This document shows, in pieces, positions 1 to 28,392 of a stretch of DNA of 28,392 nt. The first letter of the stretch is position 1; each line of letters begins with the position of its first letter. The position numbers and the translations under genes are program-made. Source of the DNA: a virus; the IMG/VR virus record IMGVR_UViG_3300034062_005178, positions 1 to 28,392 of that record; one strand, 5' to 3'. The notes beneath the pieces were generated by a model. It worked only from the letters and a program-made list of their open reading frames with translations. It was not told where the DNA came from and did not search any database.

Positions 1-585
1 CGCGACCGAGTTGGCGTAGATGTCAAACGATCCCATCGCGCCGCCCGGATCTTGGTCAACCAGGTCGGTTGTCCAAAGGGCGGTCTGGAACGTCGCCGAG
101 GTCGGATCGAAGTCGATCATCCGCACGCGGCTTCCAATCCTGCCCGAAATGGGGACAATGGAGACGAACGCGCACCGCTTCAGGGTCGGGTGCCAGTCCA
201 GCGAGAAGCCGCCGTAGAGCGTCCCCGCACCAAAGTTGCCCCGGATGCCGCGCTGAGAGTCGAGCACCCAAAGGCTGCCCGTGATGGGGCCAGCCTCGAC
301 ACTCACGCCAGCGCCAAGGGCGTTGGACGTGCCCGCCTCATACCCAGAAACGCCGCTCGCGCGACCGACCACGGCAAGGGCTTGGACCTTTGCACCTTGG
401 CCAAGCTGTGTCTGGAACGCCTTGGAGAGCGACGGGCGCGGACCGAACCGAGGCCGGTTCACTGGGTCCGAGCCGAAAACGCGGACATTCCGAAGGTTCT
501 CCTGTGGGGAGAACATCTCCGGCGTGTCCAGCGTCGTCGTGTTGTTGGCCGCACCCCGGAGGGGCGGTGCCAATCTCCGAGGCAT
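1..585 (-). CDS. Virion-associated protein, N-terminal part (cut by window edge)
   Basis: The frame opens at an ATG (583-585) behind a good ribosome site (AAGGAAA) and stays open to the left edge, so only the first 195 residues are seen. The visible protein begins MPRRLAPPLRGAANNTTTLD and is rich in Gly, Ser, Val and aromatic residues, as in beta-rich tail or virion proteins. It has no signal peptide or membrane segment. It is the last visible member of the leftward structural operon, 18 nt after the stop of the 223-aa gene. I do not recognise the family; a tail, tail-tip or head-tail joining role is inferred only from position. Confidence 0.75.
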   Translation of the reverse strand, partial: MPRRLAPPLRGAANNTTTLDTPEMFSPQENLRNVRVFGSDPVNRPRFGPRPSLSKAFQTQLGQGAKVQALAVVGRASGVSGYEAGTSNALGAGVSVEAGPITGSLWVLDSQRGIRGNFGAGTLYGGFSLDWHPTLKRCAFVSIVPISGRIGSRVRMIDFDPTSATFQTALWTTDLVDQDPGGAMGSFDIYANSVA

Positions 586-603
586 GGCGATTTCCTTCCG
601 GGT

Positions 604-1275
604 TTACGCGCGCATCGCGGGCGTGCGGAGCGTGGCGTGACGGAGGTACTTGATCTTCGTGGCGATCATCTGGATCTCAAGAGCGGTGCCGACCGCCTCG
701 TTGGGGTAAAGCTGGATGGCGACGCTCTCAGAGCCGTCGAGGGCCGCAAGCTGGGCGGCGGTCATGGCGCCAGTGATGTCGAAGTCGCGCCAGACAAACC
801 CCTCCTCGTCAGCCTCGGCAAAGTCGGCCGCGCCAATCACGACCGAGACGGGCGTGCCAAGGGTCGCAAGGGCCGTTGCCCCGTCCTTGTGCCAGAATGC
901 CTGACAGGTCAGGGCAAGGTCGGCGTTGGGAGATGCCGATCCGGAGGTATCGCGGAGACGGCACTTGACGCGGAGGATCAGCTTAGGGTTGGCGTTGCGA
1001 CCATTGCCGCCGTTGCGCTGGATGGCAAACTGGTTCGGGAGGCAGGTGTCGAGGCGGATGATGTCGGTGGCATCGGCGGTTGCGTTCCACGCGAGCGACA
1101 TGAGGCTTGTGGCCGCAGCAGCAACGCCAACGATGCCGGCGCCGGTCGCAACCGGGATCAGGCCCGTGTTGAGACGCCACGCGCTGAGCGGAATGGGAAG
1201 CTCCTCGAAGTACGCGCCGTCGTCGGAAACGCTCTGGTCGATGACCGTGTTGATCGTGAGTGGGGATGCGCCCAT
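604..1275 (-). CDS. Hypothetical virion structural protein (223 aa)
   Basis: The ATG start is preceded by CAGGAG at good spacing. The 223-aa product is Ala-, Leu- and Thr-rich with alternating hydrophobic residues (for example LILRVKCRLRDT and SVAIQLYPNEAV), suggesting a beta-sandwich virion protein. No signal peptide or clear transmembrane helix is seen; one Ala-rich stretch (GIVGVAAAATSLMSLAW) near residues 48-64 is mildly hydrophobic. It lies 14 nt after the 271-aa adaptor-like gene and shares its operon. Function is not recognised; capsid decoration, head-tail joining or tail protein are all possible. Confidence 0.75.
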   Translation of the reverse strand: MGASPLTINTVIDQSVSDDGAYFEELPIPLSAWRLNTGLIPVATGAGIVGVAAAATSLMSLAWNATADATDIIRLDTCLPNQFAIQRNGGNGRNANPKLILRVKCRLRDTSGSASPNADLALTCQAFWHKDGATALATLGTPVSVVIGAADFAEADEEGFVWRDFDITGAMTAAQLAALDGSESVAIQLYPNEAVGTALEIQMIATKIKYLRHATLRTPAMRA

Positions 1276-1289
1276 GACAATGCTCCTGT

Positions 1290-2105
1290 TCAGACGACGG
1301 TGCCGTCGGTGGTGATGAAACTTGGGGTCAGACTTGAGGTGCGAGCGTCCGAGCTATCCCCCAGCGAACCCGCATGGCGGGGCTTGGAGTCCTCGTCAAA
1401 CGCGATAGATGCAATCAGGCTCTCGGTGGCCCTGGCCCTGTTGATGTCGCTGGGCGCGTGGGCCGCGACCGCCATATCGACGATGGTGAGGTCGTGCGAG
1501 GCTGGCCAGTTGCCACGGTCGGCGTCGTTGACCATCTTCGTCGGCTCGATCTTGAGCCGCGTGGTCAGCGTGATGGCCCGGCTTGGCGTTGGGAACACCC
1601 GCATCTCCATCGGTGGACGCTGGTTGGGGCTGTTGCCGGGATCGGTGGATTGGAAGACCGCGCAGTAGAGGGGAGGCCCAACCTCGCTGGGCCGCTCGGC
1701 CTGCTTGCGGATGACCAGATCCACGCTGGTATCGACGACGTGGCCGCCGGTCGAGCCGTCGGACCAAGAGACCCGGCCTTTTGGGGCCGAGCAAACGCCT
1801 TCGGGGAGGCGATACCGGGTGGCGTCGCCGGCGATGTTGGCCGAGCCCGTACCGTCGGTGGTCAGCGAGACCGAAACGATGGGAGCCGTCCAAGACCACT
1901 GGACCGCCCGGCCTGTGCCTGGGTAGACCGCGCGGACAAACTGGCGAACGGCGTCTTGAAGGAGCCGCTTCACAAGGTCCGCGTCGTTGGTGTCGGATGG
2001 CGGCGCCGCCACCGTGCCGGAGTAATCGGCAATGCCAAGCCGCTCCGCGACTCTCGTCTGGAGCTCTCGAAAGGTCAGGGAGTGTTCTGCTGAGACGCTT
2101 GGCAT
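1290..2105 (-). CDS. Head-tail adaptor-like phage protein
   Basis: The 271-aa product starts at an ATG behind AAGGATTAC. Its N-terminus (LTFRELQTRVAERLG, then DLVKRLLQDAVRQFVRAVYP around residues 45-65) has the helical pattern of phage adaptor or connector proteins that sit below the portal, as in podovirus gp4 or tail-tubular-A-like proteins; these commonly begin with a helix followed by a conserved aromatic and W-rich segment. Here YPGTGRAVQWSW follows directly. The rest is beta-rich. It lies downstream of capsid genes in the leftward head operon, where an adaptor is expected. Assignment is by pattern and synteny only. Confidence 0.65.
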   Translation of the reverse strand: MPSVSAEHSLTFRELQTRVAERLGIADYSGTVAAPPSDTNDADLVKRLLQDAVRQFVRAVYPGTGRAVQWSWTAPIVSVSLTTDGTGSANIAGDATRYRLPEGVCSAPKGRVSWSDGSTGGHVVDTSVDLVIRKQAERPSEVGPPLYCAVFQSTDPGNSPNQRPPMEMRVFPTPSRAITLTTRLKIEPTKMVNDADRGNWPASHDLTIVDMAVAAHAPSDINRARATESLIASIAFDEDSKPRHAGSLGDSSDARTSSLTPSFITTDGTVV

Positions 2106-2251
2106 GTAATCCTTGCCGCGGCCGCCCCTTGGACGATCCCCCGTCTCGCGCGGACCCCGCTATAGGGACTCGCAAACTGGGTGTGGGGCGTGTTTTTCAG
2201 CCGTGGCAAGGTGAGTGAAGGGTCGAAGAGGACTGGTCGGAACCCGCCGGA

Positions 2252-2773
2252 TTAGCCAATCTGGTTGCCGAAGAAGACGCGCTTGAGGGCCGCCGAATCG
2301 GTCGTGTAGGCTTCAAGTGCGTAGCCGCAGAAGCCGGTTGAGAGGGCCGCGGCAGCGTCGAGGGTGAGGTTGAACGAGCCGTTGGTGACTTCGAGCGCGC
2401 CGCCAAGGGTCACGTCGGTCGTGCCGTCAACGAACGCCGTGATGTCGTCGGCGCGATCAACCACCCAGACGATGCCGCCGCGACGCTGGTTGCCGCTGAT
2501 GATGTCGTTGACGCCCGCAGGGACATCAACCACCAGCAGCTTCTTGAACATGAGGATGGCCGTTGCGGGGCGGGTCGCGTTGACCGGCTTCGCGCCGGCG
2601 GTGCTGTCAGCGCCGTCGTGCGAGTACGGGTCCACGCACAGAACGTGGCCGACCTGGAGGTTGGCGTTGATGGCGGAGCGGGATGCGGCCGTAGCGTTGA
2701 CATCCTTCGCCGTGTAAAACACGGGGAACGGGACGCCGCCCGTGTCGAACTGGCTTGATCGTGACTGTCCCAT
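2252..2773 (-). CDS. Small virion protein, possible capsid decoration or head protein
   Basis: A 173-aa protein starting at ATG with AAGGA upstream. It follows the major capsid gene directly in the operon. It is beta-rich with a DxxxGGALEVTNGSFNLTL segment and no charged coiled coil, membrane segment or signal. A decoration, stabilisation or head-fibre protein is a reasonable inference from its size and position next to the capsid gene, but no family motif is recognised. The 146 nt between its stop (2252) and the next gene start (2105) hold no recognisable site. Confidence 0.65.
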   Translation of the reverse strand: MGQSRSSQFDTGGVPFPVFYTAKDVNATAASRSAINANLQVGHVLCVDPYSHDGADSTAGAKPVNATRPATAILMFKKLLVVDVPAGVNDIISGNQRRGGIVWVVDRADDITAFVDGTTDVTLGGALEVTNGSFNLTLDAAAALSTGFCGYALEAYTTDSAALKRVFFGNQIG

Positions 2774-2832
2774 GTGATGCGTCCTTGCAAGTGGGCTCGC
2801 GCCCGTGGTGCTGTCGTGTGTGTTTCAGAGAA

Positions 2833-2861
2833 CCCCAGCGCCGCGTCCTGCGGCGCCGGGG
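2833..2861 (-). terminator. GC hairpin between capsid and downstream virion gene
   Basis: A perfect 7-bp stem GCGCCGC/GCGGCGC, extended by CCCC/GGGG across one A-C mismatch, with a 5-nt loop. It lies 18 nt past the capsid stop. On the minus strand the stem is followed by TTCTCT, a weak U tract. It may partly terminate or protect the 3' end of capsid mRNA so that capsid is made in excess; this role is inferred. Confidence 0.45.
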
Positions 2862-2878
2862 GTGTGCTGCTGTCAGGC

Positions 2879-3985
2879 TTAGAACGCGCCGTGGCCGACC
2901 CAGACCGCCTCGCGGGGGCTCTCACAGATGAGCTCGCCGCAAACGTCGATCGGGGCGTACAGGGAGTTGTGGGCGTCGGGCTTCTCGCGGAAGCCGCTCT
3001 CGCGGAACCAGAAGCCGGGCATCCGGGCGATGTAGCACTTGTCGTGGCGGACGCCGAAGATCGGGGCCGTCGCGTCAAGGTCAAGCTGCGGGGCGCGGAT
3101 GATGTTCACGCCGCCGACCGTGCTCTCCTGGAAGGGGAAGATGTCGGCCTTGTTGCCGCTGATGCGGCGATCATCGGGACCGGCGTTGATGAGGTCGAGA
3201 TACGCCTCGTGGAACGCCTGGTTGAGGAAGATCGAGACCGAGCCCATGACCGTCTCGCCGATCTTCTTGGGGAACGCCTTGAAGTTGGTGTAGTTGTTGG
3301 CGCGGCGGATGGCGCGGCAGACATCGAGGGTCAGCGTGCCGCCGTGCGTGAAGTTCCAGTTGCGCCAACGCTCGTTGTTGAGGTCCGCGGCGTCAATGCC
3401 CGCGAGGGTGCTCTGAGCGGTCGCACCGTTGGCGTAGCGGACGTACTGGCCGTTGAAGCCGCCCGTGGTGTCCGCGACGAACGTGCCGGAGCTGTTCATC
3501 GAGGGGCGCGCCCACTGGTAGAGGCTGGTGAGGCGCTTGCCGTCGTTGGGAGCTTGGGGGATGCCGAAGATGTCGCGCTCGAGGGTCGCGTAAACCTCCT
3601 CGAAGAAGGCATCCTTCTTCGTGTTGAGCATGTTCACGATCTGGCCGGGGCCGCCGTTCATTGCACGCTCGCGCGCGTCCACGACGATGCCCTTGCCCTC
3701 GTACTTCACGACCTTGACGGACGCGCGGACGGGGGCCGGACCCTCGACTGCGGACCAAGCCTCGTGGAAGTCCACGCCGCGGAAGGAACCGGAGTTCTTT
3801 CGGAGCTGGACCACCCACTCGAAGGTGTGGCCGTCGAGCGAGTTGCCCGACTTGCCGGAGAGGATGAACTTCTCAACGCCAGCGTACTGCTGGAGCTGCT
3901 GAGTCCCGACGTGCTTCCCCTTCATGAAGTTGGAGATGGTCGTGTTGAGGAGCGTAATCATCTGCGTCTGCGTGATACCGGGCAT
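2879..3985 (-). CDS. Major capsid protein
   Basis: A 368-aa protein with an ATG behind AAAGGAACC. It has the size, composition and position of a phage major capsid protein: directly downstream of an acidic scaffold gene and within the portal-scaffold-capsid order. Its N-terminal region (MPGITQTQMITLLNTTISNF) resembles the start of capsid proteins that assemble without a long cleaved prohead peptide. The middle has an E-loop-like segment (LRKNSGSFRGVDFHEAW) and later an (N/D)-rich region and GVRHDKCYIARMPGFWF near the C-terminus. HK97-fold membership is inferred. No catalytic motif is expected. Confidence is high for role, moderate for fold. Confidence 0.85.
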   Translation of the reverse strand: MPGITQTQMITLLNTTISNFMKGKHVGTQQLQQYAGVEKFILSGKSGNSLDGHTFEWVVQLRKNSGSFRGVDFHEAWSAVEGPAPVRASVKVVKYEGKGIVVDARERAMNGGPGQIVNMLNTKKDAFFEEVYATLERDIFGIPQAPNDGKRLTSLYQWARPSMNSSGTFVADTTGGFNGQYVRYANGATAQSTLAGIDAADLNNERWRNWNFTHGGTLTLDVCRAIRRANNYTNFKAFPKKIGETVMGSVSIFLNQAFHEAYLDLINAGPDDRRISGNKADIFPFQESTVGGVNIIRAPQLDLDATAPIFGVRHDKCYIARMPGFWFRESGFREKPDAHNSLYAPIDVCGELICESPREAVWVGHGAF

Positions 3986-4069
3986 GGCTTGGTTCCTTTC
4001 CTAAGTGACCCGGTGCGATCTCGGTGAGTGTTCAACGTGCGGGCGTCTGTGTGCCCGTTTGGTCTGTGT

Positions 4070-5128
4070 TTAGCCGTCGAGTCCCATCTTCTTCCACGCT
4101 GCTGTAGCGGCTTTCAGCGCGTCCTTGGCCTCGGGGGGAAGGCCGTAGGTGTCGTCGTCGGAGATGGCGGCTGCCTCCTGCGAGCGAACCGAGCCGCGTG
4201 GCCGGAGCGTCTTGGCCTTGTTGCGGGCCTCGACCTTGGCGTCGATGCGGCTGGGTGCGGAGGGCTTGCCGGCGGGGATCTGAACGTCAAAGAGGAAGCG
4301 GGCAGCCTTCGCAATCGCCTCGTCGTCGGTGAGCGTCCGTCCGCGGGCCTGCTCCTTCTGGGCGTAGAGGCGGGCGGTCTCAACGAGCTCGATGCGGTTG
4401 TCAATCTGGGCCTTGGTGAGCGTTCCCTTGGCGCCGTTGCCGATCTTGTCCGCGAGCCCGGCGTCTGCCTTGGTGTCGAGGAACTTGTGGATCTGGACGA
4501 CCCGCTGGGCCTGGGTCGCCTGCTGCTTCTCGCCGGTCAGAGCCGCGAGCTGCTTCTGCATCTCGGCGACCTGCTTGAACACGGGAGCGATGGCGTTCGC
4601 GGCCTCGTCGCCAAACTCGTCCTTGAAGGTCTGGACCAGCGCGTCGGGGTCGATGTTGGTGGAAGTTCCCGAGTCGGCCTGAGCATTTGGGCCTGCGGAG
4701 GCGGTCGGCTTTGCAGCGTCGGCCTTACCCGCACTCGGGGTGATCGGTTCGGCGGCTGGCTTCTCGCCGCGGAGCATGGCGCGGAAGTCGGCAAGGTCGG
4801 CGGCGCGGTCAAAGCCGTCGGGCTGGGCGTCCGTGCCCTTGCCCGCTTCGGCACCCTCTTCGTCGCCGTCCGTGGCGTCGTCGGCTGCGTCCTCTTCGGT
4901 TACCTCTTCCTCGGGCTGCTCGTCGTCGGCAAGGCTCTCGTAGGTCTCGGGCGGAGTCTCGGTGTCCTCGGGTGCCTCGTCCTTCGCGGGCTCAACGGTC
5001 GCGCGGATCGCTGCGACGGCCTCGGCGGAAAGCGAGTCGGGCATCTCATCCTGTTTGATGGAAGGCACAAACACCGGATCGTTTGCCGGTGTGGAAGGGA
5101 CGCTGTTTGCAGAACCCTGGGCGGACAT
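4070..5128 (-). CDS. Capsid scaffolding protein
   Basis: I place the start at the ATG at 5126-5128 (MSAQGSANSVPST) because a GGAG site lies just upstream; the longer upstream frame reads as unlike coding. The 352-aa product is very acidic in its N-terminal half (runs of E and D, around residues 40-90), then Pro-, Ala- and Lys-rich, with a helical, coiled-coil-like centre (FKQVAEMQKQLAALTGEKQQ) and a basic C-terminal part. This charge layout, and the position immediately upstream of the major capsid gene, fit a scaffold that guides procapsid assembly and is lost at maturation. No protease motif is visible. Confidence 0.8.
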   Translation of the reverse strand: MSAQGSANSVPSTPANDPVFVPSIKQDEMPDSLSAEAVAAIRATVEPAKDEAPEDTETPPETYESLADDEQPEEEVTEEDAADDATDGDEEGAEAGKGTDAQPDGFDRAADLADFRAMLRGEKPAAEPITPSAGKADAAKPTASAGPNAQADSGTSTNIDPDALVQTFKDEFGDEAANAIAPVFKQVAEMQKQLAALTGEKQQATQAQRVVQIHKFLDTKADAGLADKIGNGAKGTLTKAQIDNRIELVETARLYAQKEQARGRTLTDDEAIAKAARFLFDVQIPAGKPSAPSRIDAKVEARNKAKTLRPRGSVRSQEAAAISDDDTYGLPPEAKDALKAATAAWKKMGLDG

Positions 5129-5175
5129 GGGTAGTCTCCGCCCTTCACTCGCAGGAACGATACAAGGGGGAGAAT

Positions 5176-5207
5176 GCAAGTCCAGATAGCATCGGTGATA
5201 GACTTGC
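5176..5207. promoter_or_regulatory. Inverted repeat in divergent intergenic region
   Basis: GCAAGTC (5176-5182) and GACTTGC (5201-5207) form a 7-bp inverted repeat with an 18-nt spacer between the divergently read scaffold gene (start 5128) and small plus-strand gene (start 5233). The spacer contains AGATAG and TGATAG, the latter matching the half-site of the palindrome at 11957-11976. It could be an operator or an RNA hairpin. No convincing -35/-10 pair was found here. Confidence 0.35.
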
Positions 5208-5232
5208 GCACCGAAGGCGGTACGCTTTTGGC

Positions 5233-5448
5233 ATGACCACCAGACTGATCCGGTTCGGAAGCGTGACGGTAAACCCGGCGTTTGTGCAGGCCGTTCTGCG
5301 TGGGACGCACGGGCAGGGGCCGGGCGCAACGATCTACATGGCCAGCGAGCACGAGAAACTCACGTCGCTTTGGATTCCAGACGACTACGCCGATGTCGTC
5401 GATGCCCTGAACGGCAAGCCGCAAGCCCCGCACAAGGAGCCCGCATGA
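5233..5448 (+). CDS. Small conserved-looking phage protein, FlbD-like pattern (71 aa)
   Basis: The ATG at 5233 is chosen because the upstream frame overlaps the scaffold leader and GAAGGCGG lies upstream. The 71-aa product reads as a small beta protein: IRFGSVTVNPAFVQAV, then ATIYMASEHEKLTSLWI and a terminal helix DDYADVVDALN. This layout (beta strands, N-x-x-x-V, then a C-terminal helix) is loosely like FlbD-type small proteins and like its own downstream neighbour, with which it overlaps by ATGA. Both run against the head operon. Function is unknown. Confidence 0.65.
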   Translation: MTTRLIRFGSVTVNPAFVQAVLRGTHGQGPGATIYMASEHEKLTSLWIPDDYADVVDALNGKPQAPHKEPA

Positions 5449-5732
5449 CCACCCCCCGCTTCCTGATCCTGCCTGACCTGATCGTGAACGTGAACGACAT
5501 TGTGGCCGCCTACACGTTCTCCGATAACGCCGACCAAGCGACCGCGATTGACCTACGCGACGACCGCGGCACGGTCTACACGGGCGCGAAAGTGTCCGAA
5601 GTGACCGCCGCACTCCGCAAGGCGATGAAGGGGCCGACGGCTCCAGACATGGCCGGGCCGCCGTGGTTCCCACACGTCCCCATCGACATCGAGAAGCAGG
5701 CCCGCGAGACGAAGGCGGCTGGAAAGCCTTAG
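5445..5732 (+). CDS. Small phage protein, probable paralogue of upstream gene (95 aa)
   Basis: It starts at an ATG overlapping the previous stop (ATGA), so the two are translationally coupled. The 95-aa protein has the same order as its neighbour: a hydrophobic strand with V-N (LPDLIVNVNDIVAAYTF), a second strand pair (ATAIDLRDDRGTVYTG) and a helix (VSEVTAALRKAM), then an extended Pro-rich basic tail. The two are probably diverged duplicates. Its stop overlaps the stop of the FmdB-like gene on the other strand by four bases. Function is not recognised. Confidence 0.65.
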   Translation: MTTPRFLILPDLIVNVNDIVAAYTFSDNADQATAIDLRDDRGTVYTGAKVSEVTAALRKAMKGPTAPDMAGPPWFPHVPIDIEKQARETKAAGKP

Positions 5733-6100
5733 CTCGCCGCCACCTTCTGCCAAATCTTCGCCTTCGCCTTCATGTAGTCCTGCTGCTGCGCCCGGTCCTT
5801 GAACCGAACCGTGCCGTCCTTCTTGTCAATGCAGTTTGCCGACTCCGCGTCCCCGTTCGCCGCCATCTCGCGCTGCACTTTCACCACTTCATCCTTGTGC
5901 CAACCCTCGGTGATCGACTCCTGGCCGTCGCCGTGGAAGCGTCGATTCCCGTTCTGGACGCACTTCTTGGCGTAGACCTGCTCGGCTCTGGCGCCGCACT
6001 CGGGGCACGGGACGTGTCCGTTGTTGTCAAGTTCGGCAACTTTGCAGAACACGTCGCCGATAAAGTGGCAGTTCTGGCACTCAACGGGGTATTCGGGCAT
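5729..6100 (-). CDS. FmdB-like zinc-ribbon protein
   Basis: A 123-aa protein with an ATG behind AGGAG. The N-terminus MPEYPVECQNCHFIGDVFCKV followed by CPECGARAEQVY is the FmdB/zinc-ribbon pattern: one CxxC knuckle at residues 8-11, a second CPxCG at about 32-36. The remainder is a charged helical tail (KAKAKIWQKVAAS). Proteins of this kind are common small phage genes; they probably bind zinc and perhaps nucleic acid, but the biological role is unknown. It follows the methyltransferase by about 68 nt in the leftward operon. Confidence 0.7.
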   Translation of the reverse strand: MPEYPVECQNCHFIGDVFCKVAELDNNGHVPCPECGARAEQVYAKKCVQNGNRRFHGDGQESITEGWHKDEVVKVQREMAANGDAESANCIDKKDGTVRFKDRAQQQDYMKAKAKIWQKVAAS

Positions 6101-6168
6101 GGGTCAAACTCCTGTGAAAACCCGCGCCTCGGCTTTCACCGTGGCGCAGGCTGCGGGGTCGCTACCAG

Positions 6169-7290
6169 TCAGGCGGCACCCGGCAATGCCGGGGCCTTTT
6201 CGTTTGTGGTTTGGGGCATGAGCACGTTCGCAGCCTCCGCGATGCGGCGGCGTGCGATCTCGACGTACTCGGCCTCGCGTTCAAAGCCGATGAAGTTGAA
6301 CCCCTCCAGCATCGCGGCCTTGCCGGTGCTGCCGCTGCCGGTGAACGGGTCTAGGACGGTCCCGCCCGGCGGCGTGACTAGTCGGCAGAGGTATTGCATG
6401 AGGGCCGTGGGCTTGACGGTGGGGTGGTGATTCTCGCGGGCCGTTGACTTGCTTCCAGCGATGTCCCACGCGCGACCGTCGCCGCTTGGTGGGTGTGGCA
6501 TCTTTTGAGGCATCCCATCTAGCCCTTCCGACCGATCCGCCTTGCTCGCCTTGGGCACGTAAAAGAAGCGAGAGGCTGGCGCGTGCCAGTACCCATCTTC
6601 GCCATTCTCGCCCGGAATCCATCGCGTCTCCGGAAACCCCGCCAGCACCTCATCGCTGCCGTCGTGGATCAGGTTTGCGGGCCAGCGACCGAGTTCTTCC
6701 GCCTTCGCCACGGCCGCCTCGCCCCGTGCCTTGCACTGCGCAATGGCCGCCGAATCGTGCTTCCACGGTCGATCCCATCCGTCGGTCTTTGTGCTGACGC
6801 GCCCGCCGTTGAGTTTGTTGCCGTTGGCATTCACCCGGCACCCATCCACATTCACCGCGCCCGTCCCGTGCTGCAGCACGTTCGCCGCCACGGTGCCGGG
6901 GAAGGGCTTGCGGGCCATCGTGATCGGTTCAAGGGCGGGCTTTAGAGCCGTGCCCCAGCCGTTCCAATCACCATCAAGGTTGTGCGACTTCGGGAACCCC
7001 GAGCCGTACACCCAAGCGATCATGTCCCGAATCTCAAAACCAGCATCCTCGATCCGCACCGCCATGCGGTGCTGCGTGCGCGTCCCGGCGAACGCGAGCA
7101 AGTGCCCGCCCGGTTTCAGCACGCGAAGGCACTCGGCCCAGACCTCGACGGCTGGTACGTCGTAGTCCCACTTCTTGCCCATGAAGGACAGGCCGTAGGG
7201 CGGGTCAGTCACCACCGCATCCACGCTCGCATCCGGCATCGCCCGCAGCAGGTCCAGACAGTCGCCATGATCGACGCGCCAAGTTGTCAC
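6169..7290 (-). CDS. Beta-class DNA adenine (or N4-cytosine) methyltransferase
   Basis: A 373-aa protein starting at GTG, overlapping the portal stop by GTGA. Motif IV is TDPPYGLSF (DPPY at residues 29-32), the target-base pocket; motif I is DPFTGSGSTG near 314-323, the AdoMet-binding loop, followed by GFNFIGFEREAEYVEIA. DPPY first and FxGxG last is the beta-class order, so the enzyme transfers methyl groups to exocyclic amino groups, most likely N6 of adenine. It lacks a restriction partner, which suggests a role in protecting phage DNA from host restriction. Its place inside the head operon means late expression, matching methylation before packaging. Specificity cannot be read from sequence. 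Confidence 0.9.
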   Translation of the reverse strand: MTTWRVDHGDCLDLLRAMPDASVDAVVTDPPYGLSFMGKKWDYDVPAVEVWAECLRVLKPGGHLLAFAGTRTQHRMAVRIEDAGFEIRDMIAWVYGSGFPKSHNLDGDWNGWGTALKPALEPITMARKPFPGTVAANVLQHGTGAVNVDGCRVNANGNKLNGGRVSTKTDGWDRPWKHDSAAIAQCKARGEAAVAKAEELGRWPANLIHDGSDEVLAGFPETRWIPGENGEDGYWHAPASRFFYVPKASKADRSEGLDGMPQKMPHPPSGDGRAWDIAGSKSTARENHHPTVKPTALMQYLCRLVTPPGGTVLDPFTGSGSTGKAAMLEGFNFIGFEREAEYVEIARRRIAEAANVLMPQTTNEKAPALPGAA

Positions 7291-9056
7291 GCGATACCTC
7301 CCGGCACCGACGGGGCCATGTCGCTACGTGTCTGATCCATCACGCCGCCCTGAGTCTCGGGCCGCGGGTTGCCTTGCTTGATCCCCGTCGGCTGGGGCGG
7401 CTCGGCCTGTGCCATGACCGTCTGCTCGGCCGCCATCGTGTCCTGAGAGGGGAAGATTTCATCAAGCTCGGGGACGTTCATCTTCTCCGCCGTGATTCGC
7501 ATGAGCGCCTGAACGTCGCCGCCAAGCGTCGCCACGGTCTGAACCGCGCTCGGAATGACCTGGAGCATCTGGACGAAGCGGGCGAGCTCCAAGTTTCGGT
7601 CGCCGCGGGGCTCGTCGTAGGGAATGACATCCCACGAAAACTCCGTCATGTCGCCTTCGAGCTGGGAGCCGTCGTACATCAGCTCGACCTCGCCGACGCC
7701 GCCGATCCGCTCCGAAAAGATCCGCTGGGCGAATACGTCGGTGTCCTGGTCCTTGGCCATGTGCATAGCGATGGTGGAAAGGGCATCGCGGGCACGGGCA
7801 CGCATCCCCGAAAGAATGCGATTCATGTTCGCCTGGAGCGTTCCGACTTCGGTTGCGGTCTTGGCGTTGCCAGCCGAGACGCCGCGGGACTGATCCACGC
7901 CGGCGGATGCGATGTTGGCCTGCTGCCTGAGCCACTGGATCGCGTCGGTGGTGTTCTTGGCGAGGCCGCCGACCTCAACCGCGTTCACCTTGTCGGGCTG
8001 GGTCGTCTTGTAGAACTCGTCGTCGGGCACCTCGTTGAGCCGGGCAACAAGATCCTCTTCCGTGGGGTGGTAGAAGATCGCGCGGCCGCTGCGAAGCGCC
8101 TGCCGAACCGCCTTCACACCCATGCGGGCAAGGGCGATGTGCAGATCGAGGAGGCTCGCCGCGGGCGCCAAGCCCATCGTGTTGCTTGGCACGTCCTCGA
8201 ATGAGAGGCGCACGTAGGGGCCGCCCTCATACCCAAGGTACTCCTCGGGCTCGATGAGCCATTGGGCGTTCCCGTGCAGGCCGGGAAGGATGCCGCGAAG
8301 CACCTTCTTGCCGTGCGTGATCGTGACATCCCACAGCTCGACCTCATCGTAGATTTGCTCGTCGCCGGTCTCGGATGGGCCGCTGATCTCGTGCGTGTGG
8401 CCCTGGTCCTCGGGCGAGCCTGACCGCAGCGAGGGAAGATTGGCCACTACGTCCGGGTCGAACTTGCCCGATTCGATGAGCGCCTGCTTGGAGATCCTGA
8501 ACCGATCCGCACGCCAGCAGTCCTCCCGCGGGTCGCGCGAGTAGGGATCACAGGCGTAGTCGTCCAGATCCACCCGCCCGCAGTAGAACTTGCCGGGGTC
8601 GTATGCCGTGCCCTTGAACCGCACCGAGTCGCCAGACTCACCCACGCCGACCTTGTAGATGCCAAGGCCGCCGAGAAGGGCGTCCAGAACTGCCAGCCGA
8701 TGCGTGTGCAGCAGGCCAATCTCGGTCGCGCGGTGATTCAGCATCATCTCGCGCACCTTGCCCTCGGCACGCAACTGCGAGCGCCGGGGCTTGACCTGGA
8801 AACGAAGCTCCTCGCCGACGATGGCGGAGAGCCATGCCTGAACGGACTCGTGGATGAGGTTGATGGGCCGCTTGTCGCCGTCGGAGCGGGCCACAAGGTC
8901 GGGCATCTGGCCGTACCACGCGCCGGCGTACTCGCGCATGACGTAGGTCCGCACGTCGCGGAAGGGCTTGAGGCGTTGGTGTCCCCACTGGATCGCACGC
9001 TGAACGCGGGCCGGATCGAGCGAGGCGATGCTGCTGGATGTCGAGAAGGTGGACAT
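7287..9056 (-). CDS. Portal protein
   Basis: I place the start at the ATG at 9054-9056 (MSTFSTSSSIASLD) because CGAGGTCGC lies upstream; a GTG seven codons earlier is possible. The 589-aa product has the size and texture of podovirus- or siphovirus-type portals: an N-terminal segment RPINLIHESVQAWLSAIVGEE, a mid-region EVELWDVTITHGKK, a Gly/Ala-rich tunnel-region helix around GVDQSRGVSAGNAKTATEV, and a long helical C-terminal crown ending in a Pro/Gln/Gly-rich tail. It lies between terminase and scaffold/capsid genes, as expected for the dodecameric DNA-entry ring at the head vertex. It overlaps the methyltransferase start by GTGA. Confidence 0.85.
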   Translation of the reverse strand: MSTFSTSSSIASLDPARVQRAIQWGHQRLKPFRDVRTYVMREYAGAWYGQMPDLVARSDGDKRPINLIHESVQAWLSAIVGEELRFQVKPRRSQLRAEGKVREMMLNHRATEIGLLHTHRLAVLDALLGGLGIYKVGVGESGDSVRFKGTAYDPGKFYCGRVDLDDYACDPYSRDPREDCWRADRFRISKQALIESGKFDPDVVANLPSLRSGSPEDQGHTHEISGPSETGDEQIYDEVELWDVTITHGKKVLRGILPGLHGNAQWLIEPEEYLGYEGGPYVRLSFEDVPSNTMGLAPAASLLDLHIALARMGVKAVRQALRSGRAIFYHPTEEDLVARLNEVPDDEFYKTTQPDKVNAVEVGGLAKNTTDAIQWLRQQANIASAGVDQSRGVSAGNAKTATEVGTLQANMNRILSGMRARARDALSTIAMHMAKDQDTDVFAQRIFSERIGGVGEVELMYDGSQLEGDMTEFSWDVIPYDEPRGDRNLELARFVQMLQVIPSAVQTVATLGGDVQALMRITAEKMNVPELDEIFPSQDTMAAEQTVMAQAEPPQPTGIKQGNPRPETQGGVMDQTRSDMAPSVPGGIA

Positions 9057-9110
9057 GGCGCGACCTCGGCGGGTCACGCGAGCTGGGAACGTCCGGGGAG
9101 AGTGTAGCCG

Positions 9111-9314
9111 CTAGGCGGCGGTCGTGTGCATGATGACCGCCACAACCATCACGAACCCAGCCACGGCGCACGTGATCCCGTTGACGACCGCAGCGATATG
9201 AACCGCCGTGAACTGTGGCTGGTGAGGCCGATAGAAGCGAGAGAGACACACCAGCACAAGGTTCATGCAAACCGTGGCAAGGAAAACGAGGGCAAAACCT
9301 TGGGCAATGCTCAC
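9111..9314 (-). CDS. Two-helix membrane protein, possible holin
   Basis: A 67-aa protein whose GTG start overlaps the TAG stop of the preceding gene by one base. It has two clear transmembrane segments: roughly residues 6-25 (GFALVFLATVCMNLVLVCLS) and 39-62 (HIAAVVNGITCAVAGFV and on), joined by a short basic loop (RFYRPHQPQ). Small size and two helices fit a class II-like holin, but no endolysin is seen nearby and many phages have unrelated small membrane proteins here. Function is therefore open. Confidence 0.6.
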   Translation of the reverse strand: MSIAQGFALVFLATVCMNLVLVCLSRFYRPHQPQFTAVHIAAVVNGITCAVAGFVMVVAVIMHTTAA

Positions 9315-9577
9315 TATGCAGCCTCCGTCGGTGCGGTGCGGATCACGATGCGGCAGTCACCTCGCATCATCTTCGGGTCGCGGATGAGCCGAAACCCACG
9401 CACGAACACGTCGGTCGGTGGTGGTTCTGGGATCGCCTTGGATCGGCTGATGGTGTCCTGATTCACCCAAACCACATCGTACAGATGCTCCGACACGAGC
9501 ACTTCTTTGATCGCGTCGGGGCCGTGCTTCTTGCCCTCTTCACTGAGCAGTTCGCAGAAGTTCCAGAGATCATTCAC
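9314..9577 (-). CDS. Hypothetical protein (87 aa)
   Basis: Starts at GTG, overlapping the previous stop by GTGA, and is coupled to both neighbours. The 87-aa product begins with an acidic helix (NDLWNFCELLSEEGKKHG), then strands LYDVVWVNQD and CRIVIRTAP, suggesting a small alpha/beta domain. No known family is recognised. It lies in the short gene set between terminase and portal. Confidence 0.6.
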   Translation of the reverse strand: MNDLWNFCELLSEEGKKHGPDAIKEVLVSEHLYDVVWVNQDTISRSKAIPEPPPTDVFVRGFRLIRDPKMMRGDCRIVIRTAPTEAA

Positions 9578-9846
9578 TTCATGGCCTCCCGCATGGCCTC
9601 GATGCGTCTCGCGGCGTTGCGTTCCAGGTGTTGGAGCTCGCTTGCGGTGACGCTGCGGCCGGCGTTGGTCCGCTCAATCGCCTCGCTGATCGCGTCGGGC
9701 TTGGGGAGTTGGCCGACGATGCGAGCAACGGTGAAGGACCGATCTATGCTGGCCACATCAACATCGGCGCGATGCCGTCCGTCCGCGGACCAGCCAAGCC
9801 ACTCGGGTTTGATGGTCAACTCGCCGTCGGGCTGGTCGGTCCTCAT
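9574..9846 (-). CDS. Hypothetical protein (90 aa), helical C-terminus
   Basis: ATG start 9 nt after the large terminase stop. The N-terminal half has strand-like stretches (GELTIKPEWLGWSADG, SFTVARIVGQL); the C-terminal third is a charged helix (VTASELQHLERNAARRIEAM) that could form a coiled coil. No catalytic or binding motif is seen. Its stop overlaps the next gene start (GTGA). Function unknown. Confidence 0.6.
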   Translation of the reverse strand: MRTDQPDGELTIKPEWLGWSADGRHRADVDVASIDRSFTVARIVGQLPKPDAISEAIERTNAGRSVTASELQHLERNAARRIEAMREAMK

Positions 9847-9855
9847 GCCCCAAGT

Positions 9856-11427
9856 CTAGTACGTCAGCCGATTCTCCGCCTCCCTCGCCCGCTGTGCCTG
9901 GACCATCCTCCATCCCAGCGTGTCCTTCGGCGGGTCGGGCTGCTTGGCGTTCACTGGCGGGACCATGCTCATCGCGTTGTGCAGCAGGGCGTCGGCGATC
10001 ACCCTGTCGCCGTGGGGTACTCGTGCATCGTCCATTGAGTCTTCCGCCGCCCCAACGCTCACCAGTCGCCCGGATCGGTCGTAGGAGTACGTGAGGCACT
10101 CCGAAAGGGCGTCGATGCTCGGGTTTGTGAACTTCCCCGCGTGCAGCGCCCCGCGGTACTCGCTGAGCAGCGTTTCCTTCGTCTGGGCGCTGGATCTCCA
10201 ACCGAAGTCGCTCGGGCTCGCGTCCTGAATGTCGCCGGGCTCGGTCATGTGGTTGGCGATGCGAGGGTATTTGAGCCGGATCAACCTTCTCGCAAAGACT
10301 TCACCCGGCCCGTTGATCTCGAACTGGATCATGGCGGACTTGTGACGCCCACCGAACCAGATGCCCGCAGCCGCGGCATCTACCGCCGCTTGCTCTGGCA
10401 CCACGCCAGGGGCCGAGTATTCCGCCCACTTGACCCCCGTAGAGGCGTCGCCGACGCTGATAACGGTGTTGGCCGCACCGACGCCGGCGCCGATGTCGAT
10501 GCCCATGCACCACGAAATGTCCTGCCGCGGCCGCTCGTCGCGCGGGTCGAACCACATCCGCCACGGGCCGCGTGGATCGGGCCGGAAGCGAATCGACTGG
10601 GCTTTGCGGGTTTCGAGGATGATGTCCGTGCTGGTCGCGTCGCCGAAGCCTGGGTGAATCCAGCCGCGGACCTCGGGCGCCACTCCGTAGGCCGCTTGGT
10701 GCTGCTTGATGAGCGACCGCGGGAAGAAGCCGGATGCCGAATCGGGCGGGATCGCCATGTATTCGCGGAGCCACAACCATTCCGGCATCTCGCCGCGGCG
10801 TCGCAGGATGCGCTCCAACTCGACGCGCGGGAGGGTTGGATTGTCGAACGTGCTCGCGGTAAAGGACTTCCAATCCAGATCCATGCCGCTCGCCGCACGG
10901 TCGAAGAACTCATCGAAATCCGGGCCGATGCTGTGCGGGGTGCCGAGCATGAGAGCACGGCCCGCGAAGTCGATGAGCGTCGGCTCTAGGCACGCATCCC
11001 ACCAGCGCCGCAAGCCGGGAATGAGGCTCGCTTCGTCGATTACGGCAAGGTGGTACCGCCTGGATCGCCCCGCCTCGGGGTTGTTTTCGAGCGTCCACCC
11101 CTCGATGACGGTGCCGTTGAGCAGCTCGATGCGCTTATCGGCGTCGTTGGCCCGGACGATGATCGGCGAAAGCCGCGTTCGGAGCTGCATCCAGATCTCA
11201 TCAAGCAACTTGTACCGCGGCGTGAACAGGCCGATGTAGCGCCGATCGTCCTTCCCCGCCTCCCGGCACATGAGGATTTCGCCGAGCGTGGACTTCCCGA
11301 ACCGACGGCCGCAGCGGACGACGCGATGCCGCGCCGTGGAGTCGATGATGAGCTCCTGGCCAGCATGGGGGCCGCGGATGCGGACCTGCCGCTCGCCGGC
11401 GATGGTTGGGGCTCGCTTGCTCGTCAT
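9856..11427 (-). CDS. terL: Terminase large subunit
   Basis: A 523-aa packaging motor. The N-terminal ATPase has Walker A GRRFGKST (residues 40-47) and Walker B HLAVIDEAS (about 126-134, catalytic Glu in DE); the coupling region follows in RALMLGTPHS. The C-terminal RNase H-fold nuclease shows MGIDIGAGVGAANTVISV near residue 310, with the first metal-binding Asp, and later conserved acidic residues. Length and domain order match TerL. The enzyme cuts concatemeric DNA and pumps it through the portal. The start overlaps the small subunit stop by ATGA, as is usual for a TerS-TerL pair. Confidence 0.93.
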   Translation of the reverse strand: MTSKRAPTIAGERQVRIRGPHAGQELIIDSTARHRVVRCGRRFGKSTLGEILMCREAGKDDRRYIGLFTPRYKLLDEIWMQLRTRLSPIIVRANDADKRIELLNGTVIEGWTLENNPEAGRSRRYHLAVIDEASLIPGLRRWWDACLEPTLIDFAGRALMLGTPHSIGPDFDEFFDRAASGMDLDWKSFTASTFDNPTLPRVELERILRRRGEMPEWLWLREYMAIPPDSASGFFPRSLIKQHQAAYGVAPEVRGWIHPGFGDATSTDIILETRKAQSIRFRPDPRGPWRMWFDPRDERPRQDISWCMGIDIGAGVGAANTVISVGDASTGVKWAEYSAPGVVPEQAAVDAAAAGIWFGGRHKSAMIQFEINGPGEVFARRLIRLKYPRIANHMTEPGDIQDASPSDFGWRSSAQTKETLLSEYRGALHAGKFTNPSIDALSECLTYSYDRSGRLVSVGAAEDSMDDARVPHGDRVIADALLHNAMSMVPPVNAKQPDPPKDTLGWRMVQAQRAREAENRLTY

Positions 11428-11762
11428 TGGACCGCCGCAATCACCCGTTCATGGATAAACCTCACCACGACCTCGCCAGAATCCTGGGACTCGATCGGGT
11501 CGGTGCGTTCGAGGATGACATCGGCCGCTTTGACCGCGACGGGCGCCACGTTCCCTTCGTCGTCGCGGGCCTGGAGAGCCTCCAGCAGCGTCGCAATGGC
11601 CAAGGCCCGGCCGTTGGCATCGAGGAGCATCTTGCGGGCGTTGACGACCTCCACGAGCTTGGGCGGAGGAGGCTTCTCGGGCAGCGATCCATCCCGCTGC
11701 GATGGCTTGCGTTCGCTTCGTTTCGGCTTATGTACGGCGATTTCGGATGTTCTCGGGAACAT
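11424..11762 (-). CDS. terS: Probable terminase small subunit
   Basis: Start set at ATG 11760-11762 (MFPRTSEIAVHKPKR), preceded by CCAAAGG; the frame stays open further up but that part does not look coding. The 112-aa product has a basic N-terminal tail, then helices LVEVVNARKMLLDANGRALA and VAVKAADVILERTDPI, and ends with a strand-like VVVRFIHERVIAA. The A-A-D-x-I-L-x-R-T/D-P ending is typical of small terminase subunits just before TerL. It would recognise the packaging site and load TerL. No clear helix-turn-helix is visible at the N-terminus, so the assignment rests mainly on position. Confidence 0.65.
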   Translation of the reverse strand: MFPRTSEIAVHKPKRSERKPSQRDGSLPEKPPPPKLVEVVNARKMLLDANGRALAIATLLEALQARDDEGNVAPVAVKAADVILERTDPIESQDSGEVVVRFIHERVIAAVQ

Positions 11763-11906
11763 AAAGCGCGCCTTTGGGGTAGGGCACGCGAGCCGAAAGA
11801 TCGTCCGAAACGAGTGTAGCCGCTTGCCAGGGCCGACGTTGCGCGAGATTGAACCGAACCAACCCCGAAAGAAAGTAGTGGGGGGAATCCCCCGAAGTGC
11901 AAAGTA

Positions 11907-11935
11907 TTTCGAGAATCTGCTGGACAAAGTATAAA
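11907..11935 (+). promoter_or_regulatory. Candidate rightward early promoter
   Basis: TTTCGA (11907-11912) and TATAAA (11930-11935) are separated by 17 nt, a fair sigma70-type match in an otherwise GC-rich genome. It points toward the first rightward gene (start 12019), and the predicted start point lies just upstream of the palindrome at 11957-11976. Strength and use are inferred. Confidence 0.45.
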
Positions 11936-11956
11936 AACCCCTTGCGTTGAGCCGAC

Positions 11957-11976
11957 TGATAGTGTAAACACTATCA
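11957..11976. promoter_or_regulatory. Palindromic operator (TGATAGTGT-AA-ACACTATCA)
   Basis: Two perfect 9-bp arms, TGATAGTGT and ACACTATCA, around a 2-nt centre. It is AT-rich compared with its surroundings and lies in the divergent region between the leftward packaging operon and the rightward early genes, just after the candidate rightward promoter. This is the layout of a dimeric repressor site. The Xre-type (15254) or LuxR-type (15706) regulators in the window are possible ligands, but nothing in the sequence links them directly. Confidence 0.65.
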
Positions 11977-12018
11977 CAGTTCCGAGTTTTCACCAACCAA
12001 GCACAGGAGCACCAGACG

Positions 12019-12315
12019 ATGCACACCGTATTTGTCCGCCTGACCGCCACCAAGACCCGCCGCGTTGCTCGCGTACGCACCGCATGGCAGCGTGACTACT
12101 ACGTCGATGGTGTCATGGGTGGCGGTTGGGCGTTCGGTAGCTTTGACCGCACCCGCACGGGCGTCGAGACCGTGACCTACGCCGACGGCAGCACCGAGCG
12201 CCGCGAAGTGACCAGCGAGGACGATGACGAGGGGCGTCTGTGCGTTGGCCAGTACGTGAGCCGCACGCGGGTTCTGGTTGATCCACTGCTTGCCTCCGAC
12301 GGAATCCCGTTCTGA
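12019..12315 (+). CDS. First early gene, hypothetical protein (98 aa)
   Basis: Preceded by CAGGAG, ten nt before the ATG, and about 40 nt after the palindrome, so it heads the rightward transcription unit. The product starts basic and hydrophobic (MHTVFVRLTATKTRRVARVR), has an aromatic Gly-rich turn (MGGGWAFGSFDRT) and an acidic C-terminal part (EVTSEDDDEG). It reads as a small beta-rich protein with no known motif. Its first position behind the operator suggests an early host-interaction or regulatory role; this is inferred only. Confidence 0.7.
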   Translation: MHTVFVRLTATKTRRVARVRTAWQRDYYVDGVMGGGWAFGSFDRTRTGVETVTYADGSTERREVTSEDDDEGRLCVGQYVSRTRVLVDPLLASDGIPF

Positions 12316-12382
12316 CCACCCCGCCCGCCCCGTAACCGGGCCGGGCCGGGTTTGTCCCCTAACCCCCAAGGAGTACCGCCCG

Positions 12383-12613
12383 ATGAAGACCGTTGCCGAA
12401 GTCAAGAACGAGCTCCCCGATGTCAAGATTCTGTGGGAGGGCCGCACGTACTGGGCCCGCGTCACCGGCCGCCTGAACCGCTTTGCCGGCGTGAGCCCCT
12501 ACCAGCCCGTCGACGGCCGCAAGCGCGTGCGGATCATCATGGGCCCCGTGTTTGAGTTCGCGTGGGAGACTGTCACCAACGCCGTCAACAAGGGAACCAC
12601 CCTCCAGGCCTGA
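12383..12613 (+). CDS. Hypothetical early protein (76 aa)
   Basis: ATG start behind AAGGAG. The 76-aa product has a helix at its start (TVAEVKNELPDVKILW), a central strand pair (RTYWARVTGRLNRFAGV), a basic stretch (DGRKRVRIIMG) and ends VFEFAWETVTNAVNKG. The mix of basic and aromatic residues could suit nucleic-acid or protein binding, but no family is recognised. Before it, a GC-rich imperfect hairpin (about 12324-12350) followed by TTTGTCC lies downstream of the first gene. Confidence 0.65.
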   Translation: MKTVAEVKNELPDVKILWEGRTYWARVTGRLNRFAGVSPYQPVDGRKRVRIIMGPVFEFAWETVTNAVNKGTTLQA

Positions 12614-12622
12614 CCACCCACC

Positions 12623-12705
12623 CACCCATCGGCGAAGGTCGCTGGGTGCGGCTTGCCCGAACACTCGGCCGCGGAGAGCAGCGGCACAAGCAGGAGCACT
12701 AGGAC
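12623..12705 (+). repeat. Structured leader element, copy 1
   Basis: It begins with a hairpin (12623-12648, 10 of 11 pairs, GAAG loop), then GGCTTGCCCGAACAC, a degenerate CGCGGAGA...GGCAC segment, and AGGAG before the ATG at 12706. The same order recurs at 13596-13690 and 14193-14285, so these three early genes share a leader. This copy is the most diverged. Confidence 0.45.
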
Positions 12706-12951
12706 ATGAACAAGGCACAACGCGAGCTTTACGGAGTCACGGATCAGGATTGGAGCGATGCCCGCCACCGGGTGCGCTCTGCGATGGTGGGCGGCCGCGC
12801 TCGGTACTTCTCCCGCAGCCGTGACTTCAACAACCACAACGGTAAGCAGGGCACCATCACCAAGGTCATCAAGTCGAGCCGGGAGATCGAGCTCGCCTTT
12901 GACTCGGGCGAGAAGTTCCGGGCATTCGCGCACAACGTCGCCTTTTGCTGA
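12706..12951 (+). CDS. Small KOW/SH3-barrel-like early protein (81 aa)
   Basis: ATG behind AGGAG within the repeated leader. The first half is charged and helical (NKAQRELYGVTDQDWSDARH). The second half, GKQGTITKVIKSSREIELAF then SGEKFRAFAHNVAFC, has the G-x-x-G-x-(I/V)-x-x-(V/I) start and alternating strands of KOW or SH3-like barrels, as in small RNA- or DNA-binding proteins. This is pattern recognition only; no catalytic residue is seen. Confidence 0.65.
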   Translation: MNKAQRELYGVTDQDWSDARHRVRSAMVGGRARYFSRSRDFNNHNGKQGTITKVIKSSREIELAFDSGEKFRAFAHNVAFC

Positions 12952-12989
12952 TCCCTTCCCCCCCCACCCCCCACCAAAGGAGCCTCCCA

Positions 12990-13340
12990 GTGAAGATTGC
13001 AGATTTCCAGTCCCGCAGTCCCTCCGGCGCCCGCTACCTCGGTCTCCCTTGCTCAAGCGCCGTCGCCGGCAATGGGTACATGGCCGGGATCTTCGACGAC
13101 GGCGCCATGCTCTACGTCGGTTCTCATCCTGTTTACACCACGCCGCGGACTGACCGTGACGTGCTCGACGAGCTGGCCAGGGTCGGGAACGTGCTGGCGA
13201 ACGTGCCCAAGAAGGTGCGCGAGAGCCAGATCGAGGAGCTTGCTCAGCGTTTCCCGGCGCAGATCCGCATCCGCGAGGGTGAAGTTGTGGTCGGCGGATC
13301 GGTCTGGACGCCAGACGGCGACTTCCTTCGGCTTGCCTGA
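12990..13340 (+). CDS. Hypothetical early protein (116 aa)
   Basis: The GTG at 12990 is chosen because AAAGGAG lies directly upstream; there is no ATG in a good place. The 116-aa product has a Ser/Gly-rich N-terminus (SRSPSGARYLGLP), strands around MAGIFDDGAMLYVGS, a helical middle (RDVLDELARVGNVLANVPKK) and a strand-rich end (QIRIREGEVVVGGSVWTPDG). No motif is recognised. It follows the KOW-like gene by about 38 nt. Confidence 0.65.
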   Translation: MKIADFQSRSPSGARYLGLPCSSAVAGNGYMAGIFDDGAMLYVGSHPVYTTPRTDRDVLDELARVGNVLANVPKKVRESQIEELAQRFPAQIRIREGEVVVGGSVWTPDGDFLRLA

Positions 13341-13378
13341 TTCCCTCGTGTCACCACCATCCACCAAGGAGTTTCACC

Positions 13379-13588
13379 ATGTTCAGGGTTTCCACCGATA
13401 CGCAGGACTTGACCCGCTACGTGATTCAGGACAAAAAGACGGGCCGCTACCTCGCCATGCCCGGCTGTTCGTCATCGTTCACCAGTCGCATTCAGGACGC
13501 CCGCATCTTGATCGGCCGCGAGACGGCGCGGGCGGAGATGTGCGAGGACTCCGAGCGCCTTGTGAAGTGGGCCGATGCCGTTGCCTAG
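13379..13588 (+). CDS. Hypothetical early protein (69 aa)
   Basis: ATG behind AAGGAG. The short product begins MFRVSTDTQDLTRYVIQDKK, then a strand with TGRYLAMPGCSSSFTSRIQD and an acidic-basic helix (ARAEMCEDSERLVKW). It looks like a small two-strand, one-helix domain. It has two cysteines but no zinc pattern. Function unknown. A GC hairpin (13596-13619) follows within 10 nt of the stop. Confidence 0.6.
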   Translation: MFRVSTDTQDLTRYVIQDKKTGRYLAMPGCSSSFTSRIQDARILIGRETARAEMCEDSERLVKWADAVA

Positions 13589-13595
13589 CCCACCC

Positions 13596-13690
13596 GCCCC
13601 CGCCTTGATCGGCCGGGGCTGGCTTGTCCGACACGCCCGAAGCGCGAGATGGGCACGCGCGGGAGCGGCGGGAGCCGCAGGAGTACGACG
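13596..13690 (+). repeat. Structured leader element, copy 2
   Basis: A hairpin with stem GCCCCCGCC/GGCCGGGGC (8 of 9 pairs, 13596-13619) is followed by TGGCTTGTCCGACAC, then GCGCGAG, GGCACGCGCGGGA, a short GCGG-GAG-CCGC hairpin and AGGAG before the ATG at 13691. It matches copy 3 most closely. It may be a post-transcriptional control or processing element; no promoter is obvious. Confidence 0.55.
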
Positions 13691-14179
13691 ATGGAAAGCA
13701 ACAGGCAGAAGGCCGATCGGATGTCCAAGGCGCTGGTGTCACACGTCAACGCCGTGCTTTTGGCTGAGGCTCACGCGAAGCTCAAGCGCGAGCAGATGGA
13801 CGAGATCGACCGCGAGTGCATCGCCGTGCTCGCCCCCCGCGACCGCTACGACGGTTCGTTGATCACCGAGCCGCGCTTGCTCTGGCACATGACCGACGAG
13901 GCCGCCCAGGTCTACTACGCCCACAAGCACGAGATCCTCAAGGCCCGCGGCTACCCCGTGTCCGAAGTTGGCGACTGTCCGGCGTTGGTCGCCGAGAACC
14001 TTCTCGCGTTCGCACAGAGCAACCTTGTCGAGGGCGCGGCCGAGTTTTTCCCCGGCATCACGCCCGGCCGCCTGATGAGCGCCGGGATGACCAAGTATCG
14101 TGAGTTTGTGCGTCTGCTGATCGGGCTCGTGACCAACCACCCGAGCTATCGCCCGCCGGCGATCCTTGTTGTTGCCTGA
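13691..14179 (+). CDS. Hypothetical early protein (162 aa)
   Basis: The ATG at 13691 is used because AGGAG lies 8 nt upstream. The 162-aa product is mainly helical: KALVSHVNAVLLAEAHAKLK, then DEAAQVYYAHKHEILKARGY, LVAENLLAFAQSNLVEGAAE and a hydrophobic terminal helix (FVRLLIGLVTNHPSY). No catalytic motif or signal is present. An EAHAKLKREQ helix could be a coiled coil. It is the first of two adjacent genes behind near-identical leaders. Confidence 0.65.
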   Translation: MESNRQKADRMSKALVSHVNAVLLAEAHAKLKREQMDEIDRECIAVLAPRDRYDGSLITEPRLLWHMTDEAAQVYYAHKHEILKARGYPVSEVGDCPALVAENLLAFAQSNLVEGAAEFFPGITPGRLMSAGMTKYREFVRLLIGLVTNHPSYRPPAILVVA

Positions 14180-14192
14180 CCCGACCGCCCAC

Positions 14193-14285
14193 CCGCGGCA
14201 TCCCTGACAGGGGACGCCTGCGGATTGCCTTGAACAACGGCGCGAGTAGGCACGCGCGGGAAGCCGAAAGGCGAGGAGTTCACCG
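14193..14285 (+). repeat. Structured leader element, copy 3
   Basis: A strong hairpin (about 14193-14225) is followed by GGATTGCCTTGAACA, then GCGCGAG and GGCACGCGCGGGAAGC, and a GCC-GAAA-GGC mini-hairpin immediately before GAGGAG and the ATG at 14286. The segment GGCACGCGCGGGA is identical to copy 2. The mini-hairpin next to the ribosome site could affect translation. Confidence 0.55.
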
Positions 14286-14792
14286 ATGATTGGATCTTCT
14301 GGACCGTCTCTGACCGATGCCCCGGACGACTACGCCGACCCGTCCGCCCGCGGGCCCAAGACCTTCACGGTCTACCCCGAGGAGAACACGGCCGCGGCAC
14401 GGGCCGCGCGAGACAAGCACTACGGCGACTTCGATTCTGCCATTGTCGCGGCTCAGCGGATCGCGGCGGAGATGGGCCGCCCTGTGGACATTGCAGGATT
14501 CGACGACGACGGGAACCACGTCGGAACTTGGGAGATCCGGCCGGACTTCGCGCTCCCGATCTACCACGTCTGCCCGGAGGAGCACAGTCCCCTTCTCGAC
14601 GCCGCGGCGGACCTGCTGGAGGCTTGTGAGGGTCTGTTGAAGCACATGGACATGCGCAAGGTCACAGTGCGCAACGGCTTCGAGTTGCTGCTATACCGCG
14701 CCGCGGCACGAAAGGCCGTGGACAAGGCCCGCGGCATCCGGCACGTCGCCGAGCTGCTGCCCGCGGCCGAGCCGACTGGGGGTGTCGCGTGA
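14286..14792 (+). CDS. Hypothetical early protein (168 aa)
   Basis: ATG with GAGGAG upstream. The 168-aa product has an unstructured start, then AARAARDKHYGDFDSAIVAA, a strand segment (RPVDIAGFDDDGNHVGTWEI), and a helical C-terminal half with LLDAAADLLEACEGLLKH. This layout is common among short phage proteins of unknown role. The stop overlaps the next gene start by GTGA, so the two are coupled. Confidence 0.65.
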   Translation: MIGSSGPSLTDAPDDYADPSARGPKTFTVYPEENTAAARAARDKHYGDFDSAIVAAQRIAAEMGRPVDIAGFDDDGNHVGTWEIRPDFALPIYHVCPEEHSPLLDAAADLLEACEGLLKHMDMRKVTVRNGFELLLYRAAARKAVDKARGIRHVAELLPAAEPTGGVA

Positions 14793-15178
14793 GCACGACC
14801 ACACCCACCAAACTCACCAAGGACCAGAAGATCGACGCGCTGGCGACGATGTTCTTCGAGGCCAACGAAGCGGCGAAGGCCGCGGACCCCGGCGCCGAGG
14901 AGGACAATCGGGGCTCATCGAACCTCGACACGCCCGCCTTCCGCGTGGACGGCACCACAAAGGCGACCATCGAGGCCGCGGCCGCGCTCTCCGGCGTCGC
15001 CGTCACAGAGTTCAAGTGGCTCGGCGGCCGCAAATGGTTCTGGTTGAACGTCGAGATGCACGGCCAGGGGCACCGACGGACGACCATGATGGAGGCGGCG
15101 CAGGCCGTCATCCAGCGTTGGAAGGACGAGGGCAAGATCCCCGGCCTTGTGTCGTGCGGATACCAGCAAGCGGATTGA
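14789..15178 (+). CDS. Hypothetical early protein (129 aa)
   Basis: GTG start overlapping the previous stop. The 129-aa product has a Thr/Lys-rich start (TTTPTKLTKDQKIDALATM), acidic centre, a region TTKATIEAAAALSGVAVTEF that reads like a small helical domain, then strands with tryptophans (FKWLGGRKWFWLNVEMHG) and a basic helix. No family recognised. Confidence 0.6.
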   Translation: MSTTTPTKLTKDQKIDALATMFFEANEAAKAADPGAEEDNRGSSNLDTPAFRVDGTTKATIEAAAALSGVAVTEFKWLGGRKWFWLNVEMHGQGHRRTTMMEAAQAVIQRWKDEGKIPGLVSCGYQQAD

Positions 15179-15186
15179 TCCTCCTG

Positions 15187-15213
15187 CCCCGTCGTCGCCT
15201 TCGGGCGGCGGGG
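15187..15213 (+). terminator. UUCG-capped GC hairpin
   Basis: A 27-nt GC-rich stem-loop whose apical part is CGCC-TTCG-GGCG, an extra-stable UUCG tetraloop, starting 9 nt after the stop at 15178. It lacks a U tract, so termination is uncertain; it may stabilise the 3' end. A second short stem, CCGGCG/CGCCGG, follows before the Xre-type gene. Confidence 0.5.
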
Positions 15214-15253
15214 CTCCCTTCCCCGGCGTGGAGACGCGCCGGCGGAGGGTTTC

Positions 15254-15481
15254 ATGAACACTCGACCCACCACCACCGACGACTTTCGCGCGGCCGTCAC
15301 GACCGCGATGCAGTCTCGCGGCCTGACGCAGCGCCAACTTGCGGCGCTTGTCGGCACCCACCAGCCGAACCTGTGCCGATGGCTCGACCATAAGGCAGAC
15401 ATCCGGCTCGCTACCATGCTGGCGGTGACGCGCGAGCTGGGTATCGCCGTCCGTCTGGAGATGGCGACCTTTGGCGAGTGA
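15254..15481 (+). CDS. Xre/Cro-type HTH regulator (75 aa)
   Basis: ATG behind a GGAGGG site. Residues about 12-45 (FRAAVTTAMQSRGLTQRQLA, then LVGTHQPNLCRWLDHKADIR) match the five-helix Xre/Cro fold, with the recognition helix near QPNLCRWL and the canonical Q-x-x-L-A turn. The C-terminal part (TMLAVTRELGIAVRLEM) is the usual helix plus short strand. It probably binds DNA as a dimer and could act at the palindrome at 11957-11976; target is inferred. Small size fits a phage repressor or antirepressor-type switch protein, or the antitoxin of a small module, though no toxin gene is clear beside it. Confidence 0.8.
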   Translation: MNTRPTTTDDFRAAVTTAMQSRGLTQRQLAALVGTHQPNLCRWLDHKADIRLATMLAVTRELGIAVRLEMATFGE

Positions 15482-15914
15482 GCCCTTCCCAACCCCGTCC
15501 GCCGAGTTTTCCGTCTACGCGCTCGACGCGATCCGACGCCTCCGGGCGCTCGGGCCGATCGAGATTGCGATCCTCGTGCGCGAGCAAGCCGACGACCACC
15601 AGCTCCGCGGCATGGCGCTGCGCGGCGTGGTGAAGTCGCTCGGGGTGACGATGGCCCGTGTTCGGATGCTATCAGGGGATGACATGCCTTGGCCCGCGCT
15701 CGTAGTCAGTGCGACCGAGCGGGAGAGAACGGTCTTGGGCCTGGTGGTGCCACCGTTGATCGGCGTGCCTGCTGCATCGCCGGCGGCGGTGGAGGCTGGA
15801 TGGCGAGTCTTGAGGCGATGGAGTGACGTACCACCCGAGATGGTGATACAAGCTTCATCGCATACGCCAGCGCCGCAAGTTCAACCCGCGAGCGGAGTTG
15901 AGTCTCAGCCTTGA
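15471..15914 (+). CDS. Hypothetical protein, overlaps HTH gene and an opposite-strand gene
   Basis: The frame opens at TTG 15471, with GGAG eleven bases upstream, and overlaps the Xre-type gene by 11 nt. The first half looks coding: DAIRRLRALGPIEIAILVRE, then LRGMALRGVVKSLGVTMARV, a helical regulator-like stretch. From about residue 80 the sequence is Pro- and Ala-rich and overlaps the minus-strand LuxR-like gene (15706-16086) by 209 nt. One of the two tails may not be translated in vivo. No family is recognised. Confidence 0.45.
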   Translation: MASEPFPTPSAEFSVYALDAIRRLRALGPIEIAILVREQADDHQLRGMALRGVVKSLGVTMARVRMLSGDDMPWPALVVSATERERTVLGLVVPPLIGVPAASPAAVEAGWRVLRRWSDVPPEMVIQASSHTPAPQVQPASGVESQP

Positions 15915-16086
15915 GGCGCTGAATCCATGCCCTGACGGTGTGGATCGTGACCCTGTACCGGCCCGCTATCTCGTCGTCGTGCTTCGCCTCGCCGATCAGG
16001 GCGAGGAGAGAGAGGCACCGGGCATCGAGATCGGCGCCGACGGTGATCAAAGGGCGGTTCTTGGTCGGTCTTGGCTTCCGCGGCAT
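15706..16086 (-). CDS. LuxR/GerE-type HTH protein
   Basis: ATG at 16084-16086 with GGAGG upstream. The 126-aa product has a basic start (MPRKPRPTKNRPL), then LDARCLSLLALIGEAKHDDE followed by IAGRYRVTIHTVRAWIQRLK, a clear GerE/LuxR-type tetrahelical HTH with recognition helix TVRAWIQRL, ending in RSRVELAALAYAMKL as those domains do. There is no receiver or ligand domain, so it is a stand-alone HTH. The C-terminal tail (Pro-rich, then basic) lies antisense to the 15471-15914 frame and may be an extension without function. It could be the minus-strand regulator of the divergent early region. Confidence 0.65.
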   Translation of the reverse strand: MPRKPRPTKNRPLITVGADLDARCLSLLALIGEAKHDDEIAGRYRVTIHTVRAWIQRLKAETQLRSRVELAALAYAMKLVSPSRVVRHSIASRLAIQPPPPPAMQQARRSTVAPPGPRPFSPARSH

Positions 16087-16104
16087 CCTTGCCTCCGGGT
16101 CAAA

Positions 16105-16261
16105 GCGTGGTGCCGGATTCGAACCGGCGTTTCACCCTCGCGCTCACTACCCACCACCACCGATTCTGTTCCCCGTCTAGATCGAGGAGCCCGGACGAGC
16201 CGGTTCGGTGCCGAAGGTCTCCGTTACGGGGCTTGGTGCCCCCCGCGTGTCCCATCCACGC
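16105..16261 (-). ncRNA. tRNA-like element with CTA anticodon-like arm (tentative)
   Basis: On the minus strand a clear T-arm is present (stem GCCGG/CCGGC, loop TTCGAAT, plus positions 16112-16128), followed by ACCACGC. A 6-bp partner, GCGTGG, exists only at 16256-16261. A perfect 5-bp stem with one T-G pair (CCTCG/CGGGG, 16171-16187) encloses the 7-nt loop ATCTAGA, which would read anticodon CTA (amber). A 42-nt region separates it from the T-arm and no convincing D-arm is found, so a normal cloverleaf cannot be drawn. It may be a degenerate or inserted tRNA, a tRNA-like ncRNA, or an attachment-site remnant of a host tRNA. Confidence 0.3.
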
Positions 16262-16326
16262 CGTTCCACGCGAAATACCGCCCGAGAGATGGCGTGCCTT
16301 GCGGCAGAGGCCCGGACGGTTTGCAA

Positions 16327-16400
16327 TAGCAGGGGGCGGATTTGAACCGACGACCTTTCGGTTATGAGCCGAACGAGCTACCAGACTGCTCTACCCTGCT
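16327..16400 (-). tRNA. tRNA-Met (anticodon CAT)
   Basis: A full cloverleaf can be drawn: acceptor AGCAGGG/CCCTGCT (7 pairs), D-arm GAGC/GCTC with a GG-containing loop, anticodon stem TTCGG/CCGAA around loop CTCATAA (anticodon CAT), variable loop AGGTC, T-loop TTCAAAT with one mismatch in the T stem, and discriminator A. The first pair is A-T, unlike initiator tRNA (C-A), so it is elongator-type Met, or tRNA-Ile if the anticodon C is modified to lysidine. CCA is not encoded. Phage tRNAs usually supplement host codon supply or replace tRNAs cut by host defences. Confidence 0.92.
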
Positions 16401-16525
16401 GGCGTCCACAGTAGCGAACGCGCCCGCCGTGGTCAACTTGCCCGGATTCGCGCTGGCGGTGCTTTTGCATCCGATTGGTTGGAAGGGACTTAGGGATTCG
16501 TATCAAGAATCTTTGAGCATTTCGC

Positions 16526-16553
16526 TTGCTTTGGTCGCGGGAAACCCGATACT
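16526..16553 (+). promoter_or_regulatory. Candidate promoter upstream of 164-aa gene
   Basis: TTGCTT (16526-16531) and GATACT (16548-16553) with a 16-nt spacer lie in the 294-nt region between the tRNA-Met gene and the gene starting at 16695. This stretch is less GC-rich than its surroundings. It would drive the exonuclease-annealing-replication unit. The rest of this region shows no clear repeats. Confidence 0.3.
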
Positions 16554-16694
16554 GGGGGTGCGACTTCGGAGCTTCCCCCGTGCATCTCCCCATCGAAACT
16601 TTGACCCCCCACCCTTCCAGCGCACGGCGCCCGAAGTCGCGTTTTGGCGATCAGCCGGACGGGTGTGGGGTCGTATTTTCCAAGGAGCACGCGA

Positions 16695-17189
16695 ATGGTC
16701 AGCAGCAGCAAGCGTCAGCGTGAGAGTCTTTCGGGCCGCATCCAACTCCTGATCGAAGCAATGGATCGCCTGGGCGTCCGTCTGGAGCGTGCGAGCCGCG
16801 GCCCGTCGCTCAGCCTTGGCCCGACGAAGCAGATGCAGAACGCGAGCCACAACGAGGCCGCAACCGCCGTCATGGGTGCCGAGGACGTGATCGACCCGCA
16901 CGCGGCCCCAATCTACCGCGGCCCCTCCACCGACGACGTTGAGAACCACCTTCTCTGCGTTGTGACCCCCGACCGTTCCAGCTACATCCGTCCCACTGGC
17001 AAGCCCGGCCGCCACGAGCAGGTCTGGTTTGACGGCAGCGTGACCGCCTCCCCGTTCAGCGACGGCGCTCTCAGGCAGTGCGCGGTGAGCAAGGATTGGG
17101 CGATGGTCTACGAGCCTGTCGCCCGCGAGATTGTCGGCCTCCCCGCACTGGCGGAGCTTGACCACTGCCGCGAGGGGGAACAGGCGTGA
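16695..17189 (+). CDS. Hypothetical protein (164 aa), first gene of recombination unit
   Basis: Start at ATG 16695 because AAGGAG is 10 nt upstream; the longer in-frame extension is unlikely. The product begins with a basic coiled-coil-like helix (SSSKRQRESLSGRIQLLIEA), then a beta-rich middle (NHLLCVVTPDRSSYIRPTGK) and a terminal helical part (AREIVGLPALAELDHCREGE). No motif is recognised. The stop overlaps the next gene by GTGA. Cotranscription with the exonuclease and annealing genes suggests a role in replication or recombination. Confidence 0.65.
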   Translation: MVSSSKRQRESLSGRIQLLIEAMDRLGVRLERASRGPSLSLGPTKQMQNASHNEAATAVMGAEDVIDPHAAPIYRGPSTDDVENHLLCVVTPDRSSYIRPTGKPGRHEQVWFDGSVTASPFSDGALRQCAVSKDWAMVYEPVAREIVGLPALAELDHCREGEQA

Positions 17190-17479
17190 ACAAGCACAAC
17201 CCACCCGCGTTTCCAACTAACGGGCACCATGAAGAAGGCCCCTTCGTCATTGCTGGCATGACCCTCCGCGACTACTTCGCGGCCAAGGCGATGCAGGCGA
17301 TGGTGCTCCCGTTCATGGAGTCCCACTGTGCGGGCGGCGACGAGGAGAAGTACCTCAGCAACGCCGCCAAGATTTTTAGGGCGTGCGCAGCCTCAACTGC
17401 CACTGACAGCGACGTTGAGCTCGCGGATCTGTCCTACTTCATTGCCGACGCCATGCTCGAAGCCCGCAAGTCTGACTGA
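17186..17479 (+). CDS. Small phage protein with MTLRDYFAAKAMQA motif (97 aa)
   Basis: GTG start overlapping the previous stop. After a Pro-rich start the sequence GMTLRDYFAAKAMQAMVLPF is a segment common in small prophage proteins of unknown function, where an N-terminal G-(M/L)-T-x-R-D-Y/W-F motif precedes a helix. The rest is helical (EKYLSNAAKIFRACAAST, LADLSYFIADAMLEARK). It is likely a helical bundle. The biological role is not known. Confidence 0.7.
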   Translation: MNKHNPPAFPTNGHHEEGPFVIAGMTLRDYFAAKAMQAMVLPFMESHCAGGDEEKYLSNAAKIFRACAASTATDSDVELADLSYFIADAMLEARKSD

Positions 17480-17542
17480 CCCCGCGCGAGGGGGTGCGTG
17501 GTGGCACCCCTGAGCGCAGCGTCATCCAACAAGGAGCCCCCC

Positions 17543-18454
17543 GTGATTACCGAACGTCAGAGACAAGTCAGGAACCAAGGCGTCGGCGCGTCCGAGTGCG
17601 CCGCCGTGCTTGGGCTTGACCCGTACCGATCCGCCTACGACCTCTACATCCTCAAGTCCGAGCTCCACGAGGAGAGCGGCGAGCGGGCCGAGAGCGAGGC
17701 CCAGGCCATCGGCAACCTCATCGAGCCGACGACCGCCGCCCTTGCCGAGCAGCGGCTTGGATGCCGTCTGGTCAAGCCCACGAGCACGTACAAGGCTCCC
17801 AACGGCGTCATGTTCGCCAATCTGGATCGGCAGGTCGAGAAGTCGATCCGCGGGGCCGACAACTGCGAGCTCAAGTCCACGGGCTTGACCGAAGGCTGGG
17901 GCGAGGAAGGCACCGATCAGATCCCCGAGCGGACGCTGATCCAGGTGACGGCGCAGATGGTGTGCAGCGATGCCCGTGTGTCGCACGTCGCACGCTTGCT
18001 GGGGCGCTGGGGCTTTTCGTTCTCGATGTACCGCGTCGAGTTCAACCCCCGGCTGGCGCAGGTGATCGAGGAGAACGTGCTGGAGTTTTGGCGTTGTGTC
18101 GAAGATGGACGCGCACCAGCCAACAGCGTCCCCAGTCTGGAAGTCATCTCGCACGTCCGCCGCGTGCCGGGCAAGGTGGTGGACATCTCGCCAGAAGTGG
18201 TGAGCAACTACCGCCGGGCCGTGTCCACGCGGAAGGACGCCGAGCAAGTCGAGGAAGAAGCCAAGGCCGTTCTGCTGGCGGCGCTTGGAGATGCAGAGGT
18301 CGGGAAGGCAGGCAACCTCACGGCGTCGTTCCGCACTATCGAAACAAACCGTTTCGACGCCGCGGCGTTCAAGACTGCCCACCCCGACCTTCACGCTCAG
18401 TTCACCAAATCCAGCGGGTATCGCAGGTTGGATGTGAAGGAGTCGAAGGTATGA
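17543..18454 (+). CDS. YqaJ-type phage exonuclease (lambda exonuclease fold)
   Basis: GTG start at 17543 chosen for the AAGGAG ten bases upstream. The 303-aa protein shows the YqaJ/PD-(D/E)XK pattern: GVGASE (13-18), GNLIEP with Glu61, FANLDRQ with metal-binding Asp95, and CELKST with the E-x-K pair Glu109/Lys111, then a conserved Gln in IQVTAQM. The C-terminal half is helical with charged repeats (RKDAEQVEEEAKAV). It degrades one strand of double-stranded DNA ends to leave single-stranded tails for its partner. It overlaps the annealing-protein gene by ATGA, the usual exonuclease-recombinase pairing of phages. Confidence 0.88.
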   Translation: MITERQRQVRNQGVGASECAAVLGLDPYRSAYDLYILKSELHEESGERAESEAQAIGNLIEPTTAALAEQRLGCRLVKPTSTYKAPNGVMFANLDRQVEKSIRGADNCELKSTGLTEGWGEEGTDQIPERTLIQVTAQMVCSDARVSHVARLLGRWGFSFSMYRVEFNPRLAQVIEENVLEFWRCVEDGRAPANSVPSLEVISHVRRVPGKVVDISPEVVSNYRRAVSTRKDAEQVEEEAKAVLLAALGDAEVGKAGNLTASFRTIETNRFDAAAFKTAHPDLHAQFTKSSGYRRLDVKESKV

Positions 18455-19449
18455 GCATTGTGACCCGCCCCCGTGCAGACATGATCGACGACGATCAGGA
18501 GCTGCCAACCATCAAGATCGACCAGCCCCAGGACCGGATGAGCCCGGCATCGAGGGCGGAGGTGGACATTCAGATTTCCACCGCAAGGGCCTACCCGCGC
18601 TCGATCAAGAACTTCAAGCAACTCGCGCTGGCAATGGCGACGCTGGACGAGGAGACCGCTTCGGGGTGCTTCTACGCACTTCCAAGGAGCGGCAAGACCA
18701 TCGAGGGGCCGTCGGTTCGCCTCTCGGAGATCGTGGTCTCGGCATGGGGCAACATCCGCGCCGATGCCCGCGTGATCCACGTTGGCGACAAGGAAATCGT
18801 CGCCGAGGGGATGTGCTGGGATCTGGAGCGGAATATCGCCATCCGCAAGCAGGTGACGCGCCGCATTACGGACAAGAACAACCGCCGCTACTCCGAGGAC
18901 ATGATCGTCGTCACGGGCAACGCGGCCTGTTCTATCGCGTTCAGGAACGCCGTGTTCGCGGTGGTGCCTGGGGCATTCGTGAAGTCGATCTATGACGCGG
19001 CCCGGAGCGTGGCCATTGGCGACGCCAAGACGCTGGCCAACAAGCGGGCGGACATGGTGGCCTACTTCGCCAAGATGGGCGTCCAGCCCGACCGCCTGCT
19101 TGCGGCAATCAACAAGGCTGGCGTCGAGGACATCGGGCTCGACGAGCTTGGCCTGCTCAAGGGCATGGCAACAGCCATCAAGGACGGGGACACGACCGTC
19201 GATCAGGCGTTTCCCGATCCCAAGGCGGCTTCACTCCCGGCGACCACTGGGTCCGCTGCGGACAGGCTCATCAGCAAGCTCGCACCGAAGGCGGAGCAGC
19301 CGCCCAGCGAGCCTCCCGCCCCCGCTGAGCCTCCGGCCCCATCCGAGCCCGCCGACGGCATGACGGACGACCAGCGGGCATTCACGGCCAGCCTGCTGCC
19401 AACCGGCGAGCCCGAGAAGGTCGCCAAGCGAGGCACCCCACGCAAGTAG
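18451..19449 (+). CDS. Probable single-strand annealing protein (RecT-like role)
   Basis: ATG start overlapping the exonuclease stop. The 332-aa product has a conserved core: FKQLALAMATLDEETASGCF, then KTIEGPSVRLSEIVVSAWGN, a strand region with AEGMCWDLERNIAIRKQV and FRNAVFAVVPGAFVKSIYDA. This I-x-G-P-S-V-R-L segment with an aromatic-Gly turn recurs in phage proteins encoded next to YqaJ-type exonucleases and is believed to be in the RecT/annealing group. The C-terminus is a Pro/Ala-rich, low-complexity tail (after about residue 265), perhaps flexible. It would coat single strands made by the exonuclease and promote annealing. Family name is uncertain; role comes mainly from context. Confidence 0.75.
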   Translation: MSIVTRPRADMIDDDQELPTIKIDQPQDRMSPASRAEVDIQISTARAYPRSIKNFKQLALAMATLDEETASGCFYALPRSGKTIEGPSVRLSEIVVSAWGNIRADARVIHVGDKEIVAEGMCWDLERNIAIRKQVTRRITDKNNRRYSEDMIVVTGNAACSIAFRNAVFAVVPGAFVKSIYDAARSVAIGDAKTLANKRADMVAYFAKMGVQPDRLLAAINKAGVEDIGLDELGLLKGMATAIKDGDTTVDQAFPDPKAASLPATTGSAADRLISKLAPKAEQPPSEPPAPAEPPAPSEPADGMTDDQRAFTASLLPTGEPEKVAKRGTPRK

Positions 19450-19466
19450 GTCTCTCTCACTCCACT

Positions 19467-19494
19467 CCGCCGCGCTTGTAACCCGACGCGGCGG
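19467..19494 (+). terminator. Hairpin after annealing-protein gene
   Basis: A perfect 8-bp stem CCGCCGCG/CGCGGCGG with a 12-nt loop, 17 nt past the stop at 19449, followed by GGTTTGACC. It has only a short T tract, so it may be a weak terminator or an mRNA-end stabiliser. A second stem (GCCGCC/GGCGGC, 19522-19547) follows. Confidence 0.4.
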
Positions 19495-19563
19495 GGTTTG
19501 ACCAAGGCATCTTCAACCCAAGCCGCCCGTGGGGTCGTAACGGCGGCAACCTCTCTCCAGCCT

Positions 19564-19585
19564 TGACCCGGCAACCACCGGGTCA
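19564..19585 (+). other. Perfect 8-bp hairpin upstream of pentamer array A
   Basis: TGACCCGG/CCGGGTCA (8 pairs) around CAACCA, just before the first hairpin of the repeat array. It is not GAAA-capped, so I treat it as separate from the array. Its role is unknown; it could be a terminator-like stem without a U tract. Confidence 0.4.
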
Positions 19586-19607
19586 GGGCCTTCTAAGCCT
19601 AGCCGCA

Positions 19608-19843
19608 CCCTCGCGTGGCCTTGTCGGTCGCGCGAGGGATTGGACAGGGCAGCGCAGGCCATGTCGGGGCTGGGTGGGGCATGGTTCGGTGGAGCATGGC
19701 AAGGCGACATCTCGCTCGGTTGAAAGACCGGGCGGGGGATTCATGGTCTGGAGTGCCGAGGTCGGGCATGGTGATGCGCGGAGCGGACGGGTCTGGACTG
19801 GCGGGGCATGGATCTCGCCTCATCGGGAAACCGACGGGGCGGG
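19608..19843 (+). repeat. Pentanucleotide (NNNGG) and hairpin array A
   Basis: Three hairpins alternate with two GG-periodic tracts. A1 (19608-19638) has 13 pairs and loop TTGTC; A2 (19711-19736) 11 of 11 pairs with GAAA loop; A3 (19814-19843) 12 of 13 pairs with GAAA loop. Between them GG recurs every five bases. In 19742-19811, 12 of 14 pentamers end in GG; the tract 19639-19704 is similar with one register shift. Sequences within tracts are not identical, so this is a degenerate periodic pattern, not a simple tandem repeat. It lies between the annealing-protein gene and the 205-aa gene, in the latter's 5' leader. Confidence 0.85.
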
Positions 19844-19906
19844 TTTGCGAAGGGTGACGCACAACGGCCAACTTCGGCCAACACCAATCACCCAAAGGGA
19901 GTTCTC

Positions 19907-20524
19907 ATGGCTACGGCAGTTGCACTCGGCGGCGACGTTACGAACCTTGGTGCAGAGACCTACGCGGCGTCCATGCCGTACCGGGCTCGCGTGGAGATCA
20001 CGGGATGCGCGGACATCCTTCTCCACCGCTGGTCGTGTGACGCGGTGGAAGCGAAGTCCAAGGCGGCGAAGGGGAGCAAGGCGAAGAAGTCCGACGACCT
20101 TGAGTCCTACGTCTACCGCAACGAGGATGGCGAGATTTGCTTGCCCGGCGAGTACCTTCGGCAGTCGATCATGGCCGCGGCGAAGTTCCGCCAAGATCCT
20201 CGCTCACCGCGCAAGTCCGCGCGTGACCTTGTGTCGGCGGCGCTGATCCCGCTCACCAACCTCGCGTCGCTCGGCAAGCTCACTTGGGACTACGAGGACC
20301 GCCGCCGCGTGCGCGTCCAGCAGAACGCGATCACTCGCGTCCGCCCGGCGATCCGCATGGGCTGGACTGTTGAGGTCGATTTCATGGTGACGCTGCCCGA
20401 GTACGTGTCGGTGGAGATGTTGCAGGGGATGGTGGTTGACGCTGGACGACTGATCGGCGTCGGCGACTTCCGCCCCACGTTCGGGCGGTTCAACATGACC
20501 GGGTTTGAGATGATTGACTCCTGA
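19907..20524 (+). CDS. 205-aa conserved-looking protein between two hairpin arrays, RAMP-like features
   Basis: The ATG at 19907 is chosen for the AAAGGGAG upstream; the upstream frame runs into the hairpin array. The product has RARVEITGCADILLHRWSCD, a basic Lys/Ser-rich loop (AKSKAAKGSKAKKSDD), then YVYRNEDGEICLPGEYLRQS with a helix, a middle helix (KSARDLVSAALIPLTNLASL), and a C-terminal GRLIGVGDFRPTFGRFNM. The LPGxxLRxxxxxAA segment and terminal Gly-rich loop are loosely like RAMP/Cas7-type RNA-binding proteins; this is only suggestive. It could equally be a phage ssDNA-binding protein of unknown family. It is flanked directly by the two pentamer-hairpin arrays and follows the annealing gene, so a nucleic-acid role is likely. 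No catalytic His is evident. Confidence 0.75.
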   Translation: MATAVALGGDVTNLGAETYAASMPYRARVEITGCADILLHRWSCDAVEAKSKAAKGSKAKKSDDLESYVYRNEDGEICLPGEYLRQSIMAAAKFRQDPRSPRKSARDLVSAALIPLTNLASLGKLTWDYEDRRRVRVQQNAITRVRPAIRMGWTVEVDFMVTLPEYVSVEMLQGMVVDAGRLIGVGDFRPTFGRFNMTGFEMIDS

Positions 20525-20525
20525 T

Positions 20526-21095
20526 CTGGGTTGGGCTCGGAGTGGCTTGGTGGGGCGAGGCCGGGCACGGTGTGGCTGGGCCTGGTCTGGAGTGGCAAGG
20601 AACCCCACGTTCGGGAAACCGTGCGTGGGGGATTGCGGTCCGGCGCGGTTGGGAGTGCTGGGGTCAGGCCCGGCGCGGTCTGGGATGGTCAGGCGCGGAG
20701 CGGCAGGGCAAGGGCTACCGGGTGGCGGAAACGCTGCCCGGAGCATTCAGGGCGCGGTCAGGTGTGGCTCGGCATGGAAGGGCAAGGCGCGGTCGGGTGT
20801 GGCGCGTTGCGGCAAGGAATCACGGGCGACGGAAACGCCGCCTGTGATGTTTCGGATGTGGATTGGCGTGGTTTGGCGAGTCGGGCTGAGGCAAGCTGCG
20901 GCGCGGCGAGGTGCGGAATCCCGCTCGGTTTAACAGCCGGGCGGGGTGTTTAGGCATGGCGCGGTCGTGTCGGGTTTGGTGAGGCAGGGCATGTCCAGGC
21001 GAGGCGCGGTGCGGCATGGAACCGCCCCGTCGGGAAACCGATCGGGCGGGATTGAACTACGCCGCACTGTCCCGTGGCTGAGTAGGTCGCGGGAC
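20526..21095 (+). repeat. Pentanucleotide (NNNGG) and hairpin array B
   Basis: Starts two bases after the stop of the 205-aa gene. First tract (20526-20600): 15 of 15 pentamers end in GG. Later tracts: 20634-20713 (15 of 16), 20751-20820 (13 of 14 as GGNNN), 20857-20916 (9 of 12), 20950-21019 (12 of 14). Hairpins between them: B1 20603-20630 (11 of 12 pairs, GAAA), B2 20718-20741 (10 of 10, GAAA), B3 20819-20848 (12 of 13, GAAA), B4 20920-20945 (11 of 11, TAAC), B5 21022-21049 (11 of 12, GAAA), and B6 21069-21095 (11 pairs, GAGTA). Frames across the array yield only G, R, W, A and S-rich peptides, so it is non-coding. It fills the gap before the replication initiator gene. Confidence 0.88.
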
Positions 21096-21121
21096 GGGTT
21101 GAACGAAAGGGAACACAAGCA

Positions 21122-22081
21122 ATGGCAGGCGACTGGCACCCAATCTTCAACAACCTCCGAGACTCGCCGCGCGTCGTGCGCATGGCCCGCGAGCTGCGCG
21201 TTAAACGAACCTTAATCGTTGGCGCGTGCTCAATCTGGTGGGCGATCCTCGACGAGCACGGCACCAACGGACTGGTCCCAGACTACGGGCTGGATGATCT
21301 AGACCAAGTGGTTCAGATCATCGGGTTCGGCGCTGCGATGGTTTCGGTTGGTTGGATCAAAGTCATTGACGGCGGCCTATTTGCGCCTGAATGGGAGAAG
21401 CACAACAGCCAAGGTGCGAAGGTCAGACTGACCGAGCGAGCCAAGAAGCGGCGGCAGCGTTCCGAGAAACTTTGTCCCGGTTCTGTCCCCGAAAGTGAGG
21501 GACAACTTCGGGACAAAGACGGGACAAACGAGGGACAAAACGGGGACACGACCGGGACCACCACTACCACGACCACTACCACGACCCATAAAGACATTCT
21601 TCCCCCCGCTGCTGCGCAGCGTGCCCCCAAGGGGGCAGGCGAGGCTCCGCCGCTGATCCCAAAGCCGCCCCCGGTGAACTGGGATCACCTGACCGGATGG
21701 CGAGGCATCGACGAACGACGACGAACAGCGTGGGCCGCGGCCTACCCCGCGTGCGACCTCGACCGGCAACTGGCGGCGATGCACGCATGGCTGACGGCCA
21801 ACCCCGAGCGGGCGAGGAAGAGCAACTACGAGCGGTTCATCACGAACTGGCTGAAGCGCGAACAGGATCACGGCGGCGACATGAGGAGCAACGGCAATGG
21901 CAACGGACTTCGGACAAACGGTCGTGGGATTGGCGGCGGAACTCATGCGGCAGAGCGGCGAGCAGCCAAAGCCGCCCGCGAGTACCCCGAACCAGACCTC
22001 GAACTCCCCGTCCAATCATTCTCTGGAAGTGCAGGGGCGGATGATCCGGAGTGGCCTCCCGTTCCGGCACCGCGAGGCTAG
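21122..22081 (+). CDS. Phage replication initiator / replisome organizer (O- or DnaT-like)
   Basis: The ATG follows AAAGGGAAC. N-terminal residues about 1-110 (GDWHPIFNNLRDSPRVVRMA through FAPEWEKHNSQG) form a winged-helix DNA-binding domain as in phage replisome organizers. Then comes a basic patch (LTERAKKRRQRSEK), an acidic and ten-Thr linker, and a C-terminal domain DLDRQLAAMHAWLTANPERA followed by NYERFITNWLKREQD, typical of DnaT/DnaD-like replication proteins that recruit the helicase. The linker DNA carries 11-bp iterons, the probable origin, as in lambda O. The product likely binds them, melts DNA and delivers the helicase with the downstream DnaC-like loader. The last 185 nt overlap that gene. 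Confidence 0.78.
   Translation: MAGDWHPIFNNLRDSPRVVRMARELRVKRTLIVGACSIWWAILDEHGTNGLVPDYGLDDLDQVVQIIGFGAAMVSVGWIKVIDGGLFAPEWEKHNSQGAKVRLTERAKKRRQRSEKLCPGSVPESEGQLRDKDGTNEGQNGDTTGTTTTTTTTTTHKDILPPAAAQRAPKGAGEAPPLIPKPPPVNWDHLTGWRGIDERRRTAWAAAYPACDLDRQLAAMHAWLTANPERARKSNYERFITNWLKREQDHGGDMRSNGNGNGLRTNGRGIGGGTHAAERRAAKAAREYPEPDLELPVQSFSGSAGADDPEWPPVPAPRG
21471..21560 (+). other. Iteron array, probable replication origin
   Basis: Six direct repeats GGGACAA or close variants start at 21499, 21510, 21521, 21532, 21543 and 21554: exact 11-bp steps. The first four are near-identical (GGGACAA plus C or A); the last two drift. Two inverted copies, TTTGTCCC (21471-21478) and CTGTCCC (21483-21489), also step by 11. 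Because 11 is not a multiple of three, selection is on DNA, not protein. A palindrome (GCTGCGCAGC, 21611-21620) and hairpin TGCCCCC-AA-GGGGGCA (21622-21637) follow. Iterons inside an initiator gene are the known layout of lambdoid origins. Confidence 0.75.
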
Positions 22082-22619
22082 ACCGGCCGGGCTTGACCGC
22101 TCAAGCGGCTGGGGCGAGTCCTTCACCTCGGCGTGGCGTTTGTGTGGGCTTGGGGGTATGGTGTGTCTCCTGGGGCAACGCGGCACGGGTAAGACGCAGA
22201 TGGCGTGCGAGATCGCGCGAGCGTTCATTGCTAGGCGGGTCGAGGTCGGCAAGGAAGAGGACTTTTCGGTCCTGTACGTGCGGGCAATGGAACTCTTCGG
22301 CGCCCTTCGCGGCGCGTTCCGCAAGGGGTCCGACCAGACCGAGATGGACGTGATGGCGCGGTTCCGCAAGGTGCCGCTCCTTATCATCGACGAGATCCAG
22401 GAGCGCGGCGAGACCGAGTTTGAGGACCGGATGCTCGTGCTCCTCCTCGACCAGCGGTACGGGGACATGAAGCCGACGCTGATCCTGAGCAACCTCGCGC
22501 GGGCGGAGCTTGCGGCGAGCCTTGGAAAGTCCGTCGTGAGCCGGATTCAGGAAGTCGGGACCGTGATCGAGTGCAACTGGAAGAGCTACCGAAACAAGGC
22601 CGCGGGAGGTTCACAGTGA
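21897..22619 (+). CDS. DnaC/IstB-like AAA+ helicase loader
   Basis: Start at ATG 21897 with GAGGAG 8 nt upstream, so the 185-nt overlap with the initiator is real. The 240-aa product has a flexible Ser/Pro/Asn-rich start, then Walker A GQRGTGKT (93-100), Walker B LLIIDEI (about 161-167), a sensor-I segment PTLILSNLA and an Arg finger candidate (VVSRIQEVG). These are the marks of DnaC-type loaders, which put the replicative helicase onto origin DNA. The short length and lack of a zinc or wing domain fit. It is coupled to the initiator upstream and to the 172-aa gene downstream (GTGA). Confidence 0.88.
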   Translation: MATDFGQTVVGLAAELMRQSGEQPKPPASTPNQTSNSPSNHSLEVQGRMIRSGLPFRHREARPAGLDRSSGWGESFTSAWRLCGLGGMVCLLGQRGTGKTQMACEIARAFIARRVEVGKEEDFSVLYVRAMELFGALRGAFRKGSDQTEMDVMARFRKVPLLIIDEIQERGETEFEDRMLVLLLDQRYGDMKPTLILSNLARAELAASLGKSVVSRIQEVGTVIECNWKSYRNKAAGGSQ

Positions 22620-23134
22620 TTCCACAGCGTCTATCGGCAGCGGACCATCTCGCGGGATGCGTTCTGCTCAACCCGGAACTTCGTGGCTCGCTTCGCCCCG
22701 ACGAGGCGGCGTTGCTGGCGGCACAGCAGCCGCTTGACCCGGACGAACTCAAGGCGAGGGTGATCCTCGAAACCGACAACGACCCCGAGCGGCTTGTCTG
22801 CCACTTCCGCGAGTGCGTGCGGCGGATGCGGATGGACGCCGGGCTCGACAAGCCCGCCGAGTCGTCGGCCATGCAGCGGCTCATGGAGGCACGCAACCGC
22901 GAGACGGTCAGCATGGCGGACGTTGAAACCACCGAGCGCAACAGGGCGGCGGAATCTGCGTACCGACGCGGCTACGTGCAGGGGTACTGGGAGGGCTCCG
23001 AGAACGAGCGCAAGTACGGGGCCGAGAAGGTGGACGCGTTCTGGAACGACGTTCTGAGCCCGTGGCGATACCGCGACTGCTCGCGGCTGGTGCTGCCCCC
23101 GGAGATTACTGACAAGGCCGGAGGTGCAGCGTGA
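22616..23134 (+). CDS. Hypothetical protein (172 aa)
   Basis: GTG start overlapping the loader stop (GTGA). The product begins VIPQRLSAADHLAGCVLLNP; in the N-terminal 30 residues this resembles the start of DnaB helicase N-terminal domains (E/D-x-x-x-L-G-x-x-L), but no helicase core follows. Later parts are charged helices (LKARVILETDNDPERLVCHF, ERNRAAESAYRRGYVQGYWE) and an aromatic C-terminus. It may be a replication accessory protein by position. Function is not recognised. Confidence 0.6.
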   Translation: MIPQRLSAADHLAGCVLLNPELRGSLRPDEAALLAAQQPLDPDELKARVILETDNDPERLVCHFRECVRRMRMDAGLDKPAESSAMQRLMEARNRETVSMADVETTERNRAAESAYRRGYVQGYWEGSENERKYGAEKVDAFWNDVLSPWRYRDCSRLVLPPEITDKAGGAA

Positions 23135-23388
23135 AGACCCCACCAGAGTTTGAGCGGCTGCGGGCACACGACGACCAAGCAGTTGGAGTCGCAACCGAAA
23201 TGATGGCGATTCTCGCCCCGTTGGTTCCCGCCAGCGACATCTACAGGCAAATCCAAAGCAACATCCGCGCAGCGAAAGACAACGACGACCCGGTTGGTGC
23301 CGCAATCGGCGTGATGTCGTTGGTCGGCTTCTGGGCCGCAATCGAGTCGATGGAGCGCTCGATTCGGGAAAGCGAAGGTGTCGCATGA
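23131..23388 (+). CDS. Hypothetical protein (85 aa)
   Basis: GTG start overlapping the previous stop. The helical product (PPEFERLRAHDDQAVGVATE, then a hydrophobic part PVGAAIGVMSLVGFWAAIES) could be a small bundle; the hydrophobic run is too broken for a sure membrane helix. No motif. Coupled to both neighbours. Confidence 0.55.
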   Translation: MKTPPEFERLRAHDDQAVGVATEMMAILAPLVPASDIYRQIQSNIRAAKDNDDPVGAAIGVMSLVGFWAAIESMERSIRESEGVA

Positions 23389-23621
23389 CCACCACCACCA
23401 CCACCCCCAAACTCACCGGCCTCCAGCGCCGGGTCTACGACGCGATTGACAACCACTGGGCCGAGCTCCACGTCGTCGGCCAGCGTTGCGGCTGGGGCGG
23501 CGAGGGTTGCCGGCGGACCCCGTGCGGATTGTGGCTTGTGGCCTGCTCGTTGCAGCGTCACGGGCTTGTGGAGACCAAGAGCAGGCCGGATCGCGTGAAG
23601 CGAGTGCGAGGTGCGAAGTGA
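23385..23621 (+). CDS. Winged-helix-like small protein (78 aa)
   Basis: ATG overlapping the previous stop. After a Thr-rich start, LTGLQRRVYDAIDNHWAELH is the first helix of a winged-helix-type fold, followed by a Cys-bearing turn (CGWGGEGCRRTPCGLWLV) and CSLQRHGLVETKSRPDRVKR, which looks like the recognition helix and wing. The same compact plan recurs in the genes at 25270, 25572, 25802 and 26035. DNA binding is inferred. Confidence 0.6.
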   Translation: MTTTTTTPKLTGLQRRVYDAIDNHWAELHVVGQRCGWGGEGCRRTPCGLWLVACSLQRHGLVETKSRPDRVKRVRGAK

Positions 23622-25273
23622 GCGAACCCGTCCGCATCCTCATCGGCGACGTTCTGGACGGGCTTCGGTCCCTGCCGGACGGCTCGGCCCAGTGCTGCGT
23701 CACGTCGCCGCCATACTGGGGGCTGCGCGATTACGGCGTGGACGGCCAGATCGGTCTGGAGCCGACGCCCGAGGCTTTCGTCGCCAAGATGGTCGAGGTG
23801 TTCCGCGAGGTCCGGCGCGTGCTGCGTGAGGATGGGGTGTGCTTCCTCAACATCGGGGACAGCTACGCGACGGGGACAACAGCAAACAGGCAGCAGTCGC
23901 CCAATCCCGGCGTCGGCGCGAACTGCCCAGAAGCACAGAACAGCGTGGCACGCATTGGCACGCCGGCGGGCCTGAAAACCAAAGACCTGTGCGGCATCCC
24001 GTGGCGCGTTGTGTTGGCCCTTCAAGCCGATGGGTGGTACTGGCGATCCTGCATCGTGTGGGCGAAGAAGTCGCCGATGCCCGAGAGCGTGACCGACCGG
24101 CCAACGTCGAGCTGGGAGCCGATCTTCCTGCTGGCGAAGGGGGAGCGGTATTTCTATGACAGTTTTGCCGTTCGTGAGCGTGACGCGGAGGCGGTGAAGT
24201 CATACAATAACCTCCATGAAAACAAGCGCGGAATACATGAGGGCGTGGAGAGCGAAGCCGGAGAACCGAGCCAAGTCGAGGGCGTCGGACGCACGGTACA
24301 GGCAAAGCGTCAAAGGCAGGGCGAACCGCGCGGCGTACTCAAAGTCCAAGAAGATGGCGGCGAGTCGGGCGATATGGAGATCCACTCCGGAGGGTCAGGC
24401 GTATGTGGCCCGATACCGCAAGTCTCAGAAGAGGAAGCGGGTGCTTGCCCGCTACTACAGCAGCGGGAAGGGCAGGGCTGCAATCGACCGCTATCAGAAG
24501 ACGCCCAAGGGCGCGGAATCCTTACTTCGCGGAGTTCACAAGCGTCGGGCACGGCTGAAACAGATTGTGTGCGACCTAACTGCGAAACAGTGGCAGGAAA
24601 TACAGGCTCGTCAGAACCATGCGTGCGCGATGTGCAAGAAAGCATCAGCTTTGACTCGCGATCACGTAGTGCCAATCAGCAAGGGCGGGTCGCACACGGC
24701 GGCAAACATTCAAGCGTTGTGCCGGAGCTGCAACAGCAAGAAGGGCAATCGGTAGGCCGCAACCAGCGCAACGTCTGGCACCTTGGACCCGAGCCCTACA
24801 GCGAGGCCCACTTCGCAACCTTCCCCACCGAGATCCCGCGCCGGGCCATCCTCGCCGGGACCAGCGAGAAGGGCGCGTGCCCGGACTGCGGCGCACCGTG
24901 GAAGCGAATCACCACCCGCGAGAAGTTGACCCGCGAGCGGCCAAACGACTTCACGAAGCGGGACGGCGAGGAGGGCACGGGCAACTCGTGCGCCAACACC
25001 GTCGCAGGCGTGGCGACAACGACGCTCGGATGGGAGCCGACATGCAAGTGCGGCAACCCCAACACCGTCCCGTGCGTGGTACTCGATCCGTTCCTCGGCA
25101 GCGGCACGACCATCGCCGTAGCCCGCACGCTCGGGCGGCATGGCGTCGGATGCGAGTTGAACCCGGCCTACGCGGAGCTGGCCCGCGAGCGGATCGGGAA
25201 GGCAGAGAAGCCCAGCACGTTCGTATCGGCAAAGGCGGACGAGTCGCCACTGTTCTCAGGAGCAACCAAGTGA
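23618..25273 (+). CDS. DNA methyltransferase with internal insertion carrying an HNH gene
   Basis: GTG start at 23618 overlapping the previous stop. The 551-aa frame has motif IV TSPPYWGLRDYG (SPPY at 30-33) and motif I LDPFLGSGTTIA near 488-498 in beta-class order, with GRNQRNVWHLGP and FATFPTEIPRRAILAG before a Cys knuckle CPDCGAPW. SPPY suggests N4-cytosine or N6-adenine transfer. Between about residues 193 and 377 the sequence is low in hydrophobics and unlike a methyltransferase; this part is the other reading frame of the HNH gene (24216-24755). The frame remains open throughout, so the product may be a full enzyme with a large loop, or an inactivated one. Its likely role is anti-restriction. 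Confidence 0.8.
   Translation: MSEPVRILIGDVLDGLRSLPDGSAQCCVTSPPYWGLRDYGVDGQIGLEPTPEAFVAKMVEVFREVRRVLREDGVCFLNIGDSYATGTTANRQQSPNPGVGANCPEAQNSVARIGTPAGLKTKDLCGIPWRVVLALQADGWYWRSCIVWAKKSPMPESVTDRPTSSWEPIFLLAKGERYFYDSFAVRERDAEAVKSYNNLHENKRGIHEGVESEAGEPSQVEGVGRTVQAKRQRQGEPRGVLKVQEDGGESGDMEIHSGGSGVCGPIPQVSEEEAGACPLLQQREGQGCNRPLSEDAQGRGILTSRSSQASGTAETDCVRPNCETVAGNTGSSEPCVRDVQESISFDSRSRSANQQGRVAHGGKHSSVVPELQQQEGQSVGRNQRNVWHLGPEPYSEAHFATFPTEIPRRAILAGTSEKGACPDCGAPWKRITTREKLTRERPNDFTKRDGEEGTGNSCANTVAGVATTTLGWEPTCKCGNPNTVPCVVLDPFLGSGTTIAVARTLGRHGVGCELNPAYAELARERIGKAEKPSTFVSAKADESPLFSGATK
24216..24755 (+). CDS. HNH endonuclease nested out of frame in methyltransferase gene
   Basis: ATG at 24216; the region just before it is less GC-rich and has no strong ribosome site. 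The 179-aa product has a long basic repeat-like region (RAKPENRAKSRASDARYRQS, SKSKKMAASRAIWRS, SQKRKRVLARYYSSGKG), typical of HNH homing-type enzymes, then CAMCKK, DHVVPISKGG and NIQALCRSCNSKKGN, an HNH domain with two Cys pairs (Cys137/140 and 169/172) and His150. It would cut or nick DNA and spread itself. It lies entirely within the methyltransferase gene in another frame and ends near the resumption of recognisable methyltransferase sequence. Confidence 0.82.
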   Translation: MKTSAEYMRAWRAKPENRAKSRASDARYRQSVKGRANRAAYSKSKKMAASRAIWRSTPEGQAYVARYRKSQKRKRVLARYYSSGKGRAAIDRYQKTPKGAESLLRGVHKRRARLKQIVCDLTAKQWQEIQARQNHACAMCKKASALTRDHVVPISKGGSHTAANIQALCRSCNSKKGNR

Positions 25274-25572
25274 CCCACGCAAAAACATCCCCCACCCGCA
25301 ACCAGGGGAGCAAATACAACCACAGCAACCCATTCGGCCCGCCAAACGTGGTGTGGACGGCTCAGGGCGTGCTGAAGCACATGCACGCCAACGGCGGCGA
25401 GCTTGACGCGACGGACAACGCTGGCGGGCTGCACGGCATCCGCAAGACGGTGATGACGCAGCTCCTCGCGGACGAGCTTGTCGAGTCGCGCGGGTTTGCG
25501 AAGTTCAAGATCACGCCGAAGGGCGAAGAGGTCGCGGTTTGGGGAGCCCGCGGATTTGGGGGTGTGAAGTGA
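25270..25572 (+). CDS. Small winged-helix-like protein (100 aa)
   Basis: GTG overlapping the methyltransferase stop (GTGA). It starts with a basic region (THAKTSPTRNQGSKYNHSNP), then helices FGPPNVVWTAQGVLKHMHAN and GIRKTVMTQLLADELVESRG followed by a strand FKITPKGEEVAVWG. This order, helix-helix-recognition helix-wing, fits a small winged-helix fold. It overlaps the next gene by one base (TGATG). DNA binding is inferred. Confidence 0.6.
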   Translation: MTHAKTSPTRNQGSKYNHSNPFGPPNVVWTAQGVLKHMHANGGELDATDNAGGLHGIRKTVMTQLLADELVESRGFAKFKITPKGEEVAVWGARGFGGVK

Positions 25573-25805
25573 TGACCCACCGCAGATCAGCAACACCCGC
25601 GAACGTCGCCCGCGTGCTTGCCGCCGTCGGGGACGTTTGGACCGACCTTCACGCGATCCGCCGCGACACGGGCTGGAGCGTCAACAACGACGGGATGCTC
25701 CAGACGGTCAAGGCGATGGTGCGTGACGGAGTGCTCGAAGAGTCCGGCGGCAACGACGGGGTAGGGACGTACATCGTGCGGCGCAAGCCGGGGGGTGCAG
25801 CGTGA
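25572..25805 (+). CDS. Small winged-helix-like protein (77 aa)
   Basis: ATG at 25572 overlapping the previous stop. ATPANVARVLAAVGDVWTDL, then IRRDTGWSVNNDGMLQTVKA and MVRDGVLEESGGNDGVGTYI is the helix-turn-helix plus wing pattern of the genes on both sides. Possibly a set of duplicated small DNA-binding proteins. Coupled to the next gene by GTGA. Confidence 0.6.
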   Translation: MTHRRSATPANVARVLAAVGDVWTDLHAIRRDTGWSVNNDGMLQTVKAMVRDGVLEESGGNDGVGTYIVRRKPGGAA

Positions 25806-26038
25806 ACCCGAACATCGACTGCCCAAGGTCGCACGTCCTCGCGCTCGTGACCGAAGTGGACTGGTGGCTCGGCATCGAGGAGATCCGGGCGCAGATGGAG
25901 TGGGGACCAGACAACGGGCACAGGGGCCGACGCAGCCTGTACGGGCTGGTGCGAGGGCTCATCACAAGCGGGGAACTGGAGTCACGCGGCGGGGTTGGAA
26001 CCACGGAGCGGTTTGAGGTGAGGAGGAAGCGGCCATGA
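25802..26038 (+). CDS. Small winged-helix-like protein (78 aa)
   Basis: GTG start overlapping the previous stop. SHVLALVTEVDWWLGIEEIR, then RSLYGLVRGLITSGELESRG and TERFEVRRK have the same layout as its neighbours: helix, helix, recognition helix, wing with a terminal strand. Function unknown. Coupled to the next gene by ATGA. Confidence 0.6.
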   Translation: MNPNIDCPRSHVLALVTEVDWWLGIEEIRAQMEWGPDNGHRGRRSLYGLVRGLITSGELESRGGVGTTERFEVRRKRP

Positions 26039-26400
26039 ACGACATCGACACCATCATCGCCGCCCAGTACGACGCCGCGGCGACACCGATGCTGCCGTTT
26101 GGCGAGGCGAAGAAGCGGCCGCGCCGGGTGAACTCCAGTGTTCCGCGCGAGGAGCGAGCCAGGAAGCAGGGCACGCAAGACCTCATCCGCGAGATGCTGC
26201 TGGCTGGCAAGCGGTTCAACTACCTCGAAATCATGCGACTCACGGGCTCGCCAGCGACGGCCCAGCGGATCAACGAGCTGTGCGATCAGGGAATGACCAT
26301 CAAGCGAGACAAGAGCGCCGTGGGCCGCGGCATCGTGGACTACTGGATGCTGCCCGAGGACATCGCGGCTTGGAAGGCTGCGAATGGGGGTGAAGCGTGA
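26035..26400 (+). CDS. Hypothetical protein with HTH-like C-terminal half (121 aa)
   Basis: ATG overlapping the previous stop. The first 40 residues look unstructured and end in a basic patch (GEAKKRPRRVNSSVPREERA). The second half, GTQDLIREMLLAGKRFNYLE then MRLTGSPATAQRINELCDQG, reads like a MarR/phage-type winged helix with recognition helix SPATAQRINEL, followed by a wing strand YWMLPEDIAAW. It probably binds DNA. Overlaps the next start by GTGA. Confidence 0.6.
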   Translation: MNDIDTIIAAQYDAAATPMLPFGEAKKRPRRVNSSVPREERARKQGTQDLIREMLLAGKRFNYLEIMRLTGSPATAQRINELCDQGMTIKRDKSAVGRGIVDYWMLPEDIAAWKAANGGEA

Positions 26401-26780
26401 ACATCGACTACATGCTGGACGACGACAAGTGCTGCACGCTTCGCAACGCATTCATCGACAAGAACGGTGACGACCCATACGACGCATGGGACGCCGGCTG
26501 GCGAGCCGCGTGCGAGGCGATGCACAAGAAGGCACAGGCCAAGGCCGCCCCCGATTGGCGCGCGGCGTGCGTGGTGGAGAAGTGCGAGGATGGCGACTGG
26601 GATGTTGTGAGTCCTAGCGGTGAGTTCTGGTTGTACGAAGTTCGGCCTTGTTGGATGGGGTTTGACGATTCGGTTAAACGCAGCAAGATCGGTTCATTCG
26701 GGTGTGAGATCTCCGCCCGCGCCGCCCTCGCCGCCTGCCCGACCCCGCCGCCGGATTGGGAGGGTTCAAAGTGTGGCTAA
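26397..26780 (+). CDS. Hypothetical protein (127 aa)
   Basis: GTG overlapping the previous stop. The N-terminal half contains NAFIDKNGDDPYDAWDAGWR and ACEAMHKKAQAKAA, a helical, aromatic stretch common in phage proteins of unknown role; the C-terminal half is strand-rich with cysteines (VVSPSGEFWLYEVRPCWMG). Its last bases overlap the starts of both following reading frames, so translation is likely coupled. Confidence 0.6.
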   Translation: MNIDYMLDDDKCCTLRNAFIDKNGDDPYDAWDAGWRAACEAMHKKAQAKAAPDWRAACVVEKCEDGDWDVVSPSGEFWLYEVRPCWMGFDDSVKRSKIGSFGCEISARAALAACPTPPPDWEGSKCG

Positions 26781-27988
26781 TCGTCCCTTCAACATCATCT
26801 CCCTCTGCGCCGGCGGCGGCGGACTCGACCGCGGCACCGAGCTCGCTCTGTCCCGACTTGGCTTCTCGCCTCGCACAGTCTGCTGCGTTGAGCGGGACGC
26901 CTTCGCCTGCGAAGTCTTGGCGGGCGAGATGGAAGCGGGACGCATGGCTCCGGCGGCTGTGTGGTCGGATCTGCGAACCTTCGACGGCCGCCCGTGGCGT
27001 GGAATCGTTCACGGCGTCATTGCGGGCATCCCTTGCCAGGGTAACTCACTCGCCGGAAAGCGGCTCCTCGCCGACGACGAGCGGGACTTGTGGTCGGACA
27101 CGGCTCGAATCCTTCGGGAAGTTCAGCCTGAGTGGTTCCTCCTCGAAAACGTCTACGGCTTCATGGTCCCCGATCGGGCGGGAAATCGCGAGGCCCCGAT
27201 TCGACGGGTCCTCCGCGAGCTGGCCGAGATGGGGTGGGATGCGGAATGGTGTGTGCTTCCGGCGTCCAGCGTTGGAGCCAGCCACCGGCGCGAGCGGGTC
27301 TTCGTGCTGGCCCACTCACACGGTCTGTTCGGACGGGAACGCAACGGCCAACCGCGGCATCAGCCTTCCTCGAAGCGCCCGGAACTTCTCGGAGGGATCG
27401 GTTGCGATGTGGCCCACGGCCCGAGCGGAGGACTCGGAAAGTGCGGGCAACCACCCCAACGCGACGGACAGCCTGACGGGGGCGACAAGGACTTGGGCAA
27501 CGCCGCGAGCACAGATGGCGAACGGCGACGGGGAGCACGGGCAGGGCGGGGTGGACCTGCAAACGCAGGTGACGAACTGGCCGACGCCCGACGCGAACTG
27601 CCACAAGGGATCGACGCAGCCGGGCCAGCGCGTGGGCCAACTGGACGAGGCGGCGGAGGTGCTTTGGCAGACGCCGGGGACGAATCTGGAGGGCTCGGGA
27701 ACGTCGAGGGGCAACGAGCGGAGCGGCGAACTGCTCATCACCGGGCAAGCGTGCTCCCTCTCTTCGCTCCTGGCCCAGCCGACCCACGCTGGCGAGACAT
27801 CATCGCCCTCGCGCCGTCGCTTGAACCCGCAGTTCGTGACCTGGCTGATGGGCTGGCCTCCACTCGGCGAGAGTGGCTTCGCGTTCTCGGAAACGGAGTG
27901 GTGCCACTACAGGCAGCGTCAGCAATCGTCGCTCTCTGGAATGCGATGGAAGGAGATCGGCAATGACGACGCCAGCCTCTTCACCTGA
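26771..27988 (+). CDS. Overlapping frame of C5 methyltransferase gene; WPTP / LMGWP-type protein
   Basis: GTG at 26771 (TTG 26756 also possible) opens a frame of about 405 aa that overlaps the C5 methyltransferase by nearly its whole length. Its parts resemble phage methyltransferase-associated proteins: SWPRWGGMRNGVCFRRPALE, then GSSCWPT, ATPRAQMANGD, TNWPTPDANCHKGS, a Ser/Gly/Thr-rich linker, and RRLNPQFVTWLMGWPP with an ETEWCHYRQRQQSSLSGM tail. WPTP repeats ending in LNPxFVxWLMGWP are a familiar pattern in that group. The first 150 residues look less certain. Both frames may be translated, or this one may show old coding. The gene role is unknown. Confidence 0.5.
   Translation: MWLIVPSTSSPSAPAAADSTAAPSSLCPDLASRLAQSAALSGTPSPAKSWRARWKRDAWLRRLCGRICEPSTAARGVESFTASLRASLARVTHSPESGSSPTTSGTCGRTRLESFGKFSLSGSSSKTSTASWSPIGREIARPRFDGSSASWPRWGGMRNGVCFRRPALEPATGASGSSCWPTHTVCSDGNATANRGISLPRSARNFSEGSVAMWPTARAEDSESAGNHPNATDSLTGATRTWATPRAQMANGDGEHGQGGVDLQTQVTNWPTPDANCHKGSTQPGQRVGQLDEAAEVLWQTPGTNLEGSGTSRGNERSGELLITGQACSLSSLLAQPTHAGETSSPSRRRLNPQFVTWLMGWPPLGESGFAFSETEWCHYRQRQQSSLSGMRWKEIGNDDASLFT
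26773..27966 (+). CDS. C5-cytosine DNA methyltransferase
   Basis: GTG at 26773 with GGGAGGG upstream. The 397-aa product has AdoMet motif I SLCAGGGGLDRG (about 10-21), motif IV GIPCQGN with catalytic Cys88, motif VI ENV (125-127), the motif VIII-like HRRERVFVLA (171-180), and near its end LGNGVVPLQAA, a motif X-like segment. Between residues about 185 and 330 is a long Gly/Arg-rich variable region, as in related phage enzymes, where target-recognition sequences vary. It methylates C5 of cytosine, probably to evade restriction. Its frame overlaps the 26771-27988 frame almost completely. Stop overlaps the next gene by ATGA. Confidence 0.86.
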   Translation: MANRPFNIISLCAGGGGLDRGTELALSRLGFSPRTVCCVERDAFACEVLAGEMEAGRMAPAAVWSDLRTFDGRPWRGIVHGVIAGIPCQGNSLAGKRLLADDERDLWSDTARILREVQPEWFLLENVYGFMVPDRAGNREAPIRRVLRELAEMGWDAEWCVLPASSVGASHRRERVFVLAHSHGLFGRERNGQPRHQPSSKRPELLGGIGCDVAHGPSGGLGKCGQPPQRDGQPDGGDKDLGNAASTDGERRRGARAGRGGPANAGDELADARRELPQGIDAAGPARGPTGRGGGGALADAGDESGGLGNVEGQRAERRTAHHRASVLPLFAPGPADPRWRDIIALAPSLEPAVRDLADGLASTRREWLRVLGNGVVPLQAASAIVALWNAMEGDRQ

Positions 27989-28313
27989 CCCGCAGCATCC
28001 CATCGCCGCCCCGATCCGCCTAGTCCTTGAACGTCGCGGCATCCTCCCGACGCCAGCACACGGGCGGGTTGCTATCGAGGTGGTCAGCGACGACACGGAG
28101 GCGGACGAGATGGTGGTGCGGGCGCATGTGCGTTCAAGGAGCGGCGTGGTGGAAGCGCTTGGACCTTTGACGGTGCAGGGACAAGGCCGCCTGACCACGC
28201 GCGAGTGGTTCGCGGCGTGGAAGCGTGCGACCAACGACCTGATCGACCGTGCCGCGTCGGTGCGGGCGGCTGAGGAGATTGCGGAGATTCAACACCTAGG
28301 AGCAAGACGGTGA
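27963..28313 (+). CDS. Hypothetical protein (116 aa)
   Basis: ATG at 27963 overlapping the C5 methyltransferase stop (ATGA). The product has a Ser/Pro-rich start, then IRLVLERRGILPTPAHGRVA, strand EADEMVVRAHVRSRSG and a terminal helical part (KRATNDLIDRAASVRAAEEI). No family recognised. Its start also lies inside the end of the alternative frame. Next gene begins four bases before its stop (GTGA). Confidence 0.6.
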   Translation: MTTPASSPDPQHPIAAPIRLVLERRGILPTPAHGRVAIEVVSDDTEADEMVVRAHVRSRSGVVEALGPLTVQGQGRLTTREWFAAWKRATNDLIDRAASVRAAEEIAEIQHLGARR

Positions 28314-28392
28314 ACCTACAAGAAGTGCTCGGCCTGATCGTTGTGATGTTTGGCGGTGCGGCGGTGGTCTGTGCGTTCGTGTGCGCACTGAC
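28310..28392 (+). CDS. Membrane protein, N-terminal part (cut by window edge)
   Basis: GTG at 28310 with AGGAG upstream, overlapping the previous stop. The visible residues include VLGLIVVMFGGAAVVCAFVC, one clear transmembrane helix at the N-terminus. It could be a small membrane protein or signal-anchor of a larger one; the window ends before this can be known. Confidence 0.55.
   Translation, partial: MNLQEVLGLIVVMFGGAAVVCAFVCAL

Follow-up and report, generated by a model that had tools for sequence, protein, structure and literature searches.

The closest described relatives of the locus presented here are the VIPR systems, which were described in 2026 in a preprint (PMC13142463); what follows on them is drawn from the available part of that source. 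Structurally, a VIPR system combines the RAMP protein Vipr with vrRNAs of 9-16 YNNGG repeats followed by a 3' tail. Within the repeats GGY is conserved and the NN letters are variable, and the vrRNAs are located in the intergenic regions around vipr, on the same strand. The NN pairs read double-stranded DNA with one base skipped, and the complex represses transcription. In the clades characterised there the tail is invariable, and it is pseudoknotted in the SUSP1 clade. The accessory gene vap is typical of VIPR systems, and SUSP1 carries one vrRNA tract upstream and three downstream of vipr. The array forms named in this part of the preprint are the staggered, hammerhead-interspersed and single-vrRNA forms, with seven types in all. 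The unit of class 1 CRISPR is given as six bases, and VIPR is proposed by the authors as a forerunner of CRISPR (PMC13142463).

Here we describe a locus in a virus record of IMG/VR, 28,392 bases in length (the window, meaning the whole stretch of DNA that was analysed). The region is very probably a VIPR locus of an uncultured bacterial virus, with one vipr gene and seven guides on the same strand, each consisting of 12-16 YNNGG units and a hairpin tail, capped with GAAA in six of the seven. This reading, which places the locus outside the SUSP1 Vipr clade, follows from the homology and RAMP fold of its Vipr, from the YNNGG tracts, and from the association of Vipr with such tracts in other viral loci. 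The stretch 19450-21121 comprises a single gene (19907-20524, + strand, 205 codons) flanked by two intergenic regions, and the guides are ordered on the + strand with two vrRNAs upstream of vipr and five downstream. Neither a sigma-70-like promoter pattern nor a terminator pattern was found in 19400-21200, and the sole Rfam family in the window at gathering scores is a tRNA. What a preliminary description of the same DNA had observed is confirmed; its interpretation proves partly supported, being right in outline and wrong in details.

That description had reported GG at every fifth base in seven tracts, with NNNGG as the unit. The phase itself is robust to shuffling that preserves dinucleotides. 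The downstream region (20525-21121) contains 59 GG-to-GG pairs at five bases, against 23.0 +/- 4.2 in shuffles (maximum 38), and the upstream region (19638-19906) contains 21, against 10.0 +/- 2.8 (maximum 19), with none of 2,000 shuffles reaching the count in either region. The longest perfect GG run is 15 downstream (shuffle maximum 7; 0/2,000) and 7 upstream, the latter equalled in 2 of 2,000 shuffles. The five-base excess is absent within the gene between the two intergenic regions; the phased DNA is non-coding, as had been stated, with the 205-codon gene inside the interval having been overlooked. Over 91 whole units, the base counts are G in 87 and G in 82 for the two conserved positions and a pyrimidine in 80 for the next (C 49, T 31), with positions 4-5 mixed. 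Since a pyrimidine is the third base in 80 of the 91, the unit is YNNGG and not NNNGG.

The tracts, delimited by Viterbi segmentation and a phase count, number seven, with 12-16 units each, all on the + strand. Upstream of vipr are tract 1 (19645-19707), which is irregular and perhaps decaying, with GG at 8 of 12 units, and tract 2 (19742-19811; 12/14). Tract 3 (20526-20600) begins directly after the vipr stop codon and has GG in 15 of 15 units, exactly as first described. It is followed by tract 4 (20634-20713; 15/16), tract 5 (20748-20817; 13/14), tract 6 (20857-20916; 9/12) and tract 7 (20950-21021; 12/14). The ends of such tracts have a bias of their own. Over 200 tracts from 84 loci, the first N is A in 57% of last units and in 49% of last but one, against 23-33% three to seven units inward, and AA or AT is the majority last pair in only 25 of the 84 loci. 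Given this A-rich first base, a handle rather than the guide may take in the final one or two repeats.

The nine hairpins first described are all stable, each folding better than all 200 of its shuffles (z -3.50 to -6.05), and they are of two kinds. Seven lie directly 3' of a tract and carry a four-base loop, which is GAAA in six and TAAC in one. These form the 3' tails, on the + strand, of vrRNA 1 (19710-19737; z -4.69), vrRNA 2 (19814-19843; z -4.41), vrRNA 3 (20603-20630; z -4.52), vrRNA 4 (20714-20744; z -6.05), vrRNA 5 (20819-20848; z -4.85), vrRNA 6, the one with TAAC (20918-20947; z -5.77), and vrRNA 7 (21022-21049; z -3.50). The first and the ninth, on the same strand, are of another kind, with 13 pairs, a five-base loop and a common GTGGCY...GGTCGC, and they bracket the whole locus, one before tract 1 (19608-19638; z -4.61) and one after the last tail (21067-21097; z -3.84).

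The tails are constant in structure and diverse in sequence. A MAFFT alignment put their loops out of register, and the pairs were therefore counted by a script centred on the loop, without a covariance model. Over seven tails and 11 pairs outward from the loop, 72 of 77 are standard pairs, and sliding one arm by 1-3 bases leaves only 26-37. At nine of the eleven positions the standard pairs are of two or more kinds, and the tail sequences differ between copies, with at most 84% identity among those aligned, which agrees with the original remark that the stems differ in sequence and keep their pairing. The repeats of the region have diverged from one another (60-84% identity) and no identical CRISPR-like repeats were found in it. 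CRISPR had been rightly set aside. The same hairpin form, whose recurrence the preliminary description had named as a test, did not turn up elsewhere: a GAAA tetraloop tail occurs more than once in 0 of 75 other loci compared, by a rough hairpin finder, which detected six of the seven tails in the window itself. By the same rough finder, a GAAA loop appears once each in loci L011 and L050, and a seven-base loop starting with GAAA appears three times in L019.

The gene within the interval encodes a 205-residue protein that matches phrog_4652 (unknown function in the PHROG annotation) and no family in a Pfam scan. Against PDB sequences, phmmer returns a single entry, 36pp, which is the SUSP1 Vipr protein (E 9.3e-7; 27% identity), and a 34-sequence profile finds the same entry at E 7.2e-43. 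An AlphaFold2 model (pLDDT 93.1, pTM 0.85) is similar in fold to subunits of type VII and type III CRISPR complexes, including Csm3 (row 6ae2), at a best Z of 12.6 and 4.2 A over 163 residues. The residues G184, R189, P190 and G193 are invariant across 34 aligned sequences, and the reading frame is open over 205 codons with a conserved GVGDFRPTFGRF stretch. By homology and predicted fold, the product of 19907-20524 is a Vipr, a small RAMP homologue and putative guide-RNA-binding subunit, and it is most likely the protein that uses the seven guides. It shares the RAMP fold with the Cas7/Csm3-type proteins of class 1 CRISPR (Z about 12), but it differs from these in having about 11% sequence identity, a five-base instead of a six-base unit, and no identical repeats.

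The neighbours of vipr are a phrog_3657 gene, of unknown function in the PHROG annotation, and a replication initiation gene. Among the loci listed, relatives of the former lie near vipr in two Vipr loci (L106, L021) and relatives of the latter also in two (L021, L043). Judged by PHROGs or Pfam family and by locus context, none of the genes beside vipr was recognised as vap. Downstream of the array, the window contains DNA methyltransferase genes (Pfam, PHROGs) at 23486-25273 and 26620-27966. A DNA similarity search against phages matched a single record, and the match is confined to the vipr gene. The terminase weakly resembles sequences in 19 of 294 genomes of one phylum (28-34% identity) and in 1 of 200 genomes of another (37-40%), and it reaches at most 36% identity among its best 12 matches to phage terminases.

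The association of Vipr with such tracts extends to other viral loci. A scan of viral contigs with the DNA pattern (GGNNN)x10-GG gave at least 120 loci, which were taken as the sample and in which Vipr was sought by iterated HMM searches. Vipr was found in 82 of the 120, among the matches listed, one of the 82 (L016) being matched over 29 residues only. In these 82 loci, among those listed, 364 of 367 tracts are on the strand of vipr, and the nearest tract is 0-806 bases away from it. The other 38 listed loci have no Vipr match, and in some of these the tract is at the end of the locus. The five-base phase thus recurs in other loci, in line with the test that the preliminary description had set. 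G-rich pentamers can originate by slippage, and a locus of functionless low-complexity or repeat-slippage DNA is a reading to which we give next to no probability. Three of the five positions in its units are variable, two of these freely so, while the phase is preserved, and the changes in the tails are paired. The tie of strand and position to vipr in the 82 loci, among the matches listed, already contradicts slippage, which the preliminary description had also dismissed.

A tree of 86 Viprs places the window in a clade of 16 rows with support 100/100, and SUSP1 and Medea1 lie outside it; the nearest rows are L025, L123 and L069. The loci of these relatives are varied in layout. In L025, one uninterrupted tract (6308-7012; GG 134/141) directly follows a vipr of the window's clade, and L069 has an uninterrupted tract with GG at 143 of 175 units. 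Uninterrupted arrays of this kind are perhaps the staggered form named in the available part of the preprint (PMC13142463). L123 (a reversed locus) has spacers of about 80 bases (2483-2565 and 2736-2815) with the conserved blocks CGCTGATCGGCG, CCGACATATG and AGCGATACACGAGAGACAA in common, and these spacers match no Rfam family at gathering scores. L009 (reversed, 3163-3563), of the same clade, has four near-identical 49-base spacers, as against the diversified tails of the window. Outside these comparisons, the strand of vipr in L114 carries 29 short tracts (7-18 GG), the most among the 82 listed Vipr loci.

The complete deposited genome of phage DSL-LC04 (OR003939.1; locus L006, 4592-5498) carries a Vipr of the same clade with 56-57% identity to that of the window and YNNGG tracts just upstream, and it is a possible laboratory model. 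Its tracts, unlike those of the window, are longer (up to 18/21), its spacers are different, and its vipr gene is annotated as a helix-turn-helix regulator.

Compared with the published systems, the window has a Vipr, seven YNNGG tracts of 12-16 units, placement on both sides of vipr on the same strand, and a structured 3' tail on each guide. With the type II VIPR of SUSP1 and P. fulva, as presented in the available part of PMC13142463, it shares a Vipr homologue in a phage, same-strand YNNGG vrRNAs and a structured 3' tail. The placement of vrRNAs on both sides of vipr is likewise common to the window and SUSP1, and our tract script, run on SUSP1, returns one tract before vipr and three after it, in agreement with the preprint. 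The window differs from the SUSP1 and P. fulva systems, so far as these are covered in that part of the source, in its seven guides, in the sequence-diverse hairpin tails, and in that no vap was found beside vipr. Membership in type II (the SUSP1 clade) was rejected; the window Vipr belongs to the separate 16-row clade, and the tail sequences differ between copies. Like the staggered, hammerhead-interspersed and single-vrRNA forms (PMC13142463, available part), the array represents another layout around the same code. A hammerhead-interspersed array was rejected as well, for the Rfam scan of the window gave no hammerhead at gathering scores and plain hairpins separate the tracts. The tail form of this locus differs from the tails described in the available part of PMC13142463, and the plain-hairpin array may itself be one of the seven types counted there.

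The variable letters were also read as guides. Over 387 tracts, the best codon frame of the NN letters is positions 1-2 in 216, 2-3 in 131 and 3-1 in 40, a test that takes in tracts of loci without Vipr and may be partly compositional. Within the window's clade the corresponding numbers are 26, 14 and 4, and in the window four of six scored tracts fit codon positions 1-2, with tracts 3 and 4 slightly better at 2-3. When the 387 tracts were compared with 1.09 Mb of collected loci at skips of 0-3, the real tracts did no better than shuffled ones at any skip, so this set lends the skip rule no support.

The NN letters of tract 6 form a Toprim-like motif, V[FL]V[FL][DE]G[DE][NK]AA[DE]A, which was spotted by eye in the decoded letters before the genome search was chosen. 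With a one-base skip and at most 3 mismatches in 24, tract 6 had matches in 8 of the 294 genomes from the phylum to which a Gemmatales MAG belongs (0/294 for the reversed pattern as control) and in 7 of 200 from that of a Betaproteobacteria MAG (3/200 for the reversed pattern), in a register where one-base-skip patterns favour conserved protein motifs in general. At a two-base skip, the sole skip control in genomes, it matched 0/294. All seven Betaproteobacteria-phylum sites read EGEK[AT]AD. The eight sites of the other set read EGEK in five cases and FDGD in two (DnaG-like by eye), with one (G257) in a doubtful frame, which brings the EGEK sites to 12 of 15 over both genome sets. The best match of these eight, at 23 of 24 letters, falls within a gene that has DUF3987 together with a Toprim_3 below threshold; Toprim_3 scores 26.6 in L249, just below the Pfam cut-off of 27.2, and L248 and L250 have AAA_25 only. 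Read by the one-base-skip rule, guide 6 spells a Toprim-like motif, a reading of its letters which does not fix the target.

The preliminary description had likened the tracts to a ribonucleoprotein footprint of the TRAP kind, and had considered a multivalent scaffold or a phage non-coding RNA. The target RNA of TRAP consists of NAG triplets at about five-base spacing. A TRAP target was rejected here, since the phased letters are GGY and no TRAP family is among the matches of 10 window proteins scanned, a subset of the window's genes. What stands of the comparison is that the phase suits an oligomeric RNA-binding protein, the likely partner being the Vipr-type RAMP encoded inside the interval. 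It may still be asked if the RNA is only a TRAP-like multivalent scaffold or sponge for an oligomeric protein, with no targeting. The five-base phase and repeated hairpins would suit such a role, as would the result that no exact target was found for any of T2, T3, T4, T6 and T7, the guides covered by the search. Against it, the unit is YNNGG rather than NAG spacing, the NN letters favour codon positions 1-2 (216/387, possibly in part by composition), and tract 6 matches Toprim-like motifs at a one-base skip and nothing at two (0/294). From the codon fit and the tract 6 matches, the variable letters seem to carry information. Additionally, the partner gene is a Vipr, whose guiding is published (PMC13142463, available part). 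We regard a pure scaffold as highly improbable. The phage non-coding RNA that had been suggested is retained, with tracts that match the vrRNA guides of the preprint's available part and not a passive scaffold.

The target search for the guides was as follows. No exact target was found for T2, T3, T4, T6 or T7, and their extensions amounted to near-chance or family-level matches. Ten-unit patterns of T6 and T2 gave 0 loci in viral contigs. The nine-unit pattern of T2 gave 78 loci in genome contigs, with extensions of at most 24/28 letters. Eight-unit patterns gave near-chance extensions throughout, with 14 loci for T6 (at most 20/24), 12 for T7 (at most 20/28), 5 for T3 (at most 20/30) and 1 for T4 (23/32). 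T2 with at most 3 mismatches was absent from the 294 genomes of the Gemmatales MAG's phylum, and T4 (15 units) was absent from 120 genomes. By eye, T2 looks like a helix-turn-helix motif (LVDRIEAARLLGI), as a candidate only. The decoded peptides, padded with X, had no match in Pfam, although such very short queries carry little weight.

These null searches also bear on the possibility that the locus is a decaying or inactive VIPR remnant, with an intact vipr and most guides no longer working. Tract 1 has lost GG at 4 of its 12 units and tract 6 at 3 of 12; some guides may therefore be dead, and the lack of an exact target for T2, T3, T4, T6 and T7 points the same way. Yet vipr is open over 205 codons with its GVGDFRPTFGRF stretch conserved, tract 3 has GG in 15 of 15 units, all seven tails still pair, and a SUSP1 tract is likewise without GG at some units (7/11 in one). 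A remnant is thus improbable, if less so than a passive scaffold, and the region is better read as a seven-guide VIPR locus.

For such a locus, the mode of action would follow the SUSP1 and P. fulva work, as given in the available part of PMC13142463. By analogy, Vipr subunits would be arrayed along the tract and display its NN pairs, these pairs would read double-stranded DNA with one base skipped per pair, and the bound complex would block transcription of genes that belong to rival phages or to mobile elements of other kinds. To this we would add that one Vipr subunit may sit on each five bases, that the tail may be recognised by its shape and not by its sequence, that the skip base may be the codon wobble position in the window's clade too, and that vrRNA 6 may be aimed at a Toprim (primase-type) gene. 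As a tentative proposal, which we hold to be somewhat doubtful, the clade could have a guide form of its own. This would be a multi-guide array without vap, in which every guide ends in a GNRA-capped hairpin of diversified sequence, to be read by shape alone, either by Vipr or by a processing enzyme. Working in a bacterial host from the environment, such guides would be directed against replication genes (Toprim primases) and regulators that belong to rival elements.

VIPR is a very recent and RNA-guided system, and the present locus was picked out from raw sequence alone. The survey, performed with the pattern only, provides independent support, with Vipr in 82 of 120 loci among the matches listed. 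The Toprim reading of guide 6 represents a testable target class. If the proposed guide form is true, guides with such diversified tails would recombine less readily with one another. The locus adds to VIPR a guide architecture in which the structure of the tail is kept and its sequence is varied, and it therefore lends itself, as a natural experiment, to the question of how guides are recognised by Vipr.
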